DNA from: Vulcanimicrobiota bacterium
Lineage (GTDB): Bacteria > Vulcanimicrobiota > Vulcanimicrobiia > Vulcanimicrobiales > Vulcanimicrobiaceae
Length of the DNA: 64,000 nucleotides
Reading direction: 5' to 3'
Assembly: GCA_027452165.1 (NCBI GenBank)
Contig: DAIDGX010000003.1
Span: forward strand, 62,001 to 126,000
Position numbers and translations under genes: made by a program. Positions 1-64,000 of this stretch are shown piece by piece; the stretch's first letter is position 1; each line of letters begins with the position of its first letter. The notes under the pieces are model-generated. The model had not been told where the DNA came from and did not search any database. It worked only from the letters and a program-made list of their open reading frames with translations.

Positions 1-3000
1 TTGATCGCCGCATCGGTGAGGACGCGGGTGGTCTCTTGGAACGACGCTGCCGAAAGGAACGACTCGGTCGCAAGCGATGCCTTGGTGACGCCGAGCAGCA
101 CCGGGTTGGCCGTCGCCGGCTCCACGTTCGCCGCTTTGGCGCGATCGTTTGCTTCGCCGAACGCCGACGCTTCTACGACTTGTCCCGGAAGCAACTGCGT
201 GTCGCCGCCTTCGACGATCTTCACCTTGCGCATCATGGCTCGAACGATGACTTCAACGTGCTTGTCGTTGATATCCACGCCTTGCGAGCGATAGACCTTC
301 TGCACTTCTTGAACCATGTAGTTCTGCAGTGCCGTCTCGCCCTTGAGACGCAAAATGTCGTGGGGGTTGAGCGGACCCTCGTTGAGTTGGTCTCCCGGAA
401 CGACGGTTTTGCCCTCGGGCACCGCAAGATGCGTGCCCTGCGGAATGTCGTACTCGTGCTCTTCGCCCGTCTCGTCGGTGATGACGACCGTGCGATGTGC
501 CTTGTCGGGCCCGAACTTGACCGTACCGCCGACCTCGGTGATGACGGCTTGCCCCTTCGGCTTACGTGCTTCGAAGATTTCTTCGACACGCGGGAGGCCG
601 GTGATGATATCCTCGGTAGCGACGCCGCCGGTGTGGAACGTGCGCAACGTAAGCTGCGTGCCCGGTTCACCGATCGACTGTGCTGCAATAATACCAACCG
701 CCGTACCGATGTCGGTATGGCCGGCCGTCGCAAGATCGCGGCCGTAACAGAGCGAGCACACGCCGTACTTCGACTGACACGTTAGCACCGAGCGGATCTT
801 GATCGTTTCGATACCCGCGTCAACGAGCGCCTTGGCCTTCTCTTCGTCGATCTCTTCGCCACGCGAGACGATTGTGGCCCCGTCGTGCTTGATATCTTCG
901 ACCGAGCGGCGGCCGACGATGCGGTCGCTGAGCGGCTCGATGATCTCCTTGCCGGCACGGATGTCGGAGACGGTAATGCCGTTGGGCGTTCCGCAATCCT
1001 CTTCGCGGATGATGACGTCTTGCGCGACGTCCACGAGACGACGCGTGAGGTACCCCGAGTCTGCCGTACGCAACGCCGTATCGGCAAGCCCCTTACGCGC
1101 GCCGTGCGTTGAGATGAAGTACTCGAGCACCGTCAAGCCTTCTTTGAGCGAAGCTTTGACGGGGATCTCGAGAATACGGCCCGACGGATCGGACATGAGG
1201 CCGCGCATACCGCCGAGTTGCTTGACCTGCGCGATCGAACCGCGCGCGCCCGAGGTCGCCATCATGAAGACGGGGTTGAGCGGGTTTTGTGCGGCCTGCA
1301 TGGCGCTCGTTACAGCATCGCCGGCCTTCGACCAAATCTCAATCGTCTTGTTGTAGCGTTCGTCGTCGGAGATAAAGCCTTGGTCGAAGAGCTTGTGCAA
1401 CTCATCAACCTCGCCCTGAGCCTGATCGAGGATGTCGTGCTTGGCCTGCGGCACCACGATGTCGCTGATCGAGACGGTCGTGCCGGAAACGGTCGCATAG
1501 TGGAATCCGAGTTCCTTGATCGCATCCAGGAAGCGTGCCGTTTCGGCGTTGCCGTAGCGACGGTAGCACTCGGTGATGAGCTTCTTGAGCGCACCTTTGT
1601 CGATGGTACGGTTCACGAACTCTTTGTTCCACTTCGTCGGGAACGCGAGGTTGAAGATCGTGCGACCGATGGTCGTTTTGATCAACTCGCCCTTCCAACG
1701 GATGTAGATCCACTCCTGAAGCGTGGCGCTTTGCGTATTGTACGCCATCACCGCTTCCTTCGGATCGTAGAACGTGGGCAGCGCGCCCGGCGCATCGGCG
1801 CTCGGCGCGTTCTTCTTCTTCGCGCGCGCGATGTTTGCGAAGTCTTCGGTCACCTCAGCCTTCGCCGGCCCCGCGTACTCATCGCGCTGGAAGGTTAGGT
1901 AATAGAGACCGAGCACCATGTCTTGCGTCGGAATCGAGACGGGGTTACCGTACGCTGGCAAGAGGATGTTGTTGCTCGAGAGCATGAGGATGCGCGCTTC
2001 GGCCTGTGCGCCCGCCGAGAGCGGCAAATGCACGGCCATCTGATCGCCGTCGAAGTCCGCGTTGTACGGCGTGCAGACGAGCGGATGCAGATGGATGGCC
2101 TTGCCTTCAACCAGCACCGGTTCGAAGGCCTGGATGCCCAGACGGTGGAGCGTGGGCGCGCGGTTGAGCAGCACCGGATGCTCTTTGATCACCTCTTCGA
2201 GCACGTCCCAGACTTCCGGACGCACGCGCTCGACCATCCGCTTCGCGCTCTTGATGTTATGCGCGAGGCCGCGGTCGACGAGCTTCTTCATCACAAACGG
2301 CTTGAAGAGCTCGAGGGCCATCTCTTTGGGAAGGCCGCACTGATGCAGTTTCAACGTCGGGCCGACGACGATAACGGAACGGCCCGAGTAATCGACGCGT
2401 TTGCCAAGCAAGTTCTGGCGGAAACGGCCCTGTTTACCCTTGAGGATGTCCGAGAGCGACTTGAGCGGTCGATTGTTCGGTCCCGTAACCGGGCGGCCGC
2501 GACGGCCGTTATCGATGAGCGCATCAACCGCTTCCTGCAGCATGCGCTTTTCGTTCTTGATGATGATCTCGGGCGCGTTCAACTCGAGCAAACGCTTCAA
2601 GCGATTGTTGCGGTTGATGACGCGGCGATAGAGATCGTTTAAGTCCGAGGTCGCGAAACGACCACCGTCGAGTTGCACCATCGGGCGCAGTTCGGGCGCA
2701 ATCACCGGCACCGCGGAGAGGATCATCCACTCCGGGCGATTACCGCTTGCGATAAAGGCTTCAACAACCTCGAGGCGCTTGATCGCCTTGAGACGCTTTT
2801 GGCCCGACGTTTCCTTGAATTCGCGGCGCAGCTCTTCTTGCAATTTGCGCAAGTTCAAGTCGCGCAGCAACTCCCGAATCGCTTCGGCGCCCATGCCGGC
2901 TTTGAACCGGTTGCCGTACTTGTCGCGCGCTTCGCGGTACTTCTGCTCGGAGAGCACCTCACGCTTGGTCAAGTTGGTTTCGCCCGCGTCGATGACGACG

Positions 3001-3407
3001 TACGCGGCGAAATAGATCACCTTCTCGAGCTGGCGGGGCGACATGTCGAGCAGGATGCCGATGCGCGACGGAACGCCTTTGAGGTACCAAATATGCGAGA
3101 CTGGCGTGGCCAGTTCGATGTGGCCCATGCGTTCGCGGCGGACCTTCGCACGCGTGATCTCGACGCCGCAGCGGTCGCAGATCATGCCCTTGAAGCGAAT
3201 GCGTTTGTACTTGCCGCAGTGACATTCCCAGTCTTTGGTGGGGCCGAAGATCTTCTCGCAAAAGAGCCCGTCGCGTTCGGGCTTGAGGGTGCGGTAGTTG
3301 ATCGTCTCCGGTTTCTTCACTTCGCCGAACGACCACGCACGGATCTGTTCTGGCGACGCGAGTCCGATGCGCATCGCATCGAAATTGTTGACGTCGATGA
3401 GGTTCAA
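1..3407 (-). CDS. rpoC: DNA-directed RNA polymerase subunit beta' (C-terminus beyond window)
   Basis: Largest subunit of RNA polymerase. About 1135 codons are visible and the gene runs off the left edge. The N-terminal zinc site (WECHCG then CDRCG) lies near 3170-3240. The catalytic magnesium loop [12 protein letters not shown] starts at codon 449 (2063), close to its E. coli position. The second zinc cluster, [11 protein letters not shown], lies near 745-780. The start is a TTG at 3407 with GGAG 8 nt upstream; an in-frame TAG lies just upstream and no ATG or GTG intervenes. rpoB is not directly upstream but about 8.5 kb away, and a separate promoter precedes this gene. Identification is certain; only the start codon is inferred. 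Confidence 0.97.
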
Positions 3408-3554
3408 GCGTTGAACTCCGGTGATCGTGCCGCCCGACGTCGCCTACGCAGGGTTTCCGCTACTCACGTTGTCGCGTAAGGGGACCCACCGTCGCTTTGC
3501 CGGATGAGCTCGCCAGGAGTCTCCTCGTCAGGAGTGCTGCCGGCTCGGGCACAG
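3408..3554 (-). promoter_or_regulatory. Long 5' leader of rpoC
   Basis: About 147 nt lie between the inferred transcription start and the rpoC start codon, with no gene inside. The leader contains a short perfect hairpin (CTCCT/AGGAG, 3521-3534) and the ribosome site GGAG just before the TTG. Its length could allow attenuation or balancing of beta' against beta, but no terminator-like structure is evident. Confidence 0.3.
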
Positions 3555-3560
3555 ACGCAT

Positions 3561-3589
3561 AGTATATCACCGCGCCCACTCCCGCTCAA
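3561..3589 (-). promoter_or_regulatory. Sigma70-type promoter for rpoC
   Basis: On the minus strand, TTGAGC (3584-3589) and TATACT (3561-3566) are separated by exactly 17 nt. The expected start near 3554 gives a leader of about 147 nt before the TTG start codon. The match to consensus is strong, and it shows how rpoC can be expressed away from rpoB. Confidence 0.75.
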
Positions 3590-3682
3590 GGGTACGGCGG
3601 ACCGGACGGAAACGGCCCCGTGAGCAAGGAGGGACCCTCTCGGTTTCGAACGCAGTTGGTAAGAAGCCACGAGGAGGCCCCC

Positions 3683-5800
3683 ATGCGACTGCGTACTGGC
3701 CCGGTTTTGCTCTTCGCGATCTGTGCGGCCGCCATCATTGCCGGATGCGGCGGCGGCGGTGGCAGCGCGGCTATGCCAGGTACGGTCGCCCGGCCGTCCA
3801 GCACATCCGCGGCGGTCACCATCCTCATTCCGAAGGCGCAGGCCACCGCCTCCGGCACCACCCACCTGCACCGCGCCACCATCCCCGCGAACACGCAGTC
3901 GATCGGCGTCATCGTCGCCGGCAACGGGATGACGCTTGCGGAGCAGTACTTTAACATTGCAACCCCGCCGTGCACGACCACCTCGTCGGGCTATTCGTGT
4001 ACCTTCGTCATCAACGCCGTCATCGGCAACGATACGGTGACGATCCAAGCTTTCTCCGCGCCGAACGGCGGCGGCGCGCTGCTCTCGAGCGGCACCGTGA
4101 CGATCGCGATCGTCGCTGGGGCAACGCCTGCACCGGTGACCGTCTCGCTCGGCGGCGTGATCAACTCGATCTCGCTGCAGATAACGCAGCAGGGGGCGAT
4201 CGATCCATACGTCCCCATCGGCAACGCCGCAACCCTCACCGTGGCCGCGAAAGACGCGAGCGGCAACACCATCGTGGGGAACTACGACAACCCAATAGCG
4301 CTCAGTCTGCCCTCGAGTTCCGGGATCGCGCTCTCGACAACGACGGTTCCCAATTCGACGACGGCCGTCTCGATCGCGTACAGCGGCGGCCCGCTCTACC
4401 CGAATCCGCCGCTCAATCCCATTTCGATCGGCGCAAGCGGCGACGGCCAGAGCGCATCGGTGACCTTCTATCCGCAAAGTGCCGTCGTCGCGAAGGCGCT
4501 GCCGCTCGCCGGCGCCGGCTCGAACGTCTTGAGCGAACTTGCCGTCGATGCGAACGGGCGTTTCGACTTTGGGTTCACAAGCTACGGTCCGTCTTCGTTC
4601 ACCACGACCTTCGGACAGATCGATCCCTCCTCGGGTACCGTAGCAACCGCGTCACAGCCCGGGCTTGCGCTCGGCAGTCCGCAGATCTTCCTCGATGCAA
4701 AGACGCAGAGCATCTGGTTTGGCGCCTCGAGCGGGCTCGCATGCCTTCCGTCATATAACGGGACGCCCGTGTCGATGGCACTGCCGGCGCCGACCGCAAC
4801 CCCGTTCGTTGCGAGCCTCGCGCAAGACAAAAATGGGAATCTCTGGATGAGCGACCTCTCGAACGCCCAGTTCGATTACGCGCCCGTGAACGGCGCCTGC
4901 TCGCTCGGCTCGGCTACGTCGATCCCCTACTCGGTGCTCGGAGCAACGGTTTCGCCCAGCACGATGATCGGCGACCCGACGCAGGAACGCGTGTGGGTCG
5001 CTGATGCGAACGCAACGAACGCGGATTACTTTTACGTCGCACCGCCGAGCAGCGCGACGGCCGAGCCGCTGCCGACACCGAGCTCCAACGTCGCCAACTG
5101 GGCGACCGATTCGGCCGGCGACGTGCTCGCACTCATCAATAACCAAGGCCCCGGCTCAGCCTACTTCGGCATCATTCCCGCGGGCGCGAGCGCCTTCAAT
5201 CCATCGTCGTTCGTGGCGACGCCGAACCTGCCGCTCGGGAACAAAGTCTATCCCGAGCAGATGACGACGTTTTCGGGTCCATCGGAGGATCTCGTCGGCG
5301 TCGCCCTCGATGTGGACGCCGTTGCGCTCGTCAACGTAGCGGCGCCGACCGCCGCTCCGCAGTTGCTCTTCTTGCCGCCGCCGGGCACCGCGCCCGCACT
5401 TGCAACGGGCATCGCGTTCGATAAAAATGGCTCGCCCTGGACGATTGCATTCGACACGACGAATGTGTACGTACAGCACGTGATCCTCACGCCCGCGATG
5501 TGGAACATCTTCGCGAATCCGCTGACGTTTGTTACGGGGTTCTCGACGGCGGTTGGAATCGGCGGCGGCGACCCGACCTTGACCTTCACCGTCACGTGCA
5601 CGGGCGCGCTCGGGAGTTGCGTGCAAGTCTCCGGCTACCCACGCGTGATCCAAGTATCGCCGACAAGCGGCGGCGCAGGCACGCTGACCGTTACCGATTC
5701 CAAAGGGATGAGCCAGACACTCAACGTGACCGTGCTGACGTCGCCCCCGCCGCTGCCCGCACTCGCCCATCCGGGTCCGATGCCGGCACGCGCACGTTAA
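3683..5800 (+). CDS. Large secreted lipoprotein, beta-propeller-like, function unknown
   Basis: Protein of 705 aa. The start is the ATG behind GAGGAGG (5-nt spacing), not the upstream in-frame ATG at 3620. The N-terminus is a lipoprotein signal with lipobox IIAGC followed by a poly-glycine stretch. An Ig-like beta-rich region follows (roughly residues 80-270), then blade-like units such as DKNGNLWMSD and DKNGSPWTIA that resemble NHL/streptogramin-lyase propellers, then a Pro-rich C-terminus. It is probably anchored at the cell surface. It ends 1 nt from the convergent dehydrogenase and lies between rpoC and rpoB. No enzymatic residues are recognised. Confidence 0.8.
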   Translation: MRLRTGPVLLFAICAAAIIAGCGGGGGSAAMPGTVARPSSTSAAVTILIPKAQATASGTTHLHRATIPANTQSIGVIVAGNGMTLAEQYFNIATPPCTTTSSGYSCTFVINAVIGNDTVTIQAFSAPNGGGALLSSGTVTIAIVAGATPAPVTVSLGGVINSISLQITQQGAIDPYVPIGNAATLTVAAKDASGNTIVGNYDNPIALSLPSSSGIALSTTTVPNSTTAVSIAYSGGPLYPNPPLNPISIGASGDGQSASVTFYPQSAVVAKALPLAGAGSNVLSELAVDANGRFDFGFTSYGPSSFTTTFGQIDPSSGTVATASQPGLALGSPQIFLDAKTQSIWFGASSGLACLPSYNGTPVSMALPAPTATPFVASLAQDKNGNLWMSDLSNAQFDYAPVNGACSLGSATSIPYSVLGATVSPSTMIGDPTQERVWVADANATNADYFYVAPPSSATAEPLPTPSSNVANWATDSAGDVLALINNQGPGSAYFGIIPAGASAFNPSSFVATPNLPLGNKVYPEQMTTFSGPSEDLVGVALDVDAVALVNVAAPTAAPQLLFLPPPGTAPALATGIAFDKNGSPWTIAFDTTNVYVQHVILTPAMWNIFANPLTFVTGFSTAVGIGGGDPTLTFTVTCTGALGSCVQVSGYPRVIQVSPTSGGAGTLTVTDSKGMSQTLNVTVLTSPPPLPALAHPGPMPARAR

Positions 5801-5801
5801 C

Positions 5802-6722
5802 CTAGCCCCCCGGCTGCCGCCCGCGCCGCCCGGGAAACGTGAGTTCGGAAACGCCCGATTTATCGAGGCCACCGATGCCAAGCTCGATCATGGTTCGGTA
5901 TTGACCGAAGGTCGCGCGGGCTAGCGGCAGGTCGAGCCCCATCTCGGCAGCGAGGCCGAGCGCGATGCCGCTGTCTTTGGCTGCGTGCGCTGCCGAAAAA
6001 TAGACGTCATGATCGCGACGTTGCATATCCTCGCCATCGGTATGGAGCACGCGCGAATCCGCGCCGGTTTGCGAAAACACCTCGCGCAGCATCGTCAAGT
6101 CGAGGCCTAGCGCGTCCCCGAGACCGAGGCCCTCGGCGAGCCCGGCCGTGTTGATGTTCATCACCATGTTGACAAGCGCTTTGACCTGCGCGGCGCGACC
6201 GGCCTCGCCCACGTAGCGCAACGACGCGCTCATGTGCTCCAGCAGCGGCTTCATGCGTTCGAACACCTCGCGGCGTCCCCCGATCATCAGGTAGAGCGAG
6301 CCGTTACGCGCTTGCGGGATCGAACTTGCCATGCATGCTTCGAGTGCATGCGCCCCCGCCGACTCCGCGCGGCGCTGCACCTCGACGTGCATCTGCGGCG
6401 TGACGGTCGCCGTGTTGATGAAGACCTTCCCCGCCGCGCCCACGAGCAGCGAATCGCCCGAGGGCGCAAAGATCGCATCCATCGCCGCATCGTCGGTGAC
6501 GACGGTGATGATGACGTCCGCGCCGCGCGTGACCGCGGCGAGGCCGGCGACCGCAACTCCCCCAACCTCCGCTGCCGTCGCGCGAGCCGACGCAGCATGC
6601 ACGTCGTACAGCACGGGTACGGCATATCCAACCTCGCGTACACGCATGGCGATGTTCGCGCCCATGCGGCCGGTTCCGACGATGCCGATCCGAAGAATGC
6701 TGTCCGCTGCGAGAGATTCCAT
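5802..6722 (-). CDS. NAD(P)-binding beta-hydroxyacid dehydrogenase (3-hydroxyisobutyrate dehydrogenase family)
   Basis: Protein of 306 aa, the usual family length. The N-terminal Rossmann motif is IGIVGTGRMGANIA (residues ~12-25). The substrate-side motif lies around EACMASSIPQARNGSLYLMIGG. The C-terminal helical domain contains the family lysine in AAQVKALVNMVMNINTAGLAEGL. It should oxidise a short beta-hydroxy acid, or reduce the semialdehyde, in the cytoplasm. The longer reading frame to 7034 runs into the divergent receptor gene and is rejected. Exact substrate is unknown; a glyoxylate or succinic semialdehyde reductase is an alternative. Confidence 0.85.
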   Translation of the reverse strand: MESLAADSILRIGIVGTGRMGANIAMRVREVGYAVPVLYDVHAASARATAAEVGGVAVAGLAAVTRGADVIITVVTDDAAMDAIFAPSGDSLLVGAAGKVFINTATVTPQMHVEVQRRAESAGAHALEACMASSIPQARNGSLYLMIGGRREVFERMKPLLEHMSASLRYVGEAGRAAQVKALVNMVMNINTAGLAEGLGLGDALGLDLTMLREVFSQTGADSRVLHTDGEDMQRRDHDVYFSAAHAAKDSGIALGLAAEMGLDLPLARATFGQYRTMIELGIGGLDKSGVSELTFPGRRGRQPGG

Positions 6723-6774
6723 GCGCACCGGTTCGGAGCGGAGCAATCGAACCCCGTTCCGAAGCAGCGGGCTG

Positions 6775-8733
6775 ATGCACACCTTGCTCCAGGCTGCGAT
6801 CCTCGCACTTGCGACGCTTGGCACGACGCCGGCACCGAGCCCAAGCCCAAGCGCTCCGCCCATCATCGAAACGGTGCGCGTCGCGACCGGCCTACGTGAA
6901 TCGCTCCACGCTATTCCGGTCGCCGCATCGGTGCTCGACGCGACGACGATTGCGCGCACACCGGCGCTTGCGACGGACGATCTGCTCCGCACCCTTCCGG
7001 GCTTCGATCGGACCCGCAGTAATAGCGCCTTCACGAACTACGGACAGCTGCGCGCATCGTTCTCCGGCGCGGGAACCGACCGTGGACTCGTCCTCGTCAA
7101 CGGTGTTCCGGCGCAAGACGGCTTTGGCGGACAGATCGATTGGGCCGCATATCCACCGGGCGATATCACGCGCGCGGAACTGTTGCGCGGCGCAGGTTCT
7201 GCGCTGTATGGCCCCGGCGGCGTCGGGGGCGTCCTACGTCTCGACACCCTTGCACCACCGGCCGCGCACCAAGCGCCGCACGCGACGTTCGCCCTCTCCG
7301 CCGGATCGCACGATGCATCCAACGCGTTTGCGACGACATCGGCCTCGCTTGGTCGCGCATTCGCCCTCTCGCTCGCGCTCGCACATGCGACGCTCGCCTA
7401 CCGCGACCTTGCGCCGGGCTATCAATCACCGATCGATGCGCCAGCCTACTCGACGAGTTCCATGGCATCGTTGCGCCTACGCTATACGCTACGTCCGGGC
7501 TCGCAGTTTGCCTATGGCTATCGCGGCGCCTGGGACATGCAAGACGAGGGGCGGCCAAATTACGATTTTCAACGGGGTTTCGCGCAACAGCGAGTGCGCT
7601 TTCGTCGCGTCTCGGCACGCGCATCGCTTGCCGCAACGGTCTATGACCAAGCCGAGTCGATCACCAATCGCGCCGACACCTTTCCCCAACGCCCAGGCTA
7701 CCTGCGCTACCTCCAATCCGTGCCGTCCCACGACAACGGCATCGGCATCGCCTGGCGCGTTCGAAACGCCGCCACGACGTTCGAACTGCGCTCCGACCTG
7801 CGCACAACCAGCGGCACGAGCACGCAGTACGGCCCCACCGGCATGCTGCAATCATCGGGAAGCGGCGTGCAGAGCAATGCCGGTCTCGCGCTGCAAGAGC
7901 GTCTGCGCGCGCGGCGGTTTGAAGTGGTCGGTGGCGTGCGGGGCGACGTGTCATCGTTTACGCGCGGCGTCAGCGCATCGGGTCCGGCGCGTACTCCGGT
8001 GGCTCCGGCCATCGCGCGCGCACTCTCGCCACGTCTCGCGTTGCGATTCACCGCTACCTCGCATCTCGCGCTGCGCATCTCGGAAGGCTCCGGCATCCGC
8101 ACGCCCTACCTGAACGAATTGCTGCGCGGATATCAGATCGGCCCGGTCTTCTACCTGCCCAATCCCAGCCTCGTGCCCGAACGCAGCCGGACGCTCTCGG
8201 CCGGGATCGACGGCACATGGAAACGCACCCATCTTGCGCTCGACGCGATCCACACGGTCGTCAACGACGCGATCATGTTTCGCACGATCGACGCCACACA
8301 TCAGATTCGCAGCAACGTCGCGCGCACGCAGACCGACGGCATCACGGCCGTCCTCACGCGCACGACCGGCGTCACCCGAATCTCCGGCAACGTCACCTCG
8401 CAGTACGCGAGCGTGGTCTGCTGCGACGTTCGCTTATCCGGCAAACGCCTTGCCTACGTGCCCGCGGTATCGGCGAACCTCACCGCCGACGCCCCGATGG
8501 GCCCGGGCGACGTGGGCCTTACGCTTGCGTATCTCGGACAGGCGTTCGCCGACGATCTCAACGAGCAGCCTCTCGGCACCGCGGTACTGCTTGGCGTACA
8601 TGCGACCGTGCGACTGCGAGCGCATGTGTTTGCGACCCTGAACGTGACGAACCTCACCGGCGCACACTATCTCTCCAGCATCGATCGCTATGCTCCACCG
8701 TCGGTCGTCGAGCTTGGCATCTCCTACCGCTGA
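6775..8733 (+). CDS. TonB-dependent outer-membrane receptor
   Basis: Protein of 652 aa. A signal peptide (residues 1-~18) and a Pro/Ser linker precede a TonB-box-like ETVRVATG. The plug domain (~45-160) has typical segments: LVLVNGVPAQDGFGG, then ITRAELLRGAGSALYGPGG. The rest is an alternating-residue beta-barrel ending in an aromatic/basic last strand (GISYR). It imports a siderophore, cobalamin or similar nutrient across the outer membrane; the ligand is not determined. It is divergent from the dehydrogenase with about 50 bp between starts, so they may share a control region. No TonB/ExbBD genes are adjacent. The start ATG at 6775 has only a weak ribosome site. Confidence 0.88.
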   Translation: MHTLLQAAILALATLGTTPAPSPSPSAPPIIETVRVATGLRESLHAIPVAASVLDATTIARTPALATDDLLRTLPGFDRTRSNSAFTNYGQLRASFSGAGTDRGLVLVNGVPAQDGFGGQIDWAAYPPGDITRAELLRGAGSALYGPGGVGGVLRLDTLAPPAAHQAPHATFALSAGSHDASNAFATTSASLGRAFALSLALAHATLAYRDLAPGYQSPIDAPAYSTSSMASLRLRYTLRPGSQFAYGYRGAWDMQDEGRPNYDFQRGFAQQRVRFRRVSARASLAATVYDQAESITNRADTFPQRPGYLRYLQSVPSHDNGIGIAWRVRNAATTFELRSDLRTTSGTSTQYGPTGMLQSSGSGVQSNAGLALQERLRARRFEVVGGVRGDVSSFTRGVSASGPARTPVAPAIARALSPRLALRFTATSHLALRISEGSGIRTPYLNELLRGYQIGPVFYLPNPSLVPERSRTLSAGIDGTWKRTHLALDAIHTVVNDAIMFRTIDATHQIRSNVARTQTDGITAVLTRTTGVTRISGNVTSQYASVVCCDVRLSGKRLAYVPAVSANLTADAPMGPGDVGLTLAYLGQAFADDLNEQPLGTAVLLGVHATVRLRAHVFATLNVTNLTGAHYLSSIDRYAPPSVVELGISYR

Positions 8734-8805
8734 CGACGTTTAACAGCACCCGAGCAAGGGAACATCAGTTTCCAGCATCTCGTACAACGGGGGATCATAC
8801 CGACC

Positions 8806-9258
8806 ATGACGATCAAGCAAGCACTTGCAGCACTCGCAATGACCGGAACGCTCGCGCTCGCCTTCCCGGCGACGCCTGCGCGCGCGAACGGCGCCGCAAG
8901 CACGCGCAATCTCATCCTCCTCGGCGCAGCTGCGGGCTATCTGATCATTCAGCACAACCGGAAAGTCCACGAGCGGTATGCAGAGGACGCGCAGCGTCAG
9001 GCTGCCCTCGAGCAGCAAAACAACAACGCCTGGGCCGCCTATAATCAAGAGAAACGCGCCTACTCCGAAGAGCTTGCGGTCAACCGCGAACTCCAGAAGG
9101 AGGTCGCCTACCAGCACAACGTCGTCGAGCAGCAGCGCCGGCAGCTTGCCGCAATCAACGTCCACAAGAACTTCGTCTCGCCGGGTGTCGCGCTCTCTCC
9201 ACGTTCAGGCGGCGGACGTCAGATTGCCATGGCTTCGTTCGGTTGGGGGCAGATTTAG
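8806..9258 (+). CDS. Small exported coiled-coil protein, function unknown
   Basis: Protein of 150 aa. A signal peptide (MTIKQALAALAMTGTLALAF, cleavage near ARA) is followed by a second short hydrophobic stretch (NLILLGAAAGYLII). A charged, Gln-rich segment of likely coiled coil follows (residues ~45-120), then a Gly/Ser-rich tail. GGGGGAT lies about 12 nt upstream of the ATG. The next gene starts immediately after its stop codon, so the two are probably translated together. No family recognised. Confidence 0.65.
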   Translation: MTIKQALAALAMTGTLALAFPATPARANGAASTRNLILLGAAAGYLIIQHNRKVHERYAEDAQRQAALEQQNNNAWAAYNQEKRAYSEELAVNRELQKEVAYQHNVVEQQRRQLAAINVHKNFVSPGVALSPRSGGGRQIAMASFGWGQI

Positions 9259-9636
9259 ATGATCGATCGACGCATCGTTGCGCTCGCGCTGCTGGCCGTC
9301 GTCCCGGCGGCATGCTCCGGAGCGCTCGCGGGAGGCGGCAGCGCACAAGCTGCCGCCGAGGGCGTCACGACCGCCGCCTATGCCGACAACTTCGCGGGCG
9401 TCACCGAACACTTCGACCGGCAGTTGCGCGCGACGGTCTCGCGTGCCGAGGTGGGCGCGCTCTCCGATAAAATGCACGCGCTCGGAACGTATCAAGGGCT
9501 CACCTACGTGAGCGGCGATCCGACGAAGAGCGAGTTCACCTATCGCGCAAACTTCTCGAATGGCTCGATGAGCCTCGTCATTCGCATGGATCCAAGCGGT
9601 AAGCTCGCGGCCTACCGCATCTTCACGCCAACGTAG
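9259..9636 (+). CDS. Small lipoprotein with DUF3887-like (NTF2-fold) domain
   Basis: Protein of 125 aa starting directly at the base after the stop of the upstream exported protein (TAG then ATG), which implies coupling. The lipobox is VVPAAC. The mature part resembles DUF3887: FAGVTEHFDRQLRATVSRAEV, then GTYQGLTYVSG, then a strand-rich end with MDPSGKLAAYRI. This fold usually occurs on exported proteins or beside hydrolases; no catalytic role can be stated. It ends 11 bp from the convergent GGDEF/EAL gene. Confidence 0.68.
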   Translation: MIDRRIVALALLAVVPAACSGALAGGGSAQAAAEGVTTAAYADNFAGVTEHFDRQLRATVSRAEVGALSDKMHALGTYQGLTYVSGDPTKSEFTYRANFSNGSMSLVIRMDPSGKLAAYRIFTPT

Positions 9637-9647
9637 GGGCGAGCGCC

Positions 9648-11798
9648 CTATGAGCCGGTGCGCTCGAGTTGAAAGAAGCTCTGGGCGAAGAGGTCGGCGG
9701 GCAGCGGGTGCCCGAGCGCGTACCCTTGCGCGAAAGTACACCCCGTCTCTTGCATCACGTGCAACTGCATGAGGTTCTCGACGCCTTCGGCGACGATATC
9801 CATGCCGAGCTCCGTTCCCAATCGCACCACCGTCGCGGCGACGGCGCGCGCCTTCACATCCACCTCGCTGCGGTTGACGAAGGAACGATCGATCTTTAAG
9901 AAGGTCGCCGGCACGTCGCGCACGCGGCCCAGAGATGAGCCCCCGGTGCCGAAGTCGTCGATTGCGCTAGCGACACCGATCTCACGCAATTCGGCGGCCA
10001 GTTGCGCGACGTCGCGCTCGTCGCTTGCGACGATACGCTCGTTAATCTCCACCACCAGCGCGTTCGCCGGAACGTTCAACCGCTCAAGCAACTTGGCGAT
10101 GCGCAGCGAACAGCCGCGCCCGAGCGCTTGGCGCGTGAACAGATTGACCCACACGTGAAACTCCGGAACGTTGGCGCGCCACTGCATTGCCTGCCTCAAA
10201 CAGCGTTCCATCATCGTCCAGCCAACCTGTTCCCCGAGCGAGAGGCGTTCCAGGAGATCGATGAAATCCGCCGGCGCCAGCAGTCCACGCTCGGGATGAT
10301 TCCACCGCAAGAGCGCCTCGGCGCCCACCACGACCCAGCGGCGCGTCAGCGGATCGTAGCGATGGATCGGCTGGTAGAACGGCACGAGCTCGTCGAGTTC
10401 GACCGCACGATAGAGTTCGGTCACGAGCGATGCGGTATTCGAATGCTGAAGCTCGGGTGAATAGACGGCGGATCGCGTCGGGGAGAGCTTGGCCTGCTGC
10501 AGCGCGGCATCCACCTTACGCAGCATCTCATCGGCCGACCCGGCCCGAATCGTGCGCACGGCTCCGAGCGCTGACGAGACGAACACGTGAGCATCGTCCA
10601 CATCGAACGGCGCATCGAAAAATCCGCGCAATTCGGTCATCAGCGCGTGCGGGCTACGATCGTCCACCACCGCAACGGCGAACTCGTCCGCTCCCACGCG
10701 CGCAACCATGTGCGAGAAGGGGAACGTCGTGCGCATACGCAGCGCGATCTGTTGCAGGACACGATCCGTCGCGGCGCGCCCGATGCCCTGATTGAGCACG
10801 GTCAAGTCGTCAACAGCAACGATCACGAACACGACCGGGTCGTTCTGATGATCTTCGAGCCAGGCAACCAAGCGTTCGCGATTTGGAAGGCCGGTCAGGT
10901 CATCGACGTATGCACGGCGTGAGAGCGTCGCGTGCAACTGCCAGCGCTCGTAGGTGAGCCCGGCAAGCAAGAGCGCCATCAGTGACGAGGAGACCAAAAA
11001 GCCCTCGGACTCGATGAGGATATCGCCCGGCAGGTGCAAGACGGCATGCACGGCCGCCGCGCTCAGGTACGCCGTTAACGTGCCAAGCGCCGCCCCCCGA
11101 AATCCGAGCCGAATCGAAAGCCACGACATCGCCACGAACGAGAGATCGAGAATCGGCTCGTGCGTGACGCTCGCGAGGATGGTTCCTCCGACCACGAATG
11201 CGGCCGTCGCGGCGACCGAGAGCCCCACCTCACCACGCGAGGGTTCGACATGCTCCGGGGGCACGATGTAGCTGTTCCACCCGATGAACGCGATCGCCAT
11301 AGGGACGAGCGCGATGACCGAGGTTACGTCCCCGAGAAAAAAATGCAAGAACTGGAGCGGCGTATGCTCCGGCGCGACGCGCCCCATGATGACAAAAACG
11401 GTCGTCGCGGAGAGCGCGAAGAGAGCCGATGCAACGACGCCGACAAAGGCGCAAAACACGATGACGTCGCGAAGGGTGCGCATGGGGAGATCGATGCGCT
11501 GGCCGGTGCGCACGTACCGCACCGCGAGCCCGAAGATGAGGCCGAGCAGCGCTTGGATCACCGCCGTCGTAGCGAGGCTGGTTAGCGACGAGTGTTCGAA
11601 GGCAAGTTGATCGAGCACCGCCACACAGGGAATCAGCGGCCACCACCCCCAGCCGAGTAGCAACAGCGCGACGATATCGACGGCAAGCGCGGGATAGAGC
11701 GGCTCGGCGCCCGGCACGTTGTAGATCAGCGCGGCGACATGGGTTGCGGCACCCCAGACCAGCGCAAAGAGAGCGACGCGCAACGCCGTTTGACGCAT
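9648..11798 (-). CDS. MASE1-like membrane protein with degenerate GGDEF and EAL domains
   Basis: Protein of 716 aa. About 8-9 N-terminal membrane helices resemble the MASE1 sensor. A GGDEF domain (~300-450) has a canonical DDLTGLPNR entry but the signature reads VGADEF (10672-10700 region), with the second glycine replaced and the GHxxGD segment eroded, so cyclase activity is doubtful. The EAL domain looks intact: AEALLRW, the Asn in VNLF, EINE, DDFGTGGSSL, LKIDRSFV and AEGVE. The likely net function is c-di-GMP hydrolysis at the inner membrane. The start is ATG 11798 behind AAGGA; an upstream ATG at 11828 is weaker. It shares cell biology with the PilZ and flagellar genes at 59.7-63.5 kb. 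Confidence 0.88.
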   Translation of the reverse strand: MRQTALRVALFALVWGAATHVAALIYNVPGAEPLYPALAVDIVALLLLGWGWWPLIPCVAVLDQLAFEHSSLTSLATTAVIQALLGLIFGLAVRYVRTGQRIDLPMRTLRDVIVFCAFVGVVASALFALSATTVFVIMGRVAPEHTPLQFLHFFLGDVTSVIALVPMAIAFIGWNSYIVPPEHVEPSRGEVGLSVAATAAFVVGGTILASVTHEPILDLSFVAMSWLSIRLGFRGAALGTLTAYLSAAAVHAVLHLPGDILIESEGFLVSSSLMALLLAGLTYERWQLHATLSRRAYVDDLTGLPNRERLVAWLEDHQNDPVVFVIVAVDDLTVLNQGIGRAATDRVLQQIALRMRTTFPFSHMVARVGADEFAVAVVDDRSPHALMTELRGFFDAPFDVDDAHVFVSSALGAVRTIRAGSADEMLRKVDAALQQAKLSPTRSAVYSPELQHSNTASLVTELYRAVELDELVPFYQPIHRYDPLTRRWVVVGAEALLRWNHPERGLLAPADFIDLLERLSLGEQVGWTMMERCLRQAMQWRANVPEFHVWVNLFTRQALGRGCSLRIAKLLERLNVPANALVVEINERIVASDERDVAQLAAELREIGVASAIDDFGTGGSSLGRVRDVPATFLKIDRSFVNRSEVDVKARAVAATVVRLGTELGMDIVAEGVENLMQLHVMQETGCTFAQGYALGHPLPADLFAQSFFQLERTGS

Positions 11799-11885
11799 CC
11801 CTGCTTCCTTCGAGCGGCCCAAAGTCATGCATGGAGGCTCTTCACCTGCTGCTGCCGGGCATTCCTGTCTTGCACGCGACGCTCG

Positions 11886-11927
11886 AAAAAGGAAGCGGGG
11901 ACCGAGGCATTACGCCTGGTCCCCGCT
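11886..11927 (-). terminator. Intrinsic terminator of rpoB
   Basis: On the minus strand a 10-bp stem AGCGGGGACC/GGTCCCCGCT (11894-11927), extended by an inner AGGC/GCCT pair, is followed by TCCTTTTT. It lies about 25 bp after the rpoB stop codon, so rpoB is very likely transcribed alone and not with any downstream gene. Confidence 0.85.
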
Positions 11928-11951
11928 CGCGTGTGGATGGATGGCCGAGTT

Positions 11952-15836
<3,885 letters not shown>

Positions 15837-15981
15837 TCTTCTCTCTTTGTGACTTGTTACGGTGAAGCGCGCTTACCCAAAGACCGCGACACGCAAAAGA
15901 GGCCGAGTGCGTCCGAACTGACGGACGACGCTCGCCCTACTTTATATAATGCGGCTTATACGCCTCGGGGCATAGATATCG

Positions 15982-16010
15982 AGTTTACACGGCGCCGCTC
16001 GGCGCGTCAA
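15982..16010 (-). promoter_or_regulatory. Sigma70-type promoter for rpoB
   Basis: On the minus strand, TTGACG (16005-16010) and TAAACT (15982-15987) are separated by 17 nt. The expected leader is about 140 nt. Further TATA-rich sequence at 15941-15962 could be a second start region. No rplJ/rplL genes precede rpoB here. Confidence 0.72.
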
Positions 16011-16016
16011 GAAGGA

Positions 16017-16214
16017 TTAGTCTGCCAGGGCGCGTTCGCCGGCCAGGAGCAGGGTCATACCCTCCTCCGTCGCCGGGCGCAGGCGGCGCCGTGCCGCTTC
16101 GATCCATGCGCCGACCAGAAGCGCAAAGACGCCCCCCGGCAAAAATGCCGAGAGTATAAACGCAGCCGTTTGCACGCTGTAGGGATGAACGTGGTGACTT
16201 CCTAGACCGCCCAT
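16017..16214 (-). CDS. Small single-span membrane protein, unknown
   Basis: Predicted 65 aa starting MGGLGSHHVHP, with one membrane helix (~14-38, TAAFILSAFLPGGVFALLVG) and a basic, then acidic cytoplasmic tail. It occupies the slot just upstream of rpoB, where rplL would normally be, and is divergent from the Snf2 helicase. A TAAACT box at 16225-16230 lies about 10 nt before the ATG and there is no Shine-Dalgarno sequence, which suggests a nearly leaderless message. The in-frame extension to 16316 overlaps the helicase start and is less likely. It could be a chance ORF. Confidence 0.4.
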   Translation of the reverse strand: MGGLGSHHVHPYSVQTAAFILSAFLPGGVFALLVGAWIEAARRRLRPATEEGMTLLLAGERALAD

Positions 16215-16252
16215 AGTAGTGCTAAGTTTACCACGCATCCAGCCCGGCAGCG

Positions 16253-19165
16253 ATGCTTTTGTCGCTAGGGGCGGGGACGCGCGTAGCGAAGCCTCACCGC
16301 TTGCAACCTTCGTCAATTCCTCACCCCGGAGCCCGGCGCCGCGATGCAGCCGACGGCGCGGTCGATAGCTGGATCGAGAGCGTCCTCACGCAGGCCACGC
16401 GCTCGGAACCGGCCGCTCCCCGCGATCGTCTGCTCTACGTCGTCGAAGTCGCCGAGCAGTTTTACGTTCCTCGCTTCACGCTCGCCGCATACCTGGTCAC
16501 GGTCGCCAAAGACGGCGTCGGCTCGACCCGCCGGTACGACCTCGCCGGCCTCGCGACCGCAAGCGCCAAGCATGTTACCCAAATCGACCGGATCATCGGG
16601 CGGCTCGTGAACGCAAGCGGCTTGATCGGCGGGCTTGCCGGCCCCTCGCCGGTGGTCACGGCGACACTGCTGCTCGCCGCCATTCGCACCGGACGCCTGC
16701 ACTGGGGCGACGTGAACTCGGAGCCCTTGCGCTACGAACCGCTCGACGACGCGCGCTTGGCCTGGAGCACCGACGACGACGGACGCCAGCGCGTCCACGT
16801 GGCCGGTCATCCGGGTACGATCCTCCTTCCGACGATCCCGTTGTGGTACGCAGACCCGGATCTCGGTACCGCCGGGCCGCTCGAGACGCGTCTCTCGCCC
16901 GACTTCGGAGCGATGTTGGCCGGTGCGCCGTCGCTGACCGCCGATCAGGCGCGCCGCGTGTACGCAGCGCTGCGCCGCGTGGTCGCCGACGACGAACTCG
17001 GGCTGCCCGATGTCGGTGACGACGCGACGCGCCTCGAACGAGAACCCAAGCCCATGTTGCGCGTCACGGCGTCGCACGGCGCGGCGGCACTCGATCTTCG
17101 ATTCGACTACGGGGAGCGGCCGTCGTTCGACCGCGATGCGCCCGACGACCGCAATGTCGCCTTCGAGATGCAAGCACATGCGCGAATCGCCGACATTGCG
17201 GCGACCCCGCTTTCCGACGAGCGCGCCTGGCTGCGCTTCATCGCGCACACCGCGCCGCGCTTGCGGCGTGACGGTTGGACGGTCGAGATCGACGAGCGGT
17301 TCCCGTACGATGTCGTTGAGGCGCAGGACGTGTGGCGCGGCGAGATCGTCGAAGGCGCAGATCGCTGGTTCGACGTCGATCTCGGCGTGGATGTCGATGG
17401 CGAGCGCATCGCTCTGCTCCCGTTGATCATGGCCGCGCTCGCCGAGAACGGCATCGGCGACGACGAGGATCTGAGCAAGCTCGCCACGCGTGCCGAGCCG
17501 ATCTACGCGCGCCTCCCGAACGGTTCGTTCGTCGCACTTCCCGCAGCGCGCGTCGCACGCGTGCTCGCTATGCTCGCCGAGCTCTTCGGTGACAGCGCCA
17601 CCTTCGATGCAACCGGCAAGCTTCGCGTCGCGCGTTCGCACGCGGCGGCGCTTGCCGATCTCGAGCGAGGCCTTCGCATCGAGTGGCGCGGGATGGACCG
17701 GTTGCGCGCGCTGCTCGACGCGCTCACCGATCTCGATGCCGGCAGCCTGGTCGTTCCACCGACCTTCAACGCCACGCTGCGCCCCTATCAGCGCGAGGGC
17801 GTCGCATGGCTGCAAGCCCTAACCGCGAGCGGTTTCGGCGGCGTGCTCGCCGACGACATGGGCCTTGGAAAGACCGTGCAGTTTCTCGCGCACGCGGCAA
17901 TCGAACGCGCGAACGGACGGCTCGACGCACCGATCCTCATTGTCGCGCCGACGAGCGTCGCACCGAATTGGCGCGCCGAGATCGCCCGCTTCGTGCCATC
18001 GCTACGCGTGCTCTCCCTGACCGGCGCCGATCGCGCCACCCGGTTTTCATCCGTCGGTGACGCCGATATCGTCCTCACCACCTATGCGCTCTTACCGCGC
18101 GACGCCGATTTCTACCTGACGCGGCAATGGTCGATCGCGGTTCTCGACGAGGCACAGGCGATCAAAAATCCGCGCGTCAAAGCCGCTGCCGTCGCGCGCC
18201 GGCTGCATGCGCGTCAACGCATCGCCATGACCGGCACACCGATCGAGAATCATCTCGACGAACTGTGGTCGATCTTCGCCTTTGCGCAAAATGACGTTCT
18301 TGGCGACCGCGCTGCCTTTCGGCGCGTCTTTCGTACGCCGATCGAGAAGCGAGCCGATGCGCTGCGACAGAGCGCGCTCGCGACTCGGCTGCGCCCGTTC
18401 CTCCTGCGTCGCACCAAAGAACGCGTAGCGCAAGAGTTGCCTGAAAAGACCGAGATCGTGCAGCGCATCGAACTCTCCGGCGAGCAACGCGATCTCTACG
18501 AGACGATCCGCCTAGCCATGCACGAGCGCGTGCGCGCCGAAGTCGCGCGGCGCGGGCTCGCTCGCAGCCGGATCGTCGTCCTCGACGCGTTGCTCAAATT
18601 GCGCCAGGTCTGCTGTGACCCGCGCTTGCTCCGCCTTCCCGCGGCAGCCGGTGTGGTGGAATCGCATAAACTCGAGGCGTTGCTCGATATGCTCGAGAGC
18701 CTGATCGCTGACGGGAGGCGCGTTTTGCTCTTCTCGCAATTCACGTCGATGCTCGATCTGATCAAGCCCGAACTTGCGACGCGTGCAATCCCCTTCGTCG
18801 AACTACGCGGTGAAACGCGCGATCGCGAGACGCCGGTCAACCGCTTTCAGGCGCGCGAGGTTCCGCTCTTTTTGATCAGCCTCAAGGCCGGCGGCACCGG
18901 TCTGAACCTCACGGCCGCCGATACCGTGATCCACTACGATCCGTGGTGGAACCCGGCCGTCGAACGTCAGGCGACCGACCGCGCGCACCGCATCGGCCAA
19001 GAGCAGCATGTGTTCGTGTACAAGCTGATCGCCGAGGGCACGGTTGAAGAACGTATCCTGGAGTTACAGGCCCGTAAGGGCGCGCTTGCGCAGAGCTTGT
19101 TCGACGAAACGTCGAACGCGCCGCTCCGCCTCGACGTCCACGATATCGAGACGCTCTTTGCGTGA
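16253..19165 (+). CDS. Snf2/RapA-type DEAD/DEAH-box helicase (SWI2/SNF2 family ATPase)
   Basis: Protein of 970 aa, a superfamily 2 translocase. The N-terminal ~450 residues match the Snf2-associated region of bacterial homologues, but the Cys-rich SWIM zinc finger common in this family is not visible. The ATPase core has motif I DDMGLGKT (~residue 536), motif II DEAQAIKN (~632), MTGTPIENHLDELWSI, LLFSQFTSML, and motifs V/VI in GGTGLNLTAAD and QATDRAHRIGQ (~906). Such proteins remodel protein-DNA or transcription complexes; several defence systems also use them. A large nuclease-helicase follows 24 bp later on the same strand. The start ATG has a weak ribosome site, so the exact N-terminus is uncertain. 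Confidence 0.92.
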   Translation: MLLSLGAGTRVAKPHRLQPSSIPHPGARRRDAADGAVDSWIESVLTQATRSEPAAPRDRLLYVVEVAEQFYVPRFTLAAYLVTVAKDGVGSTRRYDLAGLATASAKHVTQIDRIIGRLVNASGLIGGLAGPSPVVTATLLLAAIRTGRLHWGDVNSEPLRYEPLDDARLAWSTDDDGRQRVHVAGHPGTILLPTIPLWYADPDLGTAGPLETRLSPDFGAMLAGAPSLTADQARRVYAALRRVVADDELGLPDVGDDATRLEREPKPMLRVTASHGAAALDLRFDYGERPSFDRDAPDDRNVAFEMQAHARIADIAATPLSDERAWLRFIAHTAPRLRRDGWTVEIDERFPYDVVEAQDVWRGEIVEGADRWFDVDLGVDVDGERIALLPLIMAALAENGIGDDEDLSKLATRAEPIYARLPNGSFVALPAARVARVLAMLAELFGDSATFDATGKLRVARSHAAALADLERGLRIEWRGMDRLRALLDALTDLDAGSLVVPPTFNATLRPYQREGVAWLQALTASGFGGVLADDMGLGKTVQFLAHAAIERANGRLDAPILIVAPTSVAPNWRAEIARFVPSLRVLSLTGADRATRFSSVGDADIVLTTYALLPRDADFYLTRQWSIAVLDEAQAIKNPRVKAAAVARRLHARQRIAMTGTPIENHLDELWSIFAFAQNDVLGDRAAFRRVFRTPIEKRADALRQSALATRLRPFLLRRTKERVAQELPEKTEIVQRIELSGEQRDLYETIRLAMHERVRAEVARRGLARSRIVVLDALLKLRQVCCDPRLLRLPAAAGVVESHKLEALLDMLESLIADGRRVLLFSQFTSMLDLIKPELATRAIPFVELRGETRDRETPVNRFQAREVPLFLISLKAGGTGLNLTAADTVIHYDPWWNPAVERQATDRAHRIGQEQHVFVYKLIAEGTVEERILELQARKGALAQSLFDETSNAPLRLDVHDIETLFA

Positions 19166-19189
19166 TCCCCTCGTTAAGGGATAACCATC

Positions 19190-22100
19190 ATGCAGCGCAT
19201 TGACGGATCGTGGATCTTCGCGGCAAGCGACATCAACGATTACCTTGCGTGCCGGCACCTAGCCGAGCTCGAGATCCTCGTTGCAACCGGCAAACGCCGG
19301 CGCCCCGACCAGGACGACGAACAGACCGGACTGATGCGCGAGAAAGGTGACGCCCACGAACGCGCCCATCTGGAGCGCCTGCGGCACACCCACCGCGACG
19401 GCGTCGTCGAACTCGAGCGTCCCCGTGCGACGATCGAGGCTTATCGCGCGGCGCAAGAGCGCACGCTCGATGCGATGCGCGCGGGTGTGCCGGTCATCTA
19501 TCAGGCGACATTCTTCGATGAGACGTTTCTTGGGCGGGCGGATTTTCTACGGCGCGTCGAGCGTCCGTCCACGCTCGGTGCGTGGAGTTACGAGGCCGTC
19601 GATACGAAGCTCGCACTCTCGACCAAGCCGTACTTCGTCGTGCAACTCTGCAACTACAGCGAGCATCTCGCGCGACTCCAGGGGACGATGCCTGCACGGG
19701 CGTCGATCGTGTTCGGCAACGATCGAACCCTAACGTTCGAGCTCAACGCCTATCTCGTATACTATCGCCACGTCAAGTCGCGCTTTCTCGCCTTCACTGC
19801 CGCGGCGCAACGCCTGGAGGTTCCGGCCAGCTACCCGCTGCCGTGCGAGCACTGCTCGTTCTGCCCTTGGGACGACGCCTGTCGCGCGCGGCGTATCGAC
19901 GACGATCACTTGAGCCTCGTTGCCCGCATGCGGCAGGACCAACTGGTGAAGCTCGAAGCCGCCGGCATCGACACGCTCGCAAAACTCGCCGCGACCGAGA
20001 CGCGCGCGGCTCCACCAACGCTCGCGCCGGAGAGTTTTGCGACACTGCACGCGCAGGCACGCCTGCAGTTGGAGAGCCGTGAGCGCGGGGAACCGCTCGT
20101 CGAACTGCTCGCGCACGATCCGCGCACCGGCTTCGGGCTGCTGCCCGAGCCCGCGCCGGGCGACGTGTACTTCGATATGGAAGGCGATCCGTTGTACGAG
20201 CCGCGCGGCGGGCTCGAGTATCTCTTTGGTTGCTGGCTCCCCGACGATCTGCCGCATTTTCGCAGCTTTTGGGGCCGCGACCGATGCGAAGAACGCCGTG
20301 CCTTCGAGGCGTTCATCGACTTCATCGTCGAACGCCGCCGGCGCTTCCCCAGCTTGCACGTGTATCACTATGCGCAGTACGAAAAGACCGCACTCTGCCG
20401 CCTTTCCCAGCAACACAGCACCCGCGGACGGGAACTCGACGATCTGTTGCGCGGCGAGGTCTTCGTCGATCTCTTCGCCGTGGTGCGTCAGGCGATTCGC
20501 ATCGGCGAGGATTCGTACAGCATCAAACGGCTCGAGCGCTTCTACGGACTCGAACGATCGACCGCGGTCAAGAAAGGCGACCAATCGATCGTCATGTTCG
20601 AGCGTTGGCGCATCACCGGCGATCACTCGATCCTCGACGACATCGAAGCCTACAATCGCGACGACTGCGAATCGACGGCACTGCTGCATCGCTGGCTGCT
20701 CGCCCAGCGCGAACGAGCCATCGCGACGCTCGGCATCCCCTTTGCGTTTCGCAGGCCCCCACAGCGCGAAGAGCCGTGTCACACCCCTGCGTTCGATGGA
20801 TGCGCTACATGCCAGAAGCGGGAAAAGGAGCGGCGCGAGGACGAGCGCCGCAGCGCGGCCGAGCGCGCCCTGCTCGAACGCGTCGTTCCGCCCGACGACG
20901 ACGATGCCTACGCCGCGATGGACGAAGAGGAGCGCACCCGCTACCTCCTCGCGCATCTGCTCTCCTACTACCGGCGCGAGTCGTATCCCACGTGGTGGGA
21001 GTTGTTTCGCCGCTGCGAAGAGATCGATACGCTCCAGGATCGTGATTCGAGCGCCATCGGCGGACTCGAACTCGATGAATCGATTGCTCCTTACCGGCAG
21101 GCGCGTAGCATGGTGTACAGTTATCGCTTTCCCGAACAGCGGCACAAGCTCGAACGCGGAACCGTATGGGACCCGGGAGCGCGCGCGCGCGCGGGCGAGC
21201 TCATCGATATCGACGATGACGAGCGCATCCTTCGCTTGAAGCGCACGTCCGATAGCCTCGAAGAGGCGCGCGCGATCAAGGCGCTCATTCCTCCGGGGCC
21301 GATCCCGACGCAGGCGCAGATCGCGGCGATCGCGGCGATCGCCGATGCGCACGAACGCGGCACGCTCGATCAGCAGTATCCCGCTACCGTCGATCTGCTG
21401 CGCAGGCGTCCGCCGCGCACGAACGCTCTCAGGCATCCCGGAATGCAACCGCCGGCGATCGACGCCGAAAGCGTCTCGGCCGTCGTCAGCGCGCTCGACG
21501 AGAGCTACGCGTTCATCCAAGGCCCGCCCGGCAGCGGTAAAAGCACCATCGGGTCGCAGGTGATCGCCGATCTGCTGCAGGCCGGCAAACGCGTCGCGGT
21601 GATGAGCAACGGGCACAAGCCGATCCAAAACTTGCTGCACAAAGTCGAGGCGGTGCTCCACGAGCGCGGAGCCCACGTTCGCGGGCTCTACAAGCACGGC
21701 AGCGACAATTCCCGATACGAATCCCGCCTTGCGACACCGTACATCACGTCGGTAAACGCAAACGCGCCGTTCGACGCAGACGACTATCAACTCGCGGGCG
21801 GAACCGCGTGGCTCTTCTCACGCGAGGAGCTGCGCGGACGTTTCGATTACCTCGTCATCGACGAAGCGGGTCAGGTCTCGCTTGCCGACGCGCTCGCAGC
21901 CTCGCTCTGCGCGCGCAACATCGTCTTGCTCGGCGACCCGTCACAGCTCGCGCAGGTGACGACCGGAACGCATGCGCTGCATGCGGACGATTCGGTGCTC
22001 GAACATCTCCTGGGAGCACACGAGACGGTTCCGCCCGAGCGAGGAATCTTTCTCGATCGTTCGTACCGCATGCACCCCGACATCTGCGCGTTTATCTCCG

Positions 22101-22663
22101 AGACGATGTACGAAGGCAGGCTCGCTGCCGCGCCGCAAACGGCCCTGCATCGGGTCGATTCCCCATCGTTGCGCGGGGCTGGATTACGCTTTGTTTCGAT
22201 TCCGCACGATCACAACAGCGCTGCGTCACCGCAAGAGGCCGATCGCATCGTGAGCGAGATCGCCGCGCTTCGCACCGGAACCGTCACCGATGACGACGGC
22301 ATCGCGCGTCCGCTTCTCGATCGCGACATCATCGTCGTCACCCCGTACAACGCGCAGCGGCGCTTGATTGCGCGCAAGCTGCGCGCCGCAGGGCACGATA
22401 TCGCGGTCGGTACGGTGGATAAGTTCCAAGGCCAGGAAGCCGCGGTTGTGTTCTACTCCCTTGCCACCTCGAGCGCAGCGGACGTGCCGCGCGACGTGGG
22501 CTTCCTCTTCGAATCCAATCGCATCAACGTCGCGATCTCGCGCGCACGCGCGCTCAGCGTGCTCGTGTGCAGTCCGCGACTCCTCGACGTACCGTGCCGA
22601 ACCGCTGAGGAGATGGCCCTGGTTAACCTTCTCTGCGCCTACGTGGAACGCGCTTCGCCTTAA
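19190..22663 (+). CDS. TM0106-type RecB-like nuclease fused to RNase H-fold nuclease and UPF1-like SF1 helicase
   Basis: Protein of 1157 aa with three modules. (1) A Cas4/RecB-like nuclease with active-site EAVDTKLA and four iron-sulfur cysteines: C21 and the C218/C221/C224-or-C230 group. (2) A DEDD/RNase H-fold exonuclease (YprB-like) with YFDMEGDP (~328), then HYAQYEKTAL and YNRDDCEST. (3) A superfamily 1 helicase with Walker A GPPGSGKST (~778), DEAG (~889), LLGDPSQLAQV, RSYRMHPDIC, TVDKFQGQEA and VAISRARA (~1114). It should unwind and degrade nucleic acid. The ATG follows AAGGG with 9-nt spacing and sits 24 bp after the Snf2 gene, so the two are likely one operon for repair or defence. All key residues appear present. 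Confidence 0.9.
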   Translation: MQRIDGSWIFAASDINDYLACRHLAELEILVATGKRRRPDQDDEQTGLMREKGDAHERAHLERLRHTHRDGVVELERPRATIEAYRAAQERTLDAMRAGVPVIYQATFFDETFLGRADFLRRVERPSTLGAWSYEAVDTKLALSTKPYFVVQLCNYSEHLARLQGTMPARASIVFGNDRTLTFELNAYLVYYRHVKSRFLAFTAAAQRLEVPASYPLPCEHCSFCPWDDACRARRIDDDHLSLVARMRQDQLVKLEAAGIDTLAKLAATETRAAPPTLAPESFATLHAQARLQLESRERGEPLVELLAHDPRTGFGLLPEPAPGDVYFDMEGDPLYEPRGGLEYLFGCWLPDDLPHFRSFWGRDRCEERRAFEAFIDFIVERRRRFPSLHVYHYAQYEKTALCRLSQQHSTRGRELDDLLRGEVFVDLFAVVRQAIRIGEDSYSIKRLERFYGLERSTAVKKGDQSIVMFERWRITGDHSILDDIEAYNRDDCESTALLHRWLLAQRERAIATLGIPFAFRRPPQREEPCHTPAFDGCATCQKREKERREDERRSAAERALLERVVPPDDDDAYAAMDEEERTRYLLAHLLSYYRRESYPTWWELFRRCEEIDTLQDRDSSAIGGLELDESIAPYRQARSMVYSYRFPEQRHKLERGTVWDPGARARAGELIDIDDDERILRLKRTSDSLEEARAIKALIPPGPIPTQAQIAAIAAIADAHERGTLDQQYPATVDLLRRRPPRTNALRHPGMQPPAIDAESVSAVVSALDESYAFIQGPPGSGKSTIGSQVIADLLQAGKRVAVMSNGHKPIQNLLHKVEAVLHERGAHVRGLYKHGSDNSRYESRLATPYITSVNANAPFDADDYQLAGGTAWLFSREELRGRFDYLVIDEAGQVSLADALAASLCARNIVLLGDPSQLAQVTTGTHALHADDSVLEHLLGAHETVPPERGIFLDRSYRMHPDICAFISETMYEGRLAAAPQTALHRVDSPSLRGAGLRFVSIPHDHNSAASPQEADRIVSEIAALRTGTVTDDDGIARPLLDRDIIVVTPYNAQRRLIARKLRAAGHDIAVGTVDKFQGQEAAVVFYSLATSSAADVPRDVGFLFESNRINVAISRARALSVLVCSPRLLDVPCRTAEEMALVNLLCAYVERASP

Positions 22664-23634
22664 ATGCGCAGCAGGATCTTTCCAGGCCTGCCAGGCGTCT
22701 CGGCGGCACGCATCGCTTCGCGCACTTGCGCGAGTTCGTAGATGGCGCCGACCGGGAGCGGCAACTCGCCCGCAAGCGCGAGTTCGAAGACACGGCGCAT
22801 CGCGGCACCGCGCTCGTCATGCGTCGCACGCGACATCCACGAGGTCATCCAGAAGCCGCGTACCGTCGCTTCGCTTGAGATCATGAGACTCGGATCGAGT
22901 TTGATCGCCGCGCCGGAAAGGCCGCCGAAGACGATCAGTTCGCCATGATGCGCGAGCAGTCGCTGGAGATCGAGCGTGTGCGGTCCCGCAACCGAATCGA
23001 CCAGGCGCGCCACACCTTTGCCGTCCGTGAGCTCGCGCACGCGCTCCTGCCATCCGTTGCGATCGGTCACGACGACGTGCTCTGCTCCGTACGAGCGTAA
23101 CTCCTCGGCGGCTTCGTCGCGCCGTACCAGATTGATCACGTTCACGTCGCGCGCTTGCGCGACGCGCATCAGGATGCGGCCAACCGCGCCGTTCGCCGCG
23201 TTTTGCGCGATCCACATACCCGGCTCGGTGTGGAGATCGTCGAAAAGAACGAGAGCGGAAAGCGGCATCGCAAGCAACTGGCAAGCACGATCGTCGTCGA
23301 TCGTATCGGGCATCGGTACGGCCATCTGTGCGGGAATCGTCACGTACTCCGCCCATGCTCCGGGCGACATCGCCGCAACGCGCATCCCCGGCTTCAAGCC
23401 GGTCACGCCGTCGCCGAGTTCGTCGATCGCACCGACGAGTTCGCTTCCCGCCACCGCCGGCAGCGTCGGCTTATAGCCGTAAACGCCACGGATCGTCGCA
23501 AGGTCGTGATTATGAATCGGCGAGCGCAGCATGCGCAGGCGCACGTGACCCGCCTGCGGCTCGGGAACGGGTACGTCGACCGGAACGAGCACATCGGCCG
23601 GTTCCCCAAAGCGTTCGTGGACAAGAGCGATCAT
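22660..23634 (-). CDS. MDR-family zinc-independent oxidoreductase (quinone/enoyl reductase type)
   Basis: Protein of 324 aa of the medium-chain dehydrogenase superfamily. The N-terminal catalytic fold contains HNHDLATIRGVYGYKP and PAVAGSELVGAIDELG. The nucleotide-binding domain has NAANGAVGRILMRVAQA (~145-160) and VDSVAGPHTLDLQRLLAHHG. The usual zinc-ligand cysteines are absent, so a zinc-free quinone oxidoreductase or enoyl-thioester reductase is expected, using NADPH. It overlaps the stop of the convergent nuclease-helicase by 4 bp and is divergent from the efflux pump (119 bp apart). Substrate unknown. Confidence 0.83.
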   Translation of the reverse strand: MIALVHERFGEPADVLVPVDVPVPEPQAGHVRLRMLRSPIHNHDLATIRGVYGYKPTLPAVAGSELVGAIDELGDGVTGLKPGMRVAAMSPGAWAEYVTIPAQMAVPMPDTIDDDRACQLLAMPLSALVLFDDLHTEPGMWIAQNAANGAVGRILMRVAQARDVNVINLVRRDEAAEELRSYGAEHVVVTDRNGWQERVRELTDGKGVARLVDSVAGPHTLDLQRLLAHHGELIVFGGLSGAAIKLDPSLMISSEATVRGFWMTSWMSRATHDERGAAMRRVFELALAGELPLPVGAIYELAQVREAMRAAETPGRPGKILLRI

Positions 23635-23753
23635 GGGGGGCCCTTCGACACCATGAAGGTGACACCGCTAGGCGCTCGGGCGGTGACGGCCGCGTGGAGC
23701 GAGCAGGCGTCGTCCCGCAACCCTGGAATCTATTTAGCAGGTTAATCATCTGG

Positions 23754-25256
23754 ATGCGCAACCCGTTTCATCACCGTGAAGACGCCCCCGTCGCCTTGAT
23801 CACGATCACGGTGATGCTCGGGCTCATCATGGCCATCATCGACACCACGATCGTCAACGTGGCCCTCAATACGATCGGCGGCAACCTGGGCGCCTCGGTG
23901 GACGAAGTCTCGTGGGTCGCGACGGGTTACATCCTCGCAAACGTCTGCGTGATGCCACTCAACGGCTGGCTCACCGCGTACCTGGGCCGCAAGCGCTTCT
24001 ACGCCGCTTCGCTAGCGATCTTCACGATCGCCTCGTTCCTATGCGGAACGGCGACCAGCATCTCCCAGCTCATCATGTATCGCGTGATCCAAGGCATCGG
24101 CGGCGGCGCATTACAACCCACGGCGCAAGCGATTCTCTTCGAAACCTACCCGCCGGAACGCCGTGGCAACGCGATGGCAATCTTCGGCCTGGGCGCAATG
24201 GTCGGCCCGGCGATCGGTCCCACGCTCGGCGGCTACATCGTCGATAACGCCTCGTGGCCGTTGATTTTTTTCATCAACATTCCGATCGGCATCGCCGCCT
24301 TCATGATGGCCCTCTCGTTCATTCCCAACCCGAAGTTCATCGAACGCCCCAAAGCCGGTATCGACTGGAGCGGCCTCGCGTTGCTTACCGCCGGCCTCGC
24401 CTCGCTGCAGTACGTACTCGAACGCGGCGAACACGACGATTGGTTCAGTTCGCAGACGATCGTGCTGCTCTCGGCGGTCGCTGCCGTCACGCTCGTCATC
24501 TTCGTGGTGAAGATGTTGCGCGAACGCCACCCTCTCGTACAATTACGCGTCTTCCGCTTGCCGTCGTTTACGATCGGTAACATCATCGGGATCATCACCG
24601 GCTTCGGCCTCTTCGGAACCGCGCTGATCCTACCGCTCTTTTTCCAAACGATCTTGAATCTTACCGCCTTCGACACGGGTCTCGCGCTCCTACCGGGCGC
24701 GCTCTCGACGGCGGTCAGCATGATGATCGTGGGCCGCATCCTGAACCGGATCGATGCGCGCGCCTCGATCGCCTTCGGCATGTTCGTCTTCGCCTATTCT
24801 ACGTGGCTGCTCGGCGATCTCAACGCGAGCGCCGGCTATTGGGACGTCTTTTGGCCCCGCTTGATCCAGGGCTTCGGACTGGGGTTCTTGTTCGTTCCGC
24901 TAAGCACGGTATCGCTTGGCGACGTTCCCGTCGCCGAACTCGCGGGCGCGACCGGCGTTTATACGCTCGTACGGCAACTCGGCGGAAGTTTTGGTATCGC
25001 AATCCTCACGACACTACTCGTGCACGAATCGGCCGTTGCGTGGAACGTGCTCGCGGCGGGTGTGACGCAAACGCACGGCTATTCGGTCGCGATGCTCACC
25101 GCGATCGTTGCGCAGCAATCGACGATGATCGCATACTCGTACCTCTTCCGCCTCACCTCGATCGTCTTCGTTCTTGCGATGCCGCTCGTCTTCTTCATCC
25201 GCGTCAAGCCGCGCGCGCAGGCACCCTCGCCCGAACTTGCCCTCGCGGCAGAATAG
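23754..25256 (+). CDS. DHA2-family major facilitator multidrug efflux transporter (EmrB type)
   Basis: Protein of 500 aa, the normal DHA2 length, with about 14 membrane helices. Signature segments are LIMAIIDTTIVNVALNTIGG in helix 1 and WVATGYILANVCVMPLNGWL. The loop after helix 2 reads LGRKRFY and the antiporter motif C region GLGAMVGPAIGPTLGGYI. It should export drugs or organic solutes across the inner membrane with proton antiport; no EmrA-type adaptor is adjacent. The longer reading frame beginning at 23328 is antisense to the oxidoreductase and is rejected; ATG 23754 gives the family N-terminus. Confidence 0.93.
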   Translation: MRNPFHHREDAPVALITITVMLGLIMAIIDTTIVNVALNTIGGNLGASVDEVSWVATGYILANVCVMPLNGWLTAYLGRKRFYAASLAIFTIASFLCGTATSISQLIMYRVIQGIGGGALQPTAQAILFETYPPERRGNAMAIFGLGAMVGPAIGPTLGGYIVDNASWPLIFFINIPIGIAAFMMALSFIPNPKFIERPKAGIDWSGLALLTAGLASLQYVLERGEHDDWFSSQTIVLLSAVAAVTLVIFVVKMLRERHPLVQLRVFRLPSFTIGNIIGIITGFGLFGTALILPLFFQTILNLTAFDTGLALLPGALSTAVSMMIVGRILNRIDARASIAFGMFVFAYSTWLLGDLNASAGYWDVFWPRLIQGFGLGFLFVPLSTVSLGDVPVAELAGATGVYTLVRQLGGSFGIAILTTLLVHESAVAWNVLAAGVTQTHGYSVAMLTAIVAQQSTMIAYSYLFRLTSIVFVLAMPLVFFIRVKPRAQAPSPELALAAE

Positions 25257-25259
25257 CGC

Positions 25260-26141
25260 CTACGGTACGACGAGCGCGCGTGCGAGCGGATCGAGCGCGC
25301 GCAGGCGCCAGCGCTGCGCGTAGTTGAGCGCGCGGAGCGCGTTGCGCAGCTTGACGGGCAACGGCTGCGCACCCGCGGCCGCATCGGCGAGCGCGTGCAA
25401 CGCGGCGAGCCGCGGACGCAGGAGCGCGAGCGTCTCGCGTGCCGCCTCGGGGTGCTCGCCGCGAAACGGAAGCAGATCGGCGAACTCGCGCGCATAATAC
25501 CGCGCCGGGTCGATCGCCTCGAGAGACTCGCCTTCGAGCCCCTTGCCCGGGGAACCGAGTTCCGCGTAGTGCAACTCCTTCTCTGCGCGGCGGCGCACCT
25601 CGAGCGTGTGGCCGTAGTGCGCGTACACGTACGGCAGCACGATCCGGCGCGGCTCGAGGCCGGCCAGACGCTCGTGCACGGCGCCTTCCCAGCGAAGCGC
25701 GTCGTTCACTCGAAAGAAGGCCATGCGACGCTCGATCGAGAGATACCAATCGAACGACGCGAAAAAGTGCCACGTATAGCCGTCAACGGTACCGACATCG
25801 GCGGGCACGCGATCCAAACGGCTCGCGATGCGCGCCGCAAGCGGCGCGTGCACCTCGTCGGCATCGACGAAGGCAGCCCACTCGCCCGCGCCGTGTTCGC
25901 GATGTAGGCGCAGCACACGGTTGCGCGCATCCGCAAAACTCACGAACGGCGAGCGATCGACGATGAGTTGCCCGCGACGTGCGAACCCGCATTGCGCGAG
26001 CGCTTCTGCATGCGGTGACGTCCCCGGGGCGTTGTCGTTCACAATGAGCATCTGTGCGACGTCTTCAAGCGAACGCAGGAGCGCTGCGAGAAACGGCTCC
26101 TCGCGCGGGCCAACGATCAGGTGCGCGGCGACGCGGCTCAT
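25260..26141 (-). CDS. Family 2-like glycosyltransferase
   Basis: Protein of 293 aa. The start of a GT-A fold is visible (AHLIVGPREEPFLAALLRSL, MLIVNDNAPGTSP), then the metal-binding FVDADEVH (~100), and a WEGAVHERL segment typical of small GT2 enzymes. It would transfer a sugar to an envelope glycan or lipid. Its ATG overlaps the stop of the upstream heptosyltransferase-like gene (ATGA), so the two are co-translated. Ends 3 bp from the convergent efflux pump. Donor and acceptor are unknown. Confidence 0.8.
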   Translation of the reverse strand: MSRVAAHLIVGPREEPFLAALLRSLEDVAQMLIVNDNAPGTSPHAEALAQCGFARRGQLIVDRSPFVSFADARNRVLRLHREHGAGEWAAFVDADEVHAPLAARIASRLDRVPADVGTVDGYTWHFFASFDWYLSIERRMAFFRVNDALRWEGAVHERLAGLEPRRIVLPYVYAHYGHTLEVRRRAEKELHYAELGSPGKGLEGESLEAIDPARYYAREFADLLPFRGEHPEAARETLALLRPRLAALHALADAAAGAQPLPVKLRNALRALNYAQRWRLRALDPLARALVVP

Positions 26142-27298
26142 GCCGGAACCGCGCCAAGGTCTGCGAGCGCCGCGATCGCATCGAGCGCGCCCGGCGCGCG
26201 TTCGCGAAAGGCAATACTATCGAATCGAAACTCCGGATGCGCGGCGAGCGTACGCGCGCCGATACGGCGGTCGAGCTTACGCCGATAGACGTTCGGCCCG
26301 ACCAGATGTCGCGACGTCGCGCAGGGCTCGTCGAAGAAGGCCGGATAATGCGCGAGCCAAATGCCCACGATCGGAAGCCCCCCCATCGCAAGCGCCAGGT
26401 GGAGCGGTCCCGCCGCAACGCCCACGTAGGCGTGCGCGATGCGTATCACGCTCTGCAGCACGTGCGCGAACGGCAGGCCAAGGGTAGCGAAGAGATCGGT
26501 CGTGGTCGGTGCGATTTCGATGGCGCGGCCGATCGCTTGGGAGGTACGCTCGTCAACGCATAGCACGAATGCACGCGGATCGCGCGCGCGAATCGCAAGC
26601 GCGTATGCGAGCACCTCGGCATCGGACCACACCTTGTCCGGTTGCGTGTGTCCGCCGCCCGAGACGACATAGATATTGCTTCCTGTGGCAACGTGCGCGC
26701 GCAAACGTTTTTCGACCGCGTTGGCCGCGCCCGAAGGCGCGCGTAGCGCGAGAGCCGAGCGCAGCGGCCGCGCCAACACCCCGTCGCGCAGTCGTTCGGG
26801 CGCGACGAGTTTGCCGATCAGGTTGCGCGCTTTCGTATGAAACGGAAACGGCTGGGTGCCAAGCGGCTCCGGATAATCGGTGTAGAGCAGCGTGTCGATA
26901 CGCTCCGCGCGCATGCGTTCGCGCAGGGCGTCGGGAACGGCAAAGCGCTCCAAACGGTTGCGAATACGCTTAAAGGCGATGCCGAAGTGCGGCGGCACGC
27001 CGCAGGTATCGCCGTTACCGGCGCGGCGCTCACCCGTGTAGATCGGCGTGATCCCATGCGCCGCGTCGTACAGATGCGTAAAATCGTCGCCAAAACGCGT
27101 GATGAAATAGGTATTCGATGGCTCGAGCAACGGTACGACGTACGATAAGTGTACGAAATCACCGAAACCATGCGGCCAATACACGAGGACACGCCGATCG
27201 CGCAGCGCCGCAAACGCACCGCCGCGCTCGTCATAGACCGGGAGTTCGACGTTCCAGTCCGCGACGGCCGCCGCGCGGCGTACCAGCATATTTCGCAT
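26138..27298 (-). CDS. Family 9-like (ADP-heptosyltransferase type) glycosyltransferase
   Basis: Protein of 386 aa if it begins at the ATG at 27298; the ORF extends upstream to 27427 but that part overlaps the divergent Nudix gene. The N-terminal Rossmann-like domain includes VLVYWPHGFGDFVHLSYVVPLL, and the C-terminal domain has IYVVSGGGHTQPDKVW and AYVGVAAGPLHLALAMGGLPIVG, the nucleotide-sugar site of GT9 enzymes. It probably works in lipopolysaccharide or another surface glycan, together with the GT2 enzyme whose start overlaps its stop. Confidence 0.78.
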   Translation of the reverse strand: MRNMLVRRAAAVADWNVELPVYDERGGAFAALRDRRVLVYWPHGFGDFVHLSYVVPLLEPSNTYFITRFGDDFTHLYDAAHGITPIYTGERRAGNGDTCGVPPHFGIAFKRIRNRLERFAVPDALRERMRAERIDTLLYTDYPEPLGTQPFPFHTKARNLIGKLVAPERLRDGVLARPLRSALALRAPSGAANAVEKRLRAHVATGSNIYVVSGGGHTQPDKVWSDAEVLAYALAIRARDPRAFVLCVDERTSQAIGRAIEIAPTTTDLFATLGLPFAHVLQSVIRIAHAYVGVAAGPLHLALAMGGLPIVGIWLAHYPAFFDEPCATSRHLVGPNVYRRKLDRRIGARTLAAHPEFRFDSIAFRERAPGALDAIAALADLGAVPA

Positions 27299-27342
27299 CG
27301 GGGAGCACAGTTTTCGTCGGTCAACGGCGTAATAACCTCCGC

Positions 27343-27837
27343 ATGAGCGACGCGACCGAACCACCCCGGCGCATCCACCTCGCCACGGGCCTAGCCCTGC
27401 GCGAAGGGCGCGTGCTGCTCGTGGCATCGACCTATCCGTCGCACGACGCGCCCCTGTGGAACCTGCCGGGCGGGCGTCAACAGCCCGGAGAGTTGCTCGC
27501 GCACACCGTCGCTCGCGAGACGCACGAGGAGACCGGCCTCGTCGCGCAGATCGGGGACGTCGCGTATGTCAGCGAGAGCTACGATGGCACGGCGCACATC
27601 CTCAACGTCACGTTCGCGATGGACGTGCGCGGCGAGATCGTCCTCCCGCGCGCGAACGATCACGTCGTCGAGGCGCGCTGGGTGCGCCGCAGAGAGCTTG
27701 CGACCGTGCTGCGGGTCGCGGTGGTGCGTGAGCCGCTCCTCGCTTACCTGGAGCGCGGGCAACGCTACGCCGGCTATCCCGATGCCGGCATCTCGGTCAC
27801 CTGGCCCGACGAGAACGCCTCGCGTTCGACGACGTAG
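27343..27837 (+). CDS. Nudix hydrolase
   Basis: Protein of 164 aa. The Nudix box is complete: GGRQQPGE, seven residues, then RETHEETGL (~residues 40-62), giving the metal-binding REXXEE core. It hydrolyses a nucleoside diphosphate linked to another group; substrate not predictable. The ATG lies 8 nt after TAATAA and has no Shine-Dalgarno sequence, which fits a leaderless message. Its 3' end overlaps the convergent acetyltransferase by 64 bp. Confidence 0.9.
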   Translation: MSDATEPPRRIHLATGLALREGRVLLVASTYPSHDAPLWNLPGGRQQPGELLAHTVARETHEETGLVAQIGDVAYVSESYDGTAHILNVTFAMDVRGEIVLPRANDHVVEARWVRRRELATVLRVAVVREPLLAYLERGQRYAGYPDAGISVTWPDENASRSTT

Positions 27838-28343
27838 CCCACCACATCGACGGGCCTGCCGCGCACCGTCGCCCCATGCGGCAACACGCCGTCGGCGATA
27901 AACCCCGCTCGTTCGAGCACGCGCCGCGAGGCGGTATTCTCGGGCACGCAGTAGGCGCGCACGCGACGCACGGCAAGCCGCTCGAACGTCTCGCGCACGA
28001 GCGCACGCACCGCCTCGGTCGCGATCCCACGGCCGCGAAACTCGCGCAGCACGCTATACCCGATCTCCGCCGCCGAGGATGCCCGCTCCGCCATACGCAG
28101 CGACACCCAGCCGACCGGCTCGTGGACGCCTTCGAGATAGATCAGCCATTCGAAGCGGCCCGAGACACCCGGGCCAAGCGTGGCCGGCCGCGCGGCGACC
28201 ATGCGCTCGAACTGCGGCAAATCTGCCTCGGGGAGATCCTGATACTCGCGCAGGTCGGGCGCCTGCAGCACCTTCCACAGCGTCGCAGCATGCTCGCGCA
28301 TGGCCGGTTCCAGACGCAGACGCTCCGTACGAATCGTACGCAT
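27774..28343 (-). CDS. GNAT N-acetyltransferase (RimJ/RimL-like)
   Basis: Protein of 189 aa starting MRTIRTERLRLEP, the standard opening of RimJ/RimL-type GNAT proteins. The acetyl-CoA site is EIGYSVLREFRGRGIATEAVRALV (~95-118, RGRGIAT loop) and the C-terminal part has CVPENTASRRVLERAGF. It acetylates an amino group on a protein N-terminus or small molecule. The start at 28343 is chosen over the ORF start at 28430, which adds unrelated residues. Convergent 64-bp overlap with the Nudix gene. Confidence 0.88.
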   Translation of the reverse strand: MRTIRTERLRLEPAMREHAATLWKVLQAPDLREYQDLPEADLPQFERMVAARPATLGPGVSGRFEWLIYLEGVHEPVGWVSLRMAERASSAAEIGYSVLREFRGRGIATEAVRALVRETFERLAVRRVRAYCVPENTASRRVLERAGFIADGVLPHGATVRGRPVDVVGYVVEREAFSSGQVTEMPASG

Positions 28344-28396
28344 GCCTAGCGGCCACCCGCTGCGCGCGTGATGCACGGGATGAAGGGAGAGCCGCC

Positions 28397-28726
28397 ATGG
28401 ATTTTGCGACCGCCTATGCGAGCCGCGCACCCGCGCTCGTCGATTTCAACGCCACCGTCACGAGCGAGCCAAGCTATTTCATGGGTTCGCGCACGCACCA
28501 TCAACACGAGCGATTCGACGTGCAGACCGCATGCGGACGTGCAGAGGTGATCGACAACGTGGCACTGGCGCCGCGGGTCCCGGTGCATACGGGCGATCGC
28601 ATCGAGGTGCGCGGCATCCTCGTGCACGATCCCGGCAAGCCGCCGATCGTGCATTGGACGCATCACGACCCCGCGCATCGCCATCCCGACGGCTTCATTC
28701 GCTTCCAGGGGCGGACGTACGCATAG
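28397..28726 (+). CDS. DUF3465 family protein
   Basis: Protein of 109 aa. It matches DUF3465 over its length: SRTHHQHERFDVQT, then VIDNVALAPRVPVHTGDRIEVRG, ending with the hallmark IVHWTHHDPAHRHPDGFIRF. It is predicted to be a small OB-fold-like protein; function unknown. Unlike many homologues it has no signal peptide. A good ribosome site (AAGGGAGA) precedes the ATG. Its end overlaps the convergent deacetylase by 32 bp. Confidence 0.85.
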   Translation: MDFATAYASRAPALVDFNATVTSEPSYFMGSRTHHQHERFDVQTACGRAEVIDNVALAPRVPVHTGDRIEVRGILVHDPGKPPIVHWTHHDPAHRHPDGFIRFQGRTYA

Positions 28727-29489
28727 CGCCTTTGATCGCAAGCAACTGCGGCACCGTCACGAAGCGATAGCCCTCGCGCTTGAGAGCATCGACGATCAAC
28801 TGCGTCGCCTCGATGTCGTGGCTACGATCGCACACCTTCGCCGGAAGGTGCCGTTGCGCGCAGAGCCGCCCGCGGTTCCCGTCGTGTAACACGATGATCG
28901 ATCCGTCGTGTACCTTCGAGAGGATGCGCCGTGCGATCACCGCCGCCGGCGGGCGCTCCCAGTCTTTCGCCAGCGGCACCGACCACATCACCGGCGTATA
29001 GCCGAGCTTGCGCACCTGCGCGAGCACGAGCCAATCGCGTGCTCCAAACGGCGGACGCATGATGTGCGTGTGCGTTCCGGTTGCGGCGTAGATCGCGTCG
29101 TCCGTGCGTTTGAGGCTCTCGCGCACTTGCGCGGCGTTCATCACGATCAGGTGCGCATGGTTCCACGTGTGATTACCTATGGCGTCGCCGTCGCGCACCT
29201 CGCGTCGCACCACGGCCGGGTACGCCTGCACCGCTCGTCCAACGACGAAGAAGGTCACATGAACGCCCTCGCGCTCGAGCACGTCGAGAATGCGGTTCGT
29301 GTACGGCGGGTTCGGACCGTCGTCGTAGGTGAGGGCCACGATGCGCCGGTTGGAAGGTCCGCTCACGAGCGTTTTCCCGAAGAGTTGGCTGCCCGGGCTC
29401 TCCGCGATCTCGTAGGTTGAGAAGACGCCGAGCGCGACGAGCGCGAGCACCAGAAGCCACCGAAATCCGCGGCGTACCAACGTGGGCAT
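28695..29489 (-). CDS. Polysaccharide deacetylase (NodB-homology domain), membrane-anchored or secreted
   Basis: Protein of 264 aa. An N-terminal basic stretch and a single hydrophobic segment (~8-28) act as signal or anchor. NodB motifs: ALTYDDGPNPPYTNRIL (metal Asp pair), NHTWNHAH (metal His), RPPFGARD, and IIVLHDGN near the end. It removes N-acetyl groups from peptidoglycan or an exopolysaccharide outside the cytoplasm. The ATG lies 1 nt after the stop of the upstream gene, so translation is coupled. Residues for metal binding and catalysis appear complete. Confidence 0.9.
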   Translation of the reverse strand: MPTLVRRGFRWLLVLALVALGVFSTYEIAESPGSQLFGKTLVSGPSNRRIVALTYDDGPNPPYTNRILDVLEREGVHVTFFVVGRAVQAYPAVVRREVRDGDAIGNHTWNHAHLIVMNAAQVRESLKRTDDAIYAATGTHTHIMRPPFGARDWLVLAQVRKLGYTPVMWSVPLAKDWERPPAAVIARRILSKVHDGSIIVLHDGNRGRLCAQRHLPAKVCDRSHDIEATQLIVDALKREGYRFVTVPQLLAIKGAMRTSAPGSE

Positions 29490-29490
29490 C

Positions 29491-30141
29491 TTAGAGTTTG
29501 GGCGCGTGCAGTTGGGCGCGCACGGCCTCAATCCGCTTGCGAAAGCTCGGTGGACCGAAGGTCAGAAAATCGTTCACGACCATCTGATAGTGCGGGTTCG
29601 CAAGCGCCGTGCTCTTCATTTTCAGAAGGTCGGACGGTGCGTTCTTCGAGAGATCGATATTAAATTGCTGACCGGCGGTGGTAGCCCAGTAGTGCGGATC
29701 GGTAAACGTGATCGTGCGCTCGCCCTGTTTGAAATCAACCTGCTGTTTGACGTACACAGTGTAGTGAATCGCGGTATTGCCGCGCGGAGGCTGATCGACG
29801 AGCTTCCACACACCGTCTTGGTCTAGCGCTCCGAAGAAAAAGCTGACGTCGAACACTTTGCGCTTCGGAGCGGCGATCGTAATCTGCTTGCCTGCGTACG
29901 TGCGAATGCGATAGTCGAAGCTCGAGACACCCTGCACGTCCTGCATGCGGTACTCTTCTTCGTAGATCGGCGGTTTGTCGTAGCGGATCGTCAGGCGAGC
30001 ATGGATGACGCTCGGCGCGTTCCCGATACGCGCGACCGCATCCATGCGCTTCGTCGCACCTTTCCACGTGACCAGCACGCCAATGAAGACGAGCGCGATG
30101 GAGACGACGGTCAGGATGAGCGCAAGCGGCGAACGACGCAT
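29491..30141 (-). CDS. Membrane-anchored protein of unknown function
   Basis: Protein of 216 aa with a single N-terminal helix (ALILTVVSIALVFIGVLV) and a soluble, beta-rich extracytoplasmic domain. No family recognised. It lies in an apparent operon: RNase H gene, 12-bp gap, this gene, then the deacetylase 1 nt on. AGGGGAG 5 nt upstream supports the ATG. Its place suggests an envelope role with the deacetylase. Confidence 0.75.
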   Translation of the reverse strand: MRRSPLALILTVVSIALVFIGVLVTWKGATKRMDAVARIGNAPSVIHARLTIRYDKPPIYEEEYRMQDVQGVSSFDYRIRTYAGKQITIAAPKRKVFDVSFFFGALDQDGVWKLVDQPPRGNTAIHYTVYVKQQVDFKQGERTITFTDPHYWATTAGQQFNIDLSKNAPSDLLKMKSTALANPHYQMVVNDFLTFGPPSFRKRIEAVRAQLHAPKL

Positions 30142-30153
30142 AACGGGCTCCCC

Positions 30154-30597
30154 TTACGAAAGGGACGCACGCCCTTCCTGGTCGAGCACGTCGTTGACCA
30201 AGCGATCGGCCAGCGCGTTCTCCTTACGGCGCACGTGCGCGATATCGACGTGCTCGAACTGGCGCACAAGCGCCTGCGCGCGCCGGTGTAGCGGCTGCAG
30301 ATCGGGGTGTTTGACGCGATACTGTCCGAGCATCTGCTTAACGACGAGTTCGGAGTCCATCCGCACGGCCAGGCGCGTAATGCCGCGCTGTATCGCGCGT
30401 TCGAGCCCGATACAGAGCGCGGTCCACTCGGCGACGTTGTTGGTGGCGGTGCCGAGATAGCGGCCCACTTCATCGAGCACCTGACCGCTTCCATCGACGA
30501 GCACGGCACCGCTCGCCGCCGGGCCGGGATTACCGCGTGAGCCCCCGTCGGCGAAGAGCGTTGCCTGCGCGGGGATCGCATCGAAAAGGGTCGCCAT
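30154..30597 (-). CDS. Ribonuclease H family protein (RNase HI type)
   Basis: Protein of 147 aa with the RNase H fold. The four catalytic acids are visible: Asp in LFADGGSRGNPGPAASG, Glu in NNVAEWTAL, Asp in RMDSELVVK and Asp in ENALADRLVN. It would cleave RNA in RNA-DNA hybrids. The basic handle region of E. coli RNase HI is reduced, as in the short bacterial RnhA-like group. ATG 30597 is preferred to the upstream in-frame TTG. First gene of a three-gene minus-strand operon. Confidence 0.88.
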   Translation of the reverse strand: MATLFDAIPAQATLFADGGSRGNPGPAASGAVLVDGSGQVLDEVGRYLGTATNNVAEWTALCIGLERAIQRGITRLAVRMDSELVVKQMLGQYRVKHPDLQPLHRRAQALVRQFEHVDIAHVRRKENALADRLVNDVLDQEGRASLS

Positions 30598-30676
30598 CGC
30601 CCCGCTGGTTCGGCGCAATCGCGGGCAATACCGTTGCCGTTAGGTTGGCGGCCCGGCGTAGGGTAGAATAGCGCGT

Positions 30677-30991
30677 ATGAAGACCGTTGCATCTCGTACC
30701 CTGGCGGCGCTCGCCCTCGGCGTGGTCGCCCTGTTTCCTCACGCGGTACTGGCCGCCGACCGCTTCTACGGAATCGTGCGCCACGTCTCGACCACCAATA
30801 TCAAGGTCGAGAACCCGCATTCCCACCAGACGCTCTCGTTCGAAATGTGGCCAAAGTTCGACCGCGTCTTCTCGCGCGACGGCAAGACGACGTACCAGAT
30901 GCGCGACGTGAAGCCGGGGCGCTACGTGGAGGTCATCTACGACCAGAAGGCCTTCGGTATGCGCCACGCCGATAAGATCGTGCTCTACTAA
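30677..30991 (+). CDS. Small exported protein of unknown function
   Basis: Protein of 104 aa with a signal peptide ending ...VLAA (cleavage near residue 26) and a mature domain with a small-barrel look (FYGIVRHVSTTNIKVEN ... MRDVKPGRYVEVIYD), reminiscent of OB/DUF5666-type folds. A TAGAAT box at 30664-30669 ends only 7 nt before the ATG and there is no Shine-Dalgarno sequence; the message may be leaderless. Divergent from the RNase H gene. Confidence 0.68.
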   Translation: MKTVASRTLAALALGVVALFPHAVLAADRFYGIVRHVSTTNIKVENPHSHQTLSFEMWPKFDRVFSRDGKTTYQMRDVKPGRYVEVIYDQKAFGMRHADKIVLY

Positions 30992-31035
30992 CGAAGCTGC
31001 GCTCCGGCACGCGGGCGTGTCATAGTGAGGTGCTC

Positions 31036-32703
31036 ATGACTACCGAACTCGACCGTCCGCGCGGCTTCGACGCGCTCGGCCTCAACCCGTCGATCGTGGC
31101 CGCCGCGACCGCACTGGGCTACGAGGAACCTACGCCGATCCAGTCCGCCGCGATCCCCGTGCTGCTCGCCGGGAAAGACGTCCTAGGACAAGCGGCCACC
31201 GGAACGGGCAAGACCGCCGCCTTCGCGCTGCCCTTGCTGCACCGGATCGGGGCCGCGCACGACGGCGAACGCCACGTGCGTGCCTTCATCCTGGTGCCGA
31301 CGCGCGAGCTTGCGATGCAAGTCGCAGAGGCCGTGCACAAATACGGCCGAGAACTGCACGCGAGCGTGCTGCCGATCTACGGCGGCCAATCGATGCACCA
31401 GCAGCTACGCGCGCTGCGCCGCGGCGTCGATGTCGTCGTCGCCACGCCCGGACGGGCGCTCGACCACTTGAACCGCGGCACGCTCGACTTAAGCTCCGTC
31501 GAGTATCTGGTACTCGACGAAGCCGACGAGATGCTCGACATGGGTTTCGCAGAAGACCTAGAGGCGATTGCCGCGGCGCTGCCAACCACGCGCCAGACCG
31601 CGCTCTTCTCGGCAACGATGTCGCCGCGCATCAAAGCCCTCACGAAGAAATACCTGCACGATCCCGTCAACGTGCAGATTGCCGCCGAGATGTCGGCCGC
31701 AGGCAAAACCGCACGCGTGCGCGAGGTTGCCTACATCGTGCAGCGCCCATACAAAGCCGCGGCGCTCGCGCGCCTGCTCGATATGGAAGACCCGACCTCG
31801 GCCATCGTCTTCTGTCGCACGCGCACCGAAGTGGACGAACTCACCGAAACGCTCGGCGCACGCGGCTATCAGGCCGAAGCACTGCATGGTGGTCTCTCGC
31901 AAGAGCAGCGCGACCGCGTGCTGCGACGCTTCCGCGAGAATACCTCGGAGATTCTCGTGGCGACCGACGTTGCAGCACGTGGACTCGATATCGAGCATGT
32001 GTCGCATGTGGTGAATTACGACGTTCCGTCATCGATCGACGCGTACGTTCACCGCATCGGGCGCACCGGCCGAGCAGGCCGCGAGGGTGCGGCGCTCACG
32101 CTCGCCGAGCCACGCGAACAGCGGCTGCTGCAGAACATCGAACGCGTTGCCAAGCGCAAGATCCGCATCGAGAGCATTCCGACGCTCACCGACCTTCGGG
32201 AACGCCGTCTCGCGCTCACGCGTACGGCGGTAGAAGACGCGTTACACGACGGCGATCTCTCCAAATACCGCACGCTCGTCGAATCGCTCGCCGCGGAGCA
32301 CGATCTCATCGAGATCGCGGCCGCGGCGATCAAACTCGCCGACCAGGGCCGTAGCGACGGTGAACGCGAGGAGGTCGAGATTCCGACCGTAGCTCCGCGT
32401 GCGCCGGCCGCCCCAGGGAAAGAACGCAATCATAAGGGGACGCGCGCGCGCGGAACCGATGGCGACGTGGCTAAGATCTACATCGGCCTCGGCCGCAGCG
32501 CCGGCGTACGCCCCGCCGATCTCGTGGGTGCGATTGCGAACGAAGCCGGCATCTCGTCGCGCGCGATCGGCGCGATCGACATTGCCGATCGCTTTTCGCT
32601 CGTCGAAGTTCCCGCCGCCGACGCGAACCGCATCATCGCGGCATTGCGCACCACAACGGTACGCGGCAAGCCACTACGCCCACGCCGCGACCGCCTTACT
32701 TAG
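31036..32703 (+). CDS. DEAD-box ATP-dependent RNA helicase with C-terminal RNA-binding domain
   Basis: Protein of 555 aa from the ATG behind GTGAGG; a GTG two codons upstream is in the same frame. Motifs: Q motif around YEEPTPIQSAAIP, motif I AATGTGKT (~53), VPTRELA, TPGRALDH, DEAD in VLDEADEM (~160), SAT (~191), HGGLSQEQRD, ATDVAARGLDIE, HRIGRTGR (~339). A charged linker leads to a DbpA-like RNA-binding domain (~475-550; KIYIGLGRSAGVRP ... RFSLVEVP). It remodels structured RNA, most likely in ribosome assembly or mRNA decay (DeaD/CshA type). A terminator follows 30 bp after the stop. Confidence 0.93.
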   Translation: MTTELDRPRGFDALGLNPSIVAAATALGYEEPTPIQSAAIPVLLAGKDVLGQAATGTGKTAAFALPLLHRIGAAHDGERHVRAFILVPTRELAMQVAEAVHKYGRELHASVLPIYGGQSMHQQLRALRRGVDVVVATPGRALDHLNRGTLDLSSVEYLVLDEADEMLDMGFAEDLEAIAAALPTTRQTALFSATMSPRIKALTKKYLHDPVNVQIAAEMSAAGKTARVREVAYIVQRPYKAAALARLLDMEDPTSAIVFCRTRTEVDELTETLGARGYQAEALHGGLSQEQRDRVLRRFRENTSEILVATDVAARGLDIEHVSHVVNYDVPSSIDAYVHRIGRTGRAGREGAALTLAEPREQRLLQNIERVAKRKIRIESIPTLTDLRERRLALTRTAVEDALHDGDLSKYRTLVESLAAEHDLIEIAAAAIKLADQGRSDGEREEVEIPTVAPRAPAAPGKERNHKGTRARGTDGDVAKIYIGLGRSAGVRPADLVGAIANEAGISSRAIGAIDIADRFSLVEVPAADANRIIAALRTTTVRGKPLRPRRDRLT

Positions 32704-32730
32704 GCAGCCATCACCGCAGCCGCAAAAGCA

Positions 32731-32761
32731 AAGCACGGGGCTCCTTTGGAACCCCGTGCTT
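32731..32761 (+). terminator. Bidirectional intrinsic terminator between the DEAD-box gene and tRNA-Pro
   Basis: A 10-bp perfect stem AAGCACGGGG/CCCCGTGCTT with an 11-nt loop. T-rich sequence follows on both strands (TTCGTTCATTT on plus, TTTGCTTTTG on minus). It ends the helicase transcript and can also end the convergent tRNA transcript. Confidence 0.82.
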
Positions 32762-32769
32762 CGTTCATT

Positions 32770-32844
32770 TCGGGCTGACTGGATTCGAACCAGCGACCTC
32801 TTGACCCCCAGTCAAGCGCGCTAACCAAGCTGCGCTACAGCCCG
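32770..32844 (-). tRNA. tRNA-Pro (anticodon GGG)
   Basis: The minus strand folds into a cloverleaf. The acceptor stem CGGGCTG (from 32844) pairs with CAGCCCG, the D-arm contains AGCTTGGTTAGC, the anticodon stem CTTGA/TCAAG encloses CTGGGGG, giving anticodon GGG at 32807-32809, and the T-arm contains GGTTCGAATCC. The discriminator base is A and no CCA is encoded. It reads CCC proline codons, which are frequent in this high-GC sequence. Confidence 0.96.
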
Positions 32845-32899
32845 AGGAGGACCCGAGACGATTGGGAACTGCGCCATCAAGTTCCTGTCGCTGGGCATC

Positions 32900-32927
32900 A
32901 AAAAAGGGCCGCTCGTCGGAGCGGCCC
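32900..32927 (-). terminator. Intrinsic terminator of the HU gene
   Basis: On the minus strand, stem GGGCCGCTC/GAGCGGCCC with a 4-nt loop followed by six T residues, about 25 bp after the HU stop codon. It separates HU from tRNA-Pro. Confidence 0.88.
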
Positions 32928-32950
32928 TCGATGGACGTCGCGCGTGCGCC

Positions 32951-33295
32951 CTAGCGGCGTTTCGCGCCCTTCTTCGCTGCCGATTTCTTTGCGGCAGCTT
33001 TCTTCGCCCCACCCGAGCGAGCGCCGCCGACGGCGTCTTTCAGCGCTTTGCCGGCAACGAATGCCGGGACTTTTCGTGCGGCGATTTTGATTTTCTCGCC
33101 GGTTTTTGGGTTGCGGCCTTCACGTGCTTTGCGATGGCGCACGACAAAGCTGCCGAACGGCGTCAACGCCACGCGGTCGCCCTTCTGCAACGCGGTCTTG
33201 ATCTCGTCGAGGACCAAATCGACGATCTCCCCGGCCTGGCGCTTCGACAGTTCGGCTTCGCTGGCGACGGATTCAATCAGATCGGCTTTCGTCAA
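32951..33295 (-). CDS. hup: HU family nucleoid-associated protein with Lys/Ala-rich tail
   Basis: Protein of 114 aa. The HU core (residues 1-90) includes MTKADLIESVA and DRVALTPFGSFVVRHRKAREGRNPKTGEKI, with the DNA-bending arm RNPKTGE, and KVPAFVAGKALKDAV. The last ~20 residues are a basic Lys/Ala repeat (KKAAAKKSAAKKG), a histone H1-like extension also known in actinobacterial HU. The start is TTG behind AGGAG with 9-nt spacing. Followed by its own terminator. Confidence 0.95.
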   Translation of the reverse strand: MTKADLIESVASEAELSKRQAGEIVDLVLDEIKTALQKGDRVALTPFGSFVVRHRKAREGRNPKTGEKIKIAARKVPAFVAGKALKDAVGGARSGGAKKAAAKKSAAKKGAKRR

Positions 33296-33417
33296 GCTCG
33301 GAATCTCCTATAAGCGGCAATCATGGGAACAAAGAACCAGATGTGGGGTGGCTGGCCGCCTGGGGAGGTGATATACGCAGGGCGCCTGCCCCATCCTCCC
33401 CGGTGGGCGGAAAAGCC

Positions 33418-33852
33418 TTATTTTTCTTGGATTTGCGCAACGGCGCGCAGTGCGAGCACATACGAGCGTGCACCAAACCCGCTCACGCTTCCCGCACATG
33501 CGGCCGCGGTAACGCTGGTGCGGCGGTGTTCTTCACGCCCGGCGATATTTGAAAGGTGCGCTTCGACGACCGGCAGACCGATCGACGCGATCGCGTCTGC
33601 GATAGCGTACGAATAGTGCGAGTACGCCCCCGGATTGATCACGATCGCGTCGTACGCGGAACGCGCGCCGTGAATTGCGTCGATGATTGCGCCTTCGCTG
33701 TTAAATTGCACGCACGCAACGTCAACGCCGAGATCGCGCGCGCTCGTCGCGATGAAATCGTTCAATTCGGCAAGCGTCTGGCGTCCGTACACCTCGGGTT
33801 GACGCTCACCAAGCAGATTGAGATTCGGACCGTGGATCACGAGTACGCGCAT
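33418..33852 (-). CDS. aroQ: Type II 3-dehydroquinate dehydratase
   Basis: Protein of 144 aa, normal for the dodecameric type II enzyme. Third step of the shikimate pathway: 3-dehydroquinate to 3-dehydroshikimate. Signatures: GPNLNLLGERQPEVYG (active-site Arg and Tyr), QFNSEGAIIDAIH, INPGAYSHYSYAI, and EAHLSNIAGREEHRR with the catalytic His region. Divergent from Hsp33 with about 30 bp between start codons; no other shikimate gene is near. Confidence 0.95.
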   Translation of the reverse strand: MRVLVIHGPNLNLLGERQPEVYGRQTLAELNDFIATSARDLGVDVACVQFNSEGAIIDAIHGARSAYDAIVINPGAYSHYSYAIADAIASIGLPVVEAHLSNIAGREEHRRTSVTAAACAGSVSGFGARSYVLALRAVAQIQEK

Positions 33853-33884
33853 GATTCGCAGTTTCTGAAAGGGAAGCTCATCTC

Positions 33885-34787
33885 ATGCCGGATCTGCTCA
33901 TCAGCGCTGCCGCCCCCGAAGCCGGAATCGTCGTCGTCGCGGCCATCACGACCGACGTGGTTACCGAAATCCAGGCCCGGCACGACCTCTCGCCGCTCGC
34001 GACGGCGGCGGTGGGCCGCATCACGACCGGGACCGCACTCTTTGCCTCCGGCCTCAAGGGGCGCGAGCGGATCACGCTCCAGATCGGCGGCGACGGGCCA
34101 ATCGGCTCGGTCACGGGCGATGCATGGCTGCTCGATTCGCAGACGATCGCCACCCGCGGATACGCGAAGAACCCCTTCGTGGACCTCCCGCTCAACGAGC
34201 GCGGCAAGTTCGACGTGGCGGGCGCCGTGGGCAGTGGATCGCTCCAGGTGACCAAATCGTACGAGGTGGGGCAACCCTACGTGGGCGTGGTGCCGCTCTA
34301 CTCGGGCGAGATCGCCGAAGATCTGGCTTCGTACTTGAGCTCGTCGGAGCAGATTCCAAGCGTGGTCGCGCTCGGCGTCCTTGCCAACCCCGACGGTGTA
34401 CGCGCAGCGGGTGGAGTACTCGCACAGATCTTACCGGGTGCCGACGAAAAGGCGGTCGCCATGCTCGAAACGCGTGCGCTCGCGATGCCGCCCGTCACGA
34501 CGCTCATCAGCGACGGCGCCGATGCGCACGCGTTGCTGCACGCGCTCACCGGCGGACTCGAGTTGCGGTCGCATCGCACGATGGAGCTGCGCTTTGCATG
34601 CACCTGCACGCGAGAAAAAGTCGAGGCCGCCCTTCTTGGCATGGGCAGCGACGAACTGCATCGTCTGGCTGCCGAACGACCCGAGACCGAGGCGACCTGC
34701 GAATTTTGCAAAAAACTCTACGTGTTCACGCCGGACGAGGTCCGCGCCCTCGCCGACGAGCGCCGTAGCGCGCCGGGCGAGAGTTAG
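33885..34787 (+). CDS. hslO: Hsp33 redox-regulated chaperonin
   Basis: Protein of 300 aa. It matches Hsp33 throughout, including LKGRERITLQIGGDGPIGS and KNPFVDLPLNERGKFDVAGAVG. The C-terminal zinc switch is complete: CTC (~238-240) and CEFC (~272-275). Oxidation of these cysteines releases zinc and turns on holdase activity against oxidative unfolding. Its stop overlaps the end of the convergent zinc-ribbon gene by 4 bp. Confidence 0.95.
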   Translation: MPDLLISAAAPEAGIVVVAAITTDVVTEIQARHDLSPLATAAVGRITTGTALFASGLKGRERITLQIGGDGPIGSVTGDAWLLDSQTIATRGYAKNPFVDLPLNERGKFDVAGAVGSGSLQVTKSYEVGQPYVGVVPLYSGEIAEDLASYLSSSEQIPSVVALGVLANPDGVRAAGGVLAQILPGADEKAVAMLETRALAMPPVTTLISDGADAHALLHALTGGLELRSHRTMELRFACTCTREKVEAALLGMGSDELHRLAAERPETEATCEFCKKLYVFTPDEVRALADERRSAPGES

Positions 34788-35026
34788 AACTCGACCTTGA
34801 AGAGCTGCCGCAGCTCCGCAGGCATGCGGTACGGCTCGATGCGCTGCCAAAAGACTTCGCGAATACCCGCGCCGTCGTTGTAGTACCACCAACCGCATTC
34901 GCAGCGAATCGGGCGCCCGCCCGCTTGCGGGTGCGGGTACTCGCGCTTGCAGCGCTTGCAGACGAAGGCGTCGTCCCCGATCTTCGGCGCCGACGACGTG
35001 TAGGTGACGGGGGGCAGCAGCGACAT
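34784..35026 (-). CDS. Small zinc-ribbon protein of unknown function
   Basis: Protein of 80 aa with one zinc-binding set: CKRC (~23-26) and CECGWWYY (~42-44). The rest is a short alpha/beta part ending LRQLFKVEF. It lies 4 bp after tyrS at the end of the long translation-related operon, with GAGG 7 nt before its ATG inside the tyrS tail. Cytoplasmic; no known family assigned. Confidence 0.68.
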   Translation of the reverse strand: MSLLPPVTYTSSAPKIGDDAFVCKRCKREYPHPQAGGRPIRCECGWWYYNDGAGIREVFWQRIEPYRMPAELRQLFKVEF

Positions 35027-35030
35027 TGCG

Positions 35031-36233
35031 TTACCTCGGAAGCACGCGGACGAATTTGCGCGATCCCACCGAGAGCACGGAGGGCACGGAGGCCGTCCAC
35101 GCAGCTCGTGGATCGTTCACGACTATACCATCCACCTTCACCCCATTCCCCGAGATAAGTCGCTCGGCAGCCCGCTTGCTCTCGGCAAAGCCGGCCAGTA
35201 CGAGCACATCGGCTACGCGTCTGGCCTCCCCGAGCGCGATCTCGGCGATATCGTCGGTGGGAATCTCTTTGCGCTGCACCGTGCGTTCGAAGTAGTCACG
35301 CGCCGAGGCCGCCTCAGCGGCGCCGTGGTAGCGCGTCACAATCGCTTCGGCGAGCGCCTTTTTCTCCTCGATCGGATTGGCGCTTCCCGACGCCAGGCGT
35401 GACGCAAGTGCATCGGTCTCGGCTTGCGAGCGAAACGCTGCCAAGCGCGCATAGGTAGGCATCAGGTCGTCGCTCATCGACATCAGTTTACCGAACTGCG
35501 TGGCGGCGGGCTCGGCGATACCAACGTAGTTGCCGAGCGACTTGCTCATCTTCTTCACACCGTCGAGCCCGACGAGTAGCGGTACCGTCGCGGCGATTTG
35601 CGGCAACTGCCCGTGTTCGCGCTGGAAATGGCGCCCGAGCAGCAAGTTGAAGAGCTGATCCGTACCGCCCAGCTCGACGTCGGCTTCGACCGCGATCGAA
35701 TCATATGCTTGCGCCACCGGATAGAGAAATTCGTGGAGCGAGATCGGTGTGCCCGAGCTGTAGCGGTTATGAAAATCGTTGCGTTCGAGCATCTGTGCAA
35801 CCGTCACGTGCGACGTGAGGCGTACGAGGTGCGAGAAGTGCATCGGCCCGAGCCATTCGGAGTTGTACCGGATACGCACGCGCTCGAGATCGAGCACCTT
35901 CCCCGCCTGTTCGCGATAGGTCGTCATGTTCGCGTCGATCTGTTCGGGCGTAAGCGGAGGACGCATGGCATTGCGCCCGCTCGGGTCGCCGATCGAGGCC
36001 GTGAAATCGCCGATGATCAGCGTGACGTTATGACCCGCCTGCGAAAATCGCTGCAATTTCTCGAGCACCACCATGAAGCCAAGATGGAGATCGGGGCTCG
36101 TCGGATCGATGCCGAGCTTGACGTTGAGCGGCCGTCCGAGCTTTAAACGCGCGCGAAAATCATCGGCAGTCTCAACGGTGTCGAAGCCGTCGAGCAGATA
36201 TTCAACGTCGGAAAATTGCGGGCTTGGCGTCAT
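35031..36233 (-). CDS. tyrS: Tyrosyl-tRNA synthetase
   Basis: Protein of 400 aa, class I synthetase of the TyrZ-like bacterial group. The HIGH-equivalent is PDLHLG (~47-52), the KMSKS loop is intact (KKMSKSLGNYVG, ~230), and the C-terminus carries an S4 RNA-binding domain (AERLISGNGVKVDGIVVND). It charges tRNA-Tyr. Its start overlaps the end of mutS2 by 4 bp, so the two are in one operon. Confidence 0.95.
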   Translation of the reverse strand: MTPSPQFSDVEYLLDGFDTVETADDFRARLKLGRPLNVKLGIDPTSPDLHLGFMVVLEKLQRFSQAGHNVTLIIGDFTASIGDPSGRNAMRPPLTPEQIDANMTTYREQAGKVLDLERVRIRYNSEWLGPMHFSHLVRLTSHVTVAQMLERNDFHNRYSSGTPISLHEFLYPVAQAYDSIAVEADVELGGTDQLFNLLLGRHFQREHGQLPQIAATVPLLVGLDGVKKMSKSLGNYVGIAEPAATQFGKLMSMSDDLMPTYARLAAFRSQAETDALASRLASGSANPIEEKKALAEAIVTRYHGAAEAASARDYFERTVQRKEIPTDDIAEIALGEARRVADVLVLAGFAESKRAAERLISGNGVKVDGIVVNDPRAAWTASVPSVLSVGSRKFVRVLPR

Positions 36234-38581
36234 CGCAGTTCAATTATCGTCACGCCGCCGGAGCCCTCGTCCTCGTTGCCGTAACGCACACTTTTCACGC
36301 CCGGATGCGAGCGCAGGAACTCCTGCAGCCCGCGCCCGAGCATGCCAGTGCCCTTACCATGAATCAAGCGCAGCGGCGAGTTTCCGGCAAGAATCGCCTC
36401 GTCGATCCAGCGATCCACCACCGGCTCCGCCTCGACATACCGTTTCCCGCGCACGTCGAGCTCGCCGATCGTCCGCGCCGCCGCTTCCATCTTCGCATCC
36501 GCCCCTCGCCGCATCGCCTCAGGCGAGCGCCGCTTCGTGCTCCCCTGCGACCCCGAGCGCGTACGCTCGACGTCGCTACGTTTCACCACGGTCTTCATGT
36601 GGCCGATCGCCACGAGCACCGTCTCGCCGTAATCGTCGATGACGGTTGCATCCTGGCGCAGCGACCGCACGCGTACGCGATCGTTCGGCGCAAGCGCCCC
36701 GCTCCCGTCACCCGGACCTTGCGCCTCGGTGATGCCGAGCGCCTTGCGCATCTCCTGCGCGGTCTTCGCGAGCAGCGCGCTCTGCGCCGCTGTCACGCGC
36801 GGACGAGCGGCCTGCGCCGCCTCGGCGCGGCGTTGCAGTTCGCTCGTAAAGTCGCGCAGGCTCTGCGTCAGACGCTCTTCAGCTCGATCGGCAAACGTGG
36901 TGCGCTCGGCGTCGAAGGCTGCGCGATCGAGTGCGAGGGCTTCACGTTCGCGTTCGGCGGTACGGCGTTCGTGCGCGGCCGTATCGCGCTGCGTCTGCAA
37001 CTCGGCTGCGCGCAGCGAGAGCTCGGCCAAAGCCGACTCGTAATCCCGTTCGCGCGAATCGAGCAACGCCTGCGCACGCGCCACGATCGGTGCAGCGATC
37101 CCGAGCGCTTGCGCGAGCGGAAACGCGAGCGACTGCCCGGGTGCACCCAAATCCAGATGGTAGGTGGGCCGAAAGGTCTGCGGATCGAAACGCACGCTCG
37201 CATTCGTCACGCCGGGCATACCGCTCGCAAAGAGTTTCAGTTCGGTAGCGTGCGTGGTGACGACGCCGTGCGCTCCAACCGCGAGCAAGTGCTCCAGCAT
37301 CGCGATTGCAAGCGCGGCGCCCGCACCAGGCTCCGTACCGCCGCCGATCTCGTCAACGAGCACGAGCGTGCGCGCCCCGGCGCGTTCGAGCATCTCGCGC
37401 ATGCGTTGCAGGTGGGCGCTGAAAGTGGAGGCGTTTCCAACGATCGACTGCTCGTCACCGATGTCCGCGACGACGTAGGTAAAGTGGCCGATCCGCGTGC
37501 CGATCGCAGCGGGAATCTGCATCCCGGCGTACGTCATCGCGACGAAGAGGCCCACCATTTTGAGCGCGACGGTCTTTCCGCCCATATTCGGGCCACTGAT
37601 CACGAGCAACTGCGTGCCGCCGTCGAGCGGAATCGTCTGTGGCACGACACTCTGCGCGATGAGCGGATGGCGCCCGCGCTCGATGTGAACCACCGCCTCG
37701 TCGGTAAGCTCTGGAGCAATCGCATCCATCGCGCGCGCCACGTTCGCTTTGGCAACTAGCAGATCGATTGCGGCGAGCATCTCCACGTTACGTTCCACCG
37801 CATCGGCATGCGCGCCGATACCTCGCGAGAGCGTTTCGAGCACGCGTTGTACCTCGCGCTCTTCTTCCAAGCGCAGGGTGCGCAGGCGATTGTTTGCTTC
37901 GAGCGCTGCGAGTGGCTCGATGAAGAGCGTCTGCCCTGAGGAACTGGTGTCGTGCACGATACCCGGAAACTCGCCAGAAAATTCGGCCTTGACCGGCACG
38001 ACGAAGCGACCTTCGCGGATCGTGACGACCGCATCCTGAATCGCCTTCGCGTACCTTTCACCGCGCACGATCGCCGCAACGCGATCGCGCGCATCGCTCT
38101 GTGCCTGCTGCATGCTCTTGCGGATGCGCGCAAGCGCCGGCGAGGCGCGGTCGAGTACCGTTCCGCGTTCGTCGATTGCATCGATCAGGGAACGCTGCAG
38201 GTCGCGTAGCGGTGTATAGCCGGCAACGAGCGGGGCGAGCACCTCGGTCATCGCTTCGCGCAAGGCGTTGAAGGCGGCTGCGGCAGCCGCGAGCGCATCC
38301 CCGACGCCGCGCAGTTCGCTTGGCGCAAGGGTACGACCGAGCACCGCGCCACGCGTGATCTCGGTGGTTTCGATCGCCGGAAGGACGTGCAGGTCATGCG
38401 CGACGACACATGCGCGAATCGCTTCCGTACGTGCTTGTTCCAGACGCACGAGCGAGAAATCCGTGCTCGGCGTCAGTTCCTCAGCCCGGGCACGTCCGCG
38501 GTGCGTGCGCGTCGCCGTAACGACGCGCGCGCGGACGCTCGCAAAATCGAGCGCGTCGAGCGTGCGCTCGTCGGCGAGCAT
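36230..38581 (-). CDS. mutS2: MutS2 ATPase/endonuclease with Smr domain
   Basis: Protein of 783 aa. Core ATPase with Walker A GPNMGGKT and the downstream VLVDEIGGGTEPGAG and THATELK signatures; a coiled-coil Glu/Arg-rich stretch (~510-610) follows; a KOW-like segment and a C-terminal Smr nuclease domain with LDVRGKR and HGKGTGMLG. Acts in recombination control and, in Firmicutes, in rescue of collided ribosomes, which fits its place among translation genes. Its ATG adjoins the stop of gatB. Confidence 0.95.
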   Translation of the reverse strand: MLADERTLDALDFASVRARVVTATRTHRGRARAEELTPSTDFSLVRLEQARTEAIRACVVAHDLHVLPAIETTEITRGAVLGRTLAPSELRGVGDALAAAAAAFNALREAMTEVLAPLVAGYTPLRDLQRSLIDAIDERGTVLDRASPALARIRKSMQQAQSDARDRVAAIVRGERYAKAIQDAVVTIREGRFVVPVKAEFSGEFPGIVHDTSSSGQTLFIEPLAALEANNRLRTLRLEEEREVQRVLETLSRGIGAHADAVERNVEMLAAIDLLVAKANVARAMDAIAPELTDEAVVHIERGRHPLIAQSVVPQTIPLDGGTQLLVISGPNMGGKTVALKMVGLFVAMTYAGMQIPAAIGTRIGHFTYVVADIGDEQSIVGNASTFSAHLQRMREMLERAGARTLVLVDEIGGGTEPGAGAALAIAMLEHLLAVGAHGVVTTHATELKLFASGMPGVTNASVRFDPQTFRPTYHLDLGAPGQSLAFPLAQALGIAAPIVARAQALLDSRERDYESALAELSLRAAELQTQRDTAAHERRTAEREREALALDRAAFDAERTTFADRAEERLTQSLRDFTSELQRRAEAAQAARPRVTAAQSALLAKTAQEMRKALGITEAQGPGDGSGALAPNDRVRVRSLRQDATVIDDYGETVLVAIGHMKTVVKRSDVERTRSGSQGSTKRRSPEAMRRGADAKMEAAARTIGELDVRGKRYVEAEPVVDRWIDEAILAGNSPLRLIHGKGTGMLGRGLQEFLRSHPGVKSVRYGNEDEGSGGVTIIELR

Positions 38582-40057
38582 TTAGCCCTCGAGCTTCTGC
38601 TTCATGAGGCCGTTCACGAGCGCGGGATCGGCCTTCCCTTTGCTCGCCTTCATCACTTGCCCCACGAGGAAGCCCATGACGTTGGTCTTCCCTGCGCGGT
38701 AATCAGTGACGCTCTTTTCGTTTGCCGCCAACACGTCGTCGATGAACTTCTCGATCGCCGCCGGGTCGCTCGTCTGCGCCAAGCCCTCGCGCTCGACGAT
38801 GGCTTTGGGTGAACCGTCGCCGCGCCACATACGTTCGATCAGTTCCTTTGCGATTTTCGAGTTAATCGTCTTTGCTTCGACAAGCGCGATCAACTCCGCC
38901 AGATGCGCGGGGATCACCGCCGACTCGTGTACTGGCTTGCCGTGCTCGTTTGCAAGGCGCGAGAGGTCGCCCAACACGAAATTCGTGGCTTGCTTGGGAT
39001 TCTCGCTCGCCGCTACCACCGCGTCGAAGAACTGCGCGAGCGGCAAGTTATCTACCAACTGCGTCGCCTGCTTCACGTCAAGGCCAAAACGCGTGGTGTA
39101 ACGTTCGAAGCGCGAGAGCGGCAGTTCGGGCAACGCGGCGCGTACCTTCTCCACCAACTCGCGCGCAATCTCCATCGGCACGAGGTCGGGATCGGGGAAG
39201 TAGCGGTAGTCGTGCGCCTGTTCCTTACTGCGCATTGAGTGCGTGGTGCCCCGTACTTCGTCCCAACCGCGGGTCTCTTGCACCACGCGCTCGCCCTTCT
39301 CCACAAGCGCGATTTGGCGCTCGATCTCGCTCTCGATCGCCCGATGCACCGAGCGGAACGAGTTCATGTTCTTGATCTCGGTTTTGGTGCCAAACTCGGT
39401 TGAGCCGACGGGGCGAATCGAGACATTGGCATCGCAACGCAGCGAGCCTTCTTCCATCTTGACGTCGCTCACGCCGAGTTGCTGAAGCGTGCGGCGCAAC
39501 GCCTCGAGATATCCAACGGCTTCGTCGGCGCTGCGGATATCAGGCTCGGAGACGCATTCCATAAGCGGCACGCCAGCGCGATTGAAGTCAACGAGCGAGT
39601 AGGTACTACCGGCGATACGTCCGTCTCCAGAACCCGCGTGCGTCGATTTTCCGGTATCTTCTTCCAGGTGGATGCGCGTAAGGCGGCACTCCTTCATCGT
39701 GCCGTCCTCGAGCCAGTAACGCACCACGCCACCTTGTGTGAGCGGCATGTCATACTGCGAAATCTGGTAATCCTTGGGCATATCGGGATAGAAATAGTTC
39801 TTGCGATCGAACTTCGAGAAGGCCGGAACCTCTGCCCCGAACGCAAGCCCCGCTGCGATCATATGCTCGATTGCCGCCTTGTTCGGCACCGGCAACGCGC
39901 CCGGCAGCGCTAAACACACCGGACAAACCTTGGTGTTCGGTTCCCCGCCGAAGGCGTTCGGGCACCCGCAAAACATCTTGCTCTCGGTTTTGAGCTCAAC
40001 GTGACACTCGATCCCGATGACTGCTTCATACGTTGAGGGTTTTGATGTCTCTGCCAT
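38582..40057 (-). CDS. gatB: Aspartyl/glutamyl-tRNA amidotransferase subunit B
   Basis: Protein of 491 aa. GatB N-terminal catalytic domain: IGIECHVELKTESKMFCGC and CPVCLALPGALPVPN, the zinc-binding cysteines included; then YFYPDMPKDYQISQYD, and a YqeY-like tail domain. It activates the tRNA-bound Glu or Asp for amidation in the indirect route to Gln-tRNA or Asn-tRNA. It sits 2 bp after gatA in the order gatC-gatA-gatB. Confidence 0.97.
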   Translation of the reverse strand: MAETSKPSTYEAVIGIECHVELKTESKMFCGCPNAFGGEPNTKVCPVCLALPGALPVPNKAAIEHMIAAGLAFGAEVPAFSKFDRKNYFYPDMPKDYQISQYDMPLTQGGVVRYWLEDGTMKECRLTRIHLEEDTGKSTHAGSGDGRIAGSTYSLVDFNRAGVPLMECVSEPDIRSADEAVGYLEALRRTLQQLGVSDVKMEEGSLRCDANVSIRPVGSTEFGTKTEIKNMNSFRSVHRAIESEIERQIALVEKGERVVQETRGWDEVRGTTHSMRSKEQAHDYRYFPDPDLVPMEIARELVEKVRAALPELPLSRFERYTTRFGLDVKQATQLVDNLPLAQFFDAVVAASENPKQATNFVLGDLSRLANEHGKPVHESAVIPAHLAELIALVEAKTINSKIAKELIERMWRGDGSPKAIVEREGLAQTSDPAAIEKFIDDVLAANEKSVTDYRAGKTNVMGFLVGQVMKASKGKADPALVNGLMKQKLEG

Positions 40058-40059
40058 GC

Positions 40060-41550
40060 TTATCGCCCCCCTGGCGTGCGCTCAAGCGAGGGGCGGTATG
40101 CGGATGCATGTTTGGTCATGTTCTCGTACGCATGGGCGGCGCTCAGCAACTCGCGCTCCTTGAAGAGCGGCGCCGTGAGCTGCAGGCCCATCGGCATCGG
40201 GCTGCTGCCACCGGCGGGCGTAACCCAGCCGCAGGGGACCGAGAGCGCCGGCAGGCCGGCGAGCGACATCGGAATCGTGTAGTAATCCATCAAGTACATG
40301 CTGTAGGGATCGCTCTTTGCATTGAATTGAAACGCCGGGGAACTTGCCGCGGGGCACGCGATCAAGTCGCATTGCGCGAAGGCCGCCTCGAAGTCGCGCG
40401 CAATTAGCGTCCGCGCCTTCTGCGCGCGCACGTAATATGCGTCGTAATAGCCCGACGAGAGCGCGTAGGTTCCGATGAGGATGCGGCGTTTGACCTCGGG
40501 TCCAAAGCCGGCGGCGCGCGTTTTTTCGTACATTTCGTGGACATCTGCGCCTTCGACGCGCATGCCATACCGTACGCCGTCGAATCGCGCGAGGTTCGAC
40601 GAGCACTCGGCGGGCGCGATGAGGTAGTACGTGGCGAGGCCGTAGTCGGCGGTCGGCAATTCGATATCGACCAGTTCCGCGCCGAGCGCTTGCAGATCGT
40701 GATAGGCCTTGTCGTAGAGGTGATCGATGTCGTCGCCGAGTTCGCGCGTGTCGAACTGTTTAACGATGCCGATCTTCACGCCCGTGAGATCGGTTCGCAG
40801 CGTCGTGGCGGTGGGTTCGATCGCGCGATCGATCGAGGTTGCGTCCATCGGATCTTTTCCAGCCATCGCGTCGTACGCGAGCGCCGCGTCTTCCACCGTG
40901 CGCGTGAGCGGCCCGATCTGATCGAGACTTGAGGCAAATGCGATCAAACCGTAGCGAGAGATGCGGCCGTAGGTCGGTTTGAAGCCGACGAGATTGCAGA
41001 ACGCAGCCGGTTCGCGAATCGATCCGCCGGTGTCGCTGCCCATGCCGATGGCGGCTTCGAACGCAGCGACGGCCGCGGCCGACCCACCACTGGATCCACC
41101 CGGCACGCGCGAGAGATCGTATGGGTTTTTCGTGACGCCCAGCGCCGAGTTCTCGCAACTGGATCCCATCGCGAACTCGTCCATATTCGCCTTGCCGATC
41201 GGCACGCAACCGGCATCGAGAAGACGCTGCACCGCGGTTGCCGTATAGGGCGCGTGCCAGTTCTCGAGGATCTTGCTCCCGGCGGTCGTGCGCGTGCCGA
41301 CGAGGCACATGTTGTCCTTCACGGCGAGCGGGACGCCGGCGAGCGGCAACGTTTCTCCGTTCTTTACGCGCTCGTCCACGCGCGCAGCAGCAGCGCGCGC
41401 TTGATCGTGCAATACGCTTACGTAGGAGCCGACGTCTCCTTCGACGGCCTCGACGTGAGCGAGCACGGCGTCGGTGACGTCGCACGCCGAGAGGGTGCGG
41501 GCGTTGACCTCGCGCGCGATCTGCGCGGCGCTACGTTCGATGATCTCCAT
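40060..41550 (-). CDS. gatA: Aspartyl/glutamyl-tRNA amidotransferase subunit A
   Basis: Protein of 496 aa, amidase-signature family. The Ser-cisSer-Lys triad is visible: Lys in AVKDN (~77), Ser in PGGSSGGSAA (~152) and Ser in GSDTGGSIREPAAFC (~176). It hydrolyses glutamine to supply ammonia to GatB through the internal tunnel. Starts 40 bp downstream of gatC. Confidence 0.97.
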   Translation of the reverse strand: MEIIERSAAQIAREVNARTLSACDVTDAVLAHVEAVEGDVGSYVSVLHDQARAAAARVDERVKNGETLPLAGVPLAVKDNMCLVGTRTTAGSKILENWHAPYTATAVQRLLDAGCVPIGKANMDEFAMGSSCENSALGVTKNPYDLSRVPGGSSGGSAAAVAAFEAAIGMGSDTGGSIREPAAFCNLVGFKPTYGRISRYGLIAFASSLDQIGPLTRTVEDAALAYDAMAGKDPMDATSIDRAIEPTATTLRTDLTGVKIGIVKQFDTRELGDDIDHLYDKAYHDLQALGAELVDIELPTADYGLATYYLIAPAECSSNLARFDGVRYGMRVEGADVHEMYEKTRAAGFGPEVKRRILIGTYALSSGYYDAYYVRAQKARTLIARDFEAAFAQCDLIACPAASSPAFQFNAKSDPYSMYLMDYYTIPMSLAGLPALSVPCGWVTPAGGSSPMPMGLQLTAPLFKERELLSAAHAYENMTKHASAYRPSLERTPGGR

Positions 41551-41590
41551 AGTTCCTTCGATTGCTTGTTGACGGGCTCAGGGTGACACG

Positions 41591-41881
41591 TTATTCCGCA
41601 ATGATGCGGGGGACACGGAAGAAGCCGCCTTGGCGTTGGGGGGCTTCGTTCAGGACGGTTTCGCGGTCGAGCGAGGGGCGCACGATATCGTCGCGCTCGA
41701 CGTTGCGCGACTCGACGACTTGCGCGGTCGCGTCCACCTGCGAGACGTCGAGCTTGGCGAGTGCGTTCACGTGCTCGAGCAAGTCGCCGAGCTGCGCGCC
41801 GAAGCGTGCGACCTCGTCGTCGGTGAGAGCGAGTCGAGCTAGTTTGGCGACGTAGCGAACGTCAATCTTCTCGGATGACAA
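41591..41881 (-). CDS. gatC: Aspartyl/glutamyl-tRNA amidotransferase subunit C
   Basis: Protein of 96 aa. Typical opening IDVRYVAKLARLALTDDEV and ending GFFRVPRII. The reading frame extends to 42073 but that is antisense-free overlap with rlmD; the only start giving the normal GatC length is TTG at 41881, with GGAG 10 nt upstream. It therefore overlaps the end of rlmD by 20 bp. It stabilises GatA and GatB in the complex. Confidence 0.93.
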   Translation of the reverse strand: MSSEKIDVRYVAKLARLALTDDEVARFGAQLGDLLEHVNALAKLDVSQVDATAQVVESRNVERDDIVRPSLDRETVLNEAPQRQGGFFRVPRIIAE

Positions 41882-43361
41882 ACTCGGGGTACTCCGGTTG
41901 AGCGGTTGCGAACAGATCCTCAGCGGGCCACTCCGGCACGGGAACGTCGAGAAATGCATCCCGAACCCGCTGCTGCGCGTCGTGGTTCTCGCGGTACAGC
42001 GTGACGAGCGTCTCGACATGCCCAGTTTGCGGAAACATATCGAACGGCTGCACGATGCCCAGACGGTATCCATTGGCGGCGAGGAACTTCAAATCCCGGG
42101 CCAGCGTAGCCGGATCGCACGAGAGGTACCACACATAGGGGACGTCCGCTTCGACGATCGCTCCCAGGGTGATCTCGTCGCTTCCCTTCCGGGGTGGATC
42201 GAGAAAGACGATGTCGGCCGCGCGCATGGCGTCGCGCGCTTCGTGCGTGCGTACGATGTCCTCGACGCGCCCCGCCCGAAACCGCACCCAGCCGTCGAGA
42301 TCGTTCAAAGCGGCATTGCCCTCGGCCTCGAGGATGGCTTGCGAGTTTTCCTCGATGCCGTACACCTCGCAGCCGTGATGCGCAAAAAAGAGCGAAAACG
42401 TGCCCGCGCCACAATAGAGATCAACGATGCGGCGCGGATGCTCGAGCCCGCTTTTCATGACGGTGAAGATGCGTCCGACGATCTCGGGGTTTACCTGGAA
42501 GAACGAACCGGCGGAGACGCGGTAGCGCACGTCGCCCAACACTTCTTCGATGTCGGCCCTTCCCGCAAGCACGCGGTGCCGGCGCCCCATAATGGCATTT
42601 TGGCTCGAGAGTTCGTACGAGTTCGTGATGCCGACCGCGCGTGGAAAGATGTTCTCAAGTTCGCTCCCCGCGCGCTCGAGTTCGGCTGCGGGCTGCGGGG
42701 TCGTTATCGTCACCACGGCCTCGCCCGTGGCCCGCGCTGCGCGCGCGACCACGTGGCGCGCCTCGGTGAAAGCTTCGGCATACTCGGGCACGTGCCGTGC
42801 GTGGCTCAGGCGTCCGATGTATTCGTTGAGGAGCGGCATCACGATGGGACAGGCGTCGATCGGTACGAGGTCGTGCGAGCGCGCTTGATAGAAGCCGAAA
42901 ACCGGCGTATTGCCGCGCTGCTCGACCACGAGCGACATCTTGTTACGATAGTTGCGCGGATGCACCATCCCCACGGTGTCGCGAACGGTGACGTCGGCGA
43001 AGCCGCCGATGCGCTGGAGAGTGCTGCGCACCACTTCGGCCTTCCATTTCAGTTGGGCGGGATAGGCGAAGTGCTGCAGTTGGCAGCCGCCGCACGTGCC
43101 GAAAACCGAGCAAAACGGGGTAACGCGATCGGCCGACGCCCCGACCAGCTTGAGCATTTCGGCAACGGCGTACTTCGGTTTTACTTGCGTGATGCGCACG
43201 CGGGCGCGCTCGTTCGGCAGCGGCCCCGCACAAAAGACGACGATCCCGCCCGTGCGGCCGACAGCTTGGCCGTTGGTGAGCAGGTCGGAAAACGAGAGTT
43301 CGAGTTCGGCGCCAACGGTAGGCGCCGACGCGCCGCTACGCGGAGTTGCGTTGGTCGTCAA
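41862..43361 (-). CDS. rlmD: 23S rRNA (uracil-5-)-methyltransferase RlmD/RumA family
   Basis: Protein of 499 aa. N-terminal TRAM domain (~15-75), then the iron-sulfur cysteines in PFCSVFGTCGGCQLQH (~84-95) with a further Cys in VPIDACPI, then an SAM-binding fold with VDLYCGAGTFSLFFA and FLDPPRKGSDE, and the catalytic Cys in LSCDPATLARDL (~415). It methylates U1939-type uracil in 23S rRNA, or tRNA U54 in RlmCD-type members; the exact target cannot be told from sequence. Heads the gatCAB genes; overlaps the upstream small membrane gene by 26 bp. Confidence 0.9.
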   Translation of the reverse strand: MTTNATPRSGASAPTVGAELELSFSDLLTNGQAVGRTGGIVVFCAGPLPNERARVRITQVKPKYAVAEMLKLVGASADRVTPFCSVFGTCGGCQLQHFAYPAQLKWKAEVVRSTLQRIGGFADVTVRDTVGMVHPRNYRNKMSLVVEQRGNTPVFGFYQARSHDLVPIDACPIVMPLLNEYIGRLSHARHVPEYAEAFTEARHVVARAARATGEAVVTITTPQPAAELERAGSELENIFPRAVGITNSYELSSQNAIMGRRHRVLAGRADIEEVLGDVRYRVSAGSFFQVNPEIVGRIFTVMKSGLEHPRRIVDLYCGAGTFSLFFAHHGCEVYGIEENSQAILEAEGNAALNDLDGWVRFRAGRVEDIVRTHEARDAMRAADIVFLDPPRKGSDEITLGAIVEADVPYVWYLSCDPATLARDLKFLAANGYRLGIVQPFDMFPQTGHVETLVTLYRENHDAQQRVRDAFLDVPVPEWPAEDLFATAQPEYPEFVIRED

Positions 43362-43572
43362 GCTGCTTGAGGAGCTGGTTTGCCTCGTCGATCAGCAGCT
43401 GGATGCGCTGGCTCGTCGGATCGGCGGGGCGGCGATTCAAGAGCGCGCGGACGACCGTGAACGCGACCGCGGCACCAAGGCCAGCCACACCGACCCACAC
43501 GAGCGTGCGGGTGAGCTGGCGGCTGCTGTCGTTGGAGCGATCGTGTTCGGGCGAGTGGTCCATGGAGTGCAT
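43336..43572 (-). CDS. Small single-span membrane protein
   Basis: Protein of 78 aa from ATG 43572 (or 75 aa from 43563). It has an acidic/polar start (HSPEHDRSNDSSRQ), one membrane helix (LVWVGVAGLGAAVAFTVV) and a cytoplasmic amphipathic tail (RIQLLIDEANQLLKQLDDQ), like YtxH-type small proteins. It overlaps the rlmD start by 26 bp and appears to head the long minus-strand operon. Divergent from the binding-protein gene. Confidence 0.6.
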   Translation of the reverse strand: MHSMDHSPEHDRSNDSSRQLTRTLVWVGVAGLGAAVAFTVVRALLNRRPADPTSQRIQLLIDEANQLLKQLDDQRNSA

Positions 43573-43603
43573 CTTCGCCGCGTGCGGGAGCGTTCTTCTT
43601 CGC

Positions 43604-44410
43604 ATGGGAATCACCGCACGCATGCGTACGCTCGCGGGCCTCTTGGCCGCACTGCTCTTTCTCGGCGGCCCGGCACGTGGCGCCACCACGCTGGCTCCCG
43701 TCTCGGTCGCCTATGCGGGATCGCTCGTAACACCGATGGAGGGTCCGATCGCAACGGCGCTCGCCGCGCGCGACCGCATGCGCTTCATCGGCGAACCACG
43801 CGGCAGCAAGGCGATTGCGAACCTCATCCTGCAGGGTCTGCGCTCCCCGGACGTCTTCATCAGCGCCGATCGCCGCGACGTGGCACGCCTGGCCGCGCGG
43901 GGCCTCGTGGCGCGTGCGATCACCTTCGCGAGTGCCTCGCTGGTGCTCGGTTTCGCCCCGACGCGGCACGGGCGGGCGCTCTACGCCGCAGCCAAATCCG
44001 GCACCCGCGCCGCCGTGCTGCGCGTACTGCGTACACCCGGCCTTCGCATTGCCCGCACCGATCCTGCCCTCGACCCCAAGGGCGCCCGGACAATCGAAGC
44101 GCTGCACATGCTCGGCCTGTCGCCCTCGCTCGGGGTGGTCTTCCCCGAGGAGGACCTCCTGGTACGCCTCGAGACCGGGGAAGCGGATATCGGATTCTTG
44201 TACTCGACCGAGGCCGTCGCCCGCAAGCTCGCCTACGTGCGGTTGCCCGGAAAGGCATCGCTCTCAGATAAAATTACCTATACGCTTGCGATACTGAAGC
44301 ACGCACCGCATCCGCAGGCGGCCGAGCGGTTTGCCGCATTCGTGCTTTCCGGAGCCGGACGCCGCATTCTGGAAGCCTCGGGCATTACCTACACCACGCA
44401 CCATAGGTAG
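43604..44410 (+). CDS. Periplasmic substrate-binding protein (ModA/WtpA-like)
   Basis: Protein of 268 aa. A signal peptide (MRTLAGLLAALLFLGGPARG, from the internal ATG 43622; the ORF allows ATG 43604) is followed by a type II periplasmic binding fold: VSVAYAGSLVTPMEGPI, SPDVFISADRRDVARL, LDPKGARTIEAL and GEADIGFLYSTEAV. These match molybdate/tungstate binding proteins. No ABC permease or ATPase gene is adjacent; instead a TonB-like membrane protein follows immediately. Anion identity is inferred from the family only. Confidence 0.8.
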   Translation: MGITARMRTLAGLLAALLFLGGPARGATTLAPVSVAYAGSLVTPMEGPIATALAARDRMRFIGEPRGSKAIANLILQGLRSPDVFISADRRDVARLAARGLVARAITFASASLVLGFAPTRHGRALYAAAKSGTRAAVLRVLRTPGLRIARTDPALDPKGARTIEALHMLGLSPSLGVVFPEEDLLVRLETGEADIGFLYSTEAVARKLAYVRLPGKASLSDKITYTLAILKHAPHPQAAERFAAFVLSGAGRRILEASGITYTTHHR

Positions 44411-45229
44411 ATGATCACCGAACGAGACGACAACCCACGCAACGACCGCGCGCCGCTCGCGTGGTCGTTACTCGTCTCGGTGTTGCTGAATTTGCTGATT
44501 TGGTCCCTCGTGACTGGGCGCTTCGGTATCTTCTTGCGCAACCTGCGCCGCGATGAACAACCCAAGGAGTTCGTGATCTCTTCGAGCGCACTCCAGATCG
44601 AACCCAAAACCGTTCCGCAGCCACGCGCACAACCCGCCCGCCCGCAGGCCGTGCAGCCACCGGCGCAGCCCGCGCAGACACGGCATGCGATCCCCCAGCC
44701 GCAAGCACAGCCGACCGAACTTGCCCACATCGTGCCGAAGGCTCCGCCACAGCCACGCACCGCCCGCACCGTGCAGCGCCCGGCCACGCTCGCCGAGCAA
44801 CTCGCGCAGCAACAAGTGCAATTCACGCGGGAAGCACAGCGCATGGATCAGCGCAACTCCCCGATCAGCATCGCAACGCCACGTCACTTCAAACCATCGA
44901 CGTTCCAACGCACGTACATGGACATGTACGGCAAGAAGTCACAGGAGAACGTAATGGCGCTGCTAACGCCGCTTCCGGGCGAGCATTGGTACGCGAACGG
45001 CATGAGCTGCTACTACGTGCATTACGACGCTCAGTTCTCGGGCGGCGGCACCGAAGACGGCGACATTCCGTGGCCCGTGTGCTATCCCGCCGCACACGAT
45101 GCAATGTTGCCGCTCGATCGACCACACGCGCTGCCGGTTCCCGCGCCCCCGATCGGATTCCGATTGCCACCCAACGCCACGCTCGGGCCGCTCATGCGCG
45201 ACATCTACACCGGCAAAATCCACAACTGA
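44411..45229 (+). CDS. Pro/Gln-rich membrane-anchored protein, TonB-like layout
   Basis: Protein of 272 aa. Short cytoplasmic N-terminus, one membrane helix (WSLLVSVLLNLLIWSLVTG), then a long periplasmic Pro/Gln/Ala-rich stretch (~60-135) and a C-terminal domain of ~100 residues with a Cys pair (GMSCYYVHYD, PWPVCYPAAHD). The layout is that of a TonB protein, but the C-terminus does not look like the TonB fold. Its ATG follows directly on the stop of the binding-protein gene, so the two are translated together. Function unknown. Confidence 0.75.
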   Translation: MITERDDNPRNDRAPLAWSLLVSVLLNLLIWSLVTGRFGIFLRNLRRDEQPKEFVISSSALQIEPKTVPQPRAQPARPQAVQPPAQPAQTRHAIPQPQAQPTELAHIVPKAPPQPRTARTVQRPATLAEQLAQQQVQFTREAQRMDQRNSPISIATPRHFKPSTFQRTYMDMYGKKSQENVMALLTPLPGEHWYANGMSCYYVHYDAQFSGGGTEDGDIPWPVCYPAAHDAMLPLDRPHALPVPAPPIGFRLPPNATLGPLMRDIYTGKIHN

Positions 45230-45250
45230 TCGGCACTCACGATCTCCACA

Positions 45251-45284
45251 TGGAATGTACAACGGAGTTTGGGACTTGACTTCA
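45251..45284 (+). repeat. Left copy of a ~34-bp direct repeat flanking the accessory island
   Basis: Begins TGGAATGTACAACGGAG and continues TTTGGGACTTGACT. The same sequence with four substitutions and one indel occurs at 48169-48201 in the same orientation. The TGTACATTC core (reverse complement) also resembles the ends of the IS256 element nearby, so this may be an old element terminus. Confidence 0.6.
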
Positions 45285-45431
45285 TATTTATGGTATGGCC
45301 TAACACGAGAGCAGCTACTTTCTCGATTTTGAGATAACTGCCGCATCGAGACCGCGGTAGACGATCGCTATTTTTCCCTGTTTCGTCTTTCTCTTAGATA
45401 CCTGCAGTATAGACTTCGCCCGGAGCAGCAC
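45285..45431. other. AT-richer intergenic stretch
   Basis: Non-coding sequence of visibly lower GC than the flanks, following the left direct repeat and ending at the low-GC membrane protein gene. No gene, terminator or promoter is recognised. Confidence 0.4.
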
Positions 45432-46136
45432 CTATCCGCACAAACGGAAAAACGCTCTCAACACATTACTCGACGGCTTACACAACGGCGCTGCGAGTCT
45501 GTACCGTATCATCACTCCAGAGACGCTTTTTCTCTGCGAGATCACCGAATCAACCCCGTTTGCTTTCGTGCTGACCATCAGGGTATCCGGGCCAAGCCAA
45601 TGGACCAACGGCACCTGTACCCAGGACCCCCAGTTCGGAATGTAGTTAAGAGCTAGGTCGTGGATATTCGGAGCGCGTTTTGTGCTGCGCTGAACGAAGA
45701 CGAAATTGTCTTGACTGCCGTCGTAGGTTCCGCTGCACCCGATAACCCGAACAGTAGCAACGTGTCCGCCGTATGGGCTCGGGACTTTCCACTGCCTTAT
45801 GCTACAGGGAGGAGCTCCCACTGACGTCGCGCTGAGGGGATCCTGAAGCGCACCACTGACATTCCAAACAATATATGGGGTTACAACTAAAACGGCGGAT
45901 AGCACCGCGATATGGCATGCGAGATAAGCCAGGCTCGATATTATTTTCCGCCTTGACGTATTACCCCACGCCCAAAGGCGTACGGAAACGAAATAGAATG
46001 CAACCCCCATGATAATCGCGTAAAGCGGAACGAACCGACTCCAAAAAATAGTGAGTCCCAGGACAATTGCGACCCATCCCAGAGGGAATATCGCAACTGC
46101 ACAAATCCGACGTCGCATAACAAGTCCCGCGTCCAT
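45432..46136 (-). CDS. Membrane protein of unknown function in a low-GC island
   Basis: Protein of 234 aa with about 3 N-terminal membrane helices (CAVAIFPLGWVAIVLGLTIF, FVPLYAIIMGVAFYFVSV, LAYLACHIAVLSAVLVV) and a soluble domain with several cysteines (~120-234). Codon use and base composition are clearly less GC-rich than neighbours, a sign of transfer. An alternative start is ATG 46118. No family recognised. Confidence 0.6.
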   Translation of the reverse strand: MDAGLVMRRRICAVAIFPLGWVAIVLGLTIFWSRFVPLYAIIMGVAFYFVSVRLWAWGNTSRRKIISSLAYLACHIAVLSAVLVVTPYIVWNVSGALQDPLSATSVGAPPCSIRQWKVPSPYGGHVATVRVIGCSGTYDGSQDNFVFVQRSTKRAPNIHDLALNYIPNWGSWVQVPLVHWLGPDTLMVSTKANGVDSVISQRKSVSGVMIRYRLAAPLCKPSSNVLRAFFRLCG

Positions 46137-46329
46137 TCTTCGTTGTATACGTACCCCTTAAAACAAGCTCGATGGGCAATGGGCCAGCGCCCACTGCATG
46201 CCTTTCGCGACAAGGCCGGCGTCATGCGTGTAAAGCTTCATATGCGTACCCTTCCAGATAGTATGCAAATTTCGCCAATCTTCGTACTTTGGTCTTGACC
46301 CGTTTTCGCGGAGAACTGCGATTTGGACA

Positions 46330-46716
46330 TCAGGCGGCTTGACTCATCTGCCGCTCGAAGTTGTTGGGTGAGAGATAGCCGAGGGCGGAATGCCGAGGGC
46401 GGAATGCCGACGGCGCGTGTTATAGAAGCCCTCGATATAGTCGAAGATCGCGAGCCGTGCGGCGCGGTGCGTTGGGAACGAATGGCGCGCGAGCAACTCG
46501 CATTCGAGCGTTGCGTTGAAGCTCTCGCACATCGCATTATCGTACGCGTCGCCAACCGATCCCATCGATGGACGGATTCCAGCCTCTTTACAACGTTTAC
46601 CGAACGCGATCGAGGTGTATTGGCAGCCTTGGTCGGAATGATGGATGACGTTGCGCGGTTGGCGACGATGGATCGCCATCTCGAAGGCTTCAAGGACCAA
46701 GGCTAAGTCCGCGGAC
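46330..46716 (-). pseudogene. IS3-family transposase (OrfB) remnant, truncated and frameshifted
   Basis: Encodes the end of an IS3 integrase core: IHHSDQGCQYTS (second catalytic Asp), GDAYDNAMCESF (catalytic Glu), FYNTRRRHSALG. The N-terminal half, with the first catalytic Asp, is missing; sequence stops at the IS256 element. Near the 3' end a 14-bp tandem duplication (46379-46406) shifts the frame: without it the protein would end YLSPNNFERQMSQAA with a TGA at 46330-46332, the standard IS3 C-terminus. The element is dead. Confidence 0.88.
46379..46406 (+). repeat. 14-bp tandem duplication inside the IS3 remnant
   Basis: The unit CCGAGGGCGGAATG occurs twice head to tail (46379-46392 and 46393-46406). 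As 14 is not a multiple of 3 it breaks the transposase frame. Confidence 0.92.
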
Positions 46717-48029
46717 GGGTGTACATTCGAGCCACTGATGGCCTCGTAAGAATGACGAGGCCAACGGGCGAACCGAGTGAGTGTCAAAGCTTACACGGAG
46801 GCCCGATGGCGACCAATATCGTACCCGAATCCACCCTTCTCGACAACCTCCTCGACGACACCCCCGTCGACGATCTTCACCAGCTCATGGCGCTCGTGCT
46901 CGATCGGATCATGCAGCATGACATCGCCAACCGTACGGGCGCGGCGCATTACGAACGTTCGGCGAGCCGGACGAACCATCGCAACGGTACGCGGCCACGG
47001 CGCTTCGACACCCGCCTGGGCACGTTTGATCTCCAGGTTCCCCGACTTCGCGAAGGTGGTTACATGCCGCCGTTTCTCGCCCACCGTTCGCGCAGCGAGA
47101 AGGCGTTGACGGCGCTCGTGCTCCAAGCGATCATCAGCGGCGTCTCGACGCGCAAGATCGAGAAACTCGCCGCTCAACTTGGCGTTGCGTCACTGTCGAA
47201 ATCGCAAGCCAGCGAGCTTTGCGAGGAGCTCGACGCGCGTGTGGCGGAGTTCCGCGGCCGCCGCATGAGCGGCAGGTATCCCTATCTGATGCTCGATGCG
47301 CTCTACGAAAAGGTGCGCATAGATGGCAAGGTCGTCAGCCAGGCCGTCGTCGTCGCCTACGGCCTCAACGTGGACGGGAAGCGAGAGCTGCTCGGCGTTG
47401 ACGTCGTGGAGACGGAGAGCTACCAGAGCTGGTCGACGTTCTTGAAGAGCTTGAACGATCGTGGCCTCCGCGGCGTGAAGTTGGTCGTCAGCGACGCGCA
47501 CGGCGGGCTGGTCAAAGCGATCGCCGCGGTAATGACCGGCGTACCTTGGCAACGTTGCAAAGTCCACTTCATGCGCAATGTCCTGGCGCACGTTCCAAGC
47601 CGCCTCAAAGAAGAGGTTGCCGGCGCGCTCAAATCCGTCTTCGTTCAGACGACGGCAGAGCTTGCCACGGGAATCGTTCGGTCAACCGTCGCGAAATACA
47701 AGAAGAGCTGTGCTCGCGCGATGCAGATCCTTGAGGATGGTGCTGAAGACGCACTTGCGTTCATGGCGTTTCCCGAGTCGCATCGACGCAAGATCGCATC
47801 GACGAATCCGGTCGAACACTTGAACCGCGAGATTCGTCGCCGAACGCGTAGCGTGGGCATCTTCCCAACGCGCGATTCCGCGCTCCGCTTGATCGGTATG
47901 ATTCTCCTGGAACAGACGGAGGACTGGCAGGCCGAAAAGGCATACATCAATCCCGAGTCGCTCGCCGCACTCTACGCGAGCGTGGACGACGACTCGTAAA
48001 TCACTATCTCACTCGGCGAATTTACACAC
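46717..48029 (+). mobile_element. Complete IS256-family insertion sequence
   Basis: About 1.31 kb. Terminal inverted repeats GGGTGTACATTCG (46717-46729) and the complement of CGAATTTACACAC (48017-48029) match at 11 of 13 bases. Immediately outside lie GTCCGCGGAC (46707-46716) and GTCCGTGGAC (48030-48039), which are near-palindromes and may be a target duplication with one change or an outward extension of the repeats. It carries one intact transposase gene and abuts the IS3 remnant on its left. Confidence 0.85.
46806..47999 (+). CDS. IS256-family transposase
   Basis: Protein of 397 aa, full family length. Mutator-type DDE enzyme: MLDALYEKVR (first Asp), VVSDAHGGLVKAI (second Asp), WQRCKVHFMRNVL (the C-x2-H motif) and NPVEHLNREIRRRT (catalytic Glu region). 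CGGAGG sits 4 nt before the ATG. No stop or frameshift is seen, so the element may still be mobile. Confidence 0.95.
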   Translation: MATNIVPESTLLDNLLDDTPVDDLHQLMALVLDRIMQHDIANRTGAAHYERSASRTNHRNGTRPRRFDTRLGTFDLQVPRLREGGYMPPFLAHRSRSEKALTALVLQAIISGVSTRKIEKLAAQLGVASLSKSQASELCEELDARVAEFRGRRMSGRYPYLMLDALYEKVRIDGKVVSQAVVVAYGLNVDGKRELLGVDVVETESYQSWSTFLKSLNDRGLRGVKLVVSDAHGGLVKAIAAVMTGVPWQRCKVHFMRNVLAHVPSRLKEEVAGALKSVFVQTTAELATGIVRSTVAKYKKSCARAMQILEDGAEDALAFMAFPESHRRKIASTNPVEHLNREIRRRTRSVGIFPTRDSALRLIGMILLEQTEDWQAEKAYINPESLAALYASVDDDS

Positions 48030-48168
48030 GTCCGTGGACGCAGCCAAACAGCGCAACTGCGAGGACGCGGTGCCAGGCGATTTTTGTTTGCTTTGCTATC
48101 TTGTCTATCTGCATAACTACATCTCAAACAACCAGGCGGGGCAATGATCAGACGTCCACCGCTCCGAA

Positions 48169-48201
48169 TGGAATTTACAGCAGATTTGGGACTTGACTCC
48201 A
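48169..48201 (+). repeat. Right copy of the ~34-bp direct repeat
   Basis: Begins TGGAATTTACAGCAGA and continues TTTGGGACTTGACT; about 29 of 34 positions match the copy at 45251-45284, in the same orientation and about 2.9 kb away. Confidence 0.6.
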
Positions 48202-48219
48202 GGCGACGTCTTTTCGCCG

Positions 48220-48582
48220 TCATCCCGGCAGTTTGGAACTATCTCGCGTTAGAAAGAGACAGGCTCCCGCGACGAGCCCGACCCCTAGCTGAAGCAACGC
48301 GATGGAAACAATGTCGGATCGATCGTGGTGAGCCAGCAACATGCCCGAACCGTTGCCGAGAAAGCTTGCGGTCGCGAGGTACCACACCATCCTCACCAGC
48401 GATAACGGGCGGTAGTCGATTATCCGGAAATACAGCAACAGGAACGTCGCGAGGGCTATCAGGCCGAACGCTATCCTCCAGATCAATCCACCGCCTGTCG
48501 GCGCAGCAGGATAGAGTACCACTCCAGCAACAGCACCATTGACAACAAAGAAAGCAGTCAAAAAGGCGACTCGACGATTCAT
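48220..48582 (-). CDS. Small polytopic membrane protein, unknown
   Basis: Protein of 120 aa starting MNRRVAFLTAFFVVNG, with four predicted membrane helices (~5-25, 35-55, 62-82, 95-113). Its ATG overlaps the stop of the upstream zinc-ribbon membrane gene (ATGA), so they form a translationally coupled pair. Part of the lower-GC island; no family recognised. Confidence 0.6.
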   Translation of the reverse strand: MNRRVAFLTAFFVVNGAVAGVVLYPAAPTGGGLIWRIAFGLIALATFLLLYFRIIDYRPLSLVRMVWYLATASFLGNGSGMLLAHHDRSDIVSIALLQLGVGLVAGACLFLTRDSSKLPG

Positions 48583-48893
48583 TGGGCCTTCCATCCGCAG
48601 TGACGACAGAGCACTGGCTTCCACTTGATCCAAGGGATGAGGTACTTCTGTTTGATAGACCTTCCGCAACAAGGGCAGGCGATCGTAAGGGCGCGATCCG
48701 CGAACCTCCGGAAGATGAACATTGCCGGAATCGTAATTACGAACCAAGCACCCAAAAAGATTGGATCGCTAAATCGGCGCACGAGCGTCATCGTATAGAG
48801 ATCAAAAACGAGGAAAGACCCGAGAAACAATAGCACAAACTTTCGTCGACTACGCTTCACTTCGCGGCTCGGGTCTGCTGGCTTTTTGCTCAC
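48579..48893 (-). CDS. Membrane protein with C-terminal zinc ribbon
   Basis: Protein of 104 aa from a GTG start. A basic N-terminus, two membrane helices (FVLLFLGSFLVFDLYTMTLV and FLGAWFVITIPAMFIF), then a zinc-ribbon with CPCC and CRHC (~72-100). Resembles small bacterial zinc-ribbon membrane proteins of unknown role. It overlaps the four-helix protein gene by 4 bp. Confidence 0.62.
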   Translation of the reverse strand: MSKKPADPSREVKRSRRKFVLLFLGSFLVFDLYTMTLVRRFSDPIFLGAWFVITIPAMFIFRRFADRALTIACPCCGRSIKQKYLIPWIKWKPVLCRHCGWKAQ

Positions 48894-49243
48894 GGATTAA
48901 TACCCAAAAGCACTGCAAAGAGACGGTGTTGCAGCGGTCCCGTTAACGAATCCACCGTAAATTGCACGCCGACGATTGCAAAAACATGAACGTGGCGATG
49001 ACGAGGGCTATGATCCGACGCATGTAGCGAGTACTCCCCACCCGAGGATTGGCGACTAGTGATGTAAAGGGATTGACCGGTATCCGCATCATGTGGCCCC
49101 AAATCGACGGCAAGCGATCGTGAAAACGTCCGCTCACGCATGCCAGCAATTTCCCACATGATTGCGAACGCTCGATTGATATGCGCGCCCTGTGAAAACC
49201 TGCGCAAGTAAACAAAAAAGGCGCATCCTTGATCCGTTTGCAC
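48890..49243 (-). CDS. Possible small protein, doubtful ORF
   Basis: 117-codon frame from a GTG, overlapping the start of the next gene by GTGA, which is what a real coupled gene would show. The sequence has no recognisable motif and no clear ribosome site. A different frame in the same place (48943-49023) could encode a 26-residue peptide with a lipobox-like LQSSAC. I cannot decide which, if either, is translated. Confidence 0.25.
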   Translation of the reverse strand: MQTDQGCAFFVYLRRFSQGAHINRAFAIMWEIAGMRERTFSRSLAVDLGPHDADTGQSLYITSRQSSGGEYSLHASDHSPRHRHVHVFAIVGVQFTVDSLTGPLQHRLFAVLLGINP

Positions 49244-49318
49244 TACGACTTTCCACGTTTTCCGTTGAATACTGTCATTGTCGATACTTGCATTTCGAGA
49301 TCGCAGCCGCGGAACTCA

Positions 49319-52300
49319 TCAATGAAAGTTTCTGGCATGGATACCATCGACGATGCCGTTGTCGTCAAAACTCCAGATGCGGCGAGCGAGGAGGTCGATT
49401 GCGCCTTGCTCCTTTTGCAGTTTGCCTTCGATGACGAGCGTATTTGCGGTACGAATGGTTCGGCGATCGCGTTCGTACACGTCGGGGCGTACGATCACGT
49501 TCACGAGTCCCGTCTCATCTTCGAGCGTGAGAAAAACGAAGCCCTTGGCGGTTCCCGGACGTTGGCGCGTGATGACCAAGCCGCCCACGCGGCAGATGAG
49601 ATGATTGGGCATCGCAGCTAAACGCGCGGCGGGAATCACACGCTGAGCATCGAGTAACGCTCGGAAATGCGCCATTGCTTGACCGCGCGGCGTTACGCCA
49701 GTTGCCCACAGATCGAAGGCCGTCATCTCTTTGGGCGTCAGTTCGGCGAAGGCAACATCGGGTTCTTCGACATCCATGAGGGCGCCGAGCTCGCCGCGTG
49801 CTTTGCGTTCATCGAGCGCGCGCAACGCCCACATCGCGTCGCGACGCGATCGATACCAGGGTACAAAGGCGCCGGCGGCTGCCAGATTCTCTAACGTCTC
49901 CTTCTCGAGGCGCGTACGGCGTGCAAAATCGAGCAGATCGACAAACGTGCCCTGCGCGATCGCGGACTCGAGCCGCTGCTGCTGGGCCTCGCCGAGGCCG
50001 CGCGCCAGATGAAATCCCAGTCGCAGTGCGCCATCGGGTTCGACGTTCGACCAATAGGCGCTTGCGTTCACCGCGATAGGTCGCACATCAACTCCATGCC
50101 GTTTTGCATCGTTCACCAGCACTTCGGTCGAGTAAAAACCCATCGGCTGCACGTTCAGAATCGCAGCCGCAAAAATTCCCGGATAATGACACTTCACGTA
50201 AGCCGACGCATAGGCAAGCAGTGCGAAGCTCGCCGCATGCGATTCGGGAAAGCCGTAATCGGCGAATCCTTCGAGCATGTGAAATAGTTGCTCGGCCGCC
50301 GTGCGGTCGATGCCGTTTCCCACCATGCCATCGATCAAGCGCGCGGAGATTTCGTGCATGCGTTCGCGCGAACGCTTGTGTCCCATCGCGCGCCGCAGCT
50401 TGTCGGCCTCTCCCGCCGAAAATCCGGCCGCTTCGATCGCAAGGCGCATGCCCTGTTCTTGAAAGAGCGGCACGCCGAGCGTTCGTTCGAGCACCGGCTT
50501 CAACTTCGGATGCGGATAGGTGACCGGCTCCAACCCCGCGCGCCGGCGCAAGAACGGATGGATCATCTGCCCTTGAATCGGCCCCGGGCGAATGATCGCC
50601 ACCTGCATCACGATGTCGTAAAAACAACGCGGCTGCATCCGCGGCAGCATCGATTGCTGCGCCCGCGACTCGATCTGGAAGACACCAATCGTGTCGGCCT
50701 TCGCGATCATCTCGTACGTTGCCGCATCATCCGGCGGAATCGTATGTAACGCCAAGCGCGGGGACGGACATACCGTGGCTGCGGGGGCTCTGAGCTCGGA
50801 GCGGAGCCAGGATGGCGGGAGCTCCGAGGCAGGCAGTAGCGTTTTCGCACGATGCGAAAACGCGGGCGTCCCCGCGGCCGCGGTATGTCCGTCCCCGCGC
50901 TCGACACACCGCGCATGAATGGCGAAGGCTTCACGCAAAAGCGAGAGCATTCCAAGCCCCAGCAGGTCGATCTTGATGAGGCCGAGTTCTTGCAGATCGT
51001 CCTTGTCGAATTGGATGATCGTACGATCGCGCATCGTTGCCCATTCGATCGGAGCGACGCGCACAAGCGGGTCACGCGTGATCACCATACCGCCGGAATG
51101 AATGCCCATGTGACGCGGAAACCCCTCGATGCGCACGCAGAAGCGATAAAGGAGCTGCGCAAGCTCACCGCTGATGAACGCCGGCTGCGACAATCCCGCT
51201 ACGACACCGGTCGTTTCACTGAGCGATCCTCGGGCATCGTACTCTTTGACGATGCGATCGACGTGAGCGAGGGTGAGCCCGAGGGCTTTACCGATGTCGC
51301 GTAGCGCCGAACGCGTGCGATAGGTGATCACCTCGGCAGCCATCGCGGCGTTGGTACGGCCGTACCGTTCGTACACGTACTGAATCACTTGCTCGCGATC
51401 TTGATGGGCGAAATCGATGTCGATATCGGGAATTTCTTGTCGCTCTTCCGACATGAAGCGTTCGAAGAGCAGGTTCATCCCGATCGGATCGACGGCAGTG
51501 ATGCCGAGCGCATAGCAGACGGCGGAGTTGGCGGCCGATCCGCGTCCTTGACAGAGCACGCCGAAACGGCAGGCAGCCTGCACGATGTCCCAAACGATGA
51601 GAAAGTAGCCGGCTAGATCCATCTTCGCGATGATGCCGAGCTCGTACTCGAGTTGACGCTCCACGGATGACGAAAGCGGCGCCCCGTAGCGTTCGGCCGC
51701 ACCGCGCAGGACGAGCTCGCGCAGGTAGGTCTGTCGCGTGGAGCCTGCTGGCACGGGGAAAAGCGGAAATTGGCCGGTCTGCCGCTCGAGGCGATAGCGA
51801 CAGCGTTCGGCGATACCGAGCGTCGCGTCGATAGCCTCGGGATAGGCGGCAAAGAGCGCGCGCATTGCGGCGGCGGATTTGAGGTGGTACTCGGCGTTCG
51901 GGCGCAGGAGATGCCGCGCCCGTGCCTCGTCGAGCGTCACCGTCTTGCGTACGCAGGTAAGCACATCGGCAAGCTGCGCATCGTCTTTCTGCGCATACAC
52001 CACGGCGTTGGTTGCAACGTACGAAACGTGCAGTTCGCGTGCGCGTTGCACGATCGCGTCGTTTAGCGCTGCATCTTCCGGCGTGAGGTGATGCTGAAGC
52101 TCCAGATAAAGACGCTCGCCGAAGTGCTCGCGCAGCGCCACAATACGTTCGCAATCATGCGTGCGCGCAAGCGCGATCAAGCCGCCGGTTCGCCCCTCGA
52201 AATCCTCGAGGCGCGCTTGCGCATCACCTTTCTTTCCACGCAATTGCGCGCACGATATCACCTCGCAGCAGTTTGCGTATCCATGCTCGTCTTCGACGAG

Positions 52301-52546
52301 CAACACCAAACGCGTACCGTCCTCGAACGTGAGTTCCGTGCCGATGATCGCAGCGATCCCCGCGCTGCGCGCCGCCGAAGCAAAGCGCACCGACCCATAG
52401 AGTCCATCACGGTCGGTGAGCGCGATGGCGGTAAGGCCGAGTTCCGCCGCTCGCTGCGCAAGCTCTTGCGGGTGCGATGCACCCGCAAGAAAGGTGAAGT
52501 TCGACCAGCAGTGCAGCTCGGCATAGCCCGCTAGCGGCGCAGCCAC
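49319..52546 (-). CDS. dnaE2: Error-prone DNA polymerase III alpha subunit (ImuC/DnaE2) with in-frame palindromic insertion
   Basis: Protein of about 1075 aa. PHP domain start YAELHCWSNFTFLAGASHP, polymerase palm with GRGSAANSAVCYALGI and PDIDIDFAHQDRE, FQIESRAQQSMLPRMQPRCF and IIRPGPIQGQMIHPFLRRR, and the C-terminal OB domain (GFVFLTLEDETGLVNVIV). It performs translesion synthesis with ImuB. Residues ~549-597 are absent from typical DnaE2 proteins and are encoded by a palindromic element at 50756-50900. Start: GTG 52546 gives a normal N-terminus; an upstream TTG (52603) is possible. It overlaps the GIY-YIG gene and lies last in the SOS operon. Confidence 0.95.
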   Translation of the reverse strand: MAAPLAGYAELHCWSNFTFLAGASHPQELAQRAAELGLTAIALTDRDGLYGSVRFASAARSAGIAAIIGTELTFEDGTRLVLLVEDEHGYANCCEVISCAQLRGKKGDAQARLEDFEGRTGGLIALARTHDCERIVALREHFGERLYLELQHHLTPEDAALNDAIVQRARELHVSYVATNAVVYAQKDDAQLADVLTCVRKTVTLDEARARHLLRPNAEYHLKSAAAMRALFAAYPEAIDATLGIAERCRYRLERQTGQFPLFPVPAGSTRQTYLRELVLRGAAERYGAPLSSSVERQLEYELGIIAKMDLAGYFLIVWDIVQAACRFGVLCQGRGSAANSAVCYALGITAVDPIGMNLLFERFMSEERQEIPDIDIDFAHQDREQVIQYVYERYGRTNAAMAAEVITYRTRSALRDIGKALGLTLAHVDRIVKEYDARGSLSETTGVVAGLSQPAFISGELAQLLYRFCVRIEGFPRHMGIHSGGMVITRDPLVRVAPIEWATMRDRTIIQFDKDDLQELGLIKIDLLGLGMLSLLREAFAIHARCVERGDGHTAAAGTPAFSHRAKTLLPASELPPSWLRSELRAPAATVCPSPRLALHTIPPDDAATYEMIAKADTIGVFQIESRAQQSMLPRMQPRCFYDIVMQVAIIRPGPIQGQMIHPFLRRRAGLEPVTYPHPKLKPVLERTLGVPLFQEQGMRLAIEAAGFSAGEADKLRRAMGHKRSRERMHEISARLIDGMVGNGIDRTAAEQLFHMLEGFADYGFPESHAASFALLAYASAYVKCHYPGIFAAAILNVQPMGFYSTEVLVNDAKRHGVDVRPIAVNASAYWSNVEPDGALRLGFHLARGLGEAQQQRLESAIAQGTFVDLLDFARRTRLEKETLENLAAAGAFVPWYRSRRDAMWALRALDERKARGELGALMDVEEPDVAFAELTPKEMTAFDLWATGVTPRGQAMAHFRALLDAQRVIPAARLAAMPNHLICRVGGLVITRQRPGTAKGFVFLTLEDETGLVNVIVRPDVYERDRRTIRTANTLVIEGKLQKEQGAIDLLARRIWSFDDNGIVDGIHARNFH
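50756..50900. repeat. 145-bp palindromic element inserted in frame in dnaE2
   Basis: Perfect 20-bp terminal inverted repeats, GCGCGGGGACGGACATACCG at 50756-50775 and its complement at 50881-50900, extend inward with a few mismatches to about 33 bp. Inside is a perfect 11-bp-stem hairpin at 50839-50863 (GCGTTTTCGCA, 3-nt loop) and a further partial inverted pair around GAGCTC. It is read through as about 49 codons without a stop. No second copy was noticed in this window. Confidence 0.88.
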
Positions 52547-53013
52547 GTGGAGAGCATCCGCAGGTCGAGGCGCGATACCAACTGCGGACAGTCGGGCGTA
52601 CAAATATGCAGGGCTCGCATCCGTTCGCGCATGCGCTCGCGAGCGGACGCGAACTCGGATTCGATCGCTTGGCTTGCGAGAAAGCGTTCATTCTCGATGC
52701 GCAGATGCGCAAAGCGTTGATGCAGTTCGCGCTCGACGGCCTGCTCGCCAACGAAGCATGTCCGCAAGCGCAGCGCATCCCCGTAGCGGAACGTGCGGCG
52801 CAATTCACGGATGCGCCGTACCGGATGCTCGGAATATCCGATTTTCCACGAACGCTCGTCCACCTCGAGCAGGTACACGAATCCATAGTTGTAACCTGCC
52901 AACTCTTCGAGCGGTGAGAGCAGGTGGTTGGTGCGCGTGATCTCGCCACTGCGCAGCCACGACGATGCGATGCGTTGGAATTTTTCACATGCGGCGCGGT
53001 CGATCTCAATCAT
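52531..53013 (-). CDS. GIY-YIG/T5orf172-like domain protein in the SOS operon
   Basis: Protein of 160 aa. The central NYGFVYLLEVDERSWKIGYSEHPVRRIREL (~45-75) matches T5orf172/MUG113 domains of the GIY-YIG nuclease superfamily; a charged helical C-terminal half follows (FLASQAIESEFASARERMRERM). GAGG lies 5 nt before the ATG. It overlaps the imuB stop by 8 bp and the dnaE2 start, so it is co-translated with the mutasome. Whether it cuts DNA is not clear: the GIY pair is replaced by GFVY and the catalytic Glu is uncertain. It is not a usual member of this cassette. Confidence 0.78.
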   Translation of the reverse strand: MIEIDRAACEKFQRIASSWLRSGEITRTNHLLSPLEELAGYNYGFVYLLEVDERSWKIGYSEHPVRRIRELRRTFRYGDALRLRTCFVGEQAVERELHQRFAHLRIENERFLASQAIESEFASARERMRERMRALHICTPDCPQLVSRLDLRMLSTWLRR

Positions 53014-54448
53014 AGGAACCTCGTAGATACCAATGCGTGCCTTGACGGTAGATGCGGCAAACCTCGCCGTCATCGAGGACGATGTCGTACTCATCGCGAG
53101 CAATCGGCGATCCGAACCAGCCGTCATCGATGCGCCACGGACCGGCACAGCGCACGACCGTGCGACCATCCACCACGTGCGGCTCACCGTGCCGCACGCG
53201 CACATCGATAGCTTGGACGGCGAGCAGGCGCAGTTGCGGAACCACACGCGCAGCGGCGAGCGGGATCGCTTCGCCGCCTGCCTCGCGCGCCGGCAATACA
53301 AAAGGTTCGTAGGTGAAGCGTTCTTCGAGCGGATACGCAGCACGCGTGCGAGCGCGCTGAACCGGCTCGCCGAGCACCGCTTCGAGCCGTGCAAGCAGCA
53401 CAGCCACGCTCTGCCGGTCGATGTCATCGCCCCGCACGAGCGCGAGCGCCTCTCCGCCTTCGTCTAAGCGCATCGCACGCGCACGCAAACCCACAAGCGG
53501 CGCGTCGAAACGCACGCCCTCGATTTTTGCACGCGCCACGTCGAGCATTGCGCGCTCGTCGGCGGTCGAGGTGGCAAGCTGCACGTCGAAGGCACGCGTC
53601 TCGCCGTTGTCGAGTTCCACTTCGATCCGCAGCAGACTCGTGCGCCGTCCGCAGCGCTCTAGATCGCCGCAGATGCGCGCGAGCAGGACCCGCAGTGCAA
53701 AGACGACCGCGGCCTCGTCATCGGCATTCCCTTCCCCGAAGAGCGCCGCTTCGATCGCGAGGGCGTGCCCGCGCGGCACGAACGGCGTGCGGTCGATACC
53801 GCGCGCCCATTCGTGCCATCGCGCGGCGTCGCGACCAAAACGCCGGACGAAGGGCCCATGCGGCAAACGCGCGAGCGCACCGAGCGTCGTGACACCGAGC
53901 AGGTGCAAACGCGTCTGCGCGTTCGGATCGAGATCGAGCACGTCGAGCGGTAATGGCGCCAGGCGCTCCGCAGCATCGTCCTGCGCAAGCACCGTACCGT
54001 GCGCAATCCAGCCTGCGGCATAGGCGCAAAACGCATTCGCGCCCACCCCGATACGCAGCGGCAACCCGAAATGCGCGAGCGCATGTTCCGCCTGCGCGAT
54101 CCAGCGTGGCGGATCGCCCGCGATGCCGCGCAGATCGAGCATGGCAATACCCTCACGCACATCGTGCACGAGCGGTGTCACCGCGTCGAGCGCATCGAGC
54201 ATATCGTTCCACACCAGATGCGCGCGTTCGGCGTCGTGTACGAACACGCGCGCGTTCGACGCTACTGCAGCAGCTTGCACGACGCTCTGACCGACGCGAG
54301 CACCGGCAGCTCGCGCACGATCGTCGAGCGCGATTACGCGACCACGATCGTACCGGTCGGCGAGCAGGCGCGGCTCGTCGCTCTCGGCACCGCCGCACGC
54401 GAGTGCCAAGGGGTAATCGGGAACGCGCAGCGCGAGCAGCACGCTCAC
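53006..54448 (-). CDS. imuB: ImuB, Y-family-like translesion polymerase accessory protein
   Basis: Protein of 480 aa. Y-family fold: the start LLALRVPDYPLA replaces the catalytic FxDxxxFFAxVE motif, DLRGIAGDPPRW and LRIGVGANAFCAYAAG match the palm and fingers, and a helix-hairpin segment (LLGVTTLGALARLPHGPF) and little finger follow. As in other ImuB proteins the polymerase acids are missing, so it acts as the hub linking DnaE2 to the sliding clamp. GTG start at 54448 overlaps the imuA stop (GTGA). Confidence 0.92.
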   Translation of the reverse strand: MSVLLALRVPDYPLALACGGAESDEPRLLADRYDRGRVIALDDRARAAGARVGQSVVQAAAVASNARVFVHDAERAHLVWNDMLDALDAVTPLVHDVREGIAMLDLRGIAGDPPRWIAQAEHALAHFGLPLRIGVGANAFCAYAAGWIAHGTVLAQDDAAERLAPLPLDVLDLDPNAQTRLHLLGVTTLGALARLPHGPFVRRFGRDAARWHEWARGIDRTPFVPRGHALAIEAALFGEGNADDEAAVVFALRVLLARICGDLERCGRRTSLLRIEVELDNGETRAFDVQLATSTADERAMLDVARAKIEGVRFDAPLVGLRARAMRLDEGGEALALVRGDDIDRQSVAVLLARLEAVLGEPVQRARTRAAYPLEERFTYEPFVLPAREAGGEAIPLAAARVVPQLRLLAVQAIDVRVRHGEPHVVDGRTVVRCAGPWRIDDGWFGSPIARDEYDIVLDDGEVCRIYRQGTHWYLRGSYD

Positions 54449-55140
54449 GGCACAGATGACGGCAGCGCCGCCTCGAGCCGCACCCATGCGCCGCGGCTCG
54501 CGCGTCTGTGCTTGCGCAGTTCCGCGCGCGTTTCGAAACCGGCAAAGGTGCACCACAGGCCGCGCGAGCCGCGTACGATCGCACGCTCGAAGGCACAACC
54601 GATACGCACCGCAGCCACCCCCTGCATCTCGACAAGCACGCGTTGCGCCACGACCACGAGCACGCTGCCCGTGCGGTGCGCGAGTTGGGCAAGACGCGCC
54701 CACACCGCGGCGCGCAGGTGCGTTGCACTCATCACGATCACCCGCGCCACGCGCGAGCGCAAAAGCAGATCGGCGGCACGAGCTGCGAGCAGCGGCGTCT
54801 TGGCCGGCACGACGAGCAGCCTGTCGAGCCGCACGCCCGCGGCTTCGAGGGAGGGCGGATAGAGTTCGCCGTCGTCGATCACCGCCCCAAGGCCACGCCG
54901 GGTAACCTGGGCGAGCAGTGCCGCAGCGATCCCATGACAGCCGGCGCTGCCGCGCCCTTCGAGCGTCACGAGGGAACCGCACGGAACCCCCCCGCCGAGC
55001 AGCGCATCGAGCGCGGGGATGGCACTTGCAATCAGGTTATCGCAATCGACCTTCGGGGCATAGGCAGCGCCCTGAAGACGGCTCTTCAGCTCCTCAAAAA
55101 GCTCTCGTCGGGGAGGCGAAACCGCGGCTGCCGGAAGCAT
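54445..55140 (-). CDS. imuA: ImuA, RecA-like mutasome protein
   Basis: Protein of 231 aa. Opens with a helical segment (RELFEELKSRLQG), then IPALDALLGGGVPCGSLVTLEGRGSAGCHGIAAALLAQ, which aligns with the RecA/ImuA nucleotide fold although the Walker A lysine is not conserved. It is the first gene of the SOS operon. The ATG lies just 8 nt after the -10 box, so the message may be leaderless. Confidence 0.88.
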   Translation of the reverse strand: MLPAAAVSPPRRELFEELKSRLQGAAYAPKVDCDNLIASAIPALDALLGGGVPCGSLVTLEGRGSAGCHGIAAALLAQVTRRGLGAVIDDGELYPPSLEAAGVRLDRLLVVPAKTPLLAARAADLLLRSRVARVIVMSATHLRAAVWARLAQLAHRTGSVLVVVAQRVLVEMQGVAAVRIGCAFERAIVRGSRGLWCTFAGFETRAELRKHRRASRGAWVRLEAALPSSVP

Positions 55141-55148
55141 GGGTGCTC

Positions 55149-55177
55149 ATCCTAATCGAACATATGTTCGATGTCAA
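55149..55177 (-). promoter_or_regulatory. SOS promoter of imuA-imuB-dnaE2
   Basis: On the minus strand a perfect TTGACA (55172-55177) and TAGGAT (55149-55154) with 17-nt spacing. The spacer holds the LexA box, a layout that blocks polymerase binding until LexA is cleaved. Confidence 0.88.
55156..55171. promoter_or_regulatory. LexA operator (SOS box)
   Basis: Perfect palindrome TCGAACATATGTTCGA, which contains CGAAC-N4-GTTCG, the LexA box of Firmicutes and Actinobacteria, and not the proteobacterial CTGT-N8-ACAG. It sits between -35 and -10 of the imuA promoter. Confidence 0.93.
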
Positions 55178-55205
55178 GGCGCTACCCTCACAGGCTTTAG
55201 CCGGC

Positions 55206-56048
55206 TTAGTGCTCCGCGCAGAGACGGCTGGCAGCGAGCACGCTCGAGGCGAGCGTGCGCTCGTTCCGCTTCGCCTGCTTTTGCGTCCAGGTGACCCCTT
55301 CTTTGAGGCGGCTTATCGGGTTGTAGCCGAGTGCGAGCCCAGGCAGGCGCGCAAGATCCACTTCGTACGGGTTCGGCGAGAGCCCGGCATTGAGCGCGGT
55401 CTGATCGAAGGCCTGCGGGTGCAGCGGATCGGGCGTGGGACCGATCGCGTCGCTCAACGCCTGTTGATGCTGCGCACCGCTCTGCCCGCCGATGTCGCCG
55501 CTCGCGATGGACGAAATATACCCGTAGCCTTCGTGCTGCATCGCGCCGAGCTGCTGCGTATCCACGAAGCCGCTGATGATATCGAGTGCCGCCTGCTGAT
55601 CGGCAAGCGCGGTCAGCATCTTCTTCTTGATATCGGCCAGATGCTCGTCGTCTTGGGCATTTCCGGTGGGTCCGAAGGCTTGCGGATCTTCGAGAATCTT
55701 CTGGATCGCGAGCACGTTATCGGCGAGCGGCGAGACGAGGTTTTCCATGCGCATCACCGACATGTTCTGTCGCGCGCTCGCGTTCTGATCGGGATCCTGC
55801 GAATCGACGCTTTCGGCGCCCTGAATATACGCATTGAAGAGCGCTGGGCTCTTAGCGATCGTCTTGTCGTTTTGGATCATCATGCCGAGCGCCGGCGCAA
55901 CCTTGCCGTGTAGCACGCTGCAGAGCGGGCGCACGCGCACGCGATAGATCTGAGGTGGAGGCGTTGGCGCAGCAGGCGACGTGGCCGCGGCGAGTGCGCT
56001 ACCGGTGAGCGCGACGCACAGCAGCGCCGTAAGGGAGAGTTTCCGCAT
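55206..56048 (-). CDS. Secreted protein of unknown function, coupled to cheW
   Basis: Protein of 280 aa with a signal peptide (MRKLSLTALLCVALTGSALA). The mature part is Ala/Gln-rich and helical, with two cysteines (PLCSVL near the N-terminus, SRLCAEH at the end). Its ATG overlaps the stop of cheW by 1 bp (TAATG), so it belongs to the chemotaxis operon. No family recognised. A periplasmic protein within a che operon is unusual; it might be a ligand-binding or motility partner. Confidence 0.72.
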   Translation of the reverse strand: MRKLSLTALLCVALTGSALAAATSPAAPTPPPQIYRVRVRPLCSVLHGKVAPALGMMIQNDKTIAKSPALFNAYIQGAESVDSQDPDQNASARQNMSVMRMENLVSPLADNVLAIQKILEDPQAFGPTGNAQDDEHLADIKKKMLTALADQQAALDIISGFVDTQQLGAMQHEGYGYISSIASGDIGGQSGAQHQQALSDAIGPTPDPLHPQAFDQTALNAGLSPNPYEVDLARLPGLALGYNPISRLKEGVTWTQKQAKRNERTLASSVLAASRLCAEH

Positions 56049-56557
56049 TACGAAGCGACGGCTTGCTCGCCCAGCTGTTCGAGCTCGCGCTTTTCGTCTC
56101 CCGAGATCACCATGGTGAGATCGAGCATGATGATGAGCCGTTCGTCCATCTTGCCGACGCCTTGAATGTACTCGGTGCCGACACCGGCGATCATCTCCGG
56201 CGCGTCCTCGACGTTTTCGATCGGGATATTGAGCACCTCGCTCACCGAATCGACCACGATACCGACGCGCTTGTTCCCGATCTCGGTGACGATGATGCGC
56301 GTGCTCTTGGTCGAATCGATGCGCGACATCCCGAAGCGCGTGCGTAAATCGATGATCGGGATCAACTGGCCGCGCAGATTGATGACGCCTTCCATGAAAC
56401 GCGGCGCGCGCGGCACATGCGTGATCTCGACCAGGCGAATGATCTCTTGCACCTGCGAGATGTCCACGCCGTACTCTTCGCTCCCCAGACGGAACGAGAC
56501 GACTTGGACGACTTCGCCCGAAAGTTGTTGCCGTTTGTCTTCTTTAGCGTCCGCCAT
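56048..56557 (-). CDS. cheW: Chemotaxis coupling protein CheW
   Basis: Protein of 169 aa. SH3-like CheW fold: VVSFRLGSEEYGVDISQVQEII, PRFMEGVINLRGQLIPIIDLRTRF and GIVVDSVSEVLNI. It links chemoreceptors to CheA at the inner membrane. 9 bp after cheA. A longer acidic N-terminus and C-terminal tail (DEKRELEQLGEQAVAS) are slightly beyond the usual 150 aa. Confidence 0.95.
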   Translation of the reverse strand: MADAKEDKRQQLSGEVVQVVSFRLGSEEYGVDISQVQEIIRLVEITHVPRAPRFMEGVINLRGQLIPIIDLRTRFGMSRIDSTKSTRIIVTEIGNKRVGIVVDSVSEVLNIPIENVEDAPEMIAGVGTEYIQGVGKMDERLIIMLDLTMVISGDEKRELEQLGEQAVAS

Positions 56558-56566
56558 AATGCGTCG

Positions 56567-58579
56567 TTAGACCCCCGAAAATTCCGCGCGAGCGACTTTG
56601 CCGCTCGAGTAGGCTTCGCTGACGAGCGAGTGCACGTCGATAATCAGCGAGATCGATCCGTTACCGAGAATGGTTGCACCAGAGATACCCGGGATGCGGC
56701 CGACAACGTCGGAAAGCGGCTTGATGACGATCTCTTGCTCGCCCTCGAAGGAATCAACCACGAGCCCCACCTGGCGCCCTTGCAGTCCGACGATCACGAT
56801 CATCACCTTTTCGGGATCGCGTTCGCCGCCAAGTTGGAAAAACTCCGCGATGCGCACGAGCGGTACCACCTGGCCACGCAGCGTGATCACCTCGTTGCCG
56901 TGCACCGTCCGCACGTCGGTCATCTCCACGCGCTGCGACTCGATGACCGAGTCGAGCGGAATCGCGTAGAGCTCGTCGGCCACCCGCACGAGCAACGCTT
57001 GAATGATCGCAAGCGTGAGCGGCAGTTTGATCGTAAAGCGCGTGCCCTGGCCCGGAACGGTATCGACGTCGAAGACGCCTTTCAAGCGCGTGATGTTGCG
57101 CTTGACAACATCCATTCCGACGCCGCGTCCGCTCACGTCCGAGACCACTTCGGCCGTCGAGAAGCCCGGCGTGAAGATCAATTCGACGATCTCGCGATCG
57201 GTCAAGCGGTCGTCCGCAGCAATGAGCCCCTGCTTGAGCGCGCGAGCGCGCACCTTTTCCAGATTGATGCCGCCGCCGTCGTCGGAGACCTCGATGATGA
57301 TTTGATTGCCTTCGTGATAGGCGTTCAAAGAGATCGTGCCGATGCGCGGCTTGCCGAGTTTCTCGCGTTCGTCGGGCGCCTCGATGCCGTGATCGACGTT
57401 ATTGCGCAGTAAGTGCATCAGCGGTTCGCCCACTTCATCCACGATCGTCTTGTCGAGATCGGTCTCGGCGCCCGAGATGACTAACTGCACTTCTTTGCCG
57501 CGCGCTTTCGCGACGTCTCGCACGAGGCGCGGGAAACGATCGAACACCTGCCCGATCGGCACCATGCGCACCTTCATGATCGACTCTTGTATCTCGTTCG
57601 TCGTGCGCGCGAGGAGCGCGGCCGAATCGGCAAGATCTTTCGCAAGCGGCGCGATCACGCCGGCGTTCGCCATGGCAGCGCCGCCGTTTGCGCCCTTGTT
57701 GCTCATCAGGCGTTCGAGCGTGTTGGCGATATCCGAGATGCGGGTACGGTTGATCACGAGTTCGCCGACCAGGTTCAAGAGCGCGTCGAGACGTTCGATA
57801 TCGACGCGGATCGTTTGATGGATCGACGAGCGCTTCTCGCCTCCAGTCTTGGCGGGCCCGTTCTTCTCGCCGCCGTTCGGGCGGGGCGCCTCGGCTGCGA
57901 CCGGCGACGCGCTCGGCGCGGGCGCGGACGGTGCCGGTACCGGGAGCGGCATCGCGCTTGCAACCTCGCCCTCGAACGCCGCAACCGGCGCAGGGGTACT
58001 CGGGGCAACGCCGGAGCCTCTGCGTGTCTCGGCCTCGGCAAGTAGCCGTGCGACCTCGGCTTCGAAGGCTGCAACGTCGGCGGTGCTCACCTGTTCTTCT
58101 TCCGCGGCGGCAGCCTCTTCGAACGAGTGCTGCTCGCCCATGCGGCCTTCGATCACATGCGACGTCTCTTCGTAAATCGACGTGAATTGATCGAGTTTGC
58201 GAATGTATTCGTCCACGCCGCCCGGGGCTTCGTGCGTGCCGATCGCGGCTTCGACGAGTGCGGTGAGCAGGTCGCGCCCGGTGAAGAGAATATCGACCGC
58301 GCTCTCGGAGAGCGGCATGCGCTCTTTGCGCAACAGATCGCACAGGTTTTCGAGTTTGTGCGCGAGGTTCTGCACGTCGGTAAACCCGAGCATGCCCGCG
58401 CTACCCTTGACCGTGTGCAGCGCCCGGAAGAGCGAGTTGACGATCTCGGGATCGGTCTCGCCGGACGATACGAACTCCTCGAGGCGCAGCAGATCGGCGT
58501 CGATCTGCTGCAGCAGTTCCTCGGCTTCATCTCGGAAGTACGAGATGAACTCTTCGCGGTTAAAAAGTTCGTCCGACAT
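56567..58579 (-). CDS. cheA: Chemotaxis histidine kinase CheA
   Basis: Protein of 670 aa. P1 HPt domain with the phospho-His in LFRALHTVKGSAGMLGF (~residue 53); a Pro/Ala-rich linker in place of a clear P2 domain; P3 dimerisation helix (LDALLNLVGELVINRTRI); P4 ATPase with HLLRNNVDHGIEAPDERE (N box), EVSDDGGGIN (G1) and VSGRGVGMDVV (G2); P5 CheW-like regulatory domain. It autophosphorylates and passes phosphate to CheY. Lack of an evident P2 is common in CheA from some phyla. Located between cheW and cheC. Confidence 0.96.
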   Translation of the reverse strand: MSDELFNREEFISYFRDEAEELLQQIDADLLRLEEFVSSGETDPEIVNSLFRALHTVKGSAGMLGFTDVQNLAHKLENLCDLLRKERMPLSESAVDILFTGRDLLTALVEAAIGTHEAPGGVDEYIRKLDQFTSIYEETSHVIEGRMGEQHSFEEAAAAEEEQVSTADVAAFEAEVARLLAEAETRRGSGVAPSTPAPVAAFEGEVASAMPLPVPAPSAPAPSASPVAAEAPRPNGGEKNGPAKTGGEKRSSIHQTIRVDIERLDALLNLVGELVINRTRISDIANTLERLMSNKGANGGAAMANAGVIAPLAKDLADSAALLARTTNEIQESIMKVRMVPIGQVFDRFPRLVRDVAKARGKEVQLVISGAETDLDKTIVDEVGEPLMHLLRNNVDHGIEAPDEREKLGKPRIGTISLNAYHEGNQIIIEVSDDGGGINLEKVRARALKQGLIAADDRLTDREIVELIFTPGFSTAEVVSDVSGRGVGMDVVKRNITRLKGVFDVDTVPGQGTRFTIKLPLTLAIIQALLVRVADELYAIPLDSVIESQRVEMTDVRTVHGNEVITLRGQVVPLVRIAEFFQLGGERDPEKVMIVIVGLQGRQVGLVVDSFEGEQEIVIKPLSDVVGRIPGISGATILGNGSISLIIDVHSLVSEAYSSGKVARAEFSGV

Positions 58580-58599
58580 GGCGATCCGCTCGCTGCGGG

Positions 58600-59196
58600 T
58601 TATTCGACGCCGAACGCGGCGAGCAGCGGCGTGAGCGAGCCCGTTTCCGGAATGAGGATGAACTGTCCGGCCACCTCTTTCTCTTTATCGAGGAAGCTCG
58701 ACTCGATGAGAAAGACGTCCTGATCGGGCAGAATCGACATCAGCGTGCGAAACGCCGCTTGCACCGTGCCATACGAGAGCGTCGGCACGCTCGGCAGCAG
58801 GTTCGATCCGGTGAGTTGAATGATCGCGGTCAAATAGGAGCCCGCGATGATGTTGCCGAGCTCCTTGAGCGTTGAATCGGCGATCGAATCGAATATCTGG
58901 ATATCGCCGATCACGCGGTGCAAGAACTGGCTCACGAAATCGAGCGCTTGCTCGCGATCGAAGAGGCATACCATCTGGCCCGGTGCTTCGCCGCGCACGT
59001 ACATGTGCAGCGCTGCGACCGTGCGGTTGGCGTGCCCCACGCGCGACGCGAGATCTCGGAACTTGATCACGTCGATGCGCGGCTCGCTCAGATTGATCTT
59101 GGTGTTGAGCAACTGCGAAAGCGCCGTTGCCGCATGGCCGGCGCCGATGTTGCCGACCTCTTTGAGCGCGTCCTTTTGGAGATCGTTCAGTTCCAT
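58600..59196 (-). CDS. cheC: CheY-P phosphatase CheC
   Basis: Protein of 198 aa with both CheC active-site helices: DALKEVGNIGAGHAATAL (~8-25) and STLKELGNIIAGSYLTAI (~105-122), each with the E-x2-N pair. It removes phosphate from CheY, and in many species acts with CheD, which is not in this window. The longer frame to 59334 overlaps cheY; ATG 59196, 14 bp after the cheY stop, is chosen. Confidence 0.93.
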   Translation of the reverse strand: MELNDLQKDALKEVGNIGAGHAATALSQLLNTKINLSEPRIDVIKFRDLASRVGHANRTVAALHMYVRGEAPGQMVCLFDREQALDFVSQFLHRVIGDIQIFDSIADSTLKELGNIIAGSYLTAIIQLTGSNLLPSVPTLSYGTVQAAFRTLMSILPDQDVFLIESSFLDKEKEVAGQFILIPETGSLTPLLAAFGVE

Positions 59197-59210
59197 ACTC
59201 TGACCGCCGC

Positions 59211-59573
59211 TCACGAGAGAACCTTTTGGATCGTTTCGAGAATTTTCGGCGGCTGAAACGGCTTCGTGATGAACGACTTCGCACCGGCCTGAATCGCCTC
59301 CACCACCAGGGCCTGCTGGCCCATCGAGGTGCACATGATGATCCGGGCGTCAGGATCGGACGCGACGATCTGCTTCACGGCGGAGATACCGTCCATCTCC
59401 GGCATGACCATATCCATCGTCACGAGATCGGGCTGGAGCTGTTTGTACTTCTCCACCGCCTCGACGCCGTTCTGGGCCTCTCCAACGACCTCAAAGCCGT
59501 TCTTCGAGAGTATCCCTTTGATCATCATCCGCATGACGACGGCATCGTCGACGATGAGGACTCGCTTGCTCAT
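59211..59573 (-). CDS. cheY: Chemotaxis response regulator CheY
   Basis: Protein of 120 aa, a stand-alone receiver domain. Acidic pocket DD in LIVDDAVVMR, phospho-Asp in LVTMDMVMPEMDG, Thr/Ser in IIMCTSMGQ, and Lys in FITKPFQPP. GGGAG 6 nt before the ATG. Phosphorylated CheY binds the flagellar switch. Confidence 0.95.
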   Translation of the reverse strand: MSKRVLIVDDAVVMRMMIKGILSKNGFEVVGEAQNGVEAVEKYKQLQPDLVTMDMVMPEMDGISAVKQIVASDPDARIIMCTSMGQQALVVEAIQAGAKSFITKPFQPPKILETIQKVLS

Positions 59574-59679
59574 CCGCTGCTCCCAAAACGAAGTGAAAAG
59601 TGTCGCAGGGCCCGTGAACGCGCCCTCCGCCATCCTCTAACCACAATCGGCCGGAGGACGACTCTACTTTATGGATTGC

Positions 59680-60345
59680 TCAGGCTAATCCCCGGCTCCG
59701 TAGCTCGGCCTGCCGGCGATTGATGAACTCCACGATCGCCTGATCCTCCTCGGGCCGCAGCCCCTGGAAGCGCAGCCCGTGCGACTGCTTGCCCGACTTC
59801 TGAATCGCTTCGTGGCGCATCACCTCGCCAAGCAGCGTGATCGACGCATCGCTGCGCAGTTGCATCTGCACCTCGACTTTGGTATGCAGCTTCAGCGGCC
59901 GGTCCAAGATCAGCGAACAGCCGCCGCGGCTGATATCCCGGATCGTGCACTTGGCGAACTCGCCCGAGCCCACCCCGCCCGGGGCGTAGCGCCACATACC
60001 GTTCACGAGGGCATCCAGACGCACGCTCTGACGCTTCTGCGCGCCGACCGCAGCCCCGATCATACTCACCTTCTTCGGGGGCTCGAACTGCGTCGTGGCC
60101 CCGCTCACCGCGACCACTTTGGACGCGGCGCGAAACCGGCCCGACGGGGTGGTGTACACCAGCACCGCGGCCTCGCCCACGCTGCCCAGGGCCTCGCGCG
60201 TTACGATCGCCTTCGCGCTCACCGCCTCCACGGTCACCGAGCGCATGGGACGCCCACCCACGCTGACATCCACGAACGAATGGATCTGCGGGAGCTTCGA
60301 AGGCGGATACCCGGCGGATTTTCCGCCGAAGAGCGATTTAAACAT
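59680..60345 (-). CDS. PilZ-domain c-di-GMP-binding protein
   Basis: Protein of 221 aa. An N-terminal YcgR-like region (~1-100) precedes a PilZ domain (~105-215) with QKRQSVRLD and DISRGGCSL, the c-di-GMP-binding R-x3-R and D-x-S-x2-G motifs. It would couple c-di-GMP levels to flagellar brake or export control. GGAAGGTCG lies next to the ATG. It sits between cheY and flhA, and the EAL protein at 9.6 kb could feed the same signal. Confidence 0.9.
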   Translation of the reverse strand: MFKSLFGGKSAGYPPSKLPQIHSFVDVSVGGRPMRSVTVEAVSAKAIVTREALGSVGEAAVLVYTTPSGRFRAASKVVAVSGATTQFEPPKKVSMIGAAVGAQKRQSVRLDALVNGMWRYAPGGVGSGEFAKCTIRDISRGGCSLILDRPLKLHTKVEVQMQLRSDASITLLGEVMRHEAIQKSGKQSHGLRFQGLRPEEDQAIVEFINRRQAELRSRGLA

Positions 60346-60363
60346 CGACCTTCCGTTCCGGCG

Positions 60364-62466
60364 TTACGACTCGTCGTCGGTCGTCGAGATCTGCCCGATC
60401 GACTCGACGCGTAGTCCGGGCGCGATCTCGGAGTACGAGAGCACGACCAATTGGGGCGCCGCGCGTTCCGTCAGGCGCTTGAGCGCCAGGCGAACCGCCG
60501 GAGAGCAGAGCACGATCGGCGTAAGGCCCGCGTTCGACGCGATGCCGATCTGGCGCGTCAGCGACGTATAGATCCGCGCGACGGTGTTCGGGTCGAGCAA
60601 CGCGTAGGCGTCTTCCCCGCGGCGCACCGCCTCCGAAAGCAATGCTTCGAGCCGCGGATCGACGGTGATAACCGAGAGTAATCCGTTCTCCGCATACTCG
60701 GCCGAGATGTGCCGAGCGAGCGCCGCTCGCACCTTCTCCGTGAGAAAGTCGATATCTTTGCTCACGCGCGCCGCGTCGGCGAGGGTTTCAAGGATCATCA
60801 CGAGATTGCGCACGGGGATACGCTCGCGCAAGAGGTTCTGCAGCACGCGCTGGATCTCGCCGACGGTGAGCAGGCCCGGCACCAACTCGTCCACGACCAC
60901 CGGATAGTGCGCTTTGATGTTGTCGAGCAGCGCCGAGACTTCTTGACGGCCGAGCAGATCGGGAGCGTGGCTCTTGATGAGCTCGGTAAGATGCGTCGCG
61001 ACGACGCTCGTCGGATCGATCACCGTGTAACCCGACATCTCGGCCTCGGCACGCGCGTTTTCGGGAATCCACAGCGCCGGCAAGCCGAACGCCGGCTCGG
61101 TGGTCGGCACGCCGTCAATCGGCGTGGTGGCCGTGCCCGGATTCATCGCGAGCAGCCGGCTCACCATCACCTCGGCCTGGGCAACGTCGAGACCGTACAC
61201 CTTCACCACATAGCTGTTGGGGCGCAACTGCAGGTTGTCACGCACGCGAATCGGCGGGATGACGATTCCCAAGTCACGCGCCGCGTGACGCCGAATGAGC
61301 GTGATGCGTTCGAGCAGATCGCCGCCCTGGTTCACATCGACGAGCGGGATCAGACCAAAGCCGATCTCAAGCTCCATCGGGTCGTACGAGAGCAACGGCA
61401 CGACGGTCTCGGCCGGCTTCGGCGCGCTCGGTGCCGCAATCGCACCAGGCGCCCCCGCAACGGCAAGGCTCGCGCTCTCCGGCTTCATGTTGCGACGACG
61501 GTAATACACGTAGAAGAGCAGCGCCGAGAGCGAGAACATCAACGGCCGCGCCAAGCCCGCAAAGGCGAAGATGCCGGTGATGATCGCCGCGATGAGGTAT
61601 GCCGTGGGCTGACGCACGAGTTGGCGCGTGATATCGCGCCCGAAGTCGTTCTCGGAGGCGGCTCGCGTGACGATGATGCCGGTGGCGGTCGAGATCAAGA
61701 GCGCGGGCACCTGGGTCACGATGCCTTCGCCGACGGTCAGCAGCGTGAAGTGCGTCAGCGATTGCTCGAAGCTCATGTGCATCTGCACCATGCCGACGAT
61801 GAAACCGCCGATGGTGTTGATCGCCACGATGATCACGGCGGCGATCGCATCGCCGCGAACAAACTTGCTTGCGCCGTCCATCGCGCCGTAAAAGTCCGCG
61901 GATCGCTGGATGTCCGAGCGGCGCTTGCGCGCCTCGGCTTCGGTGATGAGACCCGCGTTCAAATCGGCGTCGATCGCGAGCTGTTTGCCGGGCATCGCGT
62001 CGAGGGTGAAGCGGGCGGCAACCTCAGCCACGCGCCCCGCGCCGTTCGTGATGACAACGAATTGAATGATGATCAAAATCAGGAAGATCACGAAGCCGAC
62101 GGCGTAGTTGTCGCCAACGACGTGTTGTCCGAAGAAGTCGATCACATGGCCGGCATACCCGTGCAGCAGAATCGCTCGCGTCGCCGTGATGTTCAGTGAA
62201 AGGCGGAAGAGCGTGACGATCAGCAGGAGCGTGGGAAAGGCCGAAAACTCGAGGGCGTTCTCCGTGTACAGTGCCGTGCTGATGATGATGAGCGCGAGCC
62301 CGATGTTGAGCGTCAGGAGGATGTCAAGCACCCAGGCCGGCACCGCGACGATCATCAGGATGACGAGCATCACCGACGCGCCCGCCACGAGGATCGGCGT
62401 CGATGCAGCGAGTCGCTGCGCGACCGAGGTCCCTTGATTCGGCGCGGCCGGAGCCTGGCTAGCCAT
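60364..62466 (-). CDS. flhA: Flagellar export gate protein FlhA
   Basis: Protein of 700 aa. Eight N-terminal membrane helices, with the FHIPEP-family signatures TRAILLHGYAGHVIDFFGQ, MPGKQLAIDADLNAGLI and FYGAMDGASKFVRGDAIA, then a ~330-residue cytoplasmic export-chaperone docking domain (HLTELIKSHAPDLLGRQEV). It forms the ring of the flagellar type III export gate. Its ATG overlaps the flhB stop by 1 bp (TAATG). The reading frame upstream to 62703 is not used. Confidence 0.97.
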   Translation of the reverse strand: MASQAPAAPNQGTSVAQRLAASTPILVAGASVMLVILMIVAVPAWVLDILLTLNIGLALIIISTALYTENALEFSAFPTLLLIVTLFRLSLNITATRAILLHGYAGHVIDFFGQHVVGDNYAVGFVIFLILIIIQFVVITNGAGRVAEVAARFTLDAMPGKQLAIDADLNAGLITEAEARKRRSDIQRSADFYGAMDGASKFVRGDAIAAVIIVAINTIGGFIVGMVQMHMSFEQSLTHFTLLTVGEGIVTQVPALLISTATGIIVTRAASENDFGRDITRQLVRQPTAYLIAAIITGIFAFAGLARPLMFSLSALLFYVYYRRRNMKPESASLAVAGAPGAIAAPSAPKPAETVVPLLSYDPMELEIGFGLIPLVDVNQGGDLLERITLIRRHAARDLGIVIPPIRVRDNLQLRPNSYVVKVYGLDVAQAEVMVSRLLAMNPGTATTPIDGVPTTEPAFGLPALWIPENARAEAEMSGYTVIDPTSVVATHLTELIKSHAPDLLGRQEVSALLDNIKAHYPVVVDELVPGLLTVGEIQRVLQNLLRERIPVRNLVMILETLADAARVSKDIDFLTEKVRAALARHISAEYAENGLLSVITVDPRLEALLSEAVRRGEDAYALLDPNTVARIYTSLTRQIGIASNAGLTPIVLCSPAVRLALKRLTERAAPQLVVLSYSEIAPGLRVESIGQISTTDDES

Positions 62467-63530
62467 TAAGCGATGGTCTTCCTCTTCAGCTTGTACACGA
62501 ACGCGATGACCTGGGCCACCGCCGCGTACAGGTTCGGCGGGACCGCTTGATCGAGTTCGACACGCTCGTACAAGGTTCGTGCAAGCGGCGGGTTCTCGAG
62601 GATCGGAATATCGTGCTCGCGCGCGATGTCGCGAATGCGCTTGGCCACGAGGTCGGCGCCCTTGGCGACGACGACCGGCGCATCCATCTTCACCTCGTCC
62701 CACTCGAGTGCAACCGCGAAGTGCGTCGGGTTGGTCACGACGACCGTTGCGCGCGGAATCGCGGCCATCATGCGCCGGCGCGCGAACTCGCGCTGGCGCC
62801 GCTTGACCGCAGCCTTCGCCTCGGGGTTACCTTCCGACTGCCGCTGCTCGTCCTTCACCTCGTTCTTGGTCATCTTGAGGTTCTCTTCGAGTTGCCAGCG
62901 TTCGTAGAAGTAGTCCAAGATGCCGATCACCACGAGCAGCGCGCCGAATTTCCACGCGATCCCGAACACGAGCTCGAACACGATCGCGATGATGCTCGCG
63001 GGAGAGACTTGGCCGAGGAGCACGAAGACGCCCATGTTCGCGCGAATCGAGGTAAAGATGATGATCGAAACCGCAAACAGCTTGAGCACCTGTTTGGCGA
63101 GATTCACCGCGATGCGCTTGGAGAACAGGTTCTGAAATCCGGTCAGCGGGTTGAGTTTGGCGAAGGACGGCTTGAGCGCGTGGCCACTGAAGAGAAAGCC
63201 GAACTGCAACACGTTGGCCACGATGCCGGCGACGAACGCGATCCCGAAGACGATCGCGACCACGAGCGCGAGACCCCACGAGGCCTGCATGAAGAGCACG
63301 CCGACCGAGGTGATCGTCAGGTCGCTATGGTCGGCAACGTGCTGGAAGTAGGCCGCGAGCCCCCGCTCCATCCCGTTCATCATCGAGGCGAAGAGGGCGT
63401 GCAGCGTCAAGACCGTCACGAGGAAGATCACGCTGCCGGCAAGTTCCGAACTGCGTGGAACCTGGCCGCGATCGCGTGCCTCCTCGCGCCGTTTTGGTGT
63501 AGCCCGTTCGGTTTGTTCCGGCTTCGGCAT
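62466..63530 (-). CDS. flhB: Flagellar export switch protein FlhB
   Basis: Protein of 354 aa. Four membrane helices (~30-210) follow the charged start TERATPKRREEARDRGQVPRS. The cytoplasmic domain has the autocleavage site NPTH (~265), flanked by VVVTNPTHFAVAL and KGADLVAKRIRDIA. It switches export from rod/hook to filament substrates. First visible gene of the flhB-flhA-che operon; the upstream fliP/Q/R genes are not adjacent. Confidence 0.96.
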   Translation of the reverse strand: MPKPEQTERATPKRREEARDRGQVPRSSELAGSVIFLVTVLTLHALFASMMNGMERGLAAYFQHVADHSDLTITSVGVLFMQASWGLALVVAIVFGIAFVAGIVANVLQFGFLFSGHALKPSFAKLNPLTGFQNLFSKRIAVNLAKQVLKLFAVSIIIFTSIRANMGVFVLLGQVSPASIIAIVFELVFGIAWKFGALLVVIGILDYFYERWQLEENLKMTKNEVKDEQRQSEGNPEAKAAVKRRQREFARRRMMAAIPRATVVVTNPTHFAVALEWDEVKMDAPVVVAKGADLVAKRIRDIAREHDIPILENPPLARTLYERVELDQAVPPNLYAAVAQVIAFVYKLKRKTIA

Positions 63531-63653
63531 CGGCTATTCACTATTTTCGGCGCGTGGCTCGCCTTCCTGAGAAACGGCTTCACGCAAGCTAGCGGGAAGG
63601 CGACGGCGGCCTGCCAATAAGGAGGGCTGACCCGAAAGGAACACCCGTACGAG

Positions 63654-64000
63654 ATGACTGTGAAACGACTGCTCGGCGCGACCGTCGTCCTGATGGCCGC
63701 TGCGTTCTTGGCCGCATGTGGTAACGCGACCCCGATCACGAGCGGAACCCCGACCCCCTCCCCGACCATCACGCCCTTCGTTTCGGCCGAGTATAAGGCC
63801 GCGACCGCAGGTTCCCAGCCCTCGGGCATCAGCCGCGGCAACGACGGCGGCGTCTGGTTCACCGAACCCGCCGTCGATAAGATCGGCCACATCGCCACCG
63901 ACGGCACCGTGAGCGACTTCGGCGTCACCACCCCCAACGCGGACCCGATGGGGATTACCATCGGCGCCGACACGCAGATGTGGTTCACCGAGCCCGGCGC
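63654..64000 (+). CDS. Secreted lipoprotein with streptogramin-lyase-like beta-propeller repeats (3' end beyond window)
   Basis: About 115 codons are visible. ATG 63654 opens a lipoprotein signal with lipobox near FLAAC, then a Thr/Pro-rich linker, then repeats GGVWFTEPAVDKIGHI and QMWFTEPG, the blade signature of Vgb-type propellers. The rest is off the right edge. It resembles the lipoprotein at 3.7-5.8 kb in layout but has clearer blades. Enzyme activity is not implied: most such proteins are of unknown role. A GTG at 63660 is an alternative start. Confidence 0.85.
   Translation, partial: MTVKRLLGATVVLMAAAFLAACGNATPITSGTPTPSPTITPFVSAEYKAATAGSQPSGISRGNDGGVWFTEPAVDKIGHIATDGTVSDFGVTTPNADPMGITIGADTQMWFTEPG

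What the first reader, a model, noticed from the sequence alone, without database searches (positions are those of the whole stretch)
50756..50900. Palindromic element inserted in frame within dnaE2
A 145-bp block with perfect 20-bp terminal inverted repeats and an inner 11-bp-stem hairpin interrupts dnaE2 and adds about 49 residues (from roughly codon 549) between conserved polymerase blocks, with no stop. This resembles the Rickettsia palindromic elements, which also insert in coding frames, but I know of no such family in this kind of organism. The hairpin may be excised, tolerated, or affect translation of the last SOS gene.
Basis: partly seen in the sequence, partly recalled or inferred. 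Interest (0 to 1): 0.82.

Follow-up and report, generated by a model that had tools for sequence, protein, structure and literature searches.

The report
Dispersed hairpin repeat inside DNA-polymerase gene
A bacterium of the little-known phylum Eremiobacterota carries, in frame inside its error-prone DNA polymerase gene, one copy of an apparently uncatalogued family of folded DNA repeats that sit at the ends of genes in its relatives and whose fold resembles an RNA of unknown function called TwoAYGGAY.

Summary
The palindrome is real (window 50755-50901; arms 21 bp perfect, 32 nt at 94%) and folds as a three-way junction: a long terminal stem plus two hairpins, not one. It belongs to a dispersed family. 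A covariance model finds 5 copies in this genome and copies in 48 of 78 genomes of the phylum (up to 22 each). Copies share an ~90-nt core but have different terminal stems. Outside dnaE2 they lie just 3' of stop codons (77/90 within 60 nt), nearly always in one orientation. In dnaE2 the same site is occupied in two congeners with the core inverted; homologues without it have a short linker there. The inserted residues (574-613) are predicted disordered. Rickettsia palindromic elements are a good analogy, but in-frame palindromes in dnaE2 were already reported for REP repeats, and the REP transposase (RAYT) is absent here. The closest described structure is TwoAYGGAY RNA (RF01731): its model picks out only these elements, always on the same strand, but never above its cut-off. 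G-U asymmetry indicates that the GGA-loop strand is the constrained one, although it is antisense to its neighbours. How the element moves is unresolved.

The parts
49319..52603 (-). dnaE2 (imuC) host gene, 1094 aa, uninterrupted frame
50755..50901 (+). whole palindromic element (the GGA-loop strand is +, antisense to dnaE2)
   Evidence: covariance-model hit 50772-50884 +, 114 bits
50755..50786 (+). left arm of the terminal stem (21 bp perfect, 32 nt at 94%)
50790..50832 (+). hairpin H1, apical loop GGA at 50810-50812, G-A-rich internal loop
   Evidence: fold; GGA in this loop in 102 of 105 copies
50833..50839 (+). junction GCAGTAG (GNAG in the family)
50864..50871 (+). 3' end of the conserved core, GGGCGTCC
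50870..50901 (+). right arm of the terminal stem; read in the dnaE2 sense it codes RGDGH..., the part that resembles native linker

Best explanation
The segment is one copy of a dispersed, non-coding, non-autonomous palindromic repeat family of the Eremiobacterota. The family's ~90-nt core (two hairpins, usually with GGA loops) closes on a terminal stem to make a three-way junction. It normally settles just 3' of a gene's stop codon. In an ancestor of this genus one copy landed in the loop-like linker between the palm and finger domains of DnaE2. Because the element is GC-rich and its frame and length happened to fit, it was kept as extra translated, disordered residues; since then the core has flipped once between its two arms. 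Shown: family membership, site, open frame, disorder prediction, opposite orientation in congeners, positions at 3' ends, strand asymmetry. Inferred: that the insert is translated and close to neutral; that one insertion followed by a flip explains the three species; that copies spread by a process without fixed ends (copying or template switching helped by the hairpin) and not by a RAYT; that the GGA strand acts as an RNA or single-stranded DNA.
For: Further copies with the same core in the same genome. Covariation: 32 of 40 pairs changed on both sides, 90.9% of cells paired against 64.9% in shuffles. 48 of 78 genomes carry copies. 91 classified intergenic copies: 54 between unidirectional genes, 36 convergent, 1 divergent; 77 of 90 within 60 nt of a stop codon; in unidirectional sites 41 antisense and 3 sense, P = 1.6e-9 (ORFs by a simple codon model). 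Same dnaE2 site in two congeners, L067 and L084 (84% protein identity), core in the opposite orientation, inner arms 70% alike. Independent in-frame copies at the same linker (L032) and in a second linker (L064, L079). Residues 574-613 are the only internal stretch under pLDDT 50 in a model of mean 83. Intergenic cores are free of stops in 33-76% of copies per frame, so in-frame carriage is easy. Wobble pairs outside the model region: 103 on the GGA strand, 46 on the other, P = 3e-6. Y1 transposase (PF01797) absent from the high-copy f1/f2 genomes except G022, which has fragments.
Against: No empty dnaE2 allele within this genus was found, so the exact insertion ends, and whether the arms came with the core or from the target, are not settled. 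No expression or protein data exist for these metagenome-assembled genomes. The GGA strand, the constrained one, is antisense to both neighbours at most sites, which is hard to square with a function in the mRNA. Two separate insertions at one hot spot could replace insertion plus flip.
Confidence: 0.8

Rival explanations
1. The element is a working CsrA-type regulatory RNA: the GGA strand is transcribed, its two GGA hairpins bind CsrA, and the dispersed copies titrate CsrA or mark 3' regions, as proposed for TwoAYGGAY RNA. (This can be true together with the best explanation; it concerns function, not origin.)
For: GGA in the H1 loop in 102/105 and the H2 loop in 72/105 copies; the GGA strand shows the G-U tolerance; CsrA is present in this genome (93.8 bits) and co-occurs with the element in good genomes of the class (32 of 35 with the element have CsrA, 7 of 15 without it; P = 0.0012, not corrected for kinship; within family f1 alone P = 0.08). 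TwoAYGGAY model hits below cut-off: 13 of 13 places listed in two genome searches are these elements on the same strand. TwoAYGGAY is predicted to bind CsrA and has tandem GA pairs and a poorly conserved outer stem (PMC4333381).
Against: The GGA strand is antisense to the adjacent gene at most sites and no common promoter can lie in flanks that differ in every copy; the A-N-GGA spacing is incomplete in the commonest loop CAGGATG; W has lost GGA in H2; no RF01731 hit reaches the gathering score.
Confidence: 0.3
2. The core is a mobile unit that inserts into the tips of hairpins that already exist at gene ends; the locus-specific terminal stem is the target hairpin.
For: Flanks beyond the model stay complementary (0.88 paired against 0.52 shuffled in the first 10 nt). 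The empty site in G042 (94% identical flank) is a hairpin GGCCCG-CAAC-CGGGCC where G008 has AGGCCCGGTTG[element]CAACCGGGTCC. The empty nuoF-nuoG site in G000 is an imperfect palindrome matching the outer arms.
Against: Other empty sites show no hairpin that matches the arms. A palindromic 'empty' site can be an excision scar: G001 at L207/L211 has lost the core between direct repeats GGGCGTC. Arms partly travel with the core in some genera.
Confidence: 0.25
3. A GTAG/CGTC-type REP dimer mobilised by a RAYT transposase.
For: Position next to stop codons, between unidirectional and convergent genes, G-U pairs, insertion in dnaE2 (PMC3733652); GTAG or related GNAG before H2 and CGTC after it.
Against: RAYT (PF01797) not found in this genome, its genus, or the other high-copy genomes of families f1/f2 apart from fragments in G022; GTAG in only 28 of 108 copies, GCAG commoner; the two hairpins are nested in a common long stem.
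Confidence: 0.06
4. An ordinary hypervariable loop of DnaE2 that became palindromic by chance or slippage, unrelated to a repeat family.
For: The linker is variable in length and hosts other repeats in other species.
Against: Covariance-model hit at 114 bits and copies in non-coding DNA elsewhere in the genome.
Confidence: 0.02

Closest known systems
TwoAYGGAY RNA (Rfam RF01731, clan CL00106)
   Same: Three-way junction of two GGA-loop hairpins on an outer stem that is poorly conserved; AG before and CGG..CGTC after the second hairpin (alignment against the core); same strand in 13 of 13 sub-threshold hits.
   Different: Best score 32.6 bits against a gathering cut-off of 43; GC-rich; up to 22 dispersed copies per genome with different outer stems; sits antisense at gene 3' ends and sometimes inside genes; described before from human gut, gamma-Proteobacteria and Clostridiales (PMC2864571).
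REP repeats of the GTAG/CGTC superfamilies
   Same: Short palindromes just downstream of stop codons, between unidirectional or convergent genes, with in-frame copies in DNA repair genes including dnaE2 (PMC3733652).
   Different: No RAYT; GTAG not conserved; two hairpins enclosed by a long locus-specific stem.
Rickettsia palindromic elements (RPE)
   Same: Palindromic elements also carried in frame inside genes (RPE-1, -4, -6 as cited in PMC3733652).
   Different: Sequence relationship not tested here; this family is overwhelmingly intergenic.
MITEs
   Same: Small, non-autonomous, dispersed, with inverted ends.
   Different: No inverted ends shared between copies, no fixed unit ends seen, no transposase identified.

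Membership tests
TwoAYGGAY RNA (RF01731) | Score at or above the Rfam gathering cut-off (43 bits) | tested here: not met
   Best 32.6 bits in L257; L029 31.5; none over cut-off in 76 genomes
TwoAYGGAY RNA (RF01731) | Two terminal loops AYGGAY | tested here: inconclusive
   GGA in both loops in 69 of 105, full AYGGAY in both in 4 of 105
TwoAYGGAY RNA (RF01731) | Two hairpins on one outer stem, tandem G-A pairs in one hairpin | tested here: met
   Three-way junction with covariation; GRA/GRGA internal loop in H1 allows G-A pairs (pairing itself inferred); tandem GA stated in PMC4333381
TwoAYGGAY RNA (RF01731) | Binding to CsrA (predicted function) | not testable with these tools
   Only co-occurrence with csrA could be measured
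REP (GTAG) with RAYT | Conserved GTAG next to the hairpin | tested here: not met
   GTAG in 28 of 108, GCAG in 50
REP (GTAG) with RAYT | Y1 tyrosine transposase in the genome | tested here: not met
   No PF01797 in G000-G002 or the other high-copy genomes of f1/f2; G022 has fragments
REP (GTAG) with RAYT | Location just 3' of genes | tested here: met
   77 of 90 within 60 nt of a stop codon
Rickettsia palindromic element | Palindrome carried in frame inside protein genes | tested here: met
   dnaE2 of W, L067, L084, L032, L064, L079
Rickettsia palindromic element | Sequence similarity to an RPE family | not tested
   No RPE sequence was compared
MITE | Terminal inverted repeats common to all copies, and target duplication | tested here: not met
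   Arms of non-orthologous copies are near random below 85% core identity, 0.49-0.52 against 0.47; no constant target duplication at empty sites

The most novel reading that the evidence does not exclude
TwoAYGGAY-type structures are not fixed RNA genes but the cores of mobile elements whose functional form is a folded single strand (RNA or DNA); they move without a dedicated transposase into or beside hairpins at gene 3' ends, acquire a new locus-specific stem each time, can flip in place, and occasionally decorate proteins such as DnaE2.
Probability: 0.2. Interest if true: 0.85.

Novelty: new variant of a known kind. Interest (0 to 1): 0.6.

Why it matters
It gives an uncultured phylum what seems to be its first described dispersed palindromic family, with hundreds of copies to compare. 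It links an RNA of unknown function (TwoAYGGAY) to a dispersed repeat and suggests why its outer stem is 'not well conserved'. The orientation bias against genes, the locus-specific stems and the in-place inversion pose a concrete question about how such palindromes spread without a recognisable transposase. It also adds a phylum to the puzzle of why palindromic repeats are tolerated in error-prone polymerase genes.

Tried and rejected
RAYT/REP mobilisation: rejected on absence of PF01797. CsrA/TwoAYGGAY as a plain cis-regulatory element of the host mRNA: weakened by the antisense position. Rfam hits to MIR1858 and mir-H1: judged spurious, generic long GC-rich hairpins. Target inverted duplication as a general rule: fits the dnaE2 5' arm and some gene-end arms, but empty sites gave mixed answers. 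A family of naked hairpins with apex GGGGCGTCCCC as the target: five matches in two of three genomes, one of the four whose sequence I could read is a palindrome, best taken as an excision scar. MAG assembly palindromes at contig ends (L131, L182, L185) were left out of the statistics.

Full report
OBSERVATION. The palindrome is present at 50755-50901. The arms are 32 nt at 94% complementarity with the outer 21 bp perfect, and the strand folds with z about -12. The host frame is dnaE2, minus strand, 1094 aa, with no stop. The organism is a Candidatus Eremiobacterota (the closest DnaE2 relatives are nearly all labelled so).

A FAMILY. BLAST of the segment in its own genome gave further places that share the inner part but not the ends. 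Reading these showed the same core with different terminal stems. A structural alignment of ten copies from several species gave 40 pairs, of which 32 show changes on both sides, with 90.9% of cells paired against 64.9% in shuffles and 31-46% when slid. The structure was predicted from the same alignment, which favours it somewhat. A covariance model built on it found 5 copies in this genome and copies in 48 of 78 genomes of the phylum, in three families of one class and none outside it, up to 22 per genome. Filters were applied, so these counts are lower bounds.

WHERE THE COPIES LIE. I fetched about 110 copies with flanks. Excluding the dnaE2 copies, all that could be classified lay between genes by a simple codon-model gene caller (an earlier, laxer run called one copy, L128, inside a short frame). 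54 lie between unidirectional, 36 between convergent and 1 between divergent genes; 77 of 90 lie within 60 nt of a stop codon. In unidirectional sites the GGA-loop strand is antisense to the gene whose end it abuts in 41 of 44. The distribution next to gene ends is like that described for REPs in PMC3733652.

THE STEM. Beyond the modelled region the two flanks remain complementary for about 20 more nucleotides (0.88, 0.74, 0.50 paired in successive 10-nt blocks, against 0.52, 0.47, 0.44 when partners are shuffled). Between non-orthologous copies the stems are near random until cores are more than 85% alike. Between orthologues, too, the stems usually diverge faster than the core (L150/L138 core 0.96, arm 0.70; L170/L165 core 0.97, arm 0.59). 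In genus g7 an inner stem is shared by most copies while the outer 10-25 bp are locus-specific. In G045 one side of several copies carries the end of another repeat at a nearly constant distance, so the copied unit has no fixed ends there. Sites without the element in related species were compared. One is a hairpin into whose loop the element fits, with the loop complement repeated on the other side (L181 against L219). One is an imperfect palindrome (nuoF-nuoG). Others are not. One is best read as an excision scar between GGGCGTC direct repeats (L207/L211). I therefore leave open whether the stem is the target, is made on insertion, or grows afterwards by template switching.

STRAND. Among mismatches in the terminal stem outside the model, 103 are G-T on the GGA strand and 46 are A-C (G-U on the other strand), P = 3e-6; 48 copies lean one way, 19 the other. 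The stem alignment scored both kinds equally. Copies are partly related by descent and were found with a model of the GGA strand, so the P value is optimistic. C-to-T bias on the coding strand of the upstream gene would give the opposite sign (inference). So the GGA strand behaves as the molecule whose fold matters, as RNA or as single-stranded DNA. GGA is in the H1 loop in 102 of 105 and in the H2 loop in 72 of 105.

DNAE2. In W the residues between ...REAFAIHARCVE and LALHTIPP are RGDGHTAAAG...CPSPR; relatives have 4-17 residues here. L067 and L084, from the two congeners G001 and G002, have an element at the same site with homologous arms and the core in the opposite orientation relative to the gene. 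The frame is open in both orientations. L032 has an independent copy in the same linker, L064 and L079 in a second linker (about residues 466-477). Other species carry unrelated repeats in the first linker. An AlphaFold model (mean pLDDT 83) gives residues 574-613 below 50, the only such internal stretch, between a helix ending at 569 and one starting at 627; the place corresponds to the unaligned gap between residues 570 and 582 of the DNA polymerase III alpha chain 5fku_A. The simplest reading is a tolerated disordered loop. Nothing suggests removal from the message.

COMPARISON. TwoAYGGAY RNA came up in a permissive Rfam scan (L029, 31.5 bits, E = 0.42). Two genome searches with RF01731 listed 13 distinct places with E up to 0.67; all 13 are covariance-model copies of this family on the same strand. 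Part of that agreement may come from any long GC-rich nested palindrome fitting the model, but that would not explain 13 of 13 on the same strand. The alignment shares AG before and CGG..CGTC after H2. None reaches the cut-off of 43 bits, so I do not file it as a member; I call it a likely distant relative. TwoAYGGAY is predicted to bind CsrA, has tandem GA pairs and a poorly conserved outer stem (PMC4333381). CsrA is present here and co-occurs with the element in the class (P = 0.0012 uncorrected, 0.08 within the main family). Against a direct regulatory role stands the antisense position. REPs in dnaE2 are already published (PMC3733652), so the in-frame insertion itself is not a new kind of event; the RAYT that is thought to move GTAG REPs is absent. 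A literature search for Eremiobacterota repeat elements returned nothing, within open-access papers only.

VERDICT. A real, recurrent, structured repeat family, apparently new to its phylum, with one in-frame copy in dnaE2; a new variant of palindromic repeats with a TwoAYGGAY-like fold. The mode of spread and the role of the GGA strand are open.

Noticed in passing
L042, L058, L070, L076, L020 (DnaE2 linker): The same DnaE2 linker carries unrelated in-frame palindromic or tandem repeats in other species, e.g. many CHPERSE/HPEHSE units in L042 (TCATCCTGAGCG-type repeat).
   Followed up: partly
L084:5398-5652 and L067:632-994: A second DnaE2 indel site (about residues 466-477) holds tandem repeats in these congeners and three-way-junction elements in L064 and L079.
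   Followed up: partly
L207 / L211:1501-1511 (G001:C58): Core-less palindrome with apex GGGGCGTCCCC, apparently a deletion between GGGCGTC direct repeats at the core ends.
   Followed up: yes
L149 (G002), about 1141-1440: A complete element followed by a second, core-less version of the same palindrome.
   Followed up: no
L165 (G050) and L170 (G051): Same convergent intergenic site, opposite core orientation and unrelated arms although flanks are 90-92% identical.
   Followed up: partly
L077, L078: Records titled Rhodospirillales encode an Eremiobacterota-type DnaE2 (about 68% identity); probably mislabelled or misbinned.
   Followed up: no
G023 (L257, L261-L264): Genome with 21 diverged copies, some of which score best with the TwoAYGGAY model; may bridge the two groups.
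   Followed up: partly
L174, L175 (G008) and L183 (G042): The G042 element has one arm of each of two different G008 elements: recombination between elements or a chimeric contig.
   Followed up: no
window 46719-47999: A 426-aa frame resembling a mutator/IS256-type transposase near dnaE2 (by eye only).
   Followed up: no
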